The notes under the pieces: generated by a model | What the model saw: only the letters and a program-made list of their open reading frames with translations | Told to the model about the DNA's origin: nothing | The model's database searches: none | Translations under genes and position numbers: made by a program | Assembly (NCBI GenBank): GCA_020341795.1 | Contig: CP070836.1 | Span: 1,150,769-1,208,651, forward strand | Direction of reading: 5' to 3' | DNA: 57,883 bases | Source: Thermoplasmatales archaeon | GTDB taxonomy: Archaea; Thermoplasmatota; E2; DHVEG-1 | In this document: one piece after another, positions 1 to 57,883 of the stretch | Layout: the number at the start of each line of letters is the position of its first letter | Numbering within the stretch: the first letter of the stretch is position 1

Positions 1-1
1 A

Positions 2-397
2 CGTGTTCAGCTAAAACATCTTCAAAAATGGATTGAAGAACGAAGAAGCATAGCGAAAAAATACAATAAATTACTTGCAGATGTTGAAGAAATAATTTTA
101 CCACCAAGTTTTTCAAAAGATAAAAAACCATCGTATCATTTATACGAAATAAAAGCAAAAAAACGTGATGATCTTCTAAAATTTTTAAGAGATAATAAAA
201 TAATTTGTCTTATTCATTATCCAACTCCCATACCTTATCAACCGATTTATAAGAAAATGTTTGGCTTTCAAGAAGGTATGTTTCCAAAAAGCGAGGAGTT
301 ATCTGCACAAGCAATGGATCTTCCAATTTTTCCAGGTCTAAAAGATGATCAAATCAATTATATTTCAGAAAAAATACACAAATTTTACAATAGGTGA
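2..397 (+). CDS. DegT/DnrJ/EryC1-family sugar aminotransferase, C-terminal part
   Basis: This frame is open from the window edge to a TGA stop and encodes the last 131 residues of a PLP-dependent sugar aminotransferase. The tail carries the family signature of a YHLY strand, an HYPTPIPYQP segment and a closing LPIFPGLKDDQI stretch. The PLP lysine lies upstream and is not in the window. The stop overlaps the GTG start of the next gene by 4 nt, so the two are translationally coupled. Such enzymes make amino sugars on nucleotide carriers, and the coupled Gfo/Idh dehydrogenase suggests a 3-keto then 3-amino route of the WbpB/WbpE kind. That pathway assignment is inference; the family call is solid. 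Confidence 0.85.
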   Translation, partial: RVQLKHLQKWIEERRSIAKKYNKLLADVEEIILPPSFSKDKKPSYHLYEIKAKKRDDLLKFLRDNKIICLIHYPTPIPYQPIYKKMFGFQEGMFPKSEELSAQAMDLPIFPGLKDDQINYISEKIHKFYNR

Positions 398-1338
398 TAA
401 ACATAAAAGTAGGTATAATTGGCGCAGGACGATGGGGTAAAAAACACATTGATGAATACTTAAAAATGAAGGATGTAGAATTATCCTGGGTATTTGACCA
501 ATGGGATGATAACATCAATTTTTGTAAGAATAATTTTAAAATTCCAAATCTTACAAAAAATTATCATAAAATACTTTCATCTGATGTTGAAGCAGTAAGT
601 GTTTGTACTCTTAACCATACTCATTATGATGTATGTAAAGCAGCAATTGAAGCAGGTAAACATGTTCTTGTTGAAAAACCAATTACGCTTGATTTTAAAA
701 AAGCCTACAAGCTTGTAAATTTAGCAAAGAAACACAAACGTCTTTTGGCAGTTGGTCATATATTTAGATATAATAATGCAATAAATCATATAAAAAAATT
801 AATTCAAGAAGGATTCTTTGGTAAACTTTACTACATGCGATTACAATGGACGTCACATCTTTATCCAGATAAACAACTTGATATAGTTATTGATATGATG
901 CCTCATCTTTATGATATTATGAACTATCTTTTAGGCACCTGGCCAAAAAGCATTACATGTATGGGAAAAAACTTTAGAGGTAAAAAACTAGAAGATACAG
1001 CTTTTGTAATATGTGAATTTTCAAAAAAAATAATGACACATTCAGAAATTAGTTGGACACTTCCAGAAAAAATCCGTCAAGTAGATATAGTCGGTCAAAA
1101 AGCATCTGCAAAAATACAAGCCCTACCACAGACTATAACCATATTTAAGGATAGCAATATAGGAAAAAATCTAAAAATAAAAGTAAATAACACACTTGGT
1201 GATGAACTTAGACATTTTATAGACGCTGTAAAAACAGATAGAATTGTTACAAATGATGGAATTATTGGCGCAAAGACAGTTAAGCTTATTGAGCTTACAA
1301 GAGAATCTCTTGATAAAGGGAAAACAATAAAAATATAA
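394..1338 (+). CDS. Gfo/Idh/MocA-family NAD(P)-dependent sugar oxidoreductase
   Basis: The 314-residue protein starts with a Rossmann loop (GIIGAGRWG at residues 7-15) and has the family EKP motif at 94-96, whose lysine is catalytic in the family. A C-terminal alpha/beta dimerisation domain follows. The GTG start overlaps the preceding aminotransferase stop by 4 nt. Relatives such as WbpB and WlbA oxidise C3 of UDP-HexNAcA before transamination, which matches the coupled upstream gene and the UDP-HexNAc 6-dehydrogenase at 4503. The exact substrate cannot be read from sequence. A second, divergent Gfo/Idh-DegT pair lies at 16,897-19,232. Confidence 0.85.
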   Translation: MINIKVGIIGAGRWGKKHIDEYLKMKDVELSWVFDQWDDNINFCKNNFKIPNLTKNYHKILSSDVEAVSVCTLNHTHYDVCKAAIEAGKHVLVEKPITLDFKKAYKLVNLAKKHKRLLAVGHIFRYNNAINHIKKLIQEGFFGKLYYMRLQWTSHLYPDKQLDIVIDMMPHLYDIMNYLLGTWPKSITCMGKNFRGKKLEDTAFVICEFSKKIMTHSEISWTLPEKIRQVDIVGQKASAKIQALPQTITIFKDSNIGKNLKIKVNNTLGDELRHFIDAVKTDRIVTNDGIIGAKTVKLIELTRESLDKGKTIKI

Positions 1339-1396
1339 AGGAACTATATTTTATTGAGGTTTTTAAATATAACATATAAGGAAGATTGAAATAAAT

Positions 1397-2185
1397 ATGA
1401 CAAAAATATCAGTGGTTTTAACAACAAAAAACGAGGAGAAAAATATAGGTGATCTCTTAAAAAACTTAGTTGGACAAGAAGATCCCTATGAAATAATCAT
1501 AGTTGATTCTGAAAGCACAGATAGAACACGGCAAATAGTTGAAGAATATTCAAAAAAATATAATCATATCAAACTTTTTAACCATCCAGGATCCCGTGCA
1601 GAGAGCATGAATTATGGAATAAAACAAGCAACAGGTGATGCTGTAGCTTTTATCGGTGGAGATGATATACCTGATAAACACTGGATTAGAGAATTACGAA
1701 GAGGTTTAACGAAATTTGATATTATAGTAGGATCCTTATTATCAAAGGACAAAGAAAGAGTAAAAAATATTCAAAATGTAAAAATTTTCCATAAAGGAGT
1801 AAATATTTCATATCCAGGTACTAACACAGTATATAAAAAAGAAATACTTGAGAAGCTTGATGGCTTTGATTCATGGTTTTCATCCGCTGAAGATCTTGAA
1901 ATTAATTATAGAGCTGTTGATGCAGGTTATAAAATTGGTCAACACAAAGAGGCGAAAATATACTATAGATCAAGAAACACACCTTTGGCTTTCATCAAGC
2001 AATCTTTTTGGTATGGATATGGAAGAAGGTTATTAGGTTTAAAACATAGAGGTATCCTTGAAAAACATTCAATTGTAGATATCATTAAAAATCAGGCGTC
2101 TTTCTTTGGGATAATAAGGTTATCAATAGGTTTCTTAGGATATTTTTATTGTGCAATATTAATCCGCGAATATAAACCTCAATAA
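1397..2185 (+). CDS. Family 2 glycosyltransferase
   Basis: This 262-residue protein has a GT-A fold: an N-terminal VVLTTKNEEKNI strand and loop, DSESTDRT around residues 36-43, and a GGDDIPD metal/nucleotide-binding segment near 90 in place of the classic DxD. The AEDLEINYRA segment after residue 155 is the acceptor-side acidic motif common in GT2. The C-terminal 40 residues are hydrophobic and probably contact the inner face of the membrane. It sits inside the glycan locus and probably adds one sugar to a lipid-linked glycan; donor and acceptor are unknown. Confidence 0.85.
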   Translation: MTKISVVLTTKNEEKNIGDLLKNLVGQEDPYEIIIVDSESTDRTRQIVEEYSKKYNHIKLFNHPGSRAESMNYGIKQATGDAVAFIGGDDIPDKHWIRELRRGLTKFDIIVGSLLSKDKERVKNIQNVKIFHKGVNISYPGTNTVYKKEILEKLDGFDSWFSSAEDLEINYRAVDAGYKIGQHKEAKIYYRSRNTPLAFIKQSFWYGYGRRLLGLKHRGILEKHSIVDIIKNQASFFGIIRLSIGFLGYFYCAILIREYKPQ

Positions 2186-2256
2186 TCATATTCTCCAAAC
2201 ATTAGAAATGTTATGTATTGTAACAGTTTTTTGCGTAATCATCCTAGAATCAACGT

Positions 2257-2286
2257 TAAATTAGTCTTATAAATATGACTAATTTA
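2257..2286. promoter_or_regulatory. 10-bp perfect inverted repeat around a TATA-like centre
   Basis: TAAATTAGTC (2257-2266) and GACTAATTTA (2277-2286) are perfect inverted copies separated by TTATAAATAT, which contains an archaeal TATA-like element. The element lies 65 bp upstream of the ATG at 2352, in the 166-bp gap between two glycan genes. Repressor binding to such arms would block TBP. A plain RNA hairpin is the alternative. Confidence 0.4.
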
Positions 2287-2351
2287 CTAAAGCAATTAAT
2301 TTATTATATAGATGATTAGTTTATGCAAATTCCTATCAATGGAGAAGGCAG

Positions 2352-3248
2352 ATGAAAGTATTAATTATCGGAATAGATGCACTGGAATACAATCGTGTTA
2401 TAGAGTGGGATTTAAAGCATCTAAAATTAAATGAATTTGGAAAAACACGAGTTCCTATTTCTGAGGGTTTTGGAGAGCCGGTTACTCTTGTTGTATGGCC
2501 TAGTTTTATATCTGGTTCAGAGCCAGATGTTATGGGTTTTGATGCTCCTATTATATACCGGCAACCACTTAAATTTATACTTGAAAAAATTTATTTTCCT
2601 CTAATATCAAATAATAAACCTCAAAGAGAGCATGATGTATCAATAATGGAAAAAACAACAGTTAAAAACAAAATCATTAGCAGAACAAATTATATTCTAA
2701 TGAAAGCAGGAATGGGAAGATATCCTGAGAGAAAAGATATTAAAAAACCAACCTTTTTTGACAATCCAGATTACAAATCTATTCATCATAATATTCCTGT
2801 GTATGATGCTGTTTTTACAACAGAAGATCGTGATAGTGCAAGAAACGGTGTTATACGTGCAATTAATGATAAAGAATTTAGGAAAGATTTTGAAAAAAAA
2901 TTATCAGAAGAACTTAAAATAGGATCTGAAAACGTTTTCAAACATCTTCAAAATCCTAGTTGGGACCTATACATGCAATATTTCTATGTACTTGATGGAA
3001 TACAACATGTATATTATAAAAATAAGTTAAAACTCATGGATTACTATATGAAATTTAACGAATTCGTAGGACGAGTAAAAGAAAAATTACCAAACGATAC
3101 TTTGTTATTAATTGTATCAGATCATGGGCAGGAAAATGGATTGCATACAAACTATGGTTATTATAGTAGCAATGTTATGTTAGGACTTACTAATCCCAAT
3201 ATTTTTGATTTTAAAACTATAATCGAAAATAAAATCTTAAAAAAATAA
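2352..3248 (+). CDS. Alkaline-phosphatase-superfamily (type I phosphodiesterase-like) protein
   Basis: The 298-residue protein begins VLIIGIDALEYN, the first metal-binding Asp of the type I phosphodiesterase/nucleotide pyrophosphatase fold. It has a VVWPSFISG segment near residue 55 in the position of the nucleophile Ser/Thr loop, and ends with the metal motif LLIVSDHGQENG. There is no signal peptide, so it is cytoplasmic. Homologs in glycan loci are thought to hydrolyse phosphodiesters or transfer phospho-groups. An AGAAGGC ribosome site precedes the ATG. The following glycosyltransferase starts 4 nt after the stop. The specific substrate is unknown. Confidence 0.75.
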   Translation: MKVLIIGIDALEYNRVIEWDLKHLKLNEFGKTRVPISEGFGEPVTLVVWPSFISGSEPDVMGFDAPIIYRQPLKFILEKIYFPLISNNKPQREHDVSIMEKTTVKNKIISRTNYILMKAGMGRYPERKDIKKPTFFDNPDYKSIHHNIPVYDAVFTTEDRDSARNGVIRAINDKEFRKDFEKKLSEELKIGSENVFKHLQNPSWDLYMQYFYVLDGIQHVYYKNKLKLMDYYMKFNEFVGRVKEKLPNDTLLLIVSDHGQENGLHTNYGYYSSNVMLGLTNPNIFDFKTIIENKILKK

Positions 3249-3252
3249 TTGG

Positions 3253-4431
3253 TTGAAAAAAATGAAAAACATCGGAATATTAGAGTTTCACTGTCATGTA
3301 AAATACTTATACACCTTAGCAAAAATATGCAAGACTAAGAATACAAATGTCACAATTTTTACAACTAATCATCTTTATTCAAAAGTTACTACGTATATAA
3401 AAAATATAAATGATTACGACATTGTTTTAAAAAAAGATGATGAAAGTCTAAGCAGTTTTTTTCAACATGTTGAAAAAATCTGTAATGAAAAAATTGATTT
3501 ACTTTTCATAAACACAATACAAAAAACAATGCTTGATTTCCCTCTTTTTTTCAGCTTCAAACCCAAATGTAAAATGATACTTACAATTCATACTGCTAAT
3601 GCATGGTTTTACGAAAAACCATCAGTTGATTTTAAAAAAATATTTAGAACAGTTGATACAAACTTTAGCACATTTTTTGGTCGTAAAGTAATCTTACCAA
3701 AATTTAATGGATTAAATGTAATTTATTCACCAATTAAAGATTTTATAGTTGAAAAAACTCCTTATTCAAAACCTGTTTTCACGTTTCCATTTGGTTTTTA
3801 TGATAAAGTCGTTGAAAAGACTCCAAAAAAAGATGATGAAATTATTTTTGTTGTACCAGGTCAAGTTGAAGAACATAGACGTGACTACGATGTTGTAATG
3901 GATGCTTTCGAAAGTGTTTTTAAAAAGCACGGTAATAAAATCAAACTCTACCTCCTGGGTTATCCGGTTGGAGCTTATGGCAAAAGAATTCATAGTCGTT
4001 GTGAAGAACTGAAAAAACAAGGATATAACATTATTTTTTATGATCATTTTGTGCCTGAAGATGATTATAATAAAACGATGAAAAACGTAGATTTTTTAAT
4101 TCTTCCAATAAAAATTCTATCTCGTGGAGTTGGAGTTACACCTGAGTATTATGGAATAACAAAGGGTAGTGCTGCTGTATTTGAAGCTATCCAATATGCA
4201 AGACCAATGATTGTACCTGATGAATTCAATATGCTTTCTGAGATGGAAACTTCAACTTTGAAATATAAAAATGCAACTGATATGGCTGATCAAATAAACA
4301 GGCTTGTTGAAAACCATAATAAAATAAAGATTCTACAAGATGAATCATTTCAAAATTCTGAAAAATTTAGCCTTGATAAACTCCAGGTTTATTTTGAGGA
4401 AGAAATCATAAAAAAATTTGACCAGATTTAG
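3253..4431 (+). CDS. GT-B-fold glycosyltransferase, paralog of the gene at 7530
   Basis: This protein of about 390 residues has two Rossmann-like halves. The C-terminal half carries a strand with FVVPGQVEEHRRDY, a YLLGYPVGAYGKRI segment and an FLILPIK-type strand, as in GT4-like enzymes. It starts at TTG 3253 or ATG 3262; neither has a strong ribosome site, and the 4-nt gap to the upstream gene suggests coupling. It shares long collinear segments with the gene at 7530 (NIGILEF/EIGILEI, TNVTIFTT, ICNEK.DLLFI, LLGYPVG.YGK), so the two arose by duplication. The sugar donor is unknown. Confidence 0.7.
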   Translation: MKKMKNIGILEFHCHVKYLYTLAKICKTKNTNVTIFTTNHLYSKVTTYIKNINDYDIVLKKDDESLSSFFQHVEKICNEKIDLLFINTIQKTMLDFPLFFSFKPKCKMILTIHTANAWFYEKPSVDFKKIFRTVDTNFSTFFGRKVILPKFNGLNVIYSPIKDFIVEKTPYSKPVFTFPFGFYDKVVEKTPKKDDEIIFVVPGQVEEHRRDYDVVMDAFESVFKKHGNKIKLYLLGYPVGAYGKRIHSRCEELKKQGYNIIFYDHFVPEDDYNKTMKNVDFLILPIKILSRGVGVTPEYYGITKGSAAVFEAIQYARPMIVPDEFNMLSEMETSTLKYKNATDMADQINRLVENHNKIKILQDESFQNSEKFSLDKLQVYFEEEIIKKFDQI

Positions 4432-4502
4432 TTAAGGAAAAAGAGTTAAAAGTGTTTTTTTCTTACAGGATTTAAAGCAAACATATTTGAAAGGGAGTGG
4501 AT

Positions 4503-5801
4503 ATGAAAATCAGTGTATTTGCACTCGGGAGAACAGGGCTACCTTTGTCACTTGTATGTGCTGATTGTGGTTTTAAAGTCATAGGCATAGATATTAACGA
4601 AGAACTTGTTGAACAGATAAAAAAAGGAGAAATGCCTTTTTATGAACCTGGGATGAAAGAACTTATTAAAAAACATCTTAATAAGAAATTTTTTCCAACG
4701 ACTACAATTACGAAAGATGTCTATAATTCTGATTATTTTATAATAGCGATTGGTACCAAGTTTAACAAATATCCTGAGAAGGGATCTCTTACTAATCTTT
4801 ATAAAGTAGTAGATCGGATTAGAAAAATTGGAGTTAAAGAAAAAACATTGATTTTTAGAGTCACACTTCCAATTGGAACTACTGATAAAATAAAAGAGAG
4901 AATCGAACAAGATGGTGTTGTCGAAGGAAAAGATTTTTTTATGGCCTTTGTGCCAGAACGTATTATGGAAGGTAAAGCTATAAATGAAGAAAAAAATCTT
5001 CCAAAAGTAATTGGTTGTTATTCTGATAAAAGCTTTGAAAAAGTTGAAAAATTCTTCAAAAAAATCGGTGGACAAATAGTTCGTGTAAGTACTCCAAAGA
5101 CCGCTGAATTTGTAAAACTTATTGATAATTCATGGAGAAATATGCGTTTTTCCTTTGCAAATGAAATAGCATTTTTATCTGATGTAAATGGAATAAATGC
5201 TATGGAAGTTCTTCGTGCAGCAAATACTGGTTATGAACGTAATGCAATACCTTACCCAGGACCTGTCAGCGGTTATTGTCTTGGTAAAGATCCTTATCTG
5301 CTTGAAATGGCTTTTGATAAAGTAATAGTCCGTGGATTCAACTCAGTATGGTTTTATGGACGTCGTGCTAATGATTGGCTCTGTGAAAAAATCGTATCAG
5401 AAGTAAAAGGTTCAAACGTGTTTGTTGCAGGATTGACGTTCAAACAAGATATTGATGATTTTAGAAATAGTCATTCAATGGATATAATAGAGCTTCTTCT
5501 TGCAGAAGATTTCAATGTTATGGTTCATGATCCATATCTTGATAAACACACTTATACAAGACTTCCAACACATATAGATAAAAGTGTTGAAAAAGCAAGT
5601 TTTATAAATGCAATAAAAAAAGCAGATACAATTATTCTTGCTACTCCACACAAAGAATATAGATCTCTTAAAGGAGAATTACTAATAAAAAACACAAAAA
5701 AAGGTGTAAAAATCCTTGACCTATGGAATATTTATGAAGGAAAACTTGAAAACAAAGAAAACATTGAGTATAGAGGTCTTGGAAGAGGAGATATTAGATG
5801 A
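4503..5801 (+). CDS. UDP-glucose/UDP-HexNAc 6-dehydrogenase (WecC/WbpA type)
   Basis: This NAD-dependent enzyme makes a UDP-uronic acid by two-step oxidation of C6. The N-terminal Rossmann loop is ALGRTGLPLS (residues 7-16). The central domain carries FVPERIMEGKA, resembling UDP-HexNAc rather than UDP-glucose dehydrogenases. The catalytic Cys259 sits in SGYCLGKDPY, with Lys205 in AEFVKL. I chose the ATG at 4503 because the GGGAG ribosome site lies 5 nt upstream; the in-frame GTG at 4497 overlaps that site. The stop overlaps the next ATG (ATGA). Two Gfo/Idh-DegT pairs in the locus suggest its product feeds diamino-uronic acid synthesis (inference). Confidence 0.85.
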   Translation: MKISVFALGRTGLPLSLVCADCGFKVIGIDINEELVEQIKKGEMPFYEPGMKELIKKHLNKKFFPTTTITKDVYNSDYFIIAIGTKFNKYPEKGSLTNLYKVVDRIRKIGVKEKTLIFRVTLPIGTTDKIKERIEQDGVVEGKDFFMAFVPERIMEGKAINEEKNLPKVIGCYSDKSFEKVEKFFKKIGGQIVRVSTPKTAEFVKLIDNSWRNMRFSFANEIAFLSDVNGINAMEVLRAANTGYERNAIPYPGPVSGYCLGKDPYLLEMAFDKVIVRGFNSVWFYGRRANDWLCEKIVSEVKGSNVFVAGLTFKQDIDDFRNSHSMDIIELLLAEDFNVMVHDPYLDKHTYTRLPTHIDKSVEKASFINAIKKADTIILATPHKEYRSLKGELLIKNTKKGVKILDLWNIYEGKLENKENIEYRGLGRGDIR

Positions 5802-6745
5802 AAGTACTTGTAACCGGTGCTGCAGGATTTCTAGGAAGCTTCTTGTCTGATGAACTACTTGAGCATAGTTATGAAGTTATTGGTGTTGATAATTTTTTTA
5901 GAGGGAAAAAAGAGTATCTACCTAATCATAAGAACTTTACATTCTACAAGGATGACCTAGTAAATGAAGATAAAAAAATCCATGATATAATTAAAAAAGA
6001 AAAACCTAAGATGGTTTTTCACTATGCAGCGATAAATGGTACAAAATTTTTTTATGACATACCATACCAAGTGATAAATAATAACATAAGAATGACTCAG
6101 AATTTACTTAATGCATGTAAATACTCATCTGTTAACAAAATAATTTATGCGTCAAGTTCAGAGATATACGGAGAGCCACTCAAAGTACCCACAGATGAGA
6201 CTCATCCGATTCTTCTAAATATTCACACAGATCGAGATAGCTATGCATCTTCAAAAGCGATATGTGATTTTTATGTCAAACTATTTACAAAAGAGCATGA
6301 TATTGATTATATTATACTTAGGATTTTTAACACTTATGGACCTAGAATGGATACATCTGAATATGGCCAAGTGATACCTGAGTTTATCAATAAAATGTAT
6401 AAAGATAAAGAATTCACAATTATTGGTGACGGAACTCAAACCCGTAGTTTTTGCTATGTTGATGATCACACAAGAATAGTCCGTAAGCTTGCAGAAAATG
6501 TAAAAAATGATATTGTAAACATTGGAAATACAGATGAGATAACAATAAAAAAACTTGCTGAGTCTATACATAAAATTGTAAATAAAGAATTCAAACCAAA
6601 ACTCTTGCCACCAAGAGAATATGACCATAAAAGACGTTGCCCGGATATCAGTAAACTTAAAAAATTAATTAGTGATCAACCAAAAATAACTCTTGAACAA
6701 GGAATTAAAAAAACAATTGACGCTTATAATGCTAATATAAAATAA
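5798..6745 (+). CDS. Extended-SDR nucleotide-sugar epimerase/dehydratase
   Basis: The protein has 315 residues. The NAD-binding loop GAAGFLG is at residues 7-13, and the catalytic pair Tyr149/Lys153 lies in SYASSK. SSSEIYGEP supplies the conserved Ser/Thr, and RIFNTYGPRMD is the typical sugar-nucleotide contact. The fold fits a C4-epimerase, UDP-glucuronate decarboxylase or 4,6-dehydratase; the sequence does not settle which. It overlaps the upstream dehydrogenase by 4 nt, so a UDP-uronic acid is a likely substrate. Confidence 0.8.
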   Translation: MKVLVTGAAGFLGSFLSDELLEHSYEVIGVDNFFRGKKEYLPNHKNFTFYKDDLVNEDKKIHDIIKKEKPKMVFHYAAINGTKFFYDIPYQVINNNIRMTQNLLNACKYSSVNKIIYASSSEIYGEPLKVPTDETHPILLNIHTDRDSYASSKAICDFYVKLFTKEHDIDYIILRIFNTYGPRMDTSEYGQVIPEFINKMYKDKEFTIIGDGTQTRSFCYVDDHTRIVRKLAENVKNDIVNIGNTDEITIKKLAESIHKIVNKEFKPKLLPPREYDHKRRCPDISKLKKLISDQPKITLEQGIKKTIDAYNANIK

Positions 6746-6767
6746 ATCCTAAAGATTGTAAATAAAG

Positions 6768-7394
6768 ATGATAGAAATGAATGAAAATGTTGTTGTTCAT
6801 ATTGGACTTCCTCGCGCTGGTTCTAGCTTTTTACAACATTTAGTTTTTCCTAATATGAATGATGTAAATTTAGTTAACAGGGATTTTTTATTTGGATGTT
6901 TATCAGAGGAAAAAATTAATTTAATAAGTAATGAAATAATTTCTTATAATGATAGAATAAAAAGGATTCATATAATTAAAAAATTGTATCCTGATGCTCG
7001 TATTATTTTTATTCGAAGAAAAATAGATTCTTGGATTAAATCCTTATATAGTAGTTATCTTGAAGACACTGGTAATAATTTTATTAATTTTTCAGAATTT
7101 AAATATAAATTTATTGATTGCGAACCTAGTTTTGATGAATATATTAAATTGTTAAAAACTATGTTTAAGGATGTTTTAGTTTTAGATTTTGAGGATTTAA
7201 TAAAAGATAATGTTAGTTTTATACAGGATATTTGTAATTTTATTGGATGTGAATTTCCAAAATATGAAAATAGGGTTATTAATAAACGATTAAGTAAAAA
7301 TAGTATGAAAATAATAAATTGGATTAGATGTAAGGATTGGGATGACCTGATCAAACTAAATATTACTAAAATTCTAAAACTTATAAATAAGTAA
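6768..7394 (+). CDS. PAPS-dependent sulfotransferase-like protein
   Basis: The 208-residue protein has the sulfotransferase 5'-phosphosulfate loop GLPRAGSSFL at residues 13-22 and a 3'-phosphate-binding segment IFIRRKIDSWIKSLYSSYL near 82-100. It would transfer sulfate from PAPS to a glycan hydroxyl or amine. The PAPS supply genes (sat, cysC) lie in this window at 31,945-34,688. Base composition is very AT-rich: one 60-base stretch (7081-7140) is 18% G+C, against 33% in a stretch of the dehydrogenase gene. That suggests recent acquisition. Confidence 0.7.
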   Translation: MIEMNENVVVHIGLPRAGSSFLQHLVFPNMNDVNLVNRDFLFGCLSEEKINLISNEIISYNDRIKRIHIIKKLYPDARIIFIRRKIDSWIKSLYSSYLEDTGNNFINFSEFKYKFIDCEPSFDEYIKLLKTMFKDVLVLDFEDLIKDNVSFIQDICNFIGCEFPKYENRVINKRLSKNSMKIINWIRCKDWDDLIKLNITKILKLINK

Positions 7395-7488
7395 TATTAA
7401 AAATTTATAAATCAGTTATAAAAAATAAAATAAGATATAATTAATCAACAATATATAGGAAAAAATAAAGGAGGGAAAGGAAAAAATC

Positions 7489-7496
7489 TTATAAGT
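7489..7496 (+). promoter_or_regulatory. TATA-like box ahead of the GT-B gene at 7530
   Basis: CTTATAAG lies about 34 bp upstream of the ATG, preceded by a purine-rich BRE-like run. A second TTTATAAA lies at 7404-7411. The 135-bp gap is one of the larger breaks in the + strand gene train, so transcription may restart here. The assignment rests only on motif and spacing. Confidence 0.3.
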
Positions 7497-7529
7497 GTTA
7501 TACTAATCATATGTTGGAAGGACTTTTAA

Positions 7530-8660
7530 ATGAAAGAAATTGGAATACTTGAAATATTTCATCACTGGGATTGTGTATATATTATTAGTAGAATATGCAA
7601 AACTAATAAGACCAATGTTACAATTTTTACTACATCCCATATATACTCGCAGTTAAAAATTGCTTTGGGTAAAAATATATCTGAATATAATTTCATAATT
7701 AAAAAAGAAAATGAAACTAAAAAATCGTTTCTAAAAAAAGTTAAAAAAATTTGTAATGAAAAAGTTGACTTACTTTTTATTATCACCATTCCTCATGATG
7801 TAAGACAATGGTCACAATTTTTAACATTTAAACCTAAAACAAATATTGTTTTGTTTATTCATGAGATAGAGAATTGGATTAAACCTAAGATTCTATTTGA
7901 TTTTAAGAATATACCAAAAACAATAAATAATAATTTAAAAGCAATTCTTAGAAAAATTATGCTACCAAGATTTATTGCAATTAATGTAATGTATCCTCCC
8001 ATGATGGATTACGTGAAAAATAATACAAATTATAGTAAAAAAGTATTTAACATGGGTTTTTTATGTGAAAATCCAGCTAAAAAAATTGATCCTAAAAAAA
8101 TTAGTTTCTTAATACATGGAAGAATCAAAGAAGAAAGGGGAGATTATAACTTGTTATTAGATGTTTTTGAAAAATTGTTTGAAAAACATGAAAATATTTC
8201 ATTAACATTACTTGGTTATCCAGTTGGAGATTATGGTAAAAAAATAATTGAAAAATGTAAGAAATTACGAAAAAAAGGATATAATATAAATTGGTTTGAA
8301 TCATTTATTGATTTAAAAGAATGGGAAGAATCATTTCGAAAAAGTAATATTGCAATTTGTCCGTTAAGTACAAAAATTATAACAATGGGCCAGTATATAA
8401 ATTCAGGTATTTTTTATGACGCATGTAGATATCCAACTCCTATTATAATCCCAAAAACTATGCCTATTTCTAAAAAAATAATAAGTTCAACAAAAACTTA
8501 TTCTGATATGAATGAACTTTTTTATATTTTGGATTATTATATAAAACATAAAAAAGAATTACAAGAATTTCAGAAAAAAGCTTTAGAAAACAGTACAAAA
8601 TTTTTTCTAGAAAAACTTAGAAATGAATTTTTAAATAATATAAAAGAACTTAATATTTAG
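7530..8660 (+). CDS. GT-B-fold glycosyltransferase, paralog of the gene at 3253
   Basis: This 376-residue protein is collinear with the product of 3253: EIGILEIFHHW at the N-terminus, TNVTIFTTSHIYS, KICNEKVDLLFI, and LLGYPVGDYGKKI in the C-terminal nucleotide-binding half. It differs most in the acceptor-facing N-terminal domain, as expected of duplicates that kept a donor but changed acceptor (inference). The ribosome site GGAAGGA lies 9 nt before the ATG. It has no close neighbour overlap. Confidence 0.7.
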   Translation: MKEIGILEIFHHWDCVYIISRICKTNKTNVTIFTTSHIYSQLKIALGKNISEYNFIIKKENETKKSFLKKVKKICNEKVDLLFIITIPHDVRQWSQFLTFKPKTNIVLFIHEIENWIKPKILFDFKNIPKTINNNLKAILRKIMLPRFIAINVMYPPMMDYVKNNTNYSKKVFNMGFLCENPAKKIDPKKISFLIHGRIKEERGDYNLLLDVFEKLFEKHENISLTLLGYPVGDYGKKIIEKCKKLRKKGYNINWFESFIDLKEWEESFRKSNIAICPLSTKIITMGQYINSGIFYDACRYPTPIIIPKTMPISKKIISSTKTYSDMNELFYILDYYIKHKKELQEFQKKALENSTKFFLEKLRNEFLNNIKELNI

Positions 8661-8746
8661 TTTTTTATGTTATATATCCTTTGATTATTTTCAAAAAATA
8701 AACAGGAAATAATATTAATTAATTCTCTAATTACGGTTGACCAGTA

Positions 8747-10399
8747 ATGGTTATTTCAATAGCAGGAAATAAAGAACTTAAAGCAGTTATTAGAGATTCT
8801 CTTGATTTATTTAATCTAAAAATGCTTTTATTTAATTTTTTAACGAAAATATATCAGGAAAAATCATTAAAAAAATTGAATAAAATTGCTAATAATACAA
8901 AAAAAGAAATAAAGAGTGTAGAGGAAAAAAAGAAGGTTCTTTTTAATATTGTAAATGGTTCCTACGATTTAGAGATATATAGATATGGAGCTATAGCAAA
9001 ATCTTTACAATTTAGGGGGCACTCCGTTGAAATCATGGGGTGTAATCATGGTTTAGAACTATGCACTGCATATTTTAGAATAGGACATCCACCAAATAAC
9101 TGGACTTGTAAAAACTGCTCTGATTATTTTAAGAGTTTCTGCAAGATAGTAAAATTACCTTATTCAACTTTTACTGATTATTTAACAAATGAAGAATTAA
9201 AAAAAATACAAAAAAAAATTGATACTTTAACAATTGAAGAATGTGAAAAATTAAATTACAAAACAGTAAATGTTGGAATGCATGCAAGCCTGTCTGCAAA
9301 AAGATATTTCAAAGGAATAATTCCAAAAAAAGAAGAATACGAACCAATTTTAAGATTAGAATTAAAAGCAGCGATGACAGCAGCATTGGTAGCTGAAAAA
9401 AAATATAAAAAAAATAAACCAGATGTAGTCATTTCTGGAAGTGTTTATAGCCCTTGGGCAACAGTATCTGATTATTTTAGAAATCAAGGAATTAGAGTCT
9501 GTCATAACAATTTAGGTTACCTACCTCAAACTTTGAATGTTTCGGATAGTGAAAGTTCTTTTGGAGATTTTAAAAAATACTATAAAGAGGTTAGAAGGAA
9601 AAAACCACTTAATGAAAAAGAAAAGCAAGAGTTATATTCATTTTTAACAAAAAGAAAGTCGGGAGAGGAAGGAGGTGGTGATACATATTTATTTGGTTTT
9701 AAAGAAAATTTTAAAAAACTTAATGAATATTTTGAAACTTCAAAATATGATAAAACCTACGCATTATTTCCAAATGTTCCCTGGGATGCATCACTTACAG
9801 GTGCTAACAAAGCATTTAAAGATGTATATGAATGGATTTCATATACCATTGATTTATTTGAAAAAAATCAAAATCTTCAGTTAATAGTAAAAATACATCC
9901 TGGTGAAAAACTTTCTGAATCAGAAAATACAATTTCAGATTTTATTGCTAGAAAATATAAAAATCTTTCTGATAATGTTACCATCCTTCCACCAGATACA
10001 AAAATAAGTCCATATAATCTTTTTTCAATAATTGATGCAGGAATAGTATATAATGGTACGCCAGGAATTGAAATGTCATTAGAAGGCAAACCTTCAATAA
10101 TAACTGGAATTACTCATTATAGAGGATTAGGATTTACTAATGATGTTTCTACAAAAAAAGAATATGATGAATATATTGTTAAATCAAAACTGAAAAAACC
10201 AGATACTAATCTAGCTGAAATATATTTGTATTTCTTTTTTATCAAAACATATGTTCCTATAAATTATGTTTATTTTAATAATTTCACTGATTTAGGTTGG
10301 AGAATCAAATCTCTTGATTCTTTCTATCCAGGTAGTAATAAATATCTTGATAAAATATGCGATTATATTATATATGATGGTATTTTCCAGGATTGGTAA
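8747..10399 (+). CDS. Kps-like capsule/surface polysaccharide glycosyltransferase
   Basis: The 550-residue protein has an N-terminal lysine-rich helical region (residues 1-60), then a GT-B-like core. Its C-terminal half has VKIHPGEKL, LPPDTKISPYNLF, IVYNGTPGIEMSLEGKPSI and HYRGLGF. This is the arrangement of the capsule-biosynthesis (KpsS/KpsC-like) family, whose bacterial members transfer Kdo, a nine-carbon-acid relative. It lies directly before the pseudaminic-acid genes, so it could be the pseudaminic acid transferase (inference). A cysteine-rich patch (WTCKNCSDYFKSFC, near residues 122-135) may bind metal or form a structural pair. Confidence 0.65.
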   Translation: MVISIAGNKELKAVIRDSLDLFNLKMLLFNFLTKIYQEKSLKKLNKIANNTKKEIKSVEEKKKVLFNIVNGSYDLEIYRYGAIAKSLQFRGHSVEIMGCNHGLELCTAYFRIGHPPNNWTCKNCSDYFKSFCKIVKLPYSTFTDYLTNEELKKIQKKIDTLTIEECEKLNYKTVNVGMHASLSAKRYFKGIIPKKEEYEPILRLELKAAMTAALVAEKKYKKNKPDVVISGSVYSPWATVSDYFRNQGIRVCHNNLGYLPQTLNVSDSESSFGDFKKYYKEVRRKKPLNEKEKQELYSFLTKRKSGEEGGGDTYLFGFKENFKKLNEYFETSKYDKTYALFPNVPWDASLTGANKAFKDVYEWISYTIDLFEKNQNLQLIVKIHPGEKLSESENTISDFIARKYKNLSDNVTILPPDTKISPYNLFSIIDAGIVYNGTPGIEMSLEGKPSIITGITHYRGLGFTNDVSTKKEYDEYIVKSKLKKPDTNLAEIYLYFFFIKTYVPINYVYFNNFTDLGWRIKSLDSFYPGSNKYLDKICDYIIYDGIFQDW

Positions 10400-10485
10400 A
10401 AAAATTTTAGCCGGCAAAGCTTTTAAACAGCTTTATATTTTCAACAACTTAAAATAAAAAATAAAAGTTATCGAGGGATGGTTAA

Positions 10486-11463
10486 ATGGACATATTAAAA
10501 GATAAAGTTATACTACTAACTGGTGGTACAGGATCCTTTGGAAATAAATTCACTGAAATCGTTTTAAAAAAACATAAAATAAAAGCAATTCGTATCTTTT
10601 CTCGGGGGGAAAAAAAACAATATGATATGAGCCAAAAATTTGACGATGAAAGATTAAGATTTTTTATTGGAGATGTACGTGATAAAGAAAGACTTCATAG
10701 AGCTATGACTGATGTTGATATTGTTATTCATGCAGCAGCGTTAAAACAAGTTCCAGCATGTGAATATAATCCAATTGAAGCGATACGTACTAATATTGAT
10801 GGAGCCACAAATATCATAGATGCAGCTATTGACAACGGTGTTGATAAAGTAATGGCTATTAGCACAGATAAAGCAGTTCATCCTGTAAACTTGTATGGTG
10901 CAACAAAGATGACTGCTGAAAAACTGTTTATCCAAGGTAACTCATATTCTGGTAAATCTGATACCAAGTTTAGTTGTGTAAGATATGGAAATGTTATTGG
11001 AAGTCGAGGAAGTGTAATACCCTTATTTCTTGCTCAGAAGAAAAAAGGAATACTTACAATAACTGATGTGGAGATGACCCGTTTTTTCATAAAACTTGAA
11101 CAAGGAGTTGACCTTGTAATAAAAGGTATTGATAAAATGAAAGGCGGCGAGATTTTTATCCCTAAGATTCCAAGTATGAAAATAGTTGATATAGCAAAGG
11201 CAATTGCTCCTGATGCAAAAATAAAAATTATTGGAATACGTCCTGGTGAAAAAATCCATGAAATACTTCTCACAGAGGATGAAGCAAGACATAGCAAAGA
11301 ATTTCATGATTTTTTTGTAATTGAACCAGAGCATCCTTTTTGGACAGAAGATAAGCATATTAAAGGTGGTAAAAAGCTACCTAATAATTTCCGATATACT
11401 AGTGGAAATAATACTGAATGGGTTAATAAAAAACAGTTAATGAATTTTATTAAGGAATTATAA
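10486..11463 (+). CDS. pseB: UDP-GlcNAc 4,6-dehydratase (inverting), PseB
   Basis: This is the first step of pseudaminic acid synthesis: C4 oxidation, C6 dehydration and C5 epimerisation of UDP-GlcNAc. NADP-binding loop TGGTGSFG is at residues 12-19. The active-site stretch STDKAVHPVNLYGATK (126-141) holds Lys129, Tyr137 and Lys141, matching the PseB family. RYGNVIGSRGSVIPLF is the substrate-side signature. The ribosome site GAGGGATGG is close to the ATG. The TAA stop overlaps the pseC ATG by one base (TAATG), giving tight coupling. Length (325) is normal for PseB. Confidence 0.92.
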   Translation: MDILKDKVILLTGGTGSFGNKFTEIVLKKHKIKAIRIFSRGEKKQYDMSQKFDDERLRFFIGDVRDKERLHRAMTDVDIVIHAAALKQVPACEYNPIEAIRTNIDGATNIIDAAIDNGVDKVMAISTDKAVHPVNLYGATKMTAEKLFIQGNSYSGKSDTKFSCVRYGNVIGSRGSVIPLFLAQKKKGILTITDVEMTRFFIKLEQGVDLVIKGIDKMKGGEIFIPKIPSMKIVDIAKAIAPDAKIKIIGIRPGEKIHEILLTEDEARHSKEFHDFFVIEPEHPFWTEDKHIKGGKKLPNNFRYTSGNNTEWVNKKQLMNFIKEL

Positions 11464-12659
11464 TGTCCGAGACTCTTGCAATAAATGGTGGAAATCCTGT
11501 TAGAAAAAATTTTTTACCCTACAGTCAACAATGGATAGATGAAGAAGATATTAAGGCTGTAAATGATGCGTTAAAATCTGATTGGATAACTCAAGGACCA
11601 AAAATAGTTGAATTTGAAAAACTTGTATCCAAATTTTGCAATGTTAAATATGCTGTTGCTTTTTCATCGGGGACAACAGCCCTTCATGCGGCAGCATATT
11701 CAGCTGGAATTTTAAAAGGTGATGAAGCAATTACATCACCTATTACATTTGCAGCTAGTGCTAACTGTGTGTTGTATCAAGGTGGAAATGTTGTATTTGC
11801 AGATATAAAAAAAGACACTTACAATATTGATCCTATTGAAATTAAGAAAAAAATAAGCTCTAAAACAAAAGTTTTAATACCAGTAGATTACACTGGACAG
11901 CCTTGTGATATTGATGAGATAAATGATATTGCTGAAAAAAATAATTTAATTGTTATTGAAGATGCATCACATGCTATTGGTGCTGAATACAAAGATAAAA
12001 AAGTTGGTGGTCTTTCGGATTTATCAGTTTTCAGTTTTCACCCAGTTAAACATATTACTACTGGAGAAGGAGGGATGGTAATTACAAATAATAAAGAGCT
12101 TTTTGAAAAACTTCAGATTTTCAGAACTCATGGAATTACAAAGGATCCGGAAAAAATGAAACATAATGAAGGGGGATGGTACTATGAAATGCAACATCTA
12201 GGTTATAATTATAGAATTACTGATTTTCAATGTGCACTTGGTATTAGTCAGTTTAAAAAACTTAATCGTTTTGTGAAAAGAAGAAGAGACATTGTTAAAA
12301 AATATAACAAAGCTTTTGATCAATCCAAAGAAATAACTATACCATATGAAAAACCAGATGTTAAATCATCATATCATCTTTATATGATTCAGCTTGATTT
12401 TGAAATGTTAAAAGTTAATCGAAGGAAAATATTTGATGCGCTCAGAGCAGAAAATATTGGAGTTCACGTACATTATATACCTGTGCATTTACAACCATAT
12501 TACAAACAGATGTTTGGATATAAAAAAGGTGATTATCCAAATGCTGAAGAGTATTACAGTAATGCATTAACTCTTCCACTTTTCCCAAAAATGAAAGATT
12601 CGGATGTTGATGATGTAATAAATGCACTTGATAAAGTTATTAATTTTTACCGAAAATAA
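11463..12659 (+). CDS. pseC: UDP-4-amino-4,6-dideoxy-AltNAc aminotransferase, PseC
   Basis: This DegT-family PLP enzyme aminates C4 of the PseB product. The PLP Lys196 lies in FSFHPVKHITTGEGG, the form of this motif typical of PseC. VIEDASHAIGA supplies the aspartate that contacts the pyridine nitrogen, and SSGTTALHAA at about 69-78 the phosphate cup. Length (398) fits the family. It is fused by a one-base overlap to pseB. The next gene begins 18 nt later. Confidence 0.92.
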   Translation: MSETLAINGGNPVRKNFLPYSQQWIDEEDIKAVNDALKSDWITQGPKIVEFEKLVSKFCNVKYAVAFSSGTTALHAAAYSAGILKGDEAITSPITFAASANCVLYQGGNVVFADIKKDTYNIDPIEIKKKISSKTKVLIPVDYTGQPCDIDEINDIAEKNNLIVIEDASHAIGAEYKDKKVGGLSDLSVFSFHPVKHITTGEGGMVITNNKELFEKLQIFRTHGITKDPEKMKHNEGGWYYEMQHLGYNYRITDFQCALGISQFKKLNRFVKRRRDIVKKYNKAFDQSKEITIPYEKPDVKSSYHLYMIQLDFEMLKVNRRKIFDALRAENIGVHVHYIPVHLQPYYKQMFGYKKGDYPNAEEYYSNALTLPLFPKMKDSDVDDVINALDKVINFYRK

Positions 12660-12677
12660 TAAGGATTTAATGGTAAA

Positions 12678-13433
12678 ATGAATGTTGTAGCTATTATTCA
12701 AGCTCGAATGGGATCCACTCGTCTTCCAGAAAAAGCTTTAAAAAAGATACATGGTAAAACTATATTATGGCATATAATTAATCGGATTAATCACTCTAAG
12801 TTTATAGATGATGTTATCATTGCTTGCACTATAAACAATGAGGATAAAGCAATTGAGGATTTTGCTAAAAAAAATTTTATTAAGGTTTATCGTGGGAGTG
12901 TTGACGATATTGTTGACAGGTTTTATAATGCTGCAAAGAAAGTAGATGCAGATATAATTATTAGGTTATGGGGAGATTGTCCACTAGTTGATCCAGAGTT
13001 GATTGATAAAGCATTAAAGGTGTTTATTGAAAAAGGACTTGATTATTCAAATAATTTTAATCCTCCATCATATCCAGCTGGTTTAAACTTTGAAATCTAT
13101 AGTATTAAAACATTAGAAACAATATTGATTAACACAAAAGATCCCTTTTTTAGGGAATATCCTTTTGAATATGTTTATGCTTTTGAAAAATCCTTTAAAA
13201 CTTATTATGCTAAAAACAAAAAAAATCTCTCAAGCATTAATCTTACTGTTGATTATCAACAGGATTTCGAGTTGATTTCAAAGATATTTGAAAAATTATC
13301 AAAAAAAGATGAAATTTTTTATCTTGATGATATTGTAAATTTGATCAATAAAAATCCAGAATTACAATCTTTAAATATAGATTTAAAAAGAAATATTGAA
13401 TATGAACGCGATAAAAAAAAAAGACAAACATAG
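12678..13433 (+). CDS. spsF: SpsF-type cytidylyltransferase (likely CMP-pseudaminic acid synthetase role)
   Basis: The 251-residue nucleotidyltransferase starts VAIIQARMGSTRLPEKAL, the CTP-binding signature of the SpsF/NeuA-like group, and has WGDCPLVDPELID near residue 100 for metal binding. Classical PseF enzymes belong to a neighbouring family, so the activated sugar is inferred from position: it directly follows pseB-pseC and precedes pseG-pseI. It would convert the free nonulosonic acid to its CMP form for transfer. No other CMP-sugar synthetase is visible in the window. Confidence 0.75.
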   Translation: MNVVAIIQARMGSTRLPEKALKKIHGKTILWHIINRINHSKFIDDVIIACTINNEDKAIEDFAKKNFIKVYRGSVDDIVDRFYNAAKKVDADIIIRLWGDCPLVDPELIDKALKVFIEKGLDYSNNFNPPSYPAGLNFEIYSIKTLETILINTKDPFFREYPFEYVYAFEKSFKTYYAKNKKNLSSINLTVDYQQDFELISKIFEKLSKKDEIFYLDDIVNLINKNPELQSLNIDLKRNIEYERDKKKRQT

Positions 13434-13495
13434 AAATATTTTAATAGAAGACCTTAAAAAATAAGAATATATTCCGTTTTTCATCTTACACTATA

Positions 13496-13510
13496 GGAGG
13501 CGAGATTATT
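13496..13510 (+). promoter_or_regulatory. GGAGG ribosome site followed by ATT start codons
   Basis: GGAGG (13496-13500) is followed by CGAG and then ATT ATT. The reading frame of the amidotransferase is open from 13448 with no ATG, GTG or TTG until 13565. The ATT at 13508 is 7 nt from the ribosome site and is the best start. The ATG at 13565 would remove half of a zinc ribbon. Confidence 0.6.
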
Positions 13511-14665
13511 ACTTCTAATGGAAAACCACTATATGAAGATATAAATTATTGTCTTAGATGCTGTATGCCTGAAACAAATGAAGGCATAAAATTTGATGAC
13601 ATGGGGATATGCCAAGCCTGTCAATCACTAGAAGTTAAAATGCATATCGACTGGAAAAGCCGTCAAAAACAACTTGAAGAAATTTTAGATAAATATCGTG
13701 ATAAAGATGGTACCAACTATGATTGTATGGTACCTATAAGCGGAGGGAAAGACAGTGCTTTTCAATTACATGTTATAAAAAATATTTACAAAATGAAACC
13801 ACTTGCTGTGACTTTCAATCATAACTGGTATAGTGAAACTGGTAAATTTAATCTATGGAATATACTTGAAAAATTAAATATCGACCATATAATGTTTACA
13901 CCAAACAGAGAAATCGTTAACAAACTTGCAAAATACTCGTTAAAACAAATTGGTGATACATGCTGGCACTGTCATGCAGGTGTTGGAGCATTTGTTTTAC
14001 AGATTGCTTGTAAATTTAAAATTCCCTTAATTGTCTGGGGTGAATCTGTTTCAGAAGAATCAGGACGTTCTTCACATAAAGAACCAATAAAATATGATCG
14101 TGATACTTTTACTAAAATATCTGCAAAGGTTTACCCTGAGCAAATGGTCAATGATGAAATCAGTGCAAAGGATCTAAGACCTTTCGAACTGCCTAGCTAT
14201 GAGGATGTAGAAAAAGCAGGTATCATTGGTATCTATCTTTCAGATTACATGTTTTGGGATGCTGAACGTCAAGTTGAGTTTCTAAAAAAAGAATACGGTT
14301 GGAGAGAAGACAATGTCGAAGGAACTTATAAGGGATACAAGAGTGTTGAATGCATAATGCCAGGTATGCATGACTATACAAAGTTTTTAAAACGTGGATT
14401 TGGTCGTTCAACTGATCATGTATCGCAGGATACACGAGTTGGCCTTATGACTCGTGAGGAAGGTTTTGATATTATAAAAAAACATGACCCAAAAAGACCT
14501 GAAATATATGATTATTACTTGAAAATAACTGGATTAACTGATAAAGAATTTTACAAAATAATGGAGAATCATCGTTTCAAGGTTACAAAGAAACTACCAA
14601 GATTTAAAGACGATCCATATATCAAAAAAGATCTTCCAAAGAACTGGAATGGAGGAAAGAAATAA
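13508..14665 (+). CDS. pseA: PseA/WbpG-family N-acetyl-sugar amidotransferase
   Basis: This ATP-dependent PP-loop enzyme of the WbpG/PseA/AglX group converts an N-acetyl into an acetamidino group. The PP-loop is PISGGKDSAF. With the ATT start at 13508 the protein has 385 residues and a complete N-terminal zinc ribbon, Cys15/Cys18 and Cys35/Cys38; starting at the ATG at 13565 deletes the first pair. GDTCWHCHAGV and GESVSEESGR are further family motifs. Known partners are HisH/HisF-like subunits, which are absent here. Instead an amidase gene overlaps the stop by one base. In Campylobacter PseA acts on pseudaminic acid; the same substrate is inferred from the surrounding pse genes. Confidence 0.8.
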   Translation: MTSNGKPLYEDINYCLRCCMPETNEGIKFDDMGICQACQSLEVKMHIDWKSRQKQLEEILDKYRDKDGTNYDCMVPISGGKDSAFQLHVIKNIYKMKPLAVTFNHNWYSETGKFNLWNILEKLNIDHIMFTPNREIVNKLAKYSLKQIGDTCWHCHAGVGAFVLQIACKFKIPLIVWGESVSEESGRSSHKEPIKYDRDTFTKISAKVYPEQMVNDEISAKDLRPFELPSYEDVEKAGIIGIYLSDYMFWDAERQVEFLKKEYGWREDNVEGTYKGYKSVECIMPGMHDYTKFLKRGFGRSTDHVSQDTRVGLMTREEGFDIIKKHDPKRPEIYDYYLKITGLTDKEFYKIMENHRFKVTKKLPRFKDDPYIKKDLPKNWNGGKK

Positions 14666-16050
14666 TGCATAACCTCCATAAACTTACAGCAACAGATGCA
14701 GTGAATAAAATAAAATGTGGAAAAACAACTTGTATTGATCTTGCAAAGGATTGCCTCGATCATATTAACAATATCGATAAATTTGTTCATGCTTGGGTTT
14801 TAATCAATAAAGATTATGTATTTAAAAAGGCAAAAGAAATAGATGATAAAATTAAAAATGGTATAAATCCTGGTTTTTTACCTGGTATCCCAATTGGTGT
14901 CAAAGATAATTTTAACACCCATGTGCTTCCTACTCAGATGGGTAGCAGTCTCTGGTCAGGTTTCACACCGGAAAATGATGCTCGTGCGATTTTTAATCTT
15001 CGAATGAATGGAGCAATTGTCATGGGTAAAACCGTTACTGCAGAATTTGCAGTACATACTCCAAATGGTACAATTAATCCTCATAACTCTAATCATATAA
15101 CAGGTACATCCTCAAGTGGTTCTGCTGCAGCAGTTGCTACATTTATGGTACCTATTGCTCTTGCATCTCAAACCGCTGGTTCAATTATACGTCCTTCTAG
15201 TTTTTGCGGTGTTTATGGTTTTAAACCATCATTTGGTATTGTTCCACGGACAGGTATTTTAAAAACAACAGATAGCCTTGATACAGTTGGTTTAATGGCT
15301 CGTAATAATGAAGATGTAAGACTTGCATTTGACTCTCTACGTGAATATGGGGCCGATTATCCTTATATCTATCAATATCTTGAGGATCCTAAGAGGCAAA
15401 CTCGGACTAATAGACCTTGGAGGATAGCACTTATAAAAACACCTGTTAGAGAAAATGAATCACCTGCGGTTAAACAAGCATTAAATAAATTTGCTAACGA
15501 TATAATTTATAATAACATCTTAGTTGAAGAAGTAGAATTACCCTCTGAAGTTAATAAAGCACATGATGTTCATAAAACGATTTATGATAAAACGCTTTCA
15601 TATTATTTTCAATCTGAATTTGCAAAAAATAAAGATGAAATCAGCGATATAATGCTTGAGCTTATAAATCATGGAAGAACAATTACTCTTAATGATTATA
15701 AAAATGCGTTAAAAGAGCAATATAAAATTAGTAAGGTTTTAGATGGTTTTTTTGAAAAACATGATATAATATTAGTACCATCGACTTCTACACCAGCACC
15801 TAAACTTGGGGAAAAAGAAAAACCTGATACTAGTCTTATTTGGACGTTTTGTGGAAATCCTACATTGAGTGTTCCTCAGTTTAAAACATCTGACGAGCTT
15901 CCATATGGTCTGCAAGTTGTTGCTAGAAAATATAATGATTACCTGCTACTAAACTTTGTGGACATGTTAAGGGAGGAGCATCATATAATTAAGGATATTA
16001 CTATGATGCCAAAATATTTAGAGAAATCATTAAAAGTAACAGCAGGTTAA
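14665..16050 (+). CDS. Amidase-signature enzyme (GatA-like), coupled to the amidotransferase
   Basis: The 461-residue protein carries the whole Ser-cisSer-Lys triad: Lys80 in GIPIGVKDNF, Ser149 in GTSSSGSAA and nucleophile Ser173 in QTAGSIIRP, with the spacing of the family. It is cytoplasmic. The ATG overlaps the amidotransferase TAA by one base (TAATG), so the two proteins are made together. GatA releases ammonia for its partner in GatCAB. By analogy this amidase could feed ammonia to the PP-loop enzyme in place of HisH (inference). No GatB or GatC is nearby, so it is not the tRNA amidotransferase. A stand-alone amide hydrolase is the alternative. Confidence 0.85.
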   Translation: MHNLHKLTATDAVNKIKCGKTTCIDLAKDCLDHINNIDKFVHAWVLINKDYVFKKAKEIDDKIKNGINPGFLPGIPIGVKDNFNTHVLPTQMGSSLWSGFTPENDARAIFNLRMNGAIVMGKTVTAEFAVHTPNGTINPHNSNHITGTSSSGSAAAVATFMVPIALASQTAGSIIRPSSFCGVYGFKPSFGIVPRTGILKTTDSLDTVGLMARNNEDVRLAFDSLREYGADYPYIYQYLEDPKRQTRTNRPWRIALIKTPVRENESPAVKQALNKFANDIIYNNILVEEVELPSEVNKAHDVHKTIYDKTLSYYFQSEFAKNKDEISDIMLELINHGRTITLNDYKNALKEQYKISKVLDGFFEKHDIILVPSTSTPAPKLGEKEKPDTSLIWTFCGNPTLSVPQFKTSDELPYGLQVVARKYNDYLLLNFVDMLREEHHIIKDITMMPKYLEKSLKVTAG

Positions 16051-16136
16051 AAATATAAGAAATTTTATTTTTATTAATTCCTCCGTCTCTTTATTTAATT
16101 ACACAATTTTCTCTAATATTACTGATTTCAATATTT

Positions 16137-16246
16137 TTAATTTGATGGTTACTGCCAGATTGGCAGATGTCAATGGATGAAAAATATTTTTTATTTTGTA
16201 ATAGAAAGCATATAAATAAAAGATTAATTATTACCCATCAAATTAA
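16137..16246. repeat. 12-bp inverted repeat plus short hairpin in a 236-bp gap
   Basis: TTAATTTGATGG (16137-16148) and CCATCAAATTAA (16235-16246) are perfect inverted copies 86 nt apart. Between them CTGCCA GAT TGGCAG (16152-16166) forms a tight 6-bp hairpin. The region lies between the amidase stop and the acetyltransferase start and contains no convincing gene. It could be a structured leader or the ends of a lost small element. Confidence 0.35.
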
Positions 16247-16286
16247 GCTGGGTTATAAAAATAAGATTAATTTGAGGATGATGGTA

Positions 16287-16850
16287 ATGAATAAACCTTT
16301 CATCGAAGGAGATAACTTCTATCTTAGAGCGATAAAAAAAGAAGATCTTACAGGCAATATGGCTAACTGGGCAAATGATCCAAAAGTTACTAAATTTATG
16401 GTTATGGGTACAGTACCAGGATCTGGCTCAATATATTGCTCATGGGAAAGCCTAGAGGTCGAATTTGAAAGACTTCAGAAAAGTAAAAATGATGTAATCT
16501 TTGCAATAATAGATAAAAAAACAGACGAGATGATAGGTAATGCAGGTCTTTATGAGATTAATTGGCTTGCTAGACATGCAGAACTTAGAATTATAATAGG
16601 TGAAAAAAAATATTGGGGTAAAGATCTTGGCCCAAAAGTTACAGCAGCAATTGTTAAATATGGTTTTGAAAAACTTAACCTTCACAAGATATATCTTGGT
16701 TGCAATGCAGATGACAAAAGAGCAAATAGATGCTATGAAAAAGTAGGATTCAAAAAAGAAGGAACTATCCGAGATTATCACTTTAGAAATGGAAAATACT
16801 ATAATGCAAATATTTACTCAATACTACGATATGAGTTCAAAGAGAAATAA
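16287..16850 (+). CDS. GNAT-family N-acetyltransferase (RimJ/RimL-like)
   Basis: This protein has YLRAIKKEDL at the N-terminus, a central beta-bulge strand AELRIIIGEKKYWGKDLGPKV with the acetyl-CoA pyrophosphate loop, and the closing CYEKVGFKKEGTIRD motif. I chose ATG 16287 (187 residues) because GAGG lies 9 nt upstream and homology begins there; the frame is open to an ATG at 16167 but that extension looks non-coding. It may acetylate an amino sugar made by the adjacent Gfo/Idh-DegT pair. A second, more PseH-like GNAT lies at 21,709. Confidence 0.75.
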   Translation: MNKPFIEGDNFYLRAIKKEDLTGNMANWANDPKVTKFMVMGTVPGSGSIYCSWESLEVEFERLQKSKNDVIFAIIDKKTDEMIGNAGLYEINWLARHAELRIIIGEKKYWGKDLGPKVTAAIVKYGFEKLNLHKIYLGCNADDKRANRCYEKVGFKKEGTIRDYHFRNGKYYNANIYSILRYEFKEK

Positions 16851-16896
16851 AAATTCAGGTTAAAATTTAGTTTTCTTTAGGAGGAAAAAACAATTT

Positions 16897-17934
16897 ATGA
16901 CATATAAAGCAGCAATCATTGGTTGTGGAAGAATTGGCTGCAGTTTTGATGATGATCCTAAAAGAAAATATATTTCCACACATGCAGGAGCATATACAAA
17001 AGTAATAGATACAAAACTTGTTGCTCTTGTTGACAAAGATGAAAAACTTCTAAACAAGTACAAAAAAAAATTCAACGTTTCCTCAATTTATACTAATTAT
17101 GTTAAAATGCTGAAACAGATAAAACCAGATATTATCAGTATATGCACTTGGGATAATACTCATTATGAAATTACAAAAAAAGCAGTAGAAAATAACGTCA
17201 AAGCAATCTTTTGTGAAAAACCAATTGCAAGTAAACTTAAAGATGCAAAGGAAATGATTAAAATTTGTAATAAAAATAAAGTTGTACTAATGATTGATCA
17301 CCAGAGACGCTTTTGCAAGTTTCACCAAACTGTGAAAAAAATGATAGATAAAGGTAAACTTGGAGAAATACAGCAAGTATCATTTTACTATACAGCAGGT
17401 ATAGCAAATTCCGGTTCGCACATGTTTGATCTTCTAAGGTTTTTCTTTGGAGATGTTGATTGGGTAAGTGCAACAAAAAGTAAGAATCTATCACCAAACA
17501 AAAATGATCCAAATTTTGATGGAATGATGGAATTTAAAAATGGAATATTTTGTACAATTCAAGCATGCGATGTAAACAAATTTTTAGTATTCGACATGGA
17601 CATAATAGGTAGTAACAGTCGTTTTAAACTTACACATAGCGGTTTTGACTACGAATATGACATAGTAAAAGATAGTCATCAATTCTCAGGATACAAAGAA
17701 TTATACACAAGTGAAAAAAAACCAATTGATAAAAAAATAATAAGACAACCAATGCTTGATGGAGTAAAACACTTAGTAAATTGTTTAAAAAACAATGAAA
17801 AACCAATCAGCAGTGGTGAAGATGGATTAAGATCATTAGAATTAATATGTGCATTTCATGAATCAGCAAAAAAAGATAATAAAAAAATAAATTTGCCATT
17901 AAAAACAACATCAATTGAAATTAAATCGAGGTAA
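16897..17934 (+). CDS. Gfo/Idh/MocA-family sugar oxidoreductase
   Basis: The 345-residue protein has Rossmann loop IIGCGRIG (residues 7-14) and EKP at 107-109 with the catalytic lysine. It also has a SGSHMFDLLRFFFGD segment typical of the C-terminal half. The AGGAGG ribosome site precedes the ATG. It sits 5 nt before a DegT aminotransferase, repeating the layout at the left edge of the window, which suggests sequential oxidation and amination of a second sugar. It is divergent from the copy at 394, so this is not a recent duplication. Confidence 0.85.
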   Translation: MTYKAAIIGCGRIGCSFDDDPKRKYISTHAGAYTKVIDTKLVALVDKDEKLLNKYKKKFNVSSIYTNYVKMLKQIKPDIISICTWDNTHYEITKKAVENNVKAIFCEKPIASKLKDAKEMIKICNKNKVVLMIDHQRRFCKFHQTVKKMIDKGKLGEIQQVSFYYTAGIANSGSHMFDLLRFFFGDVDWVSATKSKNLSPNKNDPNFDGMMEFKNGIFCTIQACDVNKFLVFDMDIIGSNSRFKLTHSGFDYEYDIVKDSHQFSGYKELYTSEKKPIDKKIIRQPMLDGVKHLVNCLKNNEKPISSGEDGLRSLELICAFHESAKKDNKKINLPLKTTSIEIKSR

Positions 17935-17939
17935 CATAA

Positions 17940-19232
17940 ATGAGTGGAAAATTAGCAATTTTAGGAGGAGAAAAAACAAGAAATAAACCCTGGCCACCAT
18001 TTCCAGTACTTGGAGAAGAAGAAAAAAAAGCAGTCCTTGAAGTATTAGATGAAGGAAGATTGTCATATTTTATTGCATCAGTTGGAAAAGATTTTCTTGG
18101 CGGAAAAAAAATCCAGGAACTAGAGCAACTATTCTGCAAATATCATAATGTAAAATATGCTGTATCTTTTAATTCTGCAACTGCCGCCCTTCATGCAGCA
18201 ATTGTTGCATGTACTGTAAAACCTGGTGAAGAAGTAATAACCACACCATATACTTTTACATCAACTGCTACAAGTGCTTTTATGCATAATGCTGTACCAG
18301 TTTTTGTAGATATCAAACCTGATACATGTAATATTGATCCCGTAAAGATTAAAAAACAAATATCACCACTTTCTAGGGCAATAATACCTGTTCATCTTTT
18401 TGGGAATCCAGCAGATATGGATGAGATAATGGAAATAGCAGAAGATAACGATTTAAAAGTTATCGAGGATTGTGCACAGGCACCTGGTGCAAAATATAAA
18501 AACAAATATGTTGGAACAATTGGAGATTGTGGAATATTTTCACTTACAGAGAATAAAAACATAACAAGTGGAGAGGGGGGAATTCTTATAACAAATGATG
18601 AGGAAATCGCAGATATATCAAGGCTTATTAGAAATCATGGTGAGGCAGTTGTTGCTGGACAAAAGAAAAGGACGTATAAATCTACTATTCTTGGTTGGAA
18701 TTATAGGATGACTGAGATTGATGCAGCTGTAGGTGTTGAACAGTTTAAAAAAATGGATAGTTTCAATAATGTTAGAATCAAACTATCAGAATATTTATCA
18801 AAAAATCTTCAAGATATTGATTGGCTTGAACCACCAACTGTTTATGATGGAAATAAACATGTTTATTATGTTTATCATATGTTTTATAACAAGGAAAAAA
18901 CAGGAATCGACCGTTCGAGTTTTCTTGAAGCATTAAATGCGGAGGGTATACCATTTGCTGGTGGATATGTTAAACCCCTGTATTACAATCCAATATTTCA
19001 TGAAAACAAACCATTTATTTTCAAACATTACAAAGGAAATGCAACTTATGAACCTGGCATGTGTCCTGTAGCTGAGAAATGTCATTTTGAAAAATTAATA
19101 CTTACACCAGTTCCAAGACCAACTGCAAATGAAGCAGATATGGAGGATGTTGTATCTGCTATAATAAAAATAGATGAAAACCTTTATTCTTTGAAAAATA
19201 AGAATCCTTCAAATGTATTAGTAAAAAGTTAG
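17940..19232 (+). CDS. DegT/DnrJ/EryC1-family sugar aminotransferase
   Basis: The 430-residue PLP enzyme carries Lys206 in the altered context SLTENKNITSGEGG, the phosphate-cup NSATAALHAA and VIEDCAQAPGA with the pyridine-N aspartate. It is about 30 residues longer than PseC, with an insertion near the C-terminus (PFIFKHYKGNATYEPG). That form is seen in a distinct clade often annotated only as DegT. The stop is 4 nt from pseG. It probably acts with the upstream Gfo/Idh enzyme; substrate unknown. Confidence 0.85.
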   Translation: MSGKLAILGGEKTRNKPWPPFPVLGEEEKKAVLEVLDEGRLSYFIASVGKDFLGGKKIQELEQLFCKYHNVKYAVSFNSATAALHAAIVACTVKPGEEVITTPYTFTSTATSAFMHNAVPVFVDIKPDTCNIDPVKIKKQISPLSRAIIPVHLFGNPADMDEIMEIAEDNDLKVIEDCAQAPGAKYKNKYVGTIGDCGIFSLTENKNITSGEGGILITNDEEIADISRLIRNHGEAVVAGQKKRTYKSTILGWNYRMTEIDAAVGVEQFKKMDSFNNVRIKLSEYLSKNLQDIDWLEPPTVYDGNKHVYYVYHMFYNKEKTGIDRSSFLEALNAEGIPFAGGYVKPLYYNPIFHENKPFIFKHYKGNATYEPGMCPVAEKCHFEKLILTPVPRPTANEADMEDVVSAIIKIDENLYSLKNKNPSNVLVKS

Positions 19233-19236
19233 GATT

Positions 19237-20262
19237 ATGAATGAAACTATCGCGTTTAGATTTGATGCAGCATCAAATATTGGAATTGGACATCTAATGC
19301 GATGTTTAGCATTAGCTGAAGAACTAATTAAACGTGGAAATAAATGTGTTTTTTTAACTAAAACAATTGAAGAGAAGCTTATTAAAAAAATTCAAAAAGC
19401 TGGATGCATCTATGAAAAGCTTCCAAAAGAGTTAGATATTCTAAATGATGTTAAAAATCTAATTTCGTATTGTATTAAAAACGAAATAAGATGGGTAGTG
19501 ATTGATCATTACGGAATAGAAACATATTATCTTGAAAATTTGAAAAAACAGAATTTAAATGTTTTATCAGTTGATGACACAGCTAATACTTTTTACCCTT
19601 CAGATATAGTAATAAACCAAAATATTGGAGCTGAAAAACTTAATTTTTTAACATCAGATAAGACAAAACTACTTCTAGGTACAAATTATGTTCTAATGAG
19701 AAATGAACTTTTAAAAAGACATTTGAAAAAACCAAAAAAAGAAGTTAAAAATATCTTGATTACTCTTGGTGGAACAGATCCAGATAATTTTATTTTAAAA
19801 GTTTTGAAAAACTTAGAGGATATTGATCAAAAAATCAAAAGAACAGTCATTTTAGGACCATTTAATAAAAACAATGATAAAATTGAAAAATACAAAAAAA
19901 ATACCAATCAAAACATTGAAATTATAAGATCACCAGAGGATATAACAGATGCTTATTTAAACTCGGATATTGCGATAAGTGCAGGTGGTACATCAAGTTA
20001 TGAGCTTGCATATTTTGGTATTCCAAATATCATAATTACAGTAGCTGATAACCAGGAAAATATTGCTTATGAAATGAATAAAGAACAGGTTAGTATTTCA
20101 ATTGGCAGAAAACCTGAGTTTAAACCAGAAATTTTAAAAAATAATATAAAAACACTCATAGATAATCACTCTTTAAGGAGTAAAATGAGTGAAAAAGGAA
20201 AAAAATTAATTGATGGTAAGGGTAAAATAAGAGTTGTTGATTTTATGGAGAGGTTATCTTGA
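19237..20262 (+). CDS. pseG: UDP-2,4-diacetamido-trideoxy-altropyranose hydrolase, PseG
   Basis: PseG removes UDP from the diacetamido sugar before condensation with PEP. The 341-residue protein begins AFRFDAASNIGIGHLMRCLALAEEL; the histidine in GIGH is the catalytic base of the family. The C-terminal GT-B domain has LGGTDPDNF and a GGTSSYELAYFGIPNI nucleotide loop, as in MurG relatives. The stop overlaps the pseI TTG start by 4 nt. Confidence 0.9.
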   Translation: MNETIAFRFDAASNIGIGHLMRCLALAEELIKRGNKCVFLTKTIEEKLIKKIQKAGCIYEKLPKELDILNDVKNLISYCIKNEIRWVVIDHYGIETYYLENLKKQNLNVLSVDDTANTFYPSDIVINQNIGAEKLNFLTSDKTKLLLGTNYVLMRNELLKRHLKKPKKEVKNILITLGGTDPDNFILKVLKNLEDIDQKIKRTVILGPFNKNNDKIEKYKKNTNQNIEIIRSPEDITDAYLNSDIAISAGGTSSYELAYFGIPNIIITVADNQENIAYEMNKEQVSISIGRKPEFKPEILKNNIKTLIDNHSLRSKMSEKGKKLIDGKGKIRVVDFMERLS

Positions 20263-21290
20263 AAAAAATTGTACAAATAAAAAACAAAAAAATCGGAGGA
20301 GATAATCCAACATACATAATAGCTGAAATCGGATCAAACCATAACAGAGATATAAATATTGCAAAAAAAATGATAGATGAAGCAACCTTTTCAGGTGTTG
20401 ATGCTGTCAAATTTCAAACATTTAAAGCAGAAAAACTTTACTCGAAAAAAACTCCTAAGTTTTCAAAGGATGAAATTGAGCCCTTTGATCTATTAAAATC
20501 AATAGAAATGCCACATAAATGGCATAAGGATCTTTTTACTTATACAAAAAATAAAGGACTTCATTTCTTATCATCACCATTTGATTTAGAAGCCGTAGAT
20601 GAACTAGATAAAATTGGTATTCCAGCATTTAAAATTGCATCATTTGAAATAGTGGACCATGAACTATTGAAGTATACCGCTAAAAAAGGCAAACCAATGA
20701 TTCTTTCAACAGGACTTGCAAACATTGGTGAGATCGAGGAAGCAATTAATGTTATAAGATCAGAAGGAAATGATGAAATCATCCTGCTTCATTGTGCATC
20801 AATGTATCCTTCCCCTGTTGAGATTATGAACCTAAAAGCTATTCAGACTATGGCTTGTACATTTCAAATACCGATTGGTCTTTCTGACCATTCCCTTGGT
20901 ATCCATGTTTCACTTGCTGCTGTCGCGATGGGAGCAAAGGTAATTGAAAAACATTTTACGCTTGATAGGACAATGCCTGGTCCTGATCATAATTTTGCAA
21001 TTCAACCAGATGAATTAAACCAATTAGTCTCTGATATCAGAGATATTGAAAGAGCTATGGGAACAGGCATAAAAGATAAGTCAGATAACGAGCAGGAAAT
21101 GTATGAGAAAGCAAGACGAAGTATTATTGCACTAACTGATATTCCAAAAGGTACAAAAATTACTAAAAATAAAATAATAATTAAAAGACCAGGGTATGGT
21201 ATCAAACCAAAATATATTGATATTATTATCGGTAGGAAGGCTAAAGTTGATATCAAAGCTGATCACTGGATTACTTGGGATATGATATAA
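20259..21290 (+). CDS. pseI: Pseudaminic acid synthase, PseI (NeuB family)
   Basis: This enzyme condenses PEP with the PseG product to give pseudaminic acid. The TIM barrel starts IIAEIGSNHNRD, then VDAVKFQTFKAEKLYSKK; GLSDHSLG and KVIEKHFTLDR are metal and PEP-binding segments. The last 60 residues form the SAF (antifreeze-like) domain that caps the partner active site, with RRSIIALTDIPKG. It starts at TTG, with GGAGAGG upstream. The 343-residue length is normal. The call between PseI and sialic/legionaminic synthases rests on the pseB/C/G neighbours. Confidence 0.88.
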   Translation: MKKIVQIKNKKIGGDNPTYIIAEIGSNHNRDINIAKKMIDEATFSGVDAVKFQTFKAEKLYSKKTPKFSKDEIEPFDLLKSIEMPHKWHKDLFTYTKNKGLHFLSSPFDLEAVDELDKIGIPAFKIASFEIVDHELLKYTAKKGKPMILSTGLANIGEIEEAINVIRSEGNDEIILLHCASMYPSPVEIMNLKAIQTMACTFQIPIGLSDHSLGIHVSLAAVAMGAKVIEKHFTLDRTMPGPDHNFAIQPDELNQLVSDIRDIERAMGTGIKDKSDNEQEMYEKARRSIIALTDIPKGTKITKNKIIIKRPGYGIKPKYIDIIIGRKAKVDIKADHWITWDMI

Positions 21291-21314
21291 TATTAATTTT
21301 TATAGGAGAGGTAA

Positions 21315-21692
21315 ATGAAACGTGAAAAATTTTACAAAAAAATTTTTACAATCAGACTCCTTGAAGAAAGAACTGAGTCTTTATTAATCAGAAAAGAGTT
21401 ATTTGGAACAATTCATCCATGCATCGAACAAGAAGCAGTTAGTGAAAGAATTATTTCAAGAGATGAAATAAGTGATACAAATAAAGGTCAAAAAGAAATT
21501 AAAAATTTAAAAGAGCATATTATACAGGCAAACAAAGTTCTCGGTGCTAAAAAAGTATTTATTTTTAATTTTCCTGATAACATATTTGATACTATTGCCT
21601 TGCTTGCAATTGAGCTAAATGCAAAGATGCAGAGTATGAAAACTGATATGGATATTAACGAGGTTTTTAATCTTGTCAGATCTACTATTTAG
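21315..21692 (+). pseudogene. Mosaic remnant: E1-alpha dehydrogenase start joined to a PIG-L-like piece
   Basis: Residues 1-50 of this 125-codon frame look like the N-terminus of a thiamine-diphosphate E1-alpha subunit (YKKIFTIRLLEERTE, then FGTIHPCIEQEAVSE). From residue 60 the sequence instead resembles the middle of a PIG-L/LmbE deacetylase (ANKVLGAKKVFIFNFPDN). Neither active site is present. A good ribosome site (AGGAGAGG) survives. The simplest reading is a deletion that joined two former genes between pseI and pseH. It may still be translated, but a function is doubtful. Confidence 0.55.
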
Positions 21693-21708
21693 TATGATGG
21701 TATGAATT

Positions 21709-22230
21709 ATGGATATTGATTTTAAAAATCTATTAGAGGTCGACGAAGCTACTCAGGAACTTGTAAGAACCTGGAGGAATCTTGATGATGTTAGAAAATT
21801 TATGATACATGATCATATTATTTCTCTGGATGAACATAAACGTTGGATTGAAAAAATAAAGGTTGGAAACACAAAAAAAGCATGGGTAATTTATTATAAT
21901 AAAAAACCTGTTGGATTGATGTATTTAAGTAATATTGACTGGACTAAAAAAATAACAGATTGGGGTCTTTATATCGCTGAAAAAAATGTACGTGGCAAAG
22001 GTATTGGTTCGGAAGCTTTGTCAAATTTAATTAAACGAGTATTTGATGATATGAAATTTAATATGATGAAAACCTTTGTATTAGATAACAACGATATTGC
22101 TATTAAATTATATGAGAAGATAGGTTTTAAAAAAAAGGGAAATGTGGAACATAAAATAATAAGAGATAATAGGGAAATAAATGTTTATTTAATGATTCTG
22201 AAAAAACAAGATTTTATTCAGAATTTATGA
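21709..22230 (+). CDS. pseH: GNAT acetyltransferase, PseH-like
   Basis: PseH acetylates the 4-amino group in pseudaminic acid synthesis. The 173-residue protein shows the PseH pattern: RTWRNLDDVRKFMIHDHIISLDEHKRWI-like N-terminus (residues 20-47), a central strand DWGLYIAEKNVRGKGIGSEAL with the CoA loop, and KTFVLDNNDIAIKLYEKIGF. It supplies the one step otherwise missing from the pse set. It lies just after the mosaic remnant. The GNAT at 16,287 is an alternative candidate for the step. Confidence 0.75.
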   Translation: MDIDFKNLLEVDEATQELVRTWRNLDDVRKFMIHDHIISLDEHKRWIEKIKVGNTKKAWVIYYNKKPVGLMYLSNIDWTKKITDWGLYIAEKNVRGKGIGSEALSNLIKRVFDDMKFNMMKTFVLDNNDIAIKLYEKIGFKKKGNVEHKIIRDNREINVYLMILKKQDFIQNL

Positions 22231-22256
22231 AGGTTTTTAGAAACTAAAATAATTAT

Positions 22257-23879
22257 TTATTTTTTATCTTTTGGAGGTTTTGATTTAAGCTCAGAAGAAA
22301 CATATTTTACCATTTCTTTGGGATTAAAGATACCGAGGAAAAACTTGAAATCTTCTTTTTTAAACTCTCTAAGTAAGAATAATAAAAATAGATAAATCCC
22401 AAGACCTAGAAAAGCGAAAGCAACTAGATAATAAAATCTAAAGTCAGTAACAAAACCACTTAAATAAAATAGTATTCCACCCATAATTATCCCTGCAATT
22501 ATATGACGTGGTGTATGACTCTGCAATATCTTAATCTTAGTAAGTTTTCTCGCTGCTAATCTTAAACCAATAAAACCTACTACCCCTGAGATCATAGTAG
22601 CAACAGCAGCACCAGTAGGACCATTTATTCCAATATAGGAAAGAAGTCCATTTTCTGGTATAAACAAATAGTTTAATAAAATATTAACAAGACATACAAT
22701 AATACTAATTTTTGCTGTAATACTAGGTCTATCAACTCCACCAATAAGTGAGCTGAAAGGAATCATCATACTAATTAAATATGCATAAAGAGTAAGCATA
22801 ATAAGAACCGCTGCTGCAGGTAAAAATGAACCACTTAACATAATGTTAATAACAGGTTTTACAAGAACTATTATTACAACGACAACAGGTACAATAATCA
22901 TTGAAATGTAACGTTCAGCTTGAAGAGTTTTATTTTTTATACCCTTTAAATTTTTAAGGGAATGAAACTCTGAAAGTGTGGGAAAGAGCACTGCTTCAAC
23001 TGCTAAAGCAAGAACAGTGATGATTTCAAGTACTTGTTGAACAGTGAAATAATATCCAACTTCGACCTTTGTCCAAAAATAACCAATCATAATTTTATCT
23101 ATATTTGTAGATATGACACCAATGACTGCTATAAGCATCATAGGTAGTGCAAAAACAAAATATCTTTTTGCCATTAATTTAGTAGGTTTTTTAATTTTAT
23201 ATTGTCTGAGAAACCATACACCTATTAAAAAAGAAGTTATTATACCAAAAACGTAAGCCATTGCAAGAGATCCAAGCGCATGAAGAGACATGAAATTTTG
23301 CAATGGTTGTAAGAAATCAGGCCATTCAAAAGCAGGTGGAACAAATACTCTTGTTCCAATAGATACACCTGCGAGAACAACAAAGATCATTAGTGGAATT
23401 TTAACAATATTTTCAAAAGTCATTATTATCTGACGTTTTACTATTTCCTTTGTTCCAACAAAAGTAAATGTTGAAATATTTCTAAGAGTTAAAAATACAT
23501 AATATACAAAGAAAACATAAACAACTGACTCAGTTGTTGCATCTGTAAAACCACCCCCCAGATAATATTTCCAAATGTAAATTCCTGTAAAAATAGCTAC
23601 AAACATAAGAGCTATGAGCATTAGTTTAATTGTTATATATGTACCAATACATGTTCCAAGATCTTGTCCTTCAGATACTCTTTTTACATGAGCTAAGTCG
23701 AAACCTAAATTTCCAATGATAGAAAATATCGAAAGAAACGCAATAGCGAAACCAATAACACCAAGAGCTTCAGGTGCAAATCCTCCCCAGAATTTTGCTA
23801 ATATTACAATACCAAGCCAACCAAGAATACGAGCAAATATTTGAGAACTTGCAATTATTAATGATTTCCTACCTATCAT
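22257..23879 (-). CDS. Wzx-like polysaccharide flippase (MOP superfamily)
   Basis: The 540-residue membrane protein has about 14 hydrophobic helices and the family N-terminus SSQIFARILGWLGIVILAKFWG. The mid-region FALPMMLIAVIGVISTNIDKIMIGYF matches polysaccharide transporters. It would flip lipid-linked glycan units across the membrane. It is the last gene of the glmU-glmS-glmU train but has its own TATA-like box 27 bp before the ATG and no ribosome site, suggesting a leaderless transcript. It converges with the pseH-like gene. Confidence 0.85.
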   Translation of the reverse strand: MIGRKSLIIASSQIFARILGWLGIVILAKFWGGFAPEALGVIGFAIAFLSIFSIIGNLGFDLAHVKRVSEGQDLGTCIGTYITIKLMLIALMFVAIFTGIYIWKYYLGGGFTDATTESVVYVFFVYYVFLTLRNISTFTFVGTKEIVKRQIIMTFENIVKIPLMIFVVLAGVSIGTRVFVPPAFEWPDFLQPLQNFMSLHALGSLAMAYVFGIITSFLIGVWFLRQYKIKKPTKLMAKRYFVFALPMMLIAVIGVISTNIDKIMIGYFWTKVEVGYYFTVQQVLEIITVLALAVEAVLFPTLSEFHSLKNLKGIKNKTLQAERYISMIIVPVVVVIIVLVKPVINIMLSGSFLPAAAVLIMLTLYAYLISMMIPFSSLIGGVDRPSITAKISIIVCLVNILLNYLFIPENGLLSYIGINGPTGAAVATMISGVVGFIGLRLAARKLTKIKILQSHTPRHIIAGIIMGGILFYLSGFVTDFRFYYLVAFAFLGLGIYLFLLFLLREFKKEDFKFFLGIFNPKEMVKYVSSELKSKPPKDKK

Positions 23880-23905
23880 GAATAACAGAGCGAATATAAG
23901 AGTTG

Positions 23906-23913
23906 TATATAAA
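23906..23913 (-). promoter_or_regulatory. TATA-like box for the flippase gene
   Basis: On the minus strand this reads TTTATATA, about 27 bp before the ATG at 23879. With the usual 25-bp TATA-to-start spacing, transcription would begin at or near the ATG, matching the lack of a ribosome site. Confidence 0.4.
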
Positions 23914-23931
23914 TAGTTAGCAAAAAAGGAA

Positions 23932-25137
23932 TTACATAATCCTACTGTTAGATTTTATTTCACCTTTGACAACTGCACCAGGCCCAATAAAACATTTATC
24001 ACCAATTATTGTGCCCACATTTATTGTGGAGTTGATTCCTACTTGAACATTATCTCCTATTATAACACCTAATTTTTTTCTTTTAGAATCAAGTTTATTT
24101 CCATTTAATACAACTGAAATAGGTTTTTTATCAAATCTAAGGTTTGCTACTTTTGATCCAGCTCCAAAATTACAGTTTTCACCTATGATTGAATCTCCTA
24201 TATAATTCTGATGAGGAGCCCCACTATTGTTCATTATAATAGTGTTTTTTACTTCGCATGCATTTCCTACATGACATCTGTTTCCAATTGAAGTGTAGGG
24301 ACGAATAAAACAGTTTGGTCCAATCCTACAGTTATCCCCTATTATCACTGGTCCTTCAATGTAGCTACCTGCCATCACTATGGTATTTTTACCAATAATT
24401 ACTTTCTTATTTATAGTAGTATTTTTTTCAACATTTCCTTCAATTTTTTTATTTATTTTTCCAAGGATATCTTCATTTGCATCTAGAAGATCCCATGGAT
24501 AGACTACGTCCATCCATTCTTTTAAAAAAACGGCATTCATCTGTTTAGTTTTAATCATCATATTTATTGAGTCAGTAATTTCATATTCACCTCTTGGTGA
24601 CTTACCTGTTTTTTTAATGTATTCAAATATTTTCTTATTAAAATGATAAATTCCCGCATTTATTACATCTGTAAAAGGATCCTGCATTTTTTCATAGATT
24701 TTTACAACTTTTTTATTATTTATTTCTACAATACCATAACTATCTGGATTATCCACCTTAAAAAGACCAATTGAATTTTTCTTTACAATAATGTTTTTTA
24801 TATCATTTTTTCCAAAAATTGTGTCTCCACAAAAAACAATAAAATCGTCAACGAATTTTTCAACCATTCCAATGGCATGAGCAGTGCCTTGAGCATCACC
24901 CTGATTTATATATTGTATTTTTATCCTCCATTTTTCACCATTTCCAAAATAGTTCCGTACCATTTCACTTTTATATCCAACCACAAAGATGAAATCTTCA
25001 ATACCTGCATCAATAGCTTTTAAAAGATTCCATTCTAGAATTGGCTTATTTGCAATAGGTAACATAACCTTAGGACGAGTATAAGTCAACGGATGCATCC
25101 GTTTTCCTTCACCTGCTGCAAGGATTACACATTTCAT
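23932..25137 (-). CDS. glmU: Bifunctional GlmU: UTP transferase plus glucosamine-1-P acetyltransferase
   Basis: The 401-residue protein has an N-terminal pyrophosphorylase domain (CVILAAGEGKRMHPLTYTRPK) and a C-terminal left-handed beta-helix with hexapeptide repeats (VIIGDNCRIGPNCFIRP and others). The acetyltransferase site is intact: GAPHQNYIGDSIIGENCNFG holds the conserved His, Asn and Tyr of archaeal GlmU such as the Sulfolobus enzyme. It completes UDP-GlcNAc synthesis after GlmS. It follows glmS by 14 nt. Its paralog at 26,968 lacks this site. Confidence 0.88.
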   Translation of the reverse strand: MKCVILAAGEGKRMHPLTYTRPKVMLPIANKPILEWNLLKAIDAGIEDFIFVVGYKSEMVRNYFGNGEKWRIKIQYINQGDAQGTAHAIGMVEKFVDDFIVFCGDTIFGKNDIKNIIVKKNSIGLFKVDNPDSYGIVEINNKKVVKIYEKMQDPFTDVINAGIYHFNKKIFEYIKKTGKSPRGEYEITDSINMMIKTKQMNAVFLKEWMDVVYPWDLLDANEDILGKINKKIEGNVEKNTTINKKVIIGKNTIVMAGSYIEGPVIIGDNCRIGPNCFIRPYTSIGNRCHVGNACEVKNTIIMNNSGAPHQNYIGDSIIGENCNFGAGSKVANLRFDKKPISVVLNGNKLDSKRKKLGVIIGDNVQVGINSTINVGTIIGDKCFIGPGAVVKGEIKSNSRIM

Positions 25138-25151
25138 CTATTATTTTCTCC

Positions 25152-26966
25152 TCATTCAACTGTTACTGATTTTGCTAAGTTTCGAGGTTTGTCAATTGAG
25201 CAGTGTTTCATATCTGCTACATGATATGCAATTAGTTGTAAAATTACAATTATTGGAATAAAGCTAAGATGTCTTGTGTTTGATGGGAATCTTATAACAA
25301 AATCAGCATATTTTTCAATTTCTATATCATCTTCATCTGCTATTGAAATAACTTGTGGACCTCTTGCTTTTACCTCGCCAATGCTGGTAATCATCTTATC
25401 GTATGTCGAATCTTTTGTAACTATTGCTATTACTGGTGTTATTTTTGTAAGTAATGCAAATGGTCCATGTTTCAGTTCTCCAGCTGCAAAACCCTCAGCA
25501 TGGATATAAGATATTTCTTTTAGTTTAAGCGCTCCTTCTAGTGCTAAAGGATAATTAACTCCTCTTCCAATGTAAAAAATTGATTTAGCGTTTTTTAATA
25601 GATAAGCAATATCAAGTATTTTATTACTATTTTCAAGAACTTCTCTTACTATTCTAGATAGTTCTTTTAAATCTAAAATGTGTTTATAAAGTTCACCTGG
25701 TCCTATTTCATTTTTATTAACACCAATTTTTAATGCTATAAGAAATAATACAAGGATTTGAGCTGTAAAAGTTTTAGTTGCAGCAACTCCAATTTCAGGT
25801 CCAGACTGTGTTAGGATATATGCATCTGATATTCTTGTAGCAGTACTTCCAGTTACATTTGTTACAACAAGTGTTCTACATCCACTTTTTTTTGCTTCTC
25901 TTAAAGCACCTAAGGTATCTGCTGTTTCTCCTGATTGTGTAATACCAATAACTAGGGAATTTTTATTTTTTGTTCCAAAATATCTATATTCAGAAGAGAA
26001 TTCAACAATAACAGGAGTTTTTGTAAACTGCTCGATATGATATTTTGCAACTAGACCTGAATAATAAGAAGTTCCACAAGCAACAATATTGATTGAATCA
26101 ACACCGTTTTTTAAAAGATCTTCAACATTTTCATTAAATTCAATATTACGATTAATCTCTGAAACTCTTCCACGCAATACTTGATTTATTGTATCAGGTT
26201 GATCATAAATTTCCTTTAGCATAAAATGAGGAAATCCTGATTTTTCTGCATCTTTAAAATTCCAGTTTATCATTTGTTCTTGTCTGTCTAACTTTTTTTT
26301 CTTTTCATCAAAAACAGTAACTTCATCTTTTGCTATTACGCACATTTCACCATCGTTTAGATAAATTACGCGATTTGTAAATTTAAGAATTGCAGTTATA
26401 TCTGATGCTAGGAAATTTTCATTGTCTCCAACACCGATTATTAAAGGACTTTCATTTCGAGCTCCAACGATTTTATCAGGTTCATCTTCACAAACTGCAG
26501 CAATTGCATAGGAACCTTTTATTTTTTTAATAGAAGAATAAACTGCGTTTTCCAAGTTGCCTTTATAATTGTATTTTATTAGATTTGCTATTACCTCTGT
26601 ATCTGTTTGGGATTTAAATTTTATTCCTTTATTTTTTAGGTCTTCTTTAAGTATCTTAAAATTTTCAATAATTCCATTATGAATAACAGCTATTTTTTTA
26701 TCATCACTTAATTGTGGATGGGCATTTATTTTATTAACTGCACCATGTGTTGCCCATCTTGTATGACCAATACCTATATCACCTTTGAATGAAGGGATAT
26801 TTTTTTCTAATTTTGATATTTCACCTGTGTCTTTGTAAATTTTTAATTTTTTATCAATAACACAAATTCCTGCAGAATCATATCCTCGATATTCAAGTCT
26901 TTTTAAACCTTTAATTAATACTTTGTCTGCATCTCTAAATCCGTTATATCCGATTATTCCACACAA
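25152..26966 (-). CDS. glmS: Glutamine-fructose-6-phosphate aminotransferase, GlmS
   Basis: GlmS makes glucosamine-6-phosphate. The N-terminal glutaminase starts MCGIIGY with the nucleophile Cys2, followed by GHTRWATHG for glutamine binding. The isomerase part has two SIS domains with CGTSYYSG, ITQSGETADT and EGFAAGELKHGPFAL. The C-terminal DKPRNLAKSVTVE is the conserved tail. The 604-residue length is normal. It lies 1 nt after the stop of the upstream GlmU-like gene, so they form one operon feeding UDP-GlcNAc to pseB. Confidence 0.93.
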   Translation of the reverse strand: MCGIIGYNGFRDADKVLIKGLKRLEYRGYDSAGICVIDKKLKIYKDTGEISKLEKNIPSFKGDIGIGHTRWATHGAVNKINAHPQLSDDKKIAVIHNGIIENFKILKEDLKNKGIKFKSQTDTEVIANLIKYNYKGNLENAVYSSIKKIKGSYAIAAVCEDEPDKIVGARNESPLIIGVGDNENFLASDITAILKFTNRVIYLNDGEMCVIAKDEVTVFDEKKKKLDRQEQMINWNFKDAEKSGFPHFMLKEIYDQPDTINQVLRGRVSEINRNIEFNENVEDLLKNGVDSINIVACGTSYYSGLVAKYHIEQFTKTPVIVEFSSEYRYFGTKNKNSLVIGITQSGETADTLGALREAKKSGCRTLVVTNVTGSTATRISDAYILTQSGPEIGVAATKTFTAQILVLFLIALKIGVNKNEIGPGELYKHILDLKELSRIVREVLENSNKILDIAYLLKNAKSIFYIGRGVNYPLALEGALKLKEISYIHAEGFAAGELKHGPFALLTKITPVIAIVTKDSTYDKMITSIGEVKARGPQVISIADEDDIEIEKYADFVIRFPSNTRHLSFIPIIVILQLIAYHVADMKHCSIDKPRNLAKSVTVE

Positions 26967-26967
26967 A

Positions 26968-28152
26968 TTACATCACTTTAGTATTGCTTGGAATGTTTTC
27001 TTTAATTCTTTTCATAGATGTTATATTGCATTTTCTGCCTATTATTATCCCAGGATCTACAATAACATGGCTTTCGATAGTACAGTCTTCGCCTATCATT
27101 GCTCCTAGATTATTTACTTTCTTAAATTCTCCTTCAATTTCAACTGTTGTTTCACCTGCAATACTTGAAAAGCTGTTTCGAATAATGTTTCCTCTTGCTA
27201 CTATTGTGTTTGAAATAAATGAGTTTGAACCAATGTGAGAATTATCCATTATTACACTATTTCTTATCTCAGATGATGGATGAATAACTGAATTATTACC
27301 TATTGAGGTTGATGGGAAAATACAAGCATTAGGACCAATCTCACAGCTATCACCTATTATAACTGGTCCAACAATATAACTTCCTGAATAAATCTTAGTG
27401 TCTTTTCCTACACTTACACTACCTTTAATTGTGACACCTTTTTCAATTAAACCGCTTAAAGAAGAAGAATTGCAATTGATCATTTCCTTATTTACCTTAA
27501 TTAAATCCCATGGGTACACTATATCTGTCCATGAGTCTGCAATTATTGTATTGATAGTTATTTTCTCTTGCACAATTGATTGTATAACTGATGAAAGATC
27601 ATAGATACCATCTGAGGATAAATCTTCAATTTTATTAAATATAGACTTAGGGAGCTTGTATATACCTGTTGATATAAATTTTCCAAGTTCTTCTTTTGGT
27701 TTTTCAACAATTTCCTTTATTTTTCCTTTTTCAAGGAAAACTACTCCATATTTTGATGGTTGAGAATTTTCTTTAATTAAAAGTGAATACTCAGAATTAT
27801 CCTCAATCAGCTTTGAGATACTTTTTTCATCTATTATATTATCACCAGCTAATACGATAAATAAATTTTTAATTTCATTTCTTGTCTGGAGAAGAGCATG
27901 AGCAGTCCCGAGTTGTTTGTCTTGAATAACATAGTTTATTTCAATATCCTTATAATCTTTGAAGTAGTCCATTATTACTTCTTTTTTATAACCTACTACA
28001 ACAATTACTTCGTTTATTCCGCTTTTTTTTACAGCTTCAAAAACATGTTGTAATATTGGTTTATTACCTACAGGTAGCATTACCTTTGGCATAGCTTCAG
28101 TAAAAGGTCTTAATCTTTTACCCTCACCTGCAGCAAGTATTACTGCTTTCAT
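26968..28152 (-). CDS. GlmU-like nucleotidyltransferase with degenerate acetyltransferase site
   Basis: This 394-residue protein has the same layout as the gene at 23,932: pyrophosphorylase domain (AVILAAGEGKRLRPFTEAMPK), then a beta-helix. The beta-helix lacks the PH-x-NY-x-GDS acetyltransferase signature; the matching stretch reads NSHIGSNSFISNTIVARG. It is therefore probably a sugar-1-phosphate nucleotidyltransferase with a regulatory or altered beta-helix. I chose ATG 28152, which has GGAG 6 nt upstream; a start at 28179 would add a 9-residue extension without a ribosome site. It heads the operon. Confidence 0.82.
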   Translation of the reverse strand: MKAVILAAGEGKRLRPFTEAMPKVMLPVGNKPILQHVFEAVKKSGINEVIVVVGYKKEVIMDYFKDYKDIEINYVIQDKQLGTAHALLQTRNEIKNLFIVLAGDNIIDEKSISKLIEDNSEYSLLIKENSQPSKYGVVFLEKGKIKEIVEKPKEELGKFISTGIYKLPKSIFNKIEDLSSDGIYDLSSVIQSIVQEKITINTIIADSWTDIVYPWDLIKVNKEMINCNSSSLSGLIEKGVTIKGSVSVGKDTKIYSGSYIVGPVIIGDSCEIGPNACIFPSTSIGNNSVIHPSSEIRNSVIMDNSHIGSNSFISNTIVARGNIIRNSFSSIAGETTVEIEGEFKKVNNLGAMIGEDCTIESHVIVDPGIIIGRKCNITSMKRIKENIPSNTKVM

Positions 28153-28245
28153 AACAATCTCCTGTTCATGGGTAAGCATAATTGGTATATTTTACATTTA
28201 CTAACAAAATATTTATTGATAAAGAATAATTAACTGTATAATATA

Positions 28246-28259
28246 AGAGGTGACTTTTG
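28246..28259 (+). promoter_or_regulatory. GAGGTGA ribosome site and TTG start
   Basis: A strong GAGGTGA site sits 3 nt before the TTG at 28257, with no ATG nearby at the start of homology. It fixes the start of the deacetylase-like gene. The 104-bp divergent gap to the GlmU-like gene carries AT-rich TATA-like stretches for both directions. Confidence 0.5.
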
Positions 28260-28967
28260 GTTTATAAATACGTAATTTTTAAGGATGATGATGTTGGAAA
28301 AAATTTTGATAAACTTAAAAAGTGGATAGATGTAGTTGTGAGAAATGATGCTAAAGGAACAATTGGTCTTATAGGTAAATATCTTAATGATTCTGAGTTG
28401 AAAGATTATTTAAATTCTCTTAATCCTAATATAATCGAGATTTTTTGCCATGGGTATTCACATAGTTTTTATCCTTTTTTAGTAAATAGAATTTTTAGAG
28501 GTAAAAGAATAATACCAGCTGAGTTTGAAAAAAATTTAGAGAGACATAATAATAGTCTTATTAAATATCGTGAATTGGAAAAAAAATATCTGGATAAAAA
28601 GGCATTAGCATTTGGTCCTCCAGGCAATATTTGGAATGAAAATGTTGCAGATGCTTTAATTCAAAATGATTTTAAAATGATTTTTGCATGGAAAAAAGTA
28701 AAAGCTGATATTCTTACAATTCCATTAAGTGACAATCTAAATCAAAATTCATTTGGAGATTTTAACAATGACTATGAGAAAAACAAAGATAATTTAATTT
28801 ATACACTTCAGTTCCATCATGCGAAACTATCTGAGAATCAGTTTAATTTGATGGAAGAAGTTATTGATTTTCTTAAAAACAAAGAAAAACGTATTTTTGT
28901 AACACCAACTGAGCTTTTTAATATAAGTAAAAAAGATAAAGATGTTTTAAATCAAATGTCCTTATAA
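28257..28967 (+). CDS. Polysaccharide-deacetylase-like (NodB fold) protein
   Basis: The 236-residue protein shows the NodB metal triad pattern: FKDDDVG near the start for the Asp, and CHGYSHS near residue 63 for HxxxH. FGPPGNIWNE is the later substrate loop. It has no signal peptide, so it acts in the cytoplasm, unlike most chitin or peptidoglycan deacetylases. It may deacetylate a sugar intermediate or lipid-linked glycan. It is the only + strand gene between two - strand operons. Confidence 0.65.
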   Translation: MVYKYVIFKDDDVGKNFDKLKKWIDVVVRNDAKGTIGLIGKYLNDSELKDYLNSLNPNIIEIFCHGYSHSFYPFLVNRIFRGKRIIPAEFEKNLERHNNSLIKYRELEKKYLDKKALAFGPPGNIWNENVADALIQNDFKMIFAWKKVKADILTIPLSDNLNQNSFGDFNNDYEKNKDNLIYTLQFHHAKLSENQFNLMEEVIDFLKNKEKRIFVTPTELFNISKKDKDVLNQMSL

Positions 28968-28969
28968 GT

Positions 28970-29827
28970 TTAGTTTAAAAAAAGTATTGAATATTTGCAT
29001 TTTTCTACGATTTTCTTTTTTAGGTTTTTAACAGGTAGACCAAGTATTCCTTTCTTTTTTTGTTCTCTACCCACTATTACTAAATTTGCTTTGATTGCTT
29101 CGGCTTTTATTAGTGTTTGTTTTTCAAGACTTCCTTGTACTAATTCTGCATTTATTCCTTTTTGTCTCATTTCATTTACAAAGTTTTGACCTTGCGATAA
29201 AAGATCTTCCTTTGTTTTGATATCTGATCTTATACCATTTTTATCAACATATACACTATCTTCTGTATCTATGACATATAGCATATTTAATTCCCATTCA
29301 AGATGATAAGCAAGTTTTATACTTAGATCTGGTACTTTTTGATTTGGTGCTAGATTAGAGCAGACTGCTAGTATTTTTTTACTCGTACCCTGTCCTACTA
29401 CCCATACCGGTATTTTTACTTCTTCAAAAAGTCTATAGTTAAGATAGCATTCTTTTTTAAATCCCATTAATATTAAATCATATTGTTTTTTATTTAGCTC
29501 TTCTTTGATTTTGTCAGTAAATTCACCTTCGATTATTTTTTCTTCAAAAGGAATCTGTTTATCTTTTAGAATTTGTTTTGCATCATCAAATATTATCTGA
29601 TCTGCCGTTTGGATTTGTTTAGAAATCAATTCTCGTTTTGATTCTTCTTTATCTGCAACAGTTCTATAAGTACTAACAATTTTGTCTATTTCATTGAATG
29701 TTTTTTCTTCTATTATATAAACAAGGTTTAGATTGCTGTTGAATTTTTCAGCTAGAAAAGCACTTCTAAGTAAAACGTTTTTAGAATAAAACTCAGATGA
29801 AATTGGTATTAATATGTTTTTAAACAA
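28970..29827 (-). CDS. Tandem universal stress protein (two UspA domains)
   Basis: Two UspA folds occupy residues 1-140 and 148-285. The first begins FKNILIPISSEFYSKNVLLRSAFLAE; the second begins KKILAVCSNLAPNQKVPDLSIKLA and ends with VGREQKKKGILGLPVKNL, a partial ATP-binding G-rich loop. It lies 49 nt downstream of the SLC13 transporter on the same strand. USP domains often accompany or are fused to archaeal transporters and are thought to gate them by nucleotide binding, so control of sulfate uptake is a reasonable guess. Confidence 0.75.
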   Translation of the reverse strand: MFKNILIPISSEFYSKNVLLRSAFLAEKFNSNLNLVYIIEEKTFNEIDKIVSTYRTVADKEESKRELISKQIQTADQIIFDDAKQILKDKQIPFEEKIIEGEFTDKIKEELNKKQYDLILMGFKKECYLNYRLFEEVKIPVWVVGQGTSKKILAVCSNLAPNQKVPDLSIKLAYHLEWELNMLYVIDTEDSVYVDKNGIRSDIKTKEDLLSQGQNFVNEMRQKGINAELVQGSLEKQTLIKAEAIKANLVIVGREQKKKGILGLPVKNLKKKIVEKCKYSILFLN

Positions 29828-29876
29828 AGTTTTTTATGCTCCCATTTTACGCATAATAAACTCAGTATTTATATCT

Positions 29877-31334
29877 TTATGTAATATGGAGATTTAAGAT
29901 TCCCATCCAGTAAAATATTGCTACCGCAAATATTACCATTATACAAATAATATTTGCTATTAATCCTGCTTTAAATAAATCTCTTGTTGAAAAATATCCA
30001 GATGAGTAAGTTATAGCATTTCCAGGTGTTGATATCACAAACATAAATGCCAGACCACCACTTAGAGTAATGACCATAGTAGCAAGTAAGGGATTTATAC
30101 CAATTTTAGTTGCTATCGAAAGACCAATAGGGAGAATAATTGCAACAGCTGCTACATTACTCATAATATTGGTTAAAATAATTGTGAAAATAATCATTGC
30201 AAGTATCACTATAACTAAATCATTACCAACAAAGTTAAAAAGCTTATCAGAAATCCATATACCTGCACCTGTTCCCCCAGGGATATTTGTACCTTGCATA
30301 CCAAGTCCAAGTGTTATAGCACCCCCATAGAGAAGAATTATTCCCCATGGAACTCTTTTTTCTATATCCTCCCATTTTATACTCCCAATTAAAAACAATA
30401 GGACACTTCCAAGAATTGCTATTATTCCTAATCCGTAATAAGATGATCCTGAAAAAATCACCCAAAACAAGATTGTAAGTATAAGAATTATGATTACTTT
30501 ATATTCTTTTATACTTAATTTGCCTTGACTAGCAACCTGTTTGTCGATTTCTTTTTTTGCCTTTGAAATATCCTTTATTTTAATTGGAAATGCGAATTGT
30601 AAAACTAGCCATACAAGTGGTAGAGCAATTAATACAACTGGTATTGCATAGATCATCCAATCAAAAAATGACACAATTATTGGTGTTTCAAGATCTGCTA
30701 ATATTCCTATTGCTAGAGGATTTCTTGCACCTCCTATTAGAGTTCCAAGACTCCCGATTGAGCATCCATAGGCAACAGCTAGCATACTTATTATTCCAAA
30801 ATTACTCTTCCTTGGGATTATTTTCATAGCAATTAATATTGAAATGATTATTGGAAGAAATAATGCTGCTACACCATGTTCTGGCATGATAAAAGTTAAA
30901 AGTGCACAGCTTAGCATTATCCCAAGTGTAAAATAACGTGGATTATTTTCAAAAAAGCTTAGAAATCGTAATGCAATTCTCCGATGAAGCCCATGTTTTT
31001 CAATAGCTGCTGCTATTATAAATGCACCAATTAGGAAGAATACAGCTTGGTTTCCAAAAGAGGAAAAAACTGTTTTTGCATCATTAATTCCAAGAAGTGG
31101 TTGCAATATCATAACAAGTAGACCAGTTACAGCAAGAGGAATTGGTTCAGTAATCCAAAGGATAGCTGCCATTAATAAAATACCAATCATTAGTTTTCCA
31201 CTAAATGTTAGTCCCTCTGGCGTCGGTAAAATATAAAAAATTATCAATATTGAAAAAGCCAATATAATAAAGAAAATATCTTTTTTTGAAATGTTTATTC
31301 CTTTATCAAATATTTTTTTCTTTTTTTCGTCCAT
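29877..31334 (-). CDS. SLC13/DASS-family sodium-coupled anion transporter, probably sulfate
   Basis: The roughly 485-residue protein has about 12 membrane helices. The family signature is visible in two repeats: SFGNQAVFFLIGAFIIAAAIEKHGLHRRIALR, and later TNIMSNVAAVAIILPIGLSIA with the SNT-like sodium/substrate hairpin. GCSIGSLGTLIGGARNPLAIG is the matching first hairpin. Members carry dicarboxylates or sulfate. Its operon partners are ATP sulfurylase, APS kinase and a sulfotransferase, so sulfate is the favoured substrate. Start is ATG 31334 or TTG 31343; neither has a ribosome site. Confidence 0.82.
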   Translation of the reverse strand: MDEKKKKIFDKGINISKKDIFFIILAFSILIIFYILPTPEGLTFSGKLMIGILLMAAILWITEPIPLAVTGLLVMILQPLLGINDAKTVFSSFGNQAVFFLIGAFIIAAAIEKHGLHRRIALRFLSFFENNPRYFTLGIMLSCALLTFIMPEHGVAALFLPIIISILIAMKIIPRKSNFGIISMLAVAYGCSIGSLGTLIGGARNPLAIGILADLETPIIVSFFDWMIYAIPVVLIALPLVWLVLQFAFPIKIKDISKAKKEIDKQVASQGKLSIKEYKVIIILILTILFWVIFSGSSYYGLGIIAILGSVLLFLIGSIKWEDIEKRVPWGIILLYGGAITLGLGMQGTNIPGGTGAGIWISDKLFNFVGNDLVIVILAMIIFTIILTNIMSNVAAVAIILPIGLSIATKIGINPLLATMVITLSGGLAFMFVISTPGNAITYSSGYFSTRDLFKAGLIANIICIMVIFAVAIFYWMGILNLHIT

Positions 31335-31357
31335 TTTTAACAATGAAATATATTACA

Positions 31358-31936
31358 TTAGAGTATTCTTCTTTGTCGATAGAGTCTTTTGTTAATTACA
31401 CCCATCATTTCATCAAGATATTCCTTTGGCATTCCTAGATATTCATGGATTTTTTTAATACTTATTTCAGGATTTGTAAGAATTTTATTATAATTTACAA
31501 ACATACAATCAATATCCGATCTGTCCTTTATATGTATCTTAATCATATTATTTAATCTTATAAATGCGTTTTTTGTCTCTTCCCTGTTGATATCTTTAAT
31601 TTTTGCCATTTTTTCCATTGAATCAAGGATTTCTTCAATATTTCTTTCTGAGTATAATATTACATATTTTCCAGGTGGTAAAAACTTAAGACCATAAGCG
31701 GTAATTTTGATAAATATTCCTTTGTATTTATCTAGTGGAAAAGTGCCATCCATGAGTTTATTTATGATTTTACCACCTTCGAGTTCATAGTATCCTTTTG
31801 GATTATTATTATCTGGTTTACGTGATTCATCAAAAGCACAAGGTATACTTCCAGCATGCAGTATTTGCATTAACAAGGAAGTACCTGATCGTTCAAGGCC
31901 TGAAACGATGTAATTTATATTTTTATCAAGCTCCAT
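31358..31936 (-). CDS. Sulfotransferase-like protein
   Basis: The 192-residue protein has the P-loop-like PAPS site IVSGLERSGTSLLMQIL (residues 10-26) and a short acceptor domain. ILYSERNIEEILDSM near 95-109 is the 3'-phosphate-binding segment, and VINKRLYRQRR closes the protein as in a family of small sulfotransferases. It follows cysC by 8 nt. It would sulfate a glycan or other small acceptor. It is unrelated in detail to the one at 6768, so the genome has at least two. Confidence 0.75.
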   Translation of the reverse strand: MELDKNINYIVSGLERSGTSLLMQILHAGSIPCAFDESRKPDNNNPKGYYELEGGKIINKLMDGTFPLDKYKGIFIKITAYGLKFLPPGKYVILYSERNIEEILDSMEKMAKIKDINREETKNAFIRLNNMIKIHIKDRSDIDCMFVNYNKILTNPEISIKKIHEYLGMPKEYLDEMMGVINKRLYRQRRIL

Positions 31937-31944
31937 TATTCACC

Positions 31945-32556
31945 TTATTGTATTATATTCATTTCTTTCAGTTTTTTAATTACAAGATCTGCACTTTCTT
32001 CTACATTATATTTATCAGTATCAATTATAACTTCTGGATTTTCTGGTTCTTCATAAGGTGCACTGATGCCTGTAAATTCCTTGATTATTCCTTCTCGAGC
32101 TTTTTTATAAAGCCCTTTTGGATCGCGTTTTTCACATGTTCCTAAGCTTGCTTTTGTATAAATCTCTAAGAATCTTCCAGGACCCAGTAATTCACGACAA
32201 AAATTTCTAAGTTTTTTATATGGTGAAATAAATGCAGTTATTGCAATTACACCTGCATCTGCAAAAAGGTTTCCCACTTCTGAAATCCTCCTAATATTTT
32301 CATCTCGATCCTCTGGTGAAAAACCTAGATTTTTATTTAGACCATGCCGTATATTGTCTCCATCTAGAACATAAGTTAGTTTACCTATTTTATGAAGTTT
32401 ATATGCAACCTCGTTTGCCACAGTACTCTTTCCACTTCCAGATAAACCTGTGAACCAAAGTACTGCCCCTTTTTGATTTAGTATTTTTTCTCTATCAATA
32501 CGGCTTATTTTATGCTCATGCCATGTAACATTTGTTGCTTTTTGAACATCTTCCAT
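31945..32556 (-). CDS. cysC: Adenylylsulfate (APS) kinase, CysC
   Basis: CysC phosphorylates APS to PAPS. The Walker A GLSGSGKS is at residues 37-44; YVLDGDNIRHGLNKNLGFSPEDRDENIRR holds the APS-binding residues; ITAFISPYKKLR and KGLYKKAREGIIKEFTGISAPYEEP are family signatures. The active-site serine of bacterial CysC appears intact in FISP. The stop is 8 nt from the sulfotransferase and the start 3 nt from the DHH gene. No PAPS reductase is seen nearby, so PAPS probably goes to sulfotransferases. Confidence 0.93.
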   Translation of the reverse strand: MEDVQKATNVTWHEHKISRIDREKILNQKGAVLWFTGLSGSGKSTVANEVAYKLHKIGKLTYVLDGDNIRHGLNKNLGFSPEDRDENIRRISEVGNLFADAGVIAITAFISPYKKLRNFCRELLGPGRFLEIYTKASLGTCEKRDPKGLYKKAREGIIKEFTGISAPYEEPENPEVIIDTDKYNVEESADLVIKKLKEMNIIQ

Positions 32557-32559
32557 TTT

Positions 32560-33546
32560 TTATTTCTCCTTTTGGTTTAAAAAATTCATAATTTCTTCAA
32601 TGAAACTTTCAGTTTTCTCCTTTGGAACTATTGCTCCAAGAACTTCTTTTTTACCACCACATTTTAAACCCAGTTCTTTTCCTCGTTTTATAATTGGTGT
32701 AGCGTCTTTTTTACTTCTCATATAGATTTGATCTTTATCATCAAAAAAACCAGTGTTTAAGACCAGTGTGTTTTTACCTGTGTCCCATGATATTTTTCTT
32801 GTTATAGTAGATATAATATTAAAAGGAGTATTGATTTTTTTAAAAATAATTCCGTTGATTTCTTCATTTTTTAATGATAAAATTGATTTAATTTCCTTAT
32901 TTATCTTATCATAGTTATCATTCCATTTTTTATTATATAGAATATCATCTGGTGAATCAAAGTGTAATAAAGTTATCGGTGCTTCTTCTACTGATTTTTT
33001 ATCTCTCATTTTATAGTTTGTATCAAGCAAATATACCATTTTTAATAATTCTTCAAATGAAATATTGTTTTCCTTAGAAAAGTCTGTTATTATTTTAAAA
33101 AATTCTTTGTTGTTTTTTATTTTTTGTTCATGATCTCCTAACACACCTAGAATCGCATATAGATTTAAAGGATTACCAAGATAATCATTTACAATCCAGC
33201 TTGTAGAGGGATATTTGTCTGGATTTTCCCCTTTAATAACTGGATTATGATGAAATACTTTTTTTATTACTTTTCCAAGGTGATGGTCGAAGATGAATAC
33301 TTTTGCATTCTTAGCAAGACAAAGAATATTTTCTTCTGGAATAGACATATCTACAACTATGACATAGTCATAATTTTCTGAATATTTGCTTAGTTCTTCC
33401 TCGGTTAAGAAATAATTTCCTAAAATTGGTGTTTTATTTGTGATGTCTTTGTCTTTTAAGTGTTTAAGAATGAGTCTTGTTGAGCATATTCCATCTGTAT
33501 CCCAATGATGTATTATGATTCCCCGTCCTTGTAGCTCTTGAAGCAT
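32560..33546 (-). CDS. DHH-family phosphoesterase, candidate PAP phosphatase
   Basis: The 328-residue protein has DHH-family motifs: HHWDTDGICS (residues 13-22), YVIVVDMSIP, and FIFDHHLGK, which bind the two metal ions. A smaller C-terminal DHHA1-like domain ends with GLKCGGKKEVLGAIVP, resembling its GG-H substrate motif. NrnA-type members hydrolyse pAp and short oligonucleotides. Sulfotransferases release PAP, which must be cleared, and this gene lies between sat and cysC. The PAP phosphatase role is therefore inference from context; a nanoRNase role remains possible. Confidence 0.78.
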   Translation of the reverse strand: MLQELQGRGIIIHHWDTDGICSTRLILKHLKDKDITNKTPILGNYFLTEEELSKYSENYDYVIVVDMSIPEENILCLAKNAKVFIFDHHLGKVIKKVFHHNPVIKGENPDKYPSTSWIVNDYLGNPLNLYAILGVLGDHEQKIKNNKEFFKIITDFSKENNISFEELLKMVYLLDTNYKMRDKKSVEEAPITLLHFDSPDDILYNKKWNDNYDKINKEIKSILSLKNEEINGIIFKKINTPFNIISTITRKISWDTGKNTLVLNTGFFDDKDQIYMRSKKDATPIIKRGKELGLKCGGKKEVLGAIVPKEKTESFIEEIMNFLNQKEK

Positions 33547-33560
33547 TTGTTTTACCTCTT

Positions 33561-34688
33561 TTATTTAACAAATGGTTGTTTAAATTGAAGTATTGTTTCT
33601 GCGACTTCTTTTCTCATCATATCCTCGGGTGGTATTTTTCCATTATTTAATATTTCTCTGATTTTTTTACCACTAAAGTTGATATGATTTTCTTGATCAT
33701 GTGGACATATCTTGTCATTTACAACACTTCCACATTTAATACATCTTGAAAATGATCTGAAAAACACTGGCACTATTCCTAAATCTGGAAATTCATTAAA
33801 TATATCATGTGCATCATAAGGGCCATAATATGTACCAACTCCTGCATGATCTCTTCCAACGATAAAATGGGTACATCCAAAGTTTTTACGTATTATCGCG
33901 TGATGGATTGCTTCTCTTGGTCCTGCATATTTCATAGATGTACGAAGAATTGACATAACTGCTCGTTCTTTTAGATAATAATTTTGAATTAGAGTCTCAT
34001 ATGATTTTAAAATTACATCGTCTCGGAAATCACCGACTTTTTTCTTTCCAATGATCGGATTTATGAATACTCCATCTACAAATGTAAGTGCGGTTTTTTG
34101 TACGTATTCATGTCCTATATGTGGTGGATTTCGTGTTTGAAATGCAACAATTTCTCTCCATCTTTTTTCTTTAAAAAGTATTCTAGTCTCTCTTGGTGTT
34201 AGATTGTATTCATCAAACTCTCTTGTTTTACTATCAATTAAAGTAATTTTTCCTCCTAAGAATTTATCCTTCATACTATAAATATTTGAAACACCTGGAT
34301 GATTTTCGTCTTTTGTTCTAAAAATTGCATCTACTAGTTTTTTCTTATCATAATCATATATTTCTTCTACTTCAAGTATTGCTTTTACGCCAGTTTCATT
34401 GTTCACTAATAGTACTCTATCTCCTGGTTTTATGTTGCTTTTTCCATCGTAGTCTAGTAAAATTGGTATTGTCCATGGTGTATCATTTGTAAGTCTTTTA
34501 TCAACAATAATATTTTCAAGGTCGTTTCTTGATAAAAATCCTTCAATTGGTGAAAATACACCATTTGCGATATTTAGTACGTCTTCTGATAGATTTGTGT
34601 TTATTTCAATTTTTGTGTAATCTGAAAAATCATCTGCTTTTTTCTCTTGATATCTTAATATCAATTTTCCTCCATGTGGTTTTGGCAT
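33561..34688 (-). CDS. sat: Sulfate adenylyltransferase (ATP sulfurylase), Sat
   Basis: Sat activates sulfate with ATP to APS. The nucleotide motif QTRNPPHIGH starts at residue 184; GRDHAGVGTYYGPYDA is the second active-site signature. The zinc site is RCIKCGSVVNDKICPHD near residue 320, typical of archaeal and sulfate-reducer enzymes. Length (375) fits the homo-oligomeric form without a kinase domain. It starts 11 nt after the RHH gene and leads the sulfation operon. Confidence 0.93.
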   Translation of the reverse strand: MPKPHGGKLILRYQEKKADDFSDYTKIEINTNLSEDVLNIANGVFSPIEGFLSRNDLENIIVDKRLTNDTPWTIPILLDYDGKSNIKPGDRVLLVNNETGVKAILEVEEIYDYDKKKLVDAIFRTKDENHPGVSNIYSMKDKFLGGKITLIDSKTREFDEYNLTPRETRILFKEKRWREIVAFQTRNPPHIGHEYVQKTALTFVDGVFINPIIGKKKVGDFRDDVILKSYETLIQNYYLKERAVMSILRTSMKYAGPREAIHHAIIRKNFGCTHFIVGRDHAGVGTYYGPYDAHDIFNEFPDLGIVPVFFRSFSRCIKCGSVVNDKICPHDQENHINFSGKKIREILNNGKIPPEDMMRKEVAETILQFKQPFVK

Positions 34689-34699
34689 TTTTTATCCCC

Positions 34700-34924
34700 T
34701 CATTCAAGGTATCCTAGTGACTTGAGTCGGTCTTTTACTCTTTTTTCATCATCTTTTGAAAATGCTTCTTCTCTTTCTTCTTCCACACCTGAGATTACTT
34801 CTCTTAAAACATATGTTACATATGAAGAAAGGGAGGTGAATCCTGTTCCTTTTATGCGTTTTTTTATTTTTTCCGCCAGTGGCGTTGGTATTGATATTGT
34901 GGTAAATTTTTTTTCTTCTGTCAT
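34700..34924 (-). CDS. Ribbon-helix-helix DNA-binding protein
   Basis: The 74-residue protein begins with a beta strand KFTTISIPTPLAEKIKKRI, followed by FTSLSSYVTYVLREVI, the RHH fold of CopG/MetJ type dimeric regulators. The charged tail is unstructured-looking. It is the first gene of the sulfation operon and has AGGTG 6 nt before the ATG. An inverted repeat directly upstream may be its operator. It probably controls sulfate activation; the effector is unknown. Confidence 0.75.
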   Translation of the reverse strand: MTEEKKFTTISIPTPLAEKIKKRIKGTGFTSLSSYVTYVLREVISGVEEEREEAFSKDDEKRVKDRLKSLGYLE

Positions 34925-34933
34925 AATAACACC

Positions 34934-34949
34934 TAACTATATTTAGTTA
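34934..34949. promoter_or_regulatory. Candidate RHH operator TAACTA-TATT-TAGTTA
   Basis: Two perfect 6-bp inverted half-sites flank a 4-bp centre, 10 bp upstream of the RHH start codon and just before its ribosome site. A TATA-like TTTATATA (minus strand, 34990-34997) lies further upstream. The position fits autorepression. Confidence 0.35.
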
Positions 34950-34989
34950 TTTATCATTACATTTAATTATATATTATTAATATATCTAG

Positions 34990-34997
34990 TATATAAA
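34990..34997 (-). promoter_or_regulatory. TATA-like box of the sulfation operon
   Basis: On the minus strand this reads TTTATATA, 66 bp before the RHH ATG. Predicted transcription would start near 34965, upstream of the inverted repeat at 34934-34949, giving a leader that contains the candidate operator. The assignment is by motif only. Confidence 0.3.
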
Positions 34998-35106
34998 TTT
35001 TTTGAAAAAAAAAGCTTTGGACCTAAAATACTATTTTTTACCAAGTTTGGGTGCAAAATATGAATTAGTATAGATTAATGTATAAAACTAAAAAATCGCA
35101 TTGTAC

Positions 35107-36015
35107 TTAATTTTCAAAAATAGATCTTGAATATGCAATCAGGATAACAGCAATTATTGATACAATAGATGGTATATAGTAAAACAAAGGAAATAAAAAA
35201 GTTCCAAGTATTCCACCTATAAGTGCAATACCCCATCTTTTATTCTTCAATGAGAAAATTCCACCAACTAGTAAAAAGACACAAAGGATTAACCAAATTG
35301 TTAAAACAACCAGAAATAATATCTGGTACTCCTGAATTAATACAACAGTGTCATCTAATCCATTTGGAATTAAATCTTCCGTAATCATATTAGAGTTTGA
35401 AATATATAAAAGCAGAATCAAATAAAAAAAACCATTAGTAAGTGCATTTATGATCATTAAACCTCCAGCTATTTTTGGATAATTTTTAATCTTTAGTTTA
35501 TAATTTTCATCTTGAAGTCGTTCTTGTGCAGGTAAAAATAAACCAATAATAAAAAGTAATACTCCGTCAATTATTAACATAAAAGGAATGTTTAATAAAT
35601 TCCCTATACTTGCAGTAATTAAAATTCCAACTACTAATAATACAATACCAAGGGAAGTACAAGTATTTTTCAATAACTTAGATTGCTTTTCAGATAAATC
35701 AATATCGTCTTTTGAGTATTTTTTTTCATCTTCTTTTAAAAAATTTATTACTTGCTTTTCTTTTTCTGATAAATCTGATAAATCCTGTAGTTTTATATCC
35801 TTAATTTTTTCATCAAGTTCATCTATACTTTTATCTTGTTTAATTTCCATTAAAAATTTATTATATTCTTCAATTGTATCAAAAATAATTGGACTACCTT
35901 GATATCCGCATTCTCTACATACATATCTGTCAGAATAACCTGTAAGAACTCCCTCTTTTAATCTTCCTTGAAATATCCTTCGACTACCACATTTGGGGCA
36001 CGCTGTGATTTTCAT
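35107..36015 (-). CDS. Zinc-ribbon membrane protein of unknown function
   Basis: The 302-residue protein opens with a zinc ribbon, CPKCGSRRIFQGRL then YVCRECGYQG (two CxxC pairs within residues 7-41). A charged helical region follows (about 50-115), then about six membrane helices in two groups with a soluble loop at 175-190. The ribbon is on the cytoplasmic side by the positive-inside rule. I do not recognise a function. It is divergent from purQ across an 85-bp gap that holds a palindrome. Confidence 0.7.
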   Translation of the reverse strand: MKITACPKCGSRRIFQGRLKEGVLTGYSDRYVCRECGYQGSPIIFDTIEEYNKFLMEIKQDKSIDELDEKIKDIKLQDLSDLSEKEKQVINFLKEDEKKYSKDDIDLSEKQSKLLKNTCTSLGIVLLVVGILITASIGNLLNIPFMLIIDGVLLFIIGLFLPAQERLQDENYKLKIKNYPKIAGGLMIINALTNGFFYLILLLYISNSNMITEDLIPNGLDDTVVLIQEYQILFLVVLTIWLILCVFLLVGGIFSLKNKRWGIALIGGILGTFLFPLFYYIPSIVSIIAVILIAYSRSIFEN

Positions 36016-36055
36016 TTAACTCCCCGTATAGATTTAAGGTTAATAAAAAAAGAAA

Positions 36056-36072
36056 TAATAGTTTTACTATTA
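36056..36072. promoter_or_regulatory. 17-bp palindrome TAATAGT-TTT-ACTATTA upstream of purQ
   Basis: Perfect 7-bp arms flank a 3-bp centre in the divergent gap between the zinc-ribbon gene and purQ, 28 bp before the purQ GTG. It is well placed as an operator for either promoter. Confidence 0.4.
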
Positions 36073-36100
36073 CACAAATGCACTTGTTTGGGTGGATTTT

Positions 36101-36934
36101 GTGAAACAAAAAGATGTAAAAGTGGCCATACTTAGAATTGAAGGTACAAATTGCGAGCAAGAGTCTTATGATGCATTTAAGCGACTCGGTGCTTCTCCTG
36201 AGTTTGTACATTTAAAACAGCTTTTACATATTGACTGTAACATTGATGAAAAACGTGATGTTTTTGATTTTCATTGTTTGATGATACCTGGAGGATTTAG
36301 TGCTGGCGATTATATTCGTGGAGGCGCAATTTTTGCTGCTCGAATGAAAAGTAAGCTTGGTAAGGATTTAGAAAAATATGTAAGACAAGAGTATCCAATT
36401 CTTGGAGTATGTAATGGTTTTCAGGTTCTTACAGAACTAGGATTACTACCAGGTATTGATAGAATTATGACTAAAGTACCTGATGCTGTCCTAAATATTA
36501 ATGACTCAGATCGTTTTGAATGTCGTCCTACAATTTTAAAACATGAAAATAACGGCAAATGTGTATTTACAAATAAAATTCCAAAAAATGATATTAGATT
36601 AATTCCCAGTGCTCATGCAGAAGGAAAGCTTTTATTTCCATTGGATAAACAAAAGGAATACTTAGAAAAGCTTGAGAATAATGATCAGGTTGTTTTCAGG
36701 TATGTAGATACAGATGGTAATTACGCAGGTTACCCTTGGAATCCAAATGGTTCTTTTTCAAATATTGCAGGTATATGCAACTATATCGGTAATGTTTTTG
36801 GTATGATGCCTCATCCAGAGCGTACTTTTTATCATTTTCAGCATCCTGATTGGACTCAGACAAAATTATCAGATGTCGGTAATGGAAGAGCTATATTTGA
36901 ATCAGTTTTGGATTACATATGTAAAAGGTTTTAA
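36101..36934 (+). CDS. purQ: Phosphoribosylformylglycinamidine synthase subunit I, PurQ
   Basis: PurQ is the glutaminase subunit of FGAM synthase in purine synthesis. LRIEGTNCEQES is the N-terminal signature; the nucleophile Cys104 lies in LGVCNGFQVL; the catalytic His-Glu pair is in MMPHPERTF near the end. I chose GTG 36101 because GGTGG lies 5 nt upstream; a GTG at 36092 overlaps that site. At 277 residues it is longer than bacterial PurQ (about 230), as in many archaea. The NUDIX gene starts 3 nt after the stop. PurL and PurS are not in the window. Confidence 0.92.
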   Translation: MKQKDVKVAILRIEGTNCEQESYDAFKRLGASPEFVHLKQLLHIDCNIDEKRDVFDFHCLMIPGGFSAGDYIRGGAIFAARMKSKLGKDLEKYVRQEYPILGVCNGFQVLTELGLLPGIDRIMTKVPDAVLNINDSDRFECRPTILKHENNGKCVFTNKIPKNDIRLIPSAHAEGKLLFPLDKQKEYLEKLENNDQVVFRYVDTDGNYAGYPWNPNGSFSNIAGICNYIGNVFGMMPHPERTFYHFQHPDWTQTKLSDVGNGRAIFESVLDYICKRF

Positions 36935-36937
36935 ACT

Positions 36938-37354
36938 ATGCCTGAAGTTGTTACCTGTATTCTTATAAATGAAGATGGAGATATTCTAATTTTAAAACGG
37001 AGTGACAGAGTTAGAACTTATAAAAAATGCTGGAGTGGAGTTGCAGGTTATGTTGAGGAAGATGAAAGGCCGATTGATACAGCTTATAAAGAGATAAGAG
37101 AAGAAATAGGTCTTGATAAAAAAGACGTTGAATTGCTTAAAGAAGGGGATGTTTTTGAGTATACCGATGTTTATGAAAATATTAGATACGATTGGTTTAT
37201 TCATCCATTTTTATTTAAATGTCGAAAAAAAGGTAAAATAAATATAGATTGGGAGCATTCAGGTTATTTGTGGATTAAACCATCCATTGTTACTAAATTT
37301 GACACAGTACCCCATTTTAACACTATCGTGTCAGGTTTATTAAAAGGAATATAA
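36938..37354 (+). CDS. NUDIX hydrolase
   Basis: The 138-residue protein has the Nudix box GYVEEDERPIDTAYKEIREEIGL starting near residue 36 (given here in part: GYVEEDE, then REEIGL), with all glutamates present. It starts 3 nt after purQ and is probably co-transcribed. The family removes nucleoside diphosphate groups from many metabolites; a link to purine clean-up is only suggested by position. Substrate cannot be told from sequence. Confidence 0.85.
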   Translation: MPEVVTCILINEDGDILILKRSDRVRTYKKCWSGVAGYVEEDERPIDTAYKEIREEIGLDKKDVELLKEGDVFEYTDVYENIRYDWFIHPFLFKCRKKGKINIDWEHSGYLWIKPSIVTKFDTVPHFNTIVSGLLKGI

Positions 37355-37355
37355 T

Positions 37356-37419
37356 GGATGGGGAAGCCGTGGATGTGGTGAGGAGAGATAGGAAAAAATT
37401 AGGATTAACTCCCCCATCC
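37356..37419. ncRNA. Candidate structured RNA, GC-rich with an 8-bp closing stem
   Basis: GGATGGGG (37356-37363) and CCCCATCC (37412-37419) pair perfectly and enclose a 48-nt purine-rich interior. The 64 nt are 50% G+C by count, against about 30% for the surroundings; such islands in AT-rich archaeal genomes often mark structured RNAs. It begins 1 nt after the NUDIX stop, in a convergent gap. The interior has several GG pairs that could form a two-tier quadruplex. Strand and function are unknown. A strong bidirectional terminator is the main alternative; no known riboswitch consensus was recognised. Confidence 0.45.
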
Positions 37420-37502
37420 TACTTAATATATAATTGTTTTATAAGTATATAAACTTTTTTATAAAAATATTAAATTATTATTCAGTAAAAGAAGGAAATA
37501 TA

Positions 37503-38075
37503 TTAATTTTTATCTAGATTTGTAAGTTTTTTATCGATATTTTTATGTGTCTGATTGATTGTTCTAGAAGCATCTATAACAATATAGTCTTTTACAAGCA
37601 TCAATGCTTTTTTTCTAACTTTTCTTAATAATGCAATAGTCTCAAACATTTCTTTCTGCTCTCGTCCTTCCATTCGCTTGATTAACTCTTCTGGTGGACT
37701 ATCTAAAAAAAACATATAATCAGACATTGGGACAAAACCAGAAAAAAACTTATAACCAATTATAGCAAGTCTTGTAGGAAGATAGGCAGTTCCAACAAGA
37801 TAACGAACCATAATAAGTGTATCAACATCTTTCCGGCGATAATATATTCTAATCGATCTTAGTACATCAAGCATATAATAAATTGATGCTCTAATTTTGT
37901 TAAGTTTTCCCTCACCGAGAAGTGCTTTCTTTGTACGTCTACCAAAAAAATTATCAGACTCTGGATGAGAACGAACTATTACCTTTTCACCTTTTTTTTC
38001 ATATTTTCTCCTAATAAGATCAGCTTGGGTATCTTTTCCACATCCATCAAGTCCATCAACAATTATTAGTCGCAA
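37503..38075 (-). CDS. Thymidylate-kinase-like P-loop kinase
   Basis: The 190-residue protein begins LIIVDGLDGCGKDTQADLI with the Walker A typical of thymidylate kinases. The DR[YH] motif that binds dTMP reads VRYLVGTAYL, so its aspartate is missing. The LID-like region is KRMEGREQKEMF. It starts at TTG with GAGG 7 nt upstream, overlapping the stop of the dolichol-kinase-like gene. It may phosphorylate something other than dTMP; its partner suggests lipid or sugar metabolism, but this is speculation. Confidence 0.75.
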   Translation of the reverse strand: MRLIIVDGLDGCGKDTQADLIRRKYEKKGEKVIVRSHPESDNFFGRRTKKALLGEGKLNKIRASIYYMLDVLRSIRIYYRRKDVDTLIMVRYLVGTAYLPTRLAIIGYKFFSGFVPMSDYMFFLDSPPEELIKRMEGREQKEMFETIALLRKVRKKALMLVKDYIVIDASRTINQTHKNIDKKLTNLDKN

Positions 38076-38084
38076 GTTTTAACC

Positions 38085-38747
38085 TCATAATAATAATATG
38101 TACCAATATAAAACAACACAAACAAATGGAACAGTTAGATTATCAAGACCCTTGGGTGTTAAAGCCTCAACTAATGCTGCTATAACAGAAATAAAAAGCA
38201 TAACTAATAGAATATAGTATGTAATTGTTATCTCATAATATATTAGAGCTATTATTATTGTGATAAATGTAAAAACAAACATGCTTAAAGATCCGATATA
38301 GCTTTTCTGATCTCTAAATATATTATATTTTCTTTTTCCAAATTTCGTTCCAAAAATCGAAGCAAGTCCATCACCATAACTCATAGCAAGAATGCTAATT
38401 GCAATTACTACCATGTTATCAAAAAATAAATATGCAAGAATCGTCCATGTAATAGAATAATAGACAAGTCCCATACCATGTCCTGCAGTACTTGTCCTAC
38501 TACGTATTGACTTTATAGGGGTATAAGGACTCATTAAAAACGTGAGGAAAATAAAAGGGGCAGCAGCTGCAAAAGCCATAACTTCACGTGTTACAAATAT
38601 AGGAAGAAGAAATGCGATATTACCTGTCATAATATGTAAAAATTTGCGACTTCCTTCTGGATAATTTGATAAAATCTTTTCACTTATTAAAATTAAGATT
38701 GCGACATATATGTAAACAAGTAAAACCCCTGCGATATCACTTTGCAT
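38085..38747 (-). CDS. Dolichol/phytol kinase-like membrane protein
   Basis: The 220-residue protein has about seven membrane helices. SRKFLHIMTGN near residue 32 and MSYGDGLASIFGTKFGKRKY near 142 match the CTP-dependent SEC59/DGK1/VTE5 kinase family (RK-x-x-H and GDG-A motifs). In archaea such an enzyme could phosphorylate a polyprenol, giving the lipid carrier for glycans made elsewhere in this window (inference). It precedes the thymidylate-kinase-like gene by 9 nt. Confidence 0.78.
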   Translation of the reverse strand: MQSDIAGVLLVYIYVAILILISEKILSNYPEGSRKFLHIMTGNIAFLLPIFVTREVMAFAAAAPFIFLTFLMSPYTPIKSIRSRTSTAGHGMGLVYYSITWTILAYLFFDNMVVIAISILAMSYGDGLASIFGTKFGKRKYNIFRDQKSYIGSLSMFVFTFITIIIALIYYEITITYYILLVMLFISVIAALVEALTPKGLDNLTVPFVCVVLYWYILLL

Positions 38748-38873
38748 AAATGCTCACTCAGATTCTACACAGTATAATCATTAAGGATTTATAGTTATAT
38801 TTTTTAATAATATAATGTAATTTGTTTCCATTAGGTTATTTGTTGTAATAATCTAAATTGAAGGAATTTTTTA

Positions 38874-39764
38874 CTAAAACCTAATTAATGATCCTATTAG
38901 AAAAGATATTAAACCTATAAAAATCGCAAATAGCGATAATTTTCTATAAAGATTCATATTAGGTTTCTTCTTAAAAATTAAATGAAGAGCTGTACTTAGC
39001 AGCATAATATCACAAAAAAAAACAGGATAGAAATATGCATAATTTAGAAAATAGATATCATATTCTGCTCTAAAAAAGGGTATTAAACTTAGCACTATAG
39101 CTAGTATATAAAAAATTGCTGCAATAAAGTTTGATAAGTGTTTACCAATATATTTTGGAAAAGATTTTACTCCTTTTTCCATGTCTCCTTCATAGTCTTG
39201 AACATCTTTCATTATTTCTCGACCAGAGCCTGCAAGAAACGCGATTAATGCAATTATGTAGATAGCTGGCTGAATGTTAAAAGATAAAACATTGCTTTCA
39301 AGTACTGCGACTCCACCAAAGATAAATGGAATAGCCATGACATATGCAATATAAAAATTACCAATGAGTTTTACTTTTTTCATATGGGTATCATATAAAA
39401 CTGCTAAAAAAGCAGTAATTAGTGCAATAATGAAGCATGAAAGATTTACAAAAAAAGAACAAAGAATTCCTAATGGAAAAAAGATGAAGAATAGATATAG
39501 CGCTGTTTTTGGTAAAAGATCGCCTCTCACAAGAGGTCTATCGGTTCTTTTATTTTTTTTATCAATTTCTAGGTCGAAATAGTCATTTAATGCAAAAGTG
39601 CTTGCTTCAAGAGATAATGCTGTAAAAAAAGTTAAAATGAACTTATCCCATTTGGGTAATTCAGTACCTTTTAACGCAATAATTGAACCTATAATTATTG
39701 CTAAAAATATCATCACTCCATGTTCAAGTCGCATCAGTTGCCAGATTGCTTTTATTTTTTTCAT
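38874..39764 (-). CDS. ubiA: UbiA-family prenyltransferase, likely DGGGP synthase
   Basis: The 296-residue membrane protein has about eight to nine helices. The first Asp-rich motif is NDYFDLEID at residues 60-68, and the second is REIMKDVQDYEGDMEKG. The pattern matches digeranylgeranylglyceryl phosphate synthase, which adds the second geranylgeranyl chain in archaeal lipids. Other UbiA members use quinone precursors; no quinone genes are near. It follows the zinc dehydrogenase by 8 nt. Confidence 0.82.
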   Translation of the reverse strand: MKKIKAIWQLMRLEHGVMIFLAIIIGSIIALKGTELPKWDKFILTFFTALSLEASTFALNDYFDLEIDKKNKRTDRPLVRGDLLPKTALYLFFIFFPLGILCSFFVNLSCFIIALITAFLAVLYDTHMKKVKLIGNFYIAYVMAIPFIFGGVAVLESNVLSFNIQPAIYIIALIAFLAGSGREIMKDVQDYEGDMEKGVKSFPKYIGKHLSNFIAAIFYILAIVLSLIPFFRAEYDIYFLNYAYFYPVFFCDIMLLSTALHLIFKKKPNMNLYRKLSLFAIFIGLISFLIGSLIRF

Positions 39765-39772
39765 ATAAATCT

Positions 39773-40807
39773 TTATTTTTGTGGTTCGATTATAACCTTT
39801 ATTGAATTCTTTGCATCTGCCACTAGTTTGAATCCTTTTTCTGTATCTTTGAGGGGTAGTTTATGACTTATCATATTTGTAACCGTTACTTTTTTAGAGC
39901 TTATCAACTCAATTGCCTCTGTTAGATCTTTTTCAACTGCTGCATAAGTTGAATACATTTTGATCTGCTTATTCCATATATCAAAAAATGGAACAGGAAC
40001 TTCAACACCAGGTGGAGTCATTGCAAACCACAATATCGTCCCGCCAGATTCTACTGATTCTATTGCTTGTTTTACAGCCGATGCTACTCCTACACATAAT
40101 ATTACGTAATCTGCAAATTTTCCATTACTTATTTTTTTAATAATGTCAGATATGTTTTCTTTTGCATTTATTGTATTATCTGCGCCCATTTTTTTTGCAA
40201 TTTTTAAACGATAATCATTGATATCTGTTGCAAATATATGTTTTGCACCATATGCTTTTGCAAGTTTAATATTTAGTAGCCCTGCAATTCCACTTCCTAA
40301 AACAAGTACTGTTTTTTCTGGCTTAAAACCCATAATTCTAAAACCACGGACAACACAACCTAAAGGTTCAATGAATGTAGCTTCATCATAGCTCATTTTT
40401 TCTGGGAGAATGAATGTTCCATGATCAACGTTTATTTCAGGTATACGAATATATTGAGCAAAACCGCCAGGATAAAACTTTGTTTTATGCAATGTATCGC
40501 AAATTGTATGCAGATCATCAAGACATAAACTGCAAGTATTACATGGTACGTGATGTGTAATAAAAACACGATCTCCTTCTTCATATTTTTTTACATTTTT
40601 ACCAATTTTAACTATTTCCCCTGCAATTTCATGACCTAATACAAGCGGTGCTTTTTTTATTCTATACCACTCCATGACATCAGACCCGCAAATACCGCTT
40701 GCAATTACTTTCACGAGAAGCTCATCTTCATTTATCTTAGGAATTGGCATCTCCTCAATTCGAACATCATCATTTTTGTAATACATAGCAACTTTCATCA
40801 TATTCAT
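39773..40807 (-). CDS. Zinc-dependent medium-chain dehydrogenase
   Basis: The 344-residue protein has the MDR catalytic zinc residues in ASGICGSDVMEW and GHEIAGEIV, and a structural zinc site PCNTCSLCLDDLHTIC with four cysteines. The Rossmann loop is VLGSGIAGLL. The acidic end of the next strand (ATDINDYR) favours NAD. It resembles sorbitol/threonine dehydrogenases. AGGTG precedes the ATG by 10 nt. The operon with UbiA does not fix its substrate. Confidence 0.85.
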   Translation of the reverse strand: MNMMKVAMYYKNDDVRIEEMPIPKINEDELLVKVIASGICGSDVMEWYRIKKAPLVLGHEIAGEIVKIGKNVKKYEEGDRVFITHHVPCNTCSLCLDDLHTICDTLHKTKFYPGGFAQYIRIPEINVDHGTFILPEKMSYDEATFIEPLGCVVRGFRIMGFKPEKTVLVLGSGIAGLLNIKLAKAYGAKHIFATDINDYRLKIAKKMGADNTINAKENISDIIKKISNGKFADYVILCVGVASAVKQAIESVESGGTILWFAMTPPGVEVPVPFFDIWNKQIKMYSTYAAVEKDLTEAIELISSKKVTVTNMISHKLPLKDTEKGFKLVADAKNSIKVIIEPQK

Positions 40808-40965
40808 AAACTTAACACACCTGGTTGTTATTGTAAACTATTTAATAGATGTTATGACAATAATAAAAGCATTTTATGTTAAAGCAGTAAAAGATATACA
40901 GCTTTATCTTAAACAAAGAAATCAACCTGATTAAGTAGTATAATAAAAATAAAATGAGAAAATAA

Positions 40966-41874
40966 TTACATTGATCTTAATCTTTTTATTCTTTCATCTA
41001 TTGGTGGATGAGTTGACCATATTGAACTTACCGATGTGCTTTTGAATGGATTTGAAATGTATAGTGGGGCTATGGTTTTAGAACCTTTTGGTTTAGTAGT
41101 TGGATAATCTTGTTTGATTTTACCTAGTGCTTGCGCTAATCCATTCGGATTTCTTGTAAGATATGCACCATTTGAATCTGCTAGGTATTCTCGTTTTCGA
41201 GATATTGCAAGATATGTTAGACGTGCAAAAATTGGAGCAAGGATTACAAAAAGAATCGCAAGTATCATAAGAGCTGCATTACCTTCAGATTTACGACCTC
41301 GTCCAGCACCACCCCAAAACATTGAATAAAAAAGTATTTCAGCAATTAGTGCGATAGCACCAACGACACCTATTGTTACGGTTGCAATTAGTATATCATG
41401 GTTTTTTATATGACTCATTTCATGAGCAATTACACCTTCAAGTTCTTCCTGATTGAGTTTACGTAATGCACCAGTTGTGGTACATATTACTGATTTCTCA
41501 GGTTTTTTACCTGTTGCAAATGCATTAATATATTCTGAGTCTTGAACATAGACTTTTGGCATTGGAAGACCTGCTGCTATGCTCATTTCTTCTACACGAT
41601 GAATAAGTAGTTTTTCTTCTCTTATTTGGGGATTTGCAGGTCTTGCTTTCGCGGCTGATAGAACCGTCTGAACAGAAAATGAATATGTGACTAGAACATA
41701 AAATATAGCAATAGGTAATGCAAAAACAAGTGGTATTAGAAGATTTTGTGGGAAAAATATGTAACCAACTGCAAAAATTACTGCGATAAATAAAAGTGCC
41801 ATTAGAGTACATACTACTACTGTTAATTGTTTGTTTCTTCGAATATGATCTTCCACGAGTAATTTTTTCTCCAT
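40966..41874 (-). CDS. htpX: HtpX membrane zinc metalloprotease
   Basis: The 302-residue M48 protease has two N-terminal membrane helices (about 18-40 and 47-68), the zinc motif HEMSH (His150-His154), two more helices around 165-215 and the third ligand in REYLADSNGA. It degrades damaged membrane proteins on the cytoplasmic side. I chose ATG 41874 over TTG 41883; neither has a clear ribosome site. It lies 36 nt after lemA, a gene pair widely conserved in bacteria and archaea. Confidence 0.92.
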   Translation of the reverse strand: MEKKLLVEDHIRRNKQLTVVVCTLMALLFIAVIFAVGYIFFPQNLLIPLVFALPIAIFYVLVTYSFSVQTVLSAAKARPANPQIREEKLLIHRVEEMSIAAGLPMPKVYVQDSEYINAFATGKKPEKSVICTTTGALRKLNQEELEGVIAHEMSHIKNHDILIATVTIGVVGAIALIAEILFYSMFWGGAGRGRKSEGNAALMILAILFVILAPIFARLTYLAISRKREYLADSNGAYLTRNPNGLAQALGKIKQDYPTTKPKGSKTIAPLYISNPFKSTSVSSIWSTHPPIDERIKRLRSM

Positions 41875-41910
41875 GGTTATCAAAATAAATAAAGAAAAAA
41901 GGGATTTTTT

Positions 41911-42468
41911 TTAAAATTTAACTTGTGGAACTTCCTTTGTAGCTTCAGGTATTTGAAGCATTTCACGTGTTTTTCTTCCCATCCGTTTTGCAAACCATAG
42001 TCCTGGAAATGTCTCAATTGTGTTGTTAAATGCAAGTACGCTGTCGTTGAAGTGTTGTCTGGAGTATGCAATTTTGTTTTCTGTATTGGTTAGTTCGTCT
42101 TGCAGGTTTAAAAAGTTTTGATTTGCTTTTAAATCCGGGTAATTCTCTGCAACTGCGAATAAAGTTTTTAATGCTCCTGTTAGCATATTGTCTGCATCAA
42201 TATTTTCTTGTGGTGTTTTGGCGCTCATAAGGGCTGTTCGGGCTTTTGTTACGTTTTCAAGGACTTCTTTTTCATGTTTCATATATCCTTTGACTGTTTC
42301 CATTAGGTTTGGAATAAGTTCAGCACGACGCCTAAGCTGTACATCTATTTGTGCCCAACTATTATCAATCCTGTTTTCCATTCTTATTATTCTATTGTAG
42401 TATCCTACATATATAAGTATCAATAGTACAACAATTATTATTAAAATAAATAATATCCATATCCACAT
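41911..42468 (-). CDS. lemA: LemA family protein
   Basis: The 185-residue protein has one N-terminal membrane helix (residues 2-23) followed by a helical bundle. YNRIIRMENRIDNSWAQIDVQLRRRAELIPNL-like sequence (about 24-56) is the family hallmark, and YPDLKANQNFLNLQDEL follows. LemA probably faces the outside and assists the HtpX protease encoded downstream. Function beyond membrane quality control is not known. Confidence 0.92.
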   Translation of the reverse strand: MWIWILFILIIIVVLLILIYVGYYNRIIRMENRIDNSWAQIDVQLRRRAELIPNLMETVKGYMKHEKEVLENVTKARTALMSAKTPQENIDADNMLTGALKTLFAVAENYPDLKANQNFLNLQDELTNTENKIAYSRQHFNDSVLAFNNTIETFPGLWFAKRMGRKTREMLQIPEATKEVPQVKF

Positions 42469-42560
42469 TTTATCTTTATCTCCAATCTTTCTTAATTTTT
42501 CATTCTGGGGTTAATAAAGACTTTTATTTAAAGTTATTGTATAAAGTTATTGTATAGATG

Positions 42561-43340
42561 TTATTTTTTAGATTTAAAAAGCATATATGCTTCTTTTGGT
42601 TTGTATTTCTTGTGAACTATTGAGTTTACTGACTGAATCATTGCAACCGGATTTGTACTTTGGAAGATGTTTCGTCCCATATCTACACCTATTGCACCTG
42701 CTTGTATGGCATCATATGCCATCTGAAGTGCGTCTTTTTCAGGTACCTTTTTTCCACCTGCAATTACTATTGGTACAGGACAAGTTTCTACTACTTTTTC
42801 AAAATCCTTGCAATAATAAGTTTTTACTATACTTGCACCTAATTCTGCTGCCATTCTAGATGCTAAAGAAAGATATCTTGCATCTTTACCAAGACCTTTT
42901 CCAACAGCTGTTACTGCAAGTACTGGTATTCCATATCGGTTTGCTTCATCTATATATTCAGTCATCCCTAGAAGAGTATCTCGCTCAAAGGGTTGTCCAA
43001 CAAGAATAGAAAATGCAATAGCAGCAACATTTAATCTTATCGCATCTTCTATATCAACCGTTATTCCTTCATGCAAAAGGTTAGTTTCATTAAGAATACT
43101 TGTTCCACCTGATACCCTTAAACATACTGGTATATCAATATCTGGTGGTATATAATTACGTAATCCTCCACGTGTGGGCATTAAAACATCTGCATAAGGC
43201 AATAATGGTTTTACCATTTTACCAAGATCTTCAAGACCAGTTGTAGGTCCCATAAAATATCCATGGTCAACAGCAAGCATAACTGTATGTCCATCTTTTT
43301 GAATTATTCTTGACATTCGATTTTTCATTCCCCAATCCAT
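42561..43340 (-). CDS. LsrF/DhnA-type class I aldolase or thiolase
   Basis: The 259-residue TIM-barrel protein matches LsrF closely at many points: MDWGMKNRMSRI at the start, VMLAVDHGYFMGPTTGLE, VLMPTRGGLR, and VPIVIAGGKK. The Schiff-base lysine is Lys173 in ASIVKTYY. LsrF thiolytically cleaves the phosphorylated AI-2 product. Archaeal relatives act as fructose-bisphosphate aldolase or ADH synthase in aromatic synthesis. No other lsr gene is visible. I chose ATG 43340 because GGAGG is 10 nt upstream; the ATG at 43349 is only 1 nt from it. Confidence 0.82.
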   Translation of the reverse strand: MDWGMKNRMSRIIQKDGHTVMLAVDHGYFMGPTTGLEDLGKMVKPLLPYADVLMPTRGGLRNYIPPDIDIPVCLRVSGGTSILNETNLLHEGITVDIEDAIRLNVAAIAFSILVGQPFERDTLLGMTEYIDEANRYGIPVLAVTAVGKGLGKDARYLSLASRMAAELGASIVKTYYCKDFEKVVETCPVPIVIAGGKKVPEKDALQMAYDAIQAGAIGVDMGRNIFQSTNPVAMIQSVNSIVHKKYKPKEAYMLFKSKK

Positions 43341-43462
43341 TAAAATCATGCCTCCGAAATAAACCTGGTAAATATGAAGATATTATATAAATGGTTTTGT
43401 GGCAAAATTTTAAAAAAGTTTTCTTATTACCAGTTTTACATTTAATAGGGAGGTTTTATTAT

Positions 43463-44911
43463 ATGTCAGTTATTGAAAATATTGAACCAAAACTTGTTTG
43501 GAAGCATTTTGATGAACTTCGTAAAATTCCACGATGTAGTAAAAAAGAGGAAAAAATACGTGAATATATAGTGGATTTTGCTAAAAAACATAACTTGGAA
43601 TATAAAGTTGATAAATCAGGTAATGTTGTAATTATTAAACCTGGAAGTCATGGTATGGAAAAAAAACCTATCGTAATACTACAGGGACATATGGACATGG
43701 TCTGTGAAAAAAATAGTGACGTAGATTTTGATTTTTTAAAAGATCCAATAAAACTCAAACTTAAAGGTGACGTTCTAAGTGCAGATGGTACCACTCTTGG
43801 AGCAGATAATGGCATAGGACTTGCAATGAGTCTTACAATACTTGAAGATAATAAACTGAAACATTGTCCCATAGAAGCATTATTTACCATAGATGAAGAA
43901 TCTGGCTTAACTGGAGCATTTGCATTGGAGTCAGATATGCTAAAAGGTCGCATCTTACTAAATTTAGATAGTGAAGATTTTGGTATTATCACAGTTGGAT
44001 GTGCTGGAGGTGGAGATTCCAAAATAACTTTATCAGTTAAAAACCAACCAATAAATGGTAGCCTTGAAAGTTTGGCTATTAAGATTTCAGGTCTTCGTGG
44101 GGGTCACTCAGGTGTTGATATTCATGAACAACGAGGAAATGCTATAAAACTTTTAACCCGAATGCTTTGGAAAGCAAGAGATTATTATAAATATCATATA
44201 ACTGAGATCAAAGGAGGTGATAAGCATAATGCTATCCCTCGTGAAGCATATGCTAAAATTTCTATTGATAAATCAGAAAAAGACAATTTTATATCAACAT
44301 TAAAATCTGAAGAAGAAGAAATACTTGAAGAATTAAAACCAATTGATCCAAAATTCAAGGTAGATTTTGAAAACATTGATAAGTTAAAAACAACTCTTTC
44401 AGACGATTCCCAGAGCAGGCTTTTAAATCTTCTTCACAGTCTTCCTCATGGTGTCGATAAAATGAGCTATGATATACCAGATCTAGTAGAGACTAGTACA
44501 AATCTGGCATCAATTTCTATTAATGATAATTTTGCGACAATGAATATGAGTACTCGTAGTAGTATTAAATCTGCACTTCAAGATTTCAGAGATAGAATAC
44601 ATGCAACTGCTGAGCTTTCTGGTGCAAATGTTGAAGAGGATAAACCATATCCTGGATGGAAGCCAAATCTTGATTCAAATATTCTTAAGATTTCTCAGAA
44701 AATATTTAAAGAAATATATGGTAATGATCCAAAAGTTGAAGCAATTCATGCAGGTCTTGAATGTGGAATAATTGGTGAGAAATTTCCAGGTATGGATATG
44801 ATAAGCATAGGACCAACTATTAAATATCCACACTCACCTGAAGAAAAAGTACATGTAAGAACTGTTGAAAAAACATATAAATATATTTTAAAAATTTTAG
44901 AATCAGTATAA
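43463..44911 (+). CDS. pepD: Aminoacyl-histidine dipeptidase (M20 family), PepD
   Basis: The 482-residue cytoplasmic peptidase has M20 metal motifs: ILQGHMDMVCEK, TTLGADNGIGLAM and TIDEESGLTGA, with GLECGIIGEKFPGMDMISIGP near the end for the last ligands. Its inserted lid domain includes GLRGGHSGVDIH. It cleaves short peptides such as Xaa-His. I chose ATG 43463, which has AGGGAGG 8 nt upstream; the in-frame ATG at 43391 would add 24 hydrophobic residues with no ribosome site. TATA-like ATTATATAAAT lies near 43381-43391. Confidence 0.9.
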   Translation: MSVIENIEPKLVWKHFDELRKIPRCSKKEEKIREYIVDFAKKHNLEYKVDKSGNVVIIKPGSHGMEKKPIVILQGHMDMVCEKNSDVDFDFLKDPIKLKLKGDVLSADGTTLGADNGIGLAMSLTILEDNKLKHCPIEALFTIDEESGLTGAFALESDMLKGRILLNLDSEDFGIITVGCAGGGDSKITLSVKNQPINGSLESLAIKISGLRGGHSGVDIHEQRGNAIKLLTRMLWKARDYYKYHITEIKGGDKHNAIPREAYAKISIDKSEKDNFISTLKSEEEEILEELKPIDPKFKVDFENIDKLKTTLSDDSQSRLLNLLHSLPHGVDKMSYDIPDLVETSTNLASISINDNFATMNMSTRSSIKSALQDFRDRIHATAELSGANVEEDKPYPGWKPNLDSNILKISQKIFKEIYGNDPKVEAIHAGLECGIIGEKFPGMDMISIGPTIKYPHSPEEKVHVRTVEKTYKYILKILESV

Positions 44912-44925
44912 TAAAAATTATAAAA

Positions 44926-44966
44926 TTTTTCTTTTTTCTTTCTAAAATCTTAAATCATTTTTTTTT
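44926..44966 (+). terminator. Poly-T terminator after pepD
   Basis: Two T-rich runs follow the pepD stop: one interrupted by single C residues (44926-44943) and a run of nine Ts (44958-44966). Runs of T on the coding strand end archaeal transcription. No hairpin is needed or seen. Confidence 0.5.
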
Positions 44967-45141
44967 AATAATATATATAATTTATGATCCGAATATGATT
45001 GTTTAAATAATTTAATCCTAAATTATAATGTCCTAAATTTGTTGAGTAAATTTAGTTAATTGTGTAATATATATATTGAAAAATAAAATTAAACTATTTA
45101 AAGAAAGATGTTATTATTTTATGATTTGGAGGTAAATAATT

Positions 45142-45474
45142 ATGTTGAGTTTTTTCCCTGAGCCCATATCTCTTTTACCAGAGGCAGATATTCCAATTGA
45201 TGGAGTGAAAGGTTATTTATTACAGGGAGAGAATAATCAAGTAATTTTTATGGAATTTTCAAAAGATATTGATATACCAAAGCATTCTCATGAAAGTCAA
45301 TGGGAAGTTGTAGTAAAAGGTAAAGTTGATCTTAATGTTGCTGGCGATATTAAAACATACCGACGGGGAGATACCTTTTTTATACCAAAAGACGTAAAAC
45401 ATTCTGCAAGAGTTTACGCAGGTTATGCATCTATTGCTTATTTCAATGAAAAACAAAGATATAAGAAAAAATAA
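45142..45474 (+). CDS. Single-domain cupin protein
   Basis: The 110-residue protein forms one cupin barrel. The first cupin motif is IPKHSHESQWEVVVKG (two His and a Glu-like position) and the second is YRRGDTFFIPKDVKHSARV with the last His. It therefore binds one metal ion. GGAGGT lies 8 nt before the ATG and a TATA-like TATTTAAAG at about 45096. It stands alone between pepD and a convergent gene. Such proteins sense or isomerise small molecules; the ligand is unknown. Confidence 0.8.
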   Translation: MLSFFPEPISLLPEADIPIDGVKGYLLQGENNQVIFMEFSKDIDIPKHSHESQWEVVVKGKVDLNVAGDIKTYRRGDTFFIPKDVKHSARVYAGYASIAYFNEKQRYKKK

Positions 45475-45571
45475 AAGAATGGCAATTTTGTAATCATGAT
45501 TGATAACTTTTTATAAATTATAAATATCAAATTTTCAATAAAACTTTTTGATTATTTCATAAAAATACTTT

Positions 45572-46060
45572 TTAATTATCTTTTTTTCGAATGATAATTA
45601 ATAATGCAATAATAGCAAACAATGCTAATGCAATTTCAAATCCTGGAGTTGAGCTATCTCCGTCGGTTGCTGATACATCACTAAGGCTAACTGTTAGCTC
45701 TTTTGTTATAGAGCCAACAATAATACATGTGGCTGTAACCTCAATTATGTCACCCTCAGCTACTTCGACTTCCTCATAAGTATATGTAAAACTAGAAGCT
45801 GGTTGACTTGTGTAATCCTTACTAAAGTTTGTTTCTCCATTAATTTTTACAACTATATTTTCGACATAATGATTATTGGGATCTGAAACTTGATGAGTGA
45901 TATCAACTGTTAACTGTTTAGTTATCTTGCTATAAGCTAACATCATACTTGAAGGTGAATGAGAACAAACTGTAAAAGAGCTAATTAAAAGTAATAAAAA
46001 GATAAAACTAATAGTTAAAATTACTAACTTCTTGCTAAAAAATATTTTATTATTATTCAT
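45572..46060 (-). CDS. Secreted surface protein with PGF-CTERM-like anchor
   Basis: The 162-residue protein has a signal peptide (residues 1-33, KK then a long hydrophobic run), an exported beta-rich domain (SKITKQLTVDITHQVSD, HYVENIVVKINGE) and a C-terminal STPGFEIALALFAIIALLIIIRKK. That tail, PGF followed by a helix and basic end, matches the archaeosortase ArtA sorting signal. The exported domain begins SHSPSS and has histidines at HQVSDPNNHY, so metal binding is possible. GGGGGG precedes the ATG. It is downstream of the small membrane protein at 46,121. Confidence 0.75.
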   Translation of the reverse strand: MNNNKIFFSKKLVILTISFIFLLLLISSFTVCSHSPSSMMLAYSKITKQLTVDITHQVSDPNNHYVENIVVKINGETNFSKDYTSQPASSFTYTYEEVEVAEGDIIEVTATCIIVGSITKELTVSLSDVSATDGDSSTPGFEIALALFAIIALLIIIRKKDN

Positions 46061-46120
46061 ATTTATTTTCCCCCCTAAACAAATCTAAAACATGTAAGTA
46101 TTATATCAATATTACCGATG

Positions 46121-46339
46121 CTAAAAATATGCTGAAATGCCTAAAATACCATGGATTAATGCTAAAATAATTGAGATATATGCCAATCTGTAATGCCATT
46201 TTATTGAAATTTTTATTTTACCTTTTTTTTTCAATAAAGCTAGCAAAGCCGTTATTATAAACATAATTATAGTTACAATCCCTAGATAAACAATAAATGG
46301 AATTCCAAATATTAGGAAATAAGTAATTTCTTGAAACAT
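46121..46339 (-). CDS. Small two-helix membrane protein with a His-x13-His helix
   Basis: The 72-residue protein has two membrane helices (about 6-34 and 47-70). The second contains WHYRLAYISIILALIHG with two histidines 14 residues apart, the spacing that coordinates b-type haem in cytochrome b helices. No ribosome site precedes the ATG. It is 60 nt upstream of the PGF-CTERM protein gene on the same strand, so an exported redox pair is conceivable. Function is not established. Confidence 0.55.
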   Translation of the reverse strand: MFQEITYFLIFGIPFIVYLGIVTIIMFIITALLALLKKKGKIKISIKWHYRLAYISIILALIHGILGISAYF

Positions 46340-46383
46340 ATTTGCACAAATATTACTAAATTAAACATTACTTAAAACGTTTG

Positions 46384-48165
46384 CTAGTAAAGATTTGTAA
46401 ATTGTTTAATCATATCGACAATTGATGTTGAATCAATTTTAAACATTGCACGTAACTCTTCAGGTTTTCCAGATAGTGGTATATCTGTCACACATAGATA
46501 TCTGATATTCGGAATATAACTTGAGACAAGTGTGCCTATTGCATTACAATAATGATCCTCTACAGATATTACATTATTACATTCTTTAGCGTTTTTAATT
46601 AAAGAAGTGGCATCTATGGGTTGAAGTGAATATAGATCAATAATCCTTATGTTGATACCCTCTTCTAACAGTTTCTCATATGCTTTAATTGATTCATGTA
46701 TTGTAACTCCAGCTGTTATTATTAGTGCCTTATCATAATTACTTTTTCTTAGAACTTTAAGACCTCCGATTTCAAATTTTTCTGAATTTTCATATATAAC
46801 AGGTGTTTTTTCACGGGTTATACGTAAATATGAAATACCTTTTATTTTACTCATTTCGTTTAATAAATTCTCAGTGGAAACGGCATCACAAGGATATAAA
46901 ACACTTGCTTTTGGAATAGAGAGAAACATAGGTATATCTTCAAGTCCCATCTGAGATGGACCATCTGGTCCAATACTAATCCCAACGTGAGAACCTGCAA
47001 ATTTTATATTGGCCATTGAGTACATACCCATTCTAATAAAGTCATGAGCCCGTGTAAGAAATGTAGCAAAGGTGGAAACATATGGAATATAACCCATTGC
47101 TGAAAATCCAATTGCCATTCCAACCATATTTTGCTCTGCAATAAAAGATTGAAAGCTTCTGTCAGGGAATTTTTTAAAAAATCCATTTGTCATTGTTGAA
47201 TTTTTTACATCAGCATCAATTACTATTGAATTTTTATTTTTTTCACCTAATTTTATTAGGCCGTTTCCAAAAGCTACTCTGGTAGATATCTTCTCTCCAA
47301 TTTTATATTTGGTTGGTTCATAACAGGTATATTTGTAAGGTAGAGGATTCATACAAGAGACCTTTGAAGGAATTATTATTTTGATTTCACCGATTTCCTT
47401 TAAAGCTTTTTTTAATTCTTTAGAATTAAGTGGTTTGCCATGCCATCCTTCTTTGTTTTGAAGAAATGATACTCCTTTACCTTTGAAGGTTTTTGCTATA
47501 ATTGCATAAGGTTCATCTGATTTTTTAAATTCATTAAATCCATCGATAAGCTCCTTTATGTTATGTCCATTTACAACCTTTGAATTCCATCCAAATGCTT
47601 CAAATTTTTTTTTGTAAATTTCTACAATATGACCATGCATAGTTGGTTCTGACTGCCCAAGTCTGTTTGCATCTACTATTGCACATAAATTATTTAGTTT
47701 GTAATAAGCTGCAGAATTTGCTGCCTCCCAAACTGAGCCTTCTGCACATTCTCCATCTCCAAGTAAAACAAAAACTCTACTTTTTGATTTCATTAGTCTT
47801 CTTGCAAGTGCCATGCCAACACCTGCTGATAGTCCTTGACCTAGACTACCTGTTGCCACTCTAATACTGGGCATTTTTGGAGTTGGATGACCTTCTAAAA
47901 TACTATCAATTTTTCTGAGTGTATTTAAATATGTTCGAGGTATGCAGCCTAATTCAGCATATGTTGCCCAGAGAATCGGTGCAGCATGTCCTTTGGATAA
48001 GATAAATTCATCATCTAATTTCATTTCAAAAAAAAATAAACTGCTTATAATTTCTGCACATGACAAACAAGATGTGGGATGTCCTGATCCTGCTGAAGTT
48101 GTTGATTTCAATGATTCTATTCTTAATTTATTGGCCATATTTGTTAAATCGTTGAGATCAACCAT
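46384..48165 (-). CDS. tkt: Full-length transketolase, animal/short-bacterial type
   Basis: Transketolase moves two-carbon units between sugar phosphates with thiamine diphosphate. The 593-residue protein keeps both halves in one chain, while most archaea split them. TSAGSGHPTSCLSCAEI, LSKGHAAPILWATYAE, VATGSLGQGL, LLGDGECAEGS, ANRLGQSEP and IAEQNMVGMAIG follow the sequence of the animal enzyme more closely than the 660-residue E. coli type. GAGGTAAG precedes the ATG. The bacterial-type glucokinase upstream on the same strand suggests a shared sugar-phosphate role and transfer from bacteria (inference). Confidence 0.92.
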   Translation of the reverse strand: MVDLNDLTNMANKLRIESLKSTTSAGSGHPTSCLSCAEIISSLFFFEMKLDDEFILSKGHAAPILWATYAELGCIPRTYLNTLRKIDSILEGHPTPKMPSIRVATGSLGQGLSAGVGMALARRLMKSKSRVFVLLGDGECAEGSVWEAANSAAYYKLNNLCAIVDANRLGQSEPTMHGHIVEIYKKKFEAFGWNSKVVNGHNIKELIDGFNEFKKSDEPYAIIAKTFKGKGVSFLQNKEGWHGKPLNSKELKKALKEIGEIKIIIPSKVSCMNPLPYKYTCYEPTKYKIGEKISTRVAFGNGLIKLGEKNKNSIVIDADVKNSTMTNGFFKKFPDRSFQSFIAEQNMVGMAIGFSAMGYIPYVSTFATFLTRAHDFIRMGMYSMANIKFAGSHVGISIGPDGPSQMGLEDIPMFLSIPKASVLYPCDAVSTENLLNEMSKIKGISYLRITREKTPVIYENSEKFEIGGLKVLRKSNYDKALIITAGVTIHESIKAYEKLLEEGINIRIIDLYSLQPIDATSLIKNAKECNNVISVEDHYCNAIGTLVSSYIPNIRYLCVTDIPLSGKPEELRAMFKIDSTSIVDMIKQFTNLY

Positions 48166-48186
48166 TTTTCTTACCTCAAAATTTTC

Positions 48187-48200
48187 ATCTTTATAAAGAT
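48187..48200. promoter_or_regulatory. 14-bp perfect palindrome centred on a TATA-like box
   Basis: ATCTTTATAAAGAT reads the same on both strands and lies 22 bp before the transketolase ATG, upstream of its GAGGTAAG ribosome site. It may be a TATA element, an operator or both; the distance is short for a TATA box of this gene. Confidence 0.3.
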
Positions 48201-48255
48201 TAACTCTGTATATTAAATTGCATATATGCTATTATTCCATTAAAAAAACATTGCT

Positions 48256-49359
48256 TTATATTTTACTATAAGATTTATATATAGCAGCGTAGCAAGCGCC
48301 ATAAAGACTAACATCATAGTTTACGATTATATTTATAGGAATATTTTTTAAGAAATCATATCTTCTATAGGTATTTTCAAATTCATCAGTAAATTCCTTT
48401 GTCGTGAATATTTCTTTGTTCTTTGAAGCTATACCGCCTGCAATATACATTCCTCCATATGCAAGAGTATCAAGGGCAAAATTTTTTGCACATCTTGCAT
48501 AAAATCGTGTAAATAATCTTAATGTTTCTTTGCATGATTCATCTATATTTTTATATTTTGATATAAGTGGGGCTTTATCTGAAGATTTATCAATTTCTTC
48601 TGTATACTGTGTATCTCTTAAATTTTGTGTATTTCTAATAAATAAATATATACTTTCTAATCCTCTTCCTGATAGTACTTCTTCATAATTTAATGGATTT
48701 GAGATCCCTCTTAATTTTTTAATAAAATTTACAAGTTGTGTTTCAAAATCATTTTGAGCTGGGAAATCCCCATGACCACCTTCGCTTGGGATTGGGATAT
48801 ATGCTTTAAATTGTTTATCATAAGTTAAGATACTTTTTCCTAGACCAGTTCCAGCACCAATTATTGCTTTTGTAAAAGTTAAATATTCCAAGTTTCTATT
48901 ACCAGCCCTTACTTGAAATATATCATTCTCATTGTTATGATCAAGTAGGTTTAATCCATACCCGATAGTTTGAAAATCATTGATGACGTATACTGATTCT
49001 AATGATGTATTATCAATCAATTCTTTTGTACTAACATTCCATGATACATTTGTTAATTGAGCGAAATCATTAGAGGGTGATACAACTCCTGCTGCACCAA
49101 TACAAGCAATATTAAGCTCTATTCCATAGTTACTCCTTGCATATGTTATTATTTTTTCAATAGCTGGTATTAGAGAATCAAGATTATTACTTTTAATATT
49201 AAGAGAGAAAAGTAAATTTGGTTTTGAGTTTTTAACACCTGCAACAACAAGATTAGTATTGGTTCCACCAATATCTCCACCTAAAACATACAATGAATAT
49301 TTTTCCTTTAAAATTGTTTCATCAGCTTTTATAAATATAATCATTTTATCAAGGTTCAT
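48256..49359 (-). CDS. glk: Glucokinase of the Glk family
   Basis: The 367-residue ASKHA kinase has the phosphate-1 loop LGGDIGGTNTNL near residue 27, FQTIGYGLNLL-preceding catalytic VINDF, the adenosine-side GAGTGLGKSIL, and ESEGGH-like SEGGHGDFP for glucose contact. It ends MYIAGGIASKNKEIF and a closing helix, as in bacterial Glk rather than the archaeal ADP-dependent or ROK type. A 25-residue N-terminal extension precedes the core. It would phosphorylate glucose with ATP. Confidence 0.85.
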   Translation of the reverse strand: MNLDKMIIFIKADETILKEKYSLYVLGGDIGGTNTNLVVAGVKNSKPNLLFSLNIKSNNLDSLIPAIEKIITYARSNYGIELNIACIGAAGVVSPSNDFAQLTNVSWNVSTKELIDNTSLESVYVINDFQTIGYGLNLLDHNNENDIFQVRAGNRNLEYLTFTKAIIGAGTGLGKSILTYDKQFKAYIPIPSEGGHGDFPAQNDFETQLVNFIKKLRGISNPLNYEEVLSGRGLESIYLFIRNTQNLRDTQYTEEIDKSSDKAPLISKYKNIDESCKETLRLFTRFYARCAKNFALDTLAYGGMYIAGGIASKNKEIFTTKEFTDEFENTYRRYDFLKNIPINIIVNYDVSLYGACYAAIYKSYSKI

Positions 49360-49466
49360 AATTACTATTCCATATTTATTATCTCTTCTAAAAGACTACG
49401 TATTTTTTATTATTTATTGAATTATTCGCATTATAACATCATTTATAGTTATTATTTATCTCTCCT

Positions 49467-50927
49467 TCAATATATAATTTGAATTAGATTAAATAATTTA
49501 AAGAAAAATGAATTAAAAGATATTTTATCTCTTGGCATAATCATAGTATGTGTTGTCCAGTCACTTTCCTCACCATTAATATCTTTAGATTTAGCTTTTA
49601 TCAAATAATTCATTTTGTTTTCCCATGTGTGATTTAAAAATATTTCAATACCAGATTCATATGGACCAAACCAACCTTCTTCTGTACCGTCATCCCAATC
49701 AACCCATAGAAAAATATTATCATCATTTGGATCATACGATCTAAATACATAATCATATTGTACACCAGGATTCCCATGTTTAGGTCCAGTAATCTTTGGT
49801 GGATTAGGACTACTAATAGGATTTATAATAATTTCATCAAAAACGGAGCCATTTATATAGTAAGCAGAGAATCTTAGTGAATTTTCCGAATTATATTCAA
49901 GTAAACAGTAATGATACGCTTTTTTACTTATGTTTACAAACCAATCATCACCAGGGTTATATAAAGGAGCACCAGCACCACCTGTAACAACATAATATAT
50001 ATTTTCTATCTTATCTGTTCTCTGATAAAAATGACAATGAGATTGAACAACAAGTCTAACATTGTATTTAATAAACAAAGGTTCCCATATTACTTTAATA
50101 TCTGTTCTTGGTGAATGACCACCTTTACAATAGATAGGTTCATGGAAACAAACAATTCTAAATAAAGCACTTGTAGTTGCTAAATCATTTACTAACCATT
50201 TATATTGAGATGTACCCTTACCAAATGGCTCATATTGATCAAGAATAATAAAGTGACAAGGTCCATAATCAAAACTATACCATTTTTCGTTGTTTGGAAG
50301 GGAAAAAATTTCAAAATATCGATCACCATTTTTCTCATGATTACCAAGAACTCCAAAAACAGTACTATTCTGCATCAAAGGCATCATAAGATTTAACCAG
50401 CTGTCCCATTGAGTTAAAATCCTTCCATCATCAACCATATCACCCCCATGAATAACAAACAGAGATGATCCATTATTAACAGCGTTAGCAACAATTTTTG
50501 CTTGTTCCCAATTATCCCACATCCCTCTACTATCACCAATAAATGCACATTTAAAACTATTATTATCATAAAAATAACTGCCTAGCTTAAATTCAAAATC
50601 ATCTGATATTATACCATTAGAAACAACTCTATAATGACCATGATTAAAACTAGGTTTTATAATAATTTCATGATGATTACAATTTGATAGTCCCTCTTTT
50701 ATATATCCATAAGTGCTATCTTGTCCATATTCAACATAATTATTCATAGTATCTGAATCTGTCTCCCAAACAATAGTAATGTTCTCATCTGTAAAATTCT
50801 GCGTGTACGGGCCAAATGTTATCATAGATCCTGATTTTGTAATTTTATTGGAGCTAGAATTTACTATACCTGAATAAAGAATAATAACAGCTATAAAAAT
50901 TATCTTTAAACATAATTTTTTTTTAAT
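49467..50927 (-). CDS. Secreted purple-acid-phosphatase-like metallophosphoesterase, ATT start
   Basis: The calcineurin-like core has FIGDSRGMWDN, HGGDMVDDG, VLGNHEKNG, CFHEPIY and QSHCHFYQR, giving all metal ligands. A fibronectin-III-like domain precedes it (about residues 35-110) and a PKD/Ig-like domain follows (DPNDDNIFLWVDWDDG). The first ATG (50825) would drop a fine signal peptide. Upstream in frame are KKKLCLK and a hydrophobic run, then only ATT codons next to GGAGG (50938-50934). With ATT at 50927 (6-nt spacing) the protein has 486 residues and is exported. Substrate is unknown. Confidence 0.8.
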   Translation of the reverse strand: MKKKLCLKIIFIAVIILYSGIVNSSSNKITKSGSMITFGPYTQNFTDENITIVWETDSDTMNNYVEYGQDSTYGYIKEGLSNCNHHEIIIKPSFNHGHYRVVSNGIISDDFEFKLGSYFYDNNSFKCAFIGDSRGMWDNWEQAKIVANAVNNGSSLFVIHGGDMVDDGRILTQWDSWLNLMMPLMQNSTVFGVLGNHEKNGDRYFEIFSLPNNEKWYSFDYGPCHFIILDQYEPFGKGTSQYKWLVNDLATTSALFRIVCFHEPIYCKGGHSPRTDIKVIWEPLFIKYNVRLVVQSHCHFYQRTDKIENIYYVVTGGAGAPLYNPGDDWFVNISKKAYHYCLLEYNSENSLRFSAYYINGSVFDEIIINPISSPNPPKITGPKHGNPGVQYDYVFRSYDPNDDNIFLWVDWDDGTEEGWFGPYESGIEIFLNHTWENKMNYLIKAKSKDINGEESDWTTHTMIMPRDKISFNSFFFKLFNLIQIIY

Positions 50928-50956
50928 AATATACCTCCATCAATAATAATATAAAT

Positions 50957-51165
50957 GATTTATGTTATAAAAAATTATTTACAACTGATTTTGATGATAA
51001 AAGACCATGTTATGATATTTTATGTTCCGATGATGATTATAAAAAATATATAAATACGCAGGTTTCGATTTAATTAATACATATAAACCTCTTGCTGTAG
51101 GAGATGAACCATATAATTGGATTAATGAAACAAAGATTGCTCTTTGAACTATTTACGTTTAAAAA
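50957..51165 (+). pseudogene. Frameshifted C-terminal gene remnant, possibly a methyltransferase tail
   Basis: This 323-bp gap holds protein-like sequence in two frames. One frame gives DFDDKRPCYDILCSDDDYKKYI up to about 51058, in two pieces here. The next frame continues AGFDLINTYKPLAVGDEP then YNWINETKIAL and meets TGA at 51145. A single missing base near 51057 joins them. The ending looks like IAPWTIYV with Pro changed to Leu and Trp changed to stop. The tail recalls class I SAM methyltransferases, but I cannot confirm the family. Confidence 0.45.
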
Positions 51166-51263
51166 AATATAAAAATTTTAAAGACAAAAGCAGAAAATTA
51201 TTCTTTCAGAGAGGTTTATAAACTTTTACAGTATTTGAATATGTAGTTCTTAGGGAAAATAAT

Positions 51264-51536
51264 ATGAAATCAAAATTATCAGGATCTATAGTTTTAGTTA
51301 TTGGTATCTTTTTTATAGTATTTGGATTAATATTATATTTCCCCGCTAATGACACTGTAGAAAAATATGATTCCTATGGTATAATATCTGACATAGGTAA
51401 AGCACTTGATCCCGATTTGGAAAAAGAATATACTTCAGCTAAAACTATGTCCACTATTGGAATGATTGCTTTTATCGTTGGATTACTTTTAACAGTTGCT
51501 GGTATAGTATTTGTTGCTACAGGTAAAGATGCATAA
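51264..51536 (+). CDS. Small two-helix membrane protein
   Basis: The 90-residue protein has a membrane helix at about 8-27 (IVLVIGIFFIVFGLILYF), an acidic linker (VEKYDSYGIISDIGKALDPD) and a second helix at 62-86 (IGMIAFIVGLLLTVAGIVF). Both ends are on the same side. AGGGAAAA lies upstream and the gene follows the frameshifted remnant. I do not recognise it. The glycine-rich helices suggest tight packing or an oligomer. Confidence 0.6.
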   Translation: MKSKLSGSIVLVIGIFFIVFGLILYFPANDTVEKYDSYGIISDIGKALDPDLEKEYTSAKTMSTIGMIAFIVGLLLTVAGIVFVATGKDA

Positions 51537-51650
51537 TAAAAAGACGGATTAATAAAATATTAAAATGCTTAGATATAGATATAATATTTAAAAATTTTAA
51601 ATACGTCGATATCCATTTAAATGCGTTTAGATTAAGTTATTATTATATAT

Positions 51651-51911
51651 TTAAATAAGTCCTCTAACGTTAAAAACTTGCCTAAAGTATCCATTATTTT
51701 TGTTATGTAAATTTTTTTTGATAGAAGTCATTGAATAATGTCCATTATTTTCATTAAATAACCTAATATGGTGGTTTGTGACATTCTTATATTTATTGGT
51801 TCTATTTAGGGAGGGAATGTCTAAAATTTTTTTCTCAATAATAAATACTTTTACAATATCTTCAATTTCTAATGCTTCGCTAAAATTATTTACAACCCCC
51901 GCAATTTTCAA
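51651..51911 (-). CDS. Small hypothetical protein, doubtful
   Basis: This 86-codon frame starts at TTG with a weak GGT-type ribosome site. The first 30 residues (KIAGVVNNFSEALEIEDIVK) look protein-like, while the rest is rich in Asn and His and looks low in complexity. It may be a remnant or a real small protein. The rest of 51,537-52,134 shows only AT-rich sequence, and the promoter of the downstream hydrolase is expected at its right end. Confidence 0.3.
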   Translation of the reverse strand: MKIAGVVNNFSEALEIEDIVKVFIIEKKILDIPSLNRTNKYKNVTNHHIRLFNENNGHYSMTSIKKNLHNKNNGYFRQVFNVRGLI

Positions 51912-52134
51912 ATTATACCACTTAATTAACAGACGTTAATTAGCTTTAATAACCTTTCGTTTATCGCTTTTTAAAAATAAAAACATTAATATTATTCCAA
52001 AAAAGTTAAATCTTTAAAATTAGATAAATATGAAAAAAATAGTTAAATTAAAAAAAATGACAATGGCTATAAATTGTTTACAAGAATTTATATAATAATG
52101 TAATTATTCAATTTTTAAGGGGTGAAATATTAAA

Positions 52135-53355
52135 ATGAATAAAAAACATATATCACTGATAATTTTAGTTTTAATTATTGGAGCAATATTTGTTCCATCT
52201 TGTAAAGCATATTTTAAAAATGAAAATAGAGTTCTAATAAATAACTATGAAAAAGCGACTAATGAAATTTTTTTTGAAAAGTATATAGAACTCCTAATGA
52301 GATTTGCTCATAAACCTTCGGCATCTGTCTGTATTATTAAAGATGAAAAAGTGGTCTGGTCAAAAGGATACGGTTTATATGATATTGAAAAAAATAAGAA
52401 AGCACAAACAAACACACTATATTTGTCTGCATCTATTTCAAAAACTATTACTGCAACTGCTTTAATGCAGCTTTATGAACAAGATCTTTTTGAACTCGAT
52501 GAGGATGTAAATAATTATTTACCATTTAATCTGAGGAATCCAAATCATCCAGATAATCCGATTACATTTCGTATGCTTCTTTCACATAGATCAAGTCTTG
52601 CAGGTGACAATTCATTTTGGATATGCCTATCTTATGTCCCAGGAGATCCAGATATACCAGACTATCCTTATCCATGGTTAAAAGAATATCTGACACCTAA
52701 TGGAAGTGCTTATTCACCTATTATCTGGTCAAAAAATCACCCTGGAGAAAAATATTCTTATGCAAATGTTGGTTATGCAATAATTGGATATCTTGTTGAA
52801 ATTCTATCAGGTAAAAATTTTAATCAATACTGTAAAGACAATATTTTTGAACCTTTAGAAATGTATAATACAAGTTTTAGACTTAAAGATGTAAATATTA
52901 GTAATCTTGCTATACCTTATGAGTATAAAAAAGGAAGCTATATTCAACATCCACATTACAATATGTATGTTTTACATCCTGCAGGTTCAATGAGAACATC
53001 AGTTGAAGAATTATCACATTTTCTAATAGCTTTTATGAATGGTGGAGTATGGAACGGTATAAGAATTCTAAATAGTAACACTATTGAAATGATGCATAAA
53101 GATCATTATAATCCAAATGATGAAAAATATGGTCTTGGATGGATGCTTGGAACAAGTATTTTTGGTAAAAAAGAAATAGGTCACAGTGGAGGGTGGCCAG
53201 GTGTTCATACATTAATGAGATATCGACCTGAAGATAAAACCACAGTAATCTTATTTACAAATTCAATGAGTCCTACCTATGATGTAACACTTTTTGAAAT
53301 CTTTGCGTTCAGAATTATGTTTAAATCATTTTTTATAAAAGAAAAAATACTATAA
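52135..53355 (+). CDS. Exported beta-lactamase-family serine hydrolase
   Basis: The 406-residue protein has a signal peptide (residues 1-25). The serine hydrolase triad of the class C/AmpC-like group is present: SASISKTI with Ser100 and Lys103, YSYANVGYAI with the Tyr, and IGHSGGWPG in place of the KTG box. Members act as esterases, peptidases or D-aminopeptidases. GGGGTGA lies 9-10 nt before the ATG. In an archaeon a cell-wall target is unlikely, so the substrate is open. Confidence 0.85.
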   Translation: MNKKHISLIILVLIIGAIFVPSCKAYFKNENRVLINNYEKATNEIFFEKYIELLMRFAHKPSASVCIIKDEKVVWSKGYGLYDIEKNKKAQTNTLYLSASISKTITATALMQLYEQDLFELDEDVNNYLPFNLRNPNHPDNPITFRMLLSHRSSLAGDNSFWICLSYVPGDPDIPDYPYPWLKEYLTPNGSAYSPIIWSKNHPGEKYSYANVGYAIIGYLVEILSGKNFNQYCKDNIFEPLEMYNTSFRLKDVNISNLAIPYEYKKGSYIQHPHYNMYVLHPAGSMRTSVEELSHFLIAFMNGGVWNGIRILNSNTIEMMHKDHYNPNDEKYGLGWMLGTSIFGKKEIGHSGGWPGVHTLMRYRPEDKTTVILFTNSMSPTYDVTLFEIFAFRIMFKSFFIKEKIL

Positions 53356-53433
53356 TAAATCTAAATTTAAAATAAAAAGAAAATTCTAGATTCTTTACAT
53401 AACAAATAATAAACAAAATTTTATTTCAGACCT

Positions 53434-54081
53434 ATGAAAGATTGTAATATTGAATGTAAGTCAAATAAAGAAATAACTGCCTCTTATAGCATGAAGATTG
53501 TTATAATTATCACACTTATTTTAGCATTATGGCAACATCAATGAATCTGGGTTATAGGTATTATAATCGGTATTATAATAGGTTTAATACCAACTTTAAG
53601 ACATTTAGTTATTAAATTCACGCTTCCAGGGTCAATTGAATTACTAATACCTTCTGTTTTTGCATTAAACATAGGAGGTATTTTACTTAATGCTTATTAT
53701 TCGATTCCTGGAGATATCCTTATAACTCAGGTTTTATTTTCAGTTTTAGTTGTATTTTTTGCTTTTGTGATAATATACATCCTCCACATATATTGGGACG
53801 GGTTGATAATGGATAAATACGCCATGGCATTTGTTGTTGTAGTAACAACTATGTCTTGAGCAGTTATATTGGAATTTGTAAAATGGTTTCGAATTTTTAA
53901 AAGAAAACAAACATCAGTTGAAGGCGTTTTGATAAGCCTACTTGTTAGTACCATTAGTGGAATATTAATTACTTTACTAGGGGTAAGTATGATAAAAAAA
54001 GGTATATTTGATATATATATTGAAAAACTGGGAAAACAAATTGATTTACAGATAATTATAAGAAAAAGAAATAATGAATAA
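53434..54081 (+). pseudogene. Membrane-protein gene with two in-frame TGA codons
   Basis: One frame of 215 codons runs from ATG 53434 to TAA 54079 and is broken only by TGA at 53542 and 53857. The product has several hydrophobic helices (IWVIGIIIGIIIGLIPTL; VLFSVLVVFFAFVIIYIL; MAFVVVVTTM) and a basic tail. Both TGA codons sit where tryptophan would fit (HQ-x-IWVIG and TMS-x-AVILEF). The layout faintly recalls YjdF/DUF2238 proteins. Recent decay by TGG to TGA changes is the simplest reading. Other genes here stop at TGA, so a general code change is excluded. Confidence 0.65.
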
Positions 54082-54119
54082 TTTTAAAAAACAATAATAG
54101 TATATTTATTATATATAAA

Positions 54120-55493
54120 ATGGTAAAAATGAGAGAAATAAGAAAATCATTTTTTAAACGACTCTATAAATATTTTCTAATCGTAATTGTTCTAATATCT
54201 TTTATATTTCCTGTAACCATTTCCCAGCCTTTAAAACACGTTAAACTTGTAAAAAATGAATCTTCTTTAAATATCGTTTTAGATTGTAATGATATTAATG
54301 GAATTATAAAACCATATGCAGAAATTAACTGTGGACCTAAACCTTTACAAAATGTTGAAAATAGTGTCGATCTTACCAAACAGTACCAAGAAATCGGAAT
54401 AACACATATACGAACTCATGATTTAGATAATACTATTTTTCCATGTGATATTAGCACCATTTTCCCTGATGAAAATGCTGACCCGTTGCTTGAATCAAGT
54501 TATGATTTTGATATAAGCGATTCATACATTACAGGAATTGTTAATGCAGGTTGTAAAGTTTTTTACCGTCTTGGAGAAAGTGCAGGTGGTCCAAATGATC
54601 CTCCAATAGATTTCAATAAATGGGCTGAAATATGCAAACATATTACAATGCACTACAATGACGGATGGAAAGATGGCTATCATTATAATATCAAATACTG
54701 GGAAATATGGAATGAGCCCGATCTCAAAGGTTTTTGGAATGGAACAGTAGACCAATATTATGATTTATACAAAATAACCGCAAATAAACTTAAAGATTAT
54801 AATTCATCATTGAAAATCGGTGGACCATGTACATCCTCTGTATATAATGAAAATTTTTCTATCAAATTTCTAGAGTTTGTAACAAATTACAATATACCTT
54901 TAGATTTTTATGCTTGGCACATGTATGCAGATAAACCTTACCAGTTATATGAAGCATCACAATTAGTTAGAAACATTCTTGATTATTTTGAGTTATTTAA
55001 TTGTGAAAATATAAATACTGAATGGAATATCAATATTTTAACACCTCAAAGAGACAAAGATAACTCAAAAAACGCTGCTTTTACCGCTTGTAGTTTAACT
55101 GCATTTCAAGATTCCTCCATGGACCTTGCTTTTAGATATCGTGGAACAGGTGATAACAATTGGTTAGGAAGGCTTATTGGTTTTGATTTAAGTCTTTTTA
55201 GCTATAATGGTGTTTATAAAAAACCTGCACTATCCTATCTTGCATTAAATTATTTATTAAAAGATTCACCAATTCGAATTAATACCCACAGTATGGATGC
55301 AGCTAATGGATTAACATATCTAGCAGGGATTTCTGATGATAAAACAAATATTTCTATTTTAATTAGTAATTTTGACGCTGCTAACACCGAGTACAATCTT
55401 GATATATTCAATCTTCCCTGGTCCGAAAACTATATTGTAGCTTATTATTTGATCGATGATAAAAATAATTTAGAAAAAATAGAAATTTTATAA
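54120..55493 (+). CDS. Exported GH39-like glycoside hydrolase, apparently truncated
   Basis: The protein has a signal anchor (residues 15-35) and a TIM barrel with the GH-A clan acid/base Glu199 in YWEIWNEPD and the nucleophile Glu301 in NINTEWNIN. The spacing and HMYADKP-like segment fit beta-xylosidase/iduronidase relatives (GH39). After the barrel a beta-sandwich begins, then TAA at 55491 ends the frame after 457 residues. The same frame stays open for 65 more codons. No ribosome site precedes the ATG at 54120 (or 54129), so the message may be leaderless. Confidence 0.78.
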   Translation: MVKMREIRKSFFKRLYKYFLIVIVLISFIFPVTISQPLKHVKLVKNESSLNIVLDCNDINGIIKPYAEINCGPKPLQNVENSVDLTKQYQEIGITHIRTHDLDNTIFPCDISTIFPDENADPLLESSYDFDISDSYITGIVNAGCKVFYRLGESAGGPNDPPIDFNKWAEICKHITMHYNDGWKDGYHYNIKYWEIWNEPDLKGFWNGTVDQYYDLYKITANKLKDYNSSLKIGGPCTSSVYNENFSIKFLEFVTNYNIPLDFYAWHMYADKPYQLYEASQLVRNILDYFELFNCENINTEWNINILTPQRDKDNSKNAAFTACSLTAFQDSSMDLAFRYRGTGDNNWLGRLIGFDLSLFSYNGVYKKPALSYLALNYLLKDSPIRINTHSMDAANGLTYLAGISDDKTNISILISNFDAANTEYNLDIFNLPWSENYIVAYYLIDDKNNLEKIEIL

Positions 55494-55691
55494 TCCTCTG
55501 AAATTGAGTATTCAGCTACAAAAATAATTATTAAAAATTCTGTTCAATTTATTAGAATTACAAATTCAAGTATTCTTCCTGATGAAGGATCAGAGACTAT
55601 GAAAATTCCATTTATTTTGCAGTTAAAATTTTTAGATCCTTTTACACGGTTACTAGCAATATTCATATTTCTGTTGATATTTGATATATAG
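55494..55691 (+). pseudogene. Severed C-terminal tail of the GH39-like gene
   Basis: Directly after the TAA, the same frame continues without a stop for 65 codons to TAG at 55689. It encodes beta-strand-like KIIIKNSVQFIRITNSS and ends in a hydrophobic anchor LLAIFIFLLIFDI. This is what a membrane-anchored glycosidase should end with. The TAA is therefore likely a nonsense mutation, for example of CAA, AAA or GAA. Confidence 0.55.
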
Positions 55692-55853
55692 ATTGATTAA
55701 AATATCTAATATTAGTTTTAGATACATATGTTTTTAATAATAGTAAATTATATAAAAGATGATTAACAATTTTTAATTATTGAGTTTTAATTTTAAAGTA
55801 ATTCAGCACATTACAATTTGTATTTCTAAGATATATTAACAGTTTCCATAACA

Positions 55854-55894
55854 TTTATATGCCAGTTAAACATTTGAGTTAACAATTGTTAACT
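55854..55894 (+). promoter_or_regulatory. TATA box and 18-bp perfect palindrome ahead of a GNAT gene
   Basis: TTTATAT (55854-55860) is followed by AGTTAACAATTGTTAACT (55877-55894), which is perfectly self-complementary. Transcription would start about 25 bp after the TATA box, inside the palindrome. The ribosome site AAGGTGA and the ATG at 55909 follow. This is the classic arrangement of a repressor operator over an archaeal start site. Confidence 0.55.
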
Positions 55895-55908
55895 TTGAAG
55901 GTGAAATA

Positions 55909-56517
55909 ATGAATGAAATAAAAATAACTCAGCTTCAACCTAATGAAATTAACGAAGCAGCTAAGTTATTAAGCCAAGCTTTTATACTAACACCTTTTTC
56001 AAGTATAGTTGCTGGTGGTCAGGACGAGAAACATCGACGAATGTTGGAGACAGGATTTAAAATTATGTTTGAAAAAAAACCGGGTAAGGTAGTTGTTGCA
56101 AAAGATAATGGAAATATTGTCGGTGTAATGCGAATGGTTGAATGGCCTGATTGCCAAAATTCAATACCTAGAGGATTAGAAAAAATACCAACACTATTAT
56201 TTGCTCGAGGAGCAGCACTTAGGCTATTTAAATTCAGATCAATATGGGGAAGACATGATCCAAAAGAGCCACATTGGCATATAGATCCTATTGGTGTTTT
56301 ACCAGATAAACAAGGCCAAGGGATTGGTAATAAATTATTAACTTATTTTTGTAAACATATCGATAAACTCAATGCTGCAGCATACCATGAAACAGATCAA
56401 GAACAAAATGTCCGTCTATATGAAAGGTTTGGATACAAAGTAGTAGAAACAGAACCTATTTTTAATATTACAAACTGGTTCTTAAAACGCCCTCCTCAAA
56501 ATAAAAAATTTAATTAG
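55909..56517 (+). CDS. GNAT-family acetyltransferase
   Basis: The 202-residue protein has a GNAT core: KVVVAKDNGNIVGVMRMVEW, the central strand HWHIDPIGVLPDKQGQGIGNKLL with the acetyl-CoA loop (Q-x-x-GIG), and YHETDQEQNVRLYERFGYKVVE. It resembles acetyltransferases that modify small toxic amines or antibiotics. The strong palindromic operator upstream implies inducible expression. The regulator is not encoded next to it. Confidence 0.82.
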   Translation: MNEIKITQLQPNEINEAAKLLSQAFILTPFSSIVAGGQDEKHRRMLETGFKIMFEKKPGKVVVAKDNGNIVGVMRMVEWPDCQNSIPRGLEKIPTLLFARGAALRLFKFRSIWGRHDPKEPHWHIDPIGVLPDKQGQGIGNKLLTYFCKHIDKLNAAAYHETDQEQNVRLYERFGYKVVETEPIFNITNWFLKRPPQNKKFN

Positions 56518-56528
56518 AAAAAGAAACC

Positions 56529-56546
56529 TGATAACTTATATTATCA
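56529..56546. promoter_or_regulatory. Inverted repeat TGATAA-CTTATA-TTATCA before the CDF gene
   Basis: Perfect 6-bp arms flank a TATA-like centre about 23-40 bp before the ATG at 56569. A metal-responsive repressor could bind here. No ribosome site precedes that ATG, fitting a leaderless start. Confidence 0.35.
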
Positions 56547-56568
56547 AATACTATATATGTAAAAGTTA

Positions 56569-57501
56569 ATGAACAGTGAGGATTTATCATATATGGTCGA
56601 AAAAACTTACAAAGATGGTTTTTCTGAACATTTATTTGAATATCGTAACGTAGAAAAGAAAAAACTCACTCTTTCGTTATCTATAACTTTATGTGTGATG
56701 TTTGTCGAACTTATTGGTGGTTTTCTCACTAATAGTATAGCTCTTTTAAGTGACGCAGGTCATATGTTTACTCATAGTTTTGCAATTACAATAAGCTTAG
56801 TTGCTATTATTATTGCAAAAAAACCTCCCTGTCACCATAGAACATTTGGCCTATATCGAACTGAGGTACTCGCTGCTTTTATAAATGGTCTATTTTTATT
56901 AATTGTTGCAGCAGTTATAATATTTGAAGCGGCTCAACGTATCATTCAACCAAAAGAAGTTCTTGGTTTTCAAATGTTGATAATTGCATTTATTGGACTT
57001 GGAGTAAATCTTGCAAGTATAGTGATTTTACACGGAAGTCATAAAACTAATCTCAACATTAAAGGTGTTTTTTATCATATGATTGCTGATGCTGTATCAT
57101 CTGTTGGAATTGTCTTTGCAGCAATATTAATATTTATAACAGGTTGGTTTATCATTGATCCAATTATTAGTATTGGTATATCTGTTTTAATCATTTATTG
57201 GGCTTGGGATATATTAAAAGATTCAACAAGAATTCTTTTAGAAATTTCTCCTAAAGGTTTAAATGCAGATATAATTTCAGAGGATTTAAAAAAACAATTT
57301 CCAAATATTAAAGGATTATCGAATATTCATCTTTGGACAATTATCCCTGAAATGATTATTTTTTCTGCGCACATTTCTTTAAAAAATAATAATATAAAAA
57401 ATAAAGAAGAATTTGTTTTTAAAATTAGTAAATTCTTAGAAAAAAATTATAATATCATTGAGTCAACAATTCAAATAACAGATGAGATTAATGTCTGCTA
57501 A
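56569..57501 (+). CDS. Cation diffusion facilitator (zinc/cadmium exporter type)
   Basis: The 310-residue protein has six membrane helices and a cytoplasmic C-terminal domain. Site A ligands lie in SDAGHMFTHSF (helix 2) and HMIADAVSSVG (helix 5), the HD-HD pattern of zinc-preferring members. FGLYRTEVLAAFINGLF is the helix 3 entry. ATG 56569 has no ribosome site; ATG 56593 has GTGAGG 11 nt upstream and is an alternative start that removes eight residues. Confidence 0.9.
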   Translation: MNSEDLSYMVEKTYKDGFSEHLFEYRNVEKKKLTLSLSITLCVMFVELIGGFLTNSIALLSDAGHMFTHSFAITISLVAIIIAKKPPCHHRTFGLYRTEVLAAFINGLFLLIVAAVIIFEAAQRIIQPKEVLGFQMLIIAFIGLGVNLASIVILHGSHKTNLNIKGVFYHMIADAVSSVGIVFAAILIFITGWFIIDPIISIGISVLIIYWAWDILKDSTRILLEISPKGLNADIISEDLKKQFPNIKGLSNIHLWTIIPEMIIFSAHISLKNNNIKNKEEFVFKISKFLEKNYNIIESTIQITDEINVC

Positions 57502-57586
57502 TTATAAAATTAATTTTTTTACAAAGTTTTTCACCTTCAAATATAATACCAAATTATCCTATTGATAACTTATAATAAAGCAAGGA

Positions 57587-57596
57587 AAAATATAAA
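57587..57596 (+). promoter_or_regulatory. TATA-like box of the tRNA gene
   Basis: AAATATAAAA lies about 30-39 bp before the tRNA 5' end, the expected distance for an archaeal tRNA promoter with a short leader. The remaining gap from 57,502 shows no other feature. Confidence 0.4.
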
Positions 57597-57625
57597 AACG
57601 ATGACTTGATTTTTCTCCTGTTGAC

Positions 57626-57697
57626 GCGGATATGATCTAGTGGTTATGATAGTGGCTTCCCAAGCCACTCACCCGGGTTCAAATCCCGGTATCCGCA
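57626..57697 (+). tRNA. tRNA-Gly (anticodon CCC)
   Basis: The cloverleaf is complete. The acceptor stem GCGGATA pairs with TATCCGC and is followed by discriminator A. The anticodon stem GTGGC/GCCAC encloses loop TTCCCAA, giving anticodon CCC. The T arm is CCGGG-TTCAAAT-CCCGG. The D arm has a short ATC/GAT stem and the GG pair in its loop. CCA is not encoded and no intron is present. It reads GGG codons. A T-rich stretch follows as a likely terminator. Confidence 0.95.
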
Positions 57698-57877
57698 CTC
57701 AGATTTCTTTTGCTTACTTACCGCACCAATGAATGTAAAATGTTCTTCGAGTTTTTTCTCCAAAAACCTACTTATAACAATACCTTCATCTTTCCCTTTA
57801 TCTGACCGCTATCATTCATACAAAGACCAGAAATATAAAATATAAATTTTAGATAAGATAACAAGGGTGGTTAGTAG

Positions 57878-57883
57878 ATGGAT
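57878..57883 (+). CDS. Start of a further gene, cut by the window edge
   Basis: GGGTGG (57865-57870) lies 7 nt before ATG at 57878, and a TATA-like stretch (ATATAAATTTT) lies upstream near 57840. Only two codons are in the window. The 180 bp between the tRNA and this point show no other convincing gene. Confidence 0.35.

Follow-up and report, generated by a model that had tools for sequence, protein, structure and literature searches.

The window, by which we mean the whole 57,883 nt stretch of DNA that was analysed, harbours on its forward strand a cluster of genes for the synthesis of modified sugars. PseB, a UDP-GlcNAc 4,6-dehydratase (10486..11463; TIGR03589 above cut-off), is followed by the PseC aminotransferase (11463..12659; TIGR03588 above cut-off) and an SpsF/PseF-like cytidylyltransferase (12678..13433), which matches Pfam CTP_transf_3 above its cut-off and the PseF model below its cut-off. 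Next comes an N-acetyl sugar amidotransferase of the WbuX/PseA type (13508..14665), identified by NCBIfam TIGR03573 and by alignment and comprising 385 aa when read from an ATT codon; its stop codon is overlapped by a GatA-like amidase gene (14665..16050, forward strand). The TIGR03573 score of the amidotransferase read from 13508 is 357.9 bits, compared with a cut-off of 203.2, and the match covers positions 2-344 of the 344 in the profile. No PseA-specific model matched this protein; genes for PseB and PseC lie in the same cluster.

The enzyme thus resembles WbuX, as defined by TIGR03573, in scoring above the cut-off, in matching over its full length and in possessing a zinc ribbon, but differs in its start codon and in its constant GatA-like amidase neighbour. 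WbuX genes are generally found beside a HisH/HisF-like pair. A single scan of genome contigs retrieved 20 relatives, 57-65% identical to the window protein, from several bacterial phyla and two archaea; the amidase gene lies 3' of the amidotransferase gene in 18 of these, and in the remaining two the contig breaks off inside the first gene. In Solidesulfovibrio (L025) and Desulfarculus (L027), the two genes form a single reading frame. This neighbourhood and fusion suggest that the amidase serves as the ammonia source of this WbuX/PseA subfamily, replacing a glutaminase.

The amidotransferase frame is open from 13448 to 14662, being closed upstream by TAG (13445-13447) and terminated by TAA (14663-14665). 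The 39 forward-strand codons from 13448 to 13564 include no ATG, GTG or TTG, such that the first canonical codon is the ATG at 13565..13567, which has no Shine-Dalgarno sequence. Indeed, all three forward-strand frames are free of ATG, GTG, TTG and CTG between the stop codon at 13431-13433 and position 13517. Inspection of the same region identified a Shine-Dalgarno sequence, AGGAGG (13495..13500, forward strand), followed by two adjacent in-frame ATT codons: the proposed start at 13508..13510, 7 nt past the site, and a less likely neighbour at 13505-13507, at a spacing of 4 nt. Two claims of the initial annotation, that the frame is open to 13448 without a canonical codon before 13565 and that GGAGG at 13496-13500 precedes ATT 13508 by 7 nt, therefore held, the full site being one nucleotide longer. 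The gene accordingly presents an AUU behind a Shine-Dalgarno sequence in the absence of a usable canonical start. Two further candidates could be rejected. A fusion to, or frameshift from, the cytidylyltransferase is precluded as the amidotransferase frame is closed by the TAG at 13445, the -1 frame meets TAA at 13442 and the +1 frame ends at TAA 13462; initiation at the out-of-frame ATG 13518 would yield MENHYMKI and then a stop, not the conserved GKPL segment described below. A run of ten A residues (13413-13422) was also observed near the 3' end of the cytidylyltransferase gene. One fewer A would extend that frame to TAA 13462, adding around 10 residues, and the run may represent a homopolymer error or slippage.

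The choice between the two ATT codons can be informed by the spacing used elsewhere in the genome. In the sampled host genome, 81 ATG starts follow a Shine-Dalgarno match of at least 6 nt, and their register spacings range from 5 to 13 nt, with 7 nt found at 14 and 4 nt at none. ATT 13508 is consequently preferred over ATT 13505, as the former's spacing is common among ATG genes and the latter's is absent. A non-canonical start at ATT 13505 has in its favour that the codon is in frame and adjacent to ATT 13508; the absence of its spacing from all 81 ATG genes, and the alignment of relatives to 13508, leave this alternative virtually excluded.

Further evidence for an upstream start comes from the protein itself. 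When the gene is read from ATT, the product has the four-cysteine N-terminal zinc ribbon of the TIGR03573 type, CxxC-x16-CxxC (13550..13621, forward strand), which is cut in two by ATG 13565; with residues numbered from 13508, its cysteines are C15, C18, C35 and C38. These four residues and C19 are invariant in an alignment of 11 sequences, consisting of the window protein and 10 of its 20 relatives. The initial annotation's contention that the zinc ribbon requires codons 5' of ATG 13565 therefore held, since the invariant C15 and C18 are lost from a protein starting there. Furthermore, a canonical codon precedes the first cysteine in every one of the 20 relatives, and in four it coincides with the column of ATT 13508: ATG in L026, L027 and L034, and TTG in L025. 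A check for relatives with ATG at this codon, proposed in the initial annotation, was hence positive. In another relative, L039, the start lies one codon later (GGAG-ATC-ATT-ATG). The residues Gly5-Lys6-Pro7-Leu8, encoded 5' of ATG 13565, are shared with relatives from other phyla (L025 and L026), and the resemblance of the upstream segment, comprising GKPL and the alignment of residue 1 with the start codons of L025, L026, L027 and L034, exceeds what chance would produce.

Together, the zinc-ribbon cysteines and the conserved upstream segment place the start upstream of 13520, and ATT 13508 is chosen because it is the sole codon in that region that combines a common spacing with the correct alignment column. 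Initiation at ATG 13565, yielding 366 aa that lack the N-terminal half of the zinc ribbon, is supported by this being the first canonical codon of the frame; however, such a start lacks a Shine-Dalgarno sequence, removes the invariant C15, R17, C18 and C19, and leaves both the conserved GKPL segment and the AGGAGG unexplained, making it a very improbable alternative. Anatomy, alignment and spacing therefore agree on ATT 13508 as the best start, as the initial annotation had proposed, and we consider this likely in the absence of protein-level or ribosome data. That initiation occurs directly at this codon, with methionine as the first residue, is inferred, without proof at the protein level.

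The amidotransferase gene has the appearance of an acquisition, with its best relatives (57-65% identical) in bacteria and other archaea, and homologues within the host's own family (f1) no more than 39% identical. No close copy was found in a second genome, and one family member (G001) has no homologue at all; the argument from conservation is thus only indirect for codon 13508 itself. A zinc-ribbon motif search of the distant WbuX loci within the family located none of 27, the motif as written being too strict. That the closest relatives lie outside the family and others keep ATG or TTG could be taken to indicate a recent ATG to ATT mutation that weakened or crippled the gene, leaving a pseudogene in the making. 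Against this, the remainder of the frame is intact, all the invariant residues and the AGGAGG have been kept, and the overlap of the amidase gene with the amidotransferase stop codon persists, such that recent start loss appears very unlikely. Functional initiation at ATT 13508 remains the preferred reading.

The window contains a second gene of this kind on the reverse strand: a calcineurin-like phosphoesterase with a signal-peptide-like N-terminus (49467..50927), which starts at ATT 50927 behind GGAGGT (50933..50938) and has its next canonical codon, the ATG picked by ORF finders, 34 codons downstream. The frequency of such starts was assessed with our own script in 41 stretches of the host genome, consisting of 40 of 20 kb plus the window, which amount to 858 kb (48%) and 651 ORFs. 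Orphan sites were defined as those with a Shine-Dalgarno match of at least 6 nt to AGGAGGTGAT at a register spacing of 5-10, no in-frame ATG, GTG or TTG upstream and the next such codon at least 8 codons on. Fourteen genes fitted this rule, compared with a scale of 82 genes in the same sample having a canonical start behind a Shine-Dalgarno sequence of the same type. At 11 of the 14, a near-cognate codon (one mismatch to ATG) was in register, against around 3.6 expected from codon frequencies (binomial tail 5e-5); the codons include ATT, ATC, ATA, CTG and ACG. The remaining three orphan sites lacked a near-cognate codon, and one near-cognate case (ATC, L087) sits at the limit of the permitted spacings.

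The same rule flagged two genes, one of them near-cognate, in 400 kb of Escherichia coli K-12, and two, neither near-cognate, in 311 kb from relatives of the same order, class or phylum. In small samples from other members of family f1, near-cognate codons were present at 2/2 orphan sites in G001, 1/3 in G002, 0/1 in G006 and 1/3 in G012, and no orphan sites were found in those of G034 and G023. The effect is seen only at orphan sites: an earlier scan that lacked the rule excluding canonical codons detected no enrichment of ATT behind 5-nt Shine-Dalgarno matches (20/695 for ATT versus 20/563 for AAT). The scan is small, home-made and of low sensitivity, with E. coli infC (in L202) not being flagged.

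Beyond the two window genes, host genes with family support include the following: ATT starts in TrmJ (L061 18318), an OB-fold/zinc-ribbon protein (L085 2698) and a C25 peptidase with a signal peptide (L081 12159); ATC in a B12 radical SAM protein (L063, minus strand, 5457); CTG in the ribosomal protein S17e (L087 16305); ACG in a PAS/HAMP protein (L086 18157); and ATA in a NosD-like protein (L088 1381). UvrB, with CTG (L057, minus strand, 8725), falls outside the strict rule owing to a Shine-Dalgarno match of 5 nt. Several of these starts are anchored by protein profiles, with residue 1 of S17e corresponding to position 1 of NF002242, residue 5 of TrmJ to position 6 of TIGR00050 and residue 3 of UvrB to position 1 of NF003673; the UvrB CTG column is ATG in G002. 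A DtdA-like gene (ATA, L066), a dipeptidase (ATA, L061) and a glycosyltransferase (L050) were dropped on account of a canonical codon upstream or nearby and enter no count. The initial annotation had called ATT starts rare outside infC in bacteria; in this host the ATT start is no isolated case, given the many other near-cognate starts in its genome and family, some of which are conserved across genera.

This conservation is most extensive in S17e, which was sought in 60 relatives and matched in 58, with starts read in 32 rows (30 loci and two others; one place in L073 was not located). The 11 rows from family f1 comprise nine CTG starts and two ATG starts, the latter (the host's own L219 and G032) representing another copy type; the seven rows from the same order consist of six TTG and one GTG, and the 14 from the same class of ten TTG and four ATG. 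In the host (G000), G007 and G034, the entire S17e frame is devoid of ATG, GTG and TTG, whether upstream or downstream, and G007 and G034 each have a single S17e match. There is likewise no canonical codon upstream in G014 or G018; one exists in G001, G004, G012 and G013, without a Shine-Dalgarno sequence of its own. Among the phylum's 389 genomes, the pattern GGTGAT-N3/4-CTG followed by an S17e start was present in 31, all of which are among the 45 from family f1 (17 genera), and in none of the 344 others; the reversed pattern had no matches in the 389 genomes. As the pattern demands CTG, the 14 unmatched genomes of the family may have other codons or contexts. Outside the family, 17 of the 21 order and class relatives were observed to have TTG or GTG, mostly with a GGTGAT site, and it is from this conserved non-AUG start that the CTG of family f1 seemingly descends. 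Three S17e genes are present both in the host genome (L219, L087 and a third at C1:423920) and in G001, most relatives having one.

Similarly, TrmJ was matched in 54 of the 60 relatives in which it was sought, and 31 rows were read. ATT, ATA or ATC occupies one fixed column in 14 of the 18 family rows, and in eight of the 18 (G000, G003, G007, G008, G021, G024, G025 and G032) there is no canonical codon from the opening of the frame to the catalytic motif. All eight of these have ATT or ATA at the fixed column, and seven have a GGTGA Shine-Dalgarno sequence. The family exceptions (G006, G013, G023 and G029) instead have an upstream ATG or a GTG. In the 13 rows from outside the family, the fixed column holds ATT in one (G036) and ATG in three order or class relatives (G041, G042 and G055); in seven others the ATG comes a codon further on, and the remaining two carry different codons. 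The TGA of the GGTGA site often closes the frame just before the start, raising the possibility that reinitiation after the upstream stop aids TrmJ translation. In the leaders of several family TrmJ genes (L260, L263 and L265), the Shine-Dalgarno region GGATGGTGA was seen to carry an out-of-frame ATG opening a mini-ORF that terminates at the TrmJ start or close to it, such that translational coupling is conceivable; this arrangement is absent from the host's own genome. RpoH, also matched in 54 of 60 relatives, with 30 rows read, has ATC behind AGGAGG at a spacing of 8 in G006, G012, G023 and G029, representing three genera; three of these four rows lack an upstream canonical codon, and in all remaining rows a canonical codon precedes the motif. 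Recurrence of the same near-cognate start column in independent genomes, taken as a test, was thus fulfilled by S17e, TrmJ and RpoH.

Sequencing error can be ruled out as a general explanation, because near-cognate codons recur in the same columns of independent assemblies. It needs to be considered separately for codon 13508, where the organism might really have ATG (or GTG). A single base change would suffice, there is no second copy of the locus with which to compare, and L026, L027 and L034 carry ATG at the column. In addition, 67 runs of exactly 100 N were found in 27 of the 40 stretches of the host's single contig, indicating that it is a joined scaffold chain rather than a closed genome, of the metagenome type. 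However, a similar pattern is found in many other host genes and at fixed columns of independent assemblies, and no split genes were detected among 126 genes with relatives in the host sample, which argues against a poor assembly. An error at this codon is therefore unlikely. The frames, Shine-Dalgarno sites, alignments and conservation across assemblies are established observations; that ATT 13508 is a translation start, and part of a family-wide use of near-cognate codons aided by strong Shine-Dalgarno sequences, is the probable interpretation, for which there are no protein or ribosome data.

AUU starts are otherwise familiar from isolated bacterial genes, infC and pcnB, the former being autoregulated by IF3. 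The amidotransferase gene is comparable to these in being a functional gene with an AUU start behind a Shine-Dalgarno sequence; by contrast, the host has near-cognate starts in many unrelated genes. The IF3 autoregulation feature is not met, as this gene is not infC and the likeness extends to the codon alone. Moreover, no infC was found in the host genome by a search that, among 14 control genomes, detected it in 10. The host is an uncultured archaeon of family f1 rather than a bacterium, as is evident from the failure to find infC and the presence of genes for aIF1, S17e and RpoH; the comparison drawn in the initial annotation, that ATT starts are rare outside infC in bacteria, is hence merely an analogy. 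The archaeal factor aIF1 was considered as an odd-start gene by analogy with infC and rejected, since it starts at ATG in the host and family genomes and encodes an ordinary-looking protein. No changed initiation factor was seen, the aIF1 protein being without striking change, and neither 16S rRNA nor the initiator tRNA was found in the host genome.

A review of archaeal initiation names only AUG, GUG and UUG as start codons, with neither AUU nor CUG appearing in its text (PMC7531240). The host family shares the Shine-Dalgarno sequences, spacing and aIF1 of this Shine-Dalgarno-led system, but differs in having AUU, AUA, AUC, CUG and ACG at the start position. In a survey of 36 prokaryote groups, two of 61,358 ancestral AUG starts were found to have changed to CUG and one to AUU (PMC5622118); AUU and CUG starts are accordingly known there too, whereas the S17e CUG is common to 31 of 45 genomes in family f1. 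No reports of near-cognate starts of this kind in archaea were found in the open-access literature searched.

We propose that ATT 13508 is one case of a family-wide habit, in which AUU, AUA, AUC, CUG and sometimes ACG would start ordinary genes furnished with good Shine-Dalgarno sequences. The strong AGGAGG would position the archaeal 30S subunit so that its P site holds AUU, and the CAU anticodon of Met-tRNAi may pair with this codon despite the third-base mismatch, the cost of which is inferred to be offset by reduced stringency or by strong Shine-Dalgarno pairing. The near-cognate starts of S17e, TrmJ and RpoH appear to have been retained across several or many genera, and in such genes a weaker start is probably either tolerated or a means of keeping expression low or regulated. 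A bolder reading, that a whole archaeal family has widened its set of starts from AUG, GUG and UUG to include AUU, AUA, AUC, CUG and, rarely, ACG, in ordinary as well as essential genes, is one towards which the balance of evidence tips, if not by much.

Gene finders have AUG, GUG and UUG built in as the archaeal starts. If the near-cognate starts are real, standard programs would miss or truncate the proteins concerned, and if the family keeps CUG, AUU, AUA and AUC starts, its proteomes would be mis-annotated, with short ribosomal proteins lost and N-termini cut. Such genes would also provide natural material on how aIF1, the initiator tRNA and Shine-Dalgarno strength set the stringency of start-codon selection, and on whether control is exerted through weak starts, as is the case for infC. 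The conserved weak starts, if genuine, would imply either a relaxed proofreading of start codons or the control of translation through start-codon strength.

Follow-up and report, generated by a model that had tools for sequence, protein, structure and literature searches.

Several described systems bear on an open frame that is interrupted by nothing other than TGA codons. UGA is read as Trp in the Mycoplasmatales/Entomoplasmatales and in some insect endosymbionts (PMC8629427). In archaea, recoding has been reported as unequivocal for selenocysteine, pyrrolysine and one -1 frameshift only (PMC8037382). In-frame stops with low dN/dS are reported to be widespread in bacteria, where they may be read through (PMC7918605). 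Besides, codons such as TGG/UGG are preferred sources of the stops seen in pseudogenes (PMC8629427), and nonsense pseudogenes of prokaryotes have been described (PMC522871).

The locus presented here, a putative membrane-protein gene in a draft archaeal genome, resembles the UGA=Trp codes in the AT-richness of the genome and in that one TGA, that of codon 37, takes the place of a conserved Trp. It differs from them in that TGA is a normal stop in this genome, that the second site is not a Trp site and that no tRNA-Trp(UCA) was found. The likeness to prokaryotic nonsense pseudogenes is closer, namely a retained frame, intact homologs, few stops, the presence of paralogs and a patchy family. Compared with these (PMC522871), nothing is structurally different; what is unusual is the youth of the copy, the two stops being the sole disabling changes here. 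Of the readings weighed below, the most probable appears to be that the gene, a member of a dispensable family, became a pseudogene very recently and in this lineage only, with a probability of about 0.73. The stops would then be real in the living population and would abolish function.

The interrupted frame and the residues at its TGA codons

The window, i.e. the whole stretch of 57,883 nucleotides that was analysed, belongs to a 1.79-Mb draft archaeal MAG and contains near its 3' end a frame running from an ATG to a TAA at 54079-54081 (Table 1). As the initial annotation had described, this frame of 215 codons holds no internal stops other than two TGA, at codons 37 and 142. The expectation of many stops by chance was likewise borne out: in a Markov simulation built on the dinucleotide content of the window, stops made up 7.8% of the codons per frame, which amounts to ~17 over a length of 215 codons; as few as two stops, or fewer, occurred at none of the 599,353 positions simulated. 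Because the stops are far fewer than simulated, the frame can be taken as a gene or the remains of one.

Table 1. Features of the interrupted locus and of the gene downstream, in window positions.
Feature	Position	Strand	Evidence or remark
Membrane-protein gene, broken; family conserved in Thermoplasmatota	53434..54081	+	Frame, stops, homologs, predicted fold
In-frame TGA, codon 37	53542..53544	+	TGG (Trp) in 7/7 intact orthologs; start of predicted helix 2
In-frame TGA, codon 142	53857..53859	+	Orthologs Ser/Thr/Ala, distant homologs mostly hydrophobic, Trp never; within predicted helix 5
Putative glycoside-hydrolase-like gene, cut by in-frame stop near its 3' end	54120..55493	+	58% identity to G026, homology through the stop
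In-frame TAA truncating the putative glycoside-hydrolase-like gene	55491..55493	+	Homologous frame runs on, up to 65 codons, to TAG 55689-55691

Seven intact full-length orthologs, with 51-63% identity, were found in relatives, and neither stop is kept by any of them. The Trp that all seven have at codon 37 is also present in most distant homologs. Codon 142 is TCT, AGT, ACT or GCG in the seven orthologs and encodes Met, Val, Ile, Leu, Phe or Ala in distant homologs, with Trp absent there from every homolog examined. As in pseudogenes, the stops therefore stand at ordinary sense codons of relatives, i.e. TGG at codon 37 and TCT, AGT, ACT or GCG at codon 142. Cys was found at neither site in any homolog, on which ground recoding of UGA as selenocysteine was rejected.

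Reading TGA as Trp would restore a conserved residue at codon 37 only and, by the same comparison, a single G-to-A change would account for the TGA at codon 37 and not for that at codon 142. The proposal that both sites suit Trp consequently holds for the first and fails for the second, where the lack of Trp in homologs is what the initial annotation itself had named as grounds for refuting TGA as Trp at both. Of its suggestion of recent decay by two G-to-A changes, recent decay is the best supported explanation and a G-to-A change is retained for codon 37, where the known bias of pseudogene stops towards UGG also fits, whereas codon 142 calls for another change.

Selection on the gene and decoding of TGA

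Regarding selection, a codon model of the window copy and seven orthologs gave an omega of 0.10 on the branch of the window copy vs. 0.068 on the other branches (LRT 4.7, 1 d.f.), values that are approximate as dS is saturated. An omega of 1 on the window-copy branch was rejected (LRT 21.6), the length of this branch having reached its bound and dS being saturated here too. Of the 63 columns at which the other seven sequences agree without exception, the window copy departs at 11, vs. 12/220 pooled over four orthologs of similar depth (Fisher p=0.007); the intact ortholog L034 departs at 9 of 61 such columns, and pooling it as well brings p to 0.03. Together, the omega values and these departures point to a gene that would have been functional through most of its history and on which constraint would have relaxed late or mildly.

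Such low omega values are, taken alone, compatible with some readthrough, because the in-frame stops reported in bacteria show low dN/dS too (PMC7918605). Some full-length protein could come from readthrough of the TGA codons or from their decoding, depending on context, as Trp or by a near-cognate tRNA. This would also agree with a frame that is otherwise open, with purifying selection on most of the branch, with the Trp of the seven orthologs at codon 37 and with the bacterial in-frame stops that have been described as common and as subject to purifying selection (PMC7918605). Such readthrough is nevertheless disfavoured because the stops are not conserved and because of the residue at codon 142, and archaeal recoding is reported as established for no more than the three cases named at the outset (PMC8037382).

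How TGA is used elsewhere in this genome bears on the same question, and the genome comparisons were made on stretches covering about half of it. In the first genome sample, TGA terminates 27 of 177 long ORFs, in line with the initial view that it is normally a stop. In-frame stops were surveyed over ~874 kb of the genome against the proteins of G001, G025 and G026, in a comparison that comprised 248 matches with 80,620 aligned residues. Within these alignments, TGA interrupts a frame nowhere except at the two codons of the membrane-protein gene. Every other in-frame stop is TAA or TAG; a number of them, situated in 5' extensions or in gapped regions, do not represent clear interruptions. Stops within good alignments affect a paralog of the membrane-protein gene (at a Leu site), IleRS and a small regulator (at Glu sites in both), and also the glycoside-hydrolase-like gene downstream; the non-TGA stops fall mostly in dispensable genes. 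No single amino acid fits the in-frame stop sites, a pattern that mutation or error would give and that speaks against readthrough. Of note, a codon-usage scan for further TGA-split genes returned mostly tandem genes sharing a frame.

On the side of the decoding machinery, none of the 28 tRNAs surveyed has a UCA anticodon, the intron-aware scan extending over ~1/4 of the genome only. The single tRNA-Trp found, of CCA anticodon (L057 8029-8172, plus strand), carries a 68-base intron in its anticodon loop, and no second locus similar to it was detected in the genome.

Recoding of TGA as Trp, the other option put forward for this frame, was rejected on the evidence of codon 142, of the lack of further interrupting TGA codons across the half of the genome sampled and of the role of TGA as a normal stop. 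The same evidence, together with tRNA-Trp(CCA) being the only type found, makes readthrough very unlikely; its low-level form, in which a near-cognate tRNA-Trp would insert at both sites and yield some full-length membrane protein, is slightly less probable still. If true, decoding of TGA as Trp would be a code change in an archaeon and as such notable; the evidence opposes it. An open frame and one conserved Trp site are insufficient to claim recoding, and it is the second site and the genome-wide survey that decide.

Possible assembly errors and other interrupted genes

It may also be considered that the gene is intact in the organism, one or both TGA codons being wrong base calls or reflecting a mixture of strains in a draft metagenome assembly. 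In favour of this explanation, the record is made of contigs chained by 100-N spacers, 78 such runs occurring within the "single contig" of the genome sample. The window is one contig of the chain, with N runs directly flanking both edges; gene order across the spacers in the G000 record should not be trusted. G026, likewise listed as one contig, looks like a pseudo-scaffold of the same type.

Base-level consensus errors may indeed exist, as the IleRS gene (G000:C1:386933-390058; L191; L135 10058-6930, minus strand) is interrupted by an in-frame TAA where the 30 relatives checked have Glu. A single copy of this gene was found in the host genome and, since it should be essential, its TAA is probably a consensus error or a variant. 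A stop common to both genomes of the genus was ruled out, since G001 has GAA (Glu) at the G000 site. The IleRS gene of G001 has a TAA of its own (L223, G001:C140, near residue 778), which follows a short tandem duplication shifting the frame elsewhere in the gene; this duplication is probably an assembly artefact.

Against the error explanation, in-frame stops are rare: at 65% identity or more, that of IleRS is the only one in 29,423 residues, a count made without the paralog of the membrane family and without the stops in 5' extensions. At the rate that follows if the stop of IleRS is counted as an error, two stops in one gene of 215 codons would have a probability of ~3e-5, rising to 6e-4 at a rate ~5x higher. 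A single frameshift-like junction occurs in 80,620 residues, and wholesale sequencing error was rejected on the scarcity of both kinds of lesion in conserved genes. Moreover, conserved columns of the window copy have undergone sense changes as well, and the next gene is likewise interrupted. Error or strain mixture at one or both TGA codons is accordingly considered unlikely.

This next gene (54120-55691), which we take from its sequence to be glycoside-hydrolase-like, is intact in G026, and the homology beyond its TAA takes in a hydrophobic C-terminal segment. Its interruption suggests that decay may be local. Altogether, the pseudogene reading draws on the intact orthologs, on the residues at both sites, on TGA being an ordinary stop here, on the signs of earlier purifying selection and on the additional nonsense codons of the paralog and of the adjacent gene; counted against it are the TAA of IleRS, the nearly as frequent departures of L034 and the saturation of dS.

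The membrane-protein family, its copies and its gene contexts

Homologs of the read-through protein occur in 39 of 99 genomes of the phylum, the host genome counted, and the relatives carrying it are mostly named Thermoplasmatota, Thermoplasmata or Thermoplasmatales MAGs; the distribution of the family among archaea is patchy. The protein is predicted to be a relative of a small polytopic membrane protein of six to seven helices. AlphaFold2, run on the family alignment, predicted seven long helices, its confidence being moderate (mean pLDDT of 77); codon 37 falls where helix 2 begins and codon 142 inside helix 5. A fold search of the PDB returned no significant match, the family profile found no sequence match there, and Pfam and NCBIfam gave nothing significant for the window protein. 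Among described families, DUF2238, of predicted membrane proteins (Pfam PF09997), is matched weakly by paralog B (E=6e-5) and by a homolog from G027 (E=2e-4), both under the curated cut-off (best relative 23.4 bits vs. 26.4). Neither the window copy nor the intact ortholog L031 matched it. As its relatives score under the cut-off, the family is not placed in DUF2238.

The position of the stops in the predicted fold bears on whether the frame could serve as two or three short proteins, i.e. fragments of 36, 104 and 73 codons made via internal re-initiation. A possible TTG start at 53869 would suit the last piece; yet each fragment would split one conserved membrane domain, which the intact homologs have as a single chain. 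The first stop leaves one predicted helix, and the second lies inside predicted helix 5. Separate short products are therefore considered highly improbable.

The host genome has four copies of the family, namely the window copy and three adjacent ones at 1.4753-1.4772 Mb. Among the latter, paralog A (L027 7949..7293, minus strand) has a single TAA, at 7583, where homologs have Leu, while paralogs B and C beside it are intact. For the pseudogene reading, the sequence of events would be that constraint relaxed on one of the four copies and that nonsense changes then turned the conserved Trp codon 37 and the small-residue codon 142 into TGA. Judging from the sequence, translation would be expected to end once the first predicted helix has been made, and no working protein would result. 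As a pseudogene, the locus would have little importance beyond its correct annotation.

In the relatives, the intact orthologs L028, L030 and L033 lie directly 3' of a presumed dihydropteroate-synthase-like gene, in a row that also comprises what we take to be folC-like and purN-like genes, all these names being read off the sequences. The neighbours of the orthologs L029 and L031/L032 are unlike those. In a distant homolog from another family of the class (L026 94-1347, minus strand), the membrane domain forms the N-terminal half of a longer protein, the C-terminal half of which matches TYW3 (E=1.5e-43), an enzyme of wybutosine synthesis. Such a fusion of a membrane domain to a tRNA-modification domain is odd, and a similar arrangement is seen in L022-L025, likewise from other families of the class.
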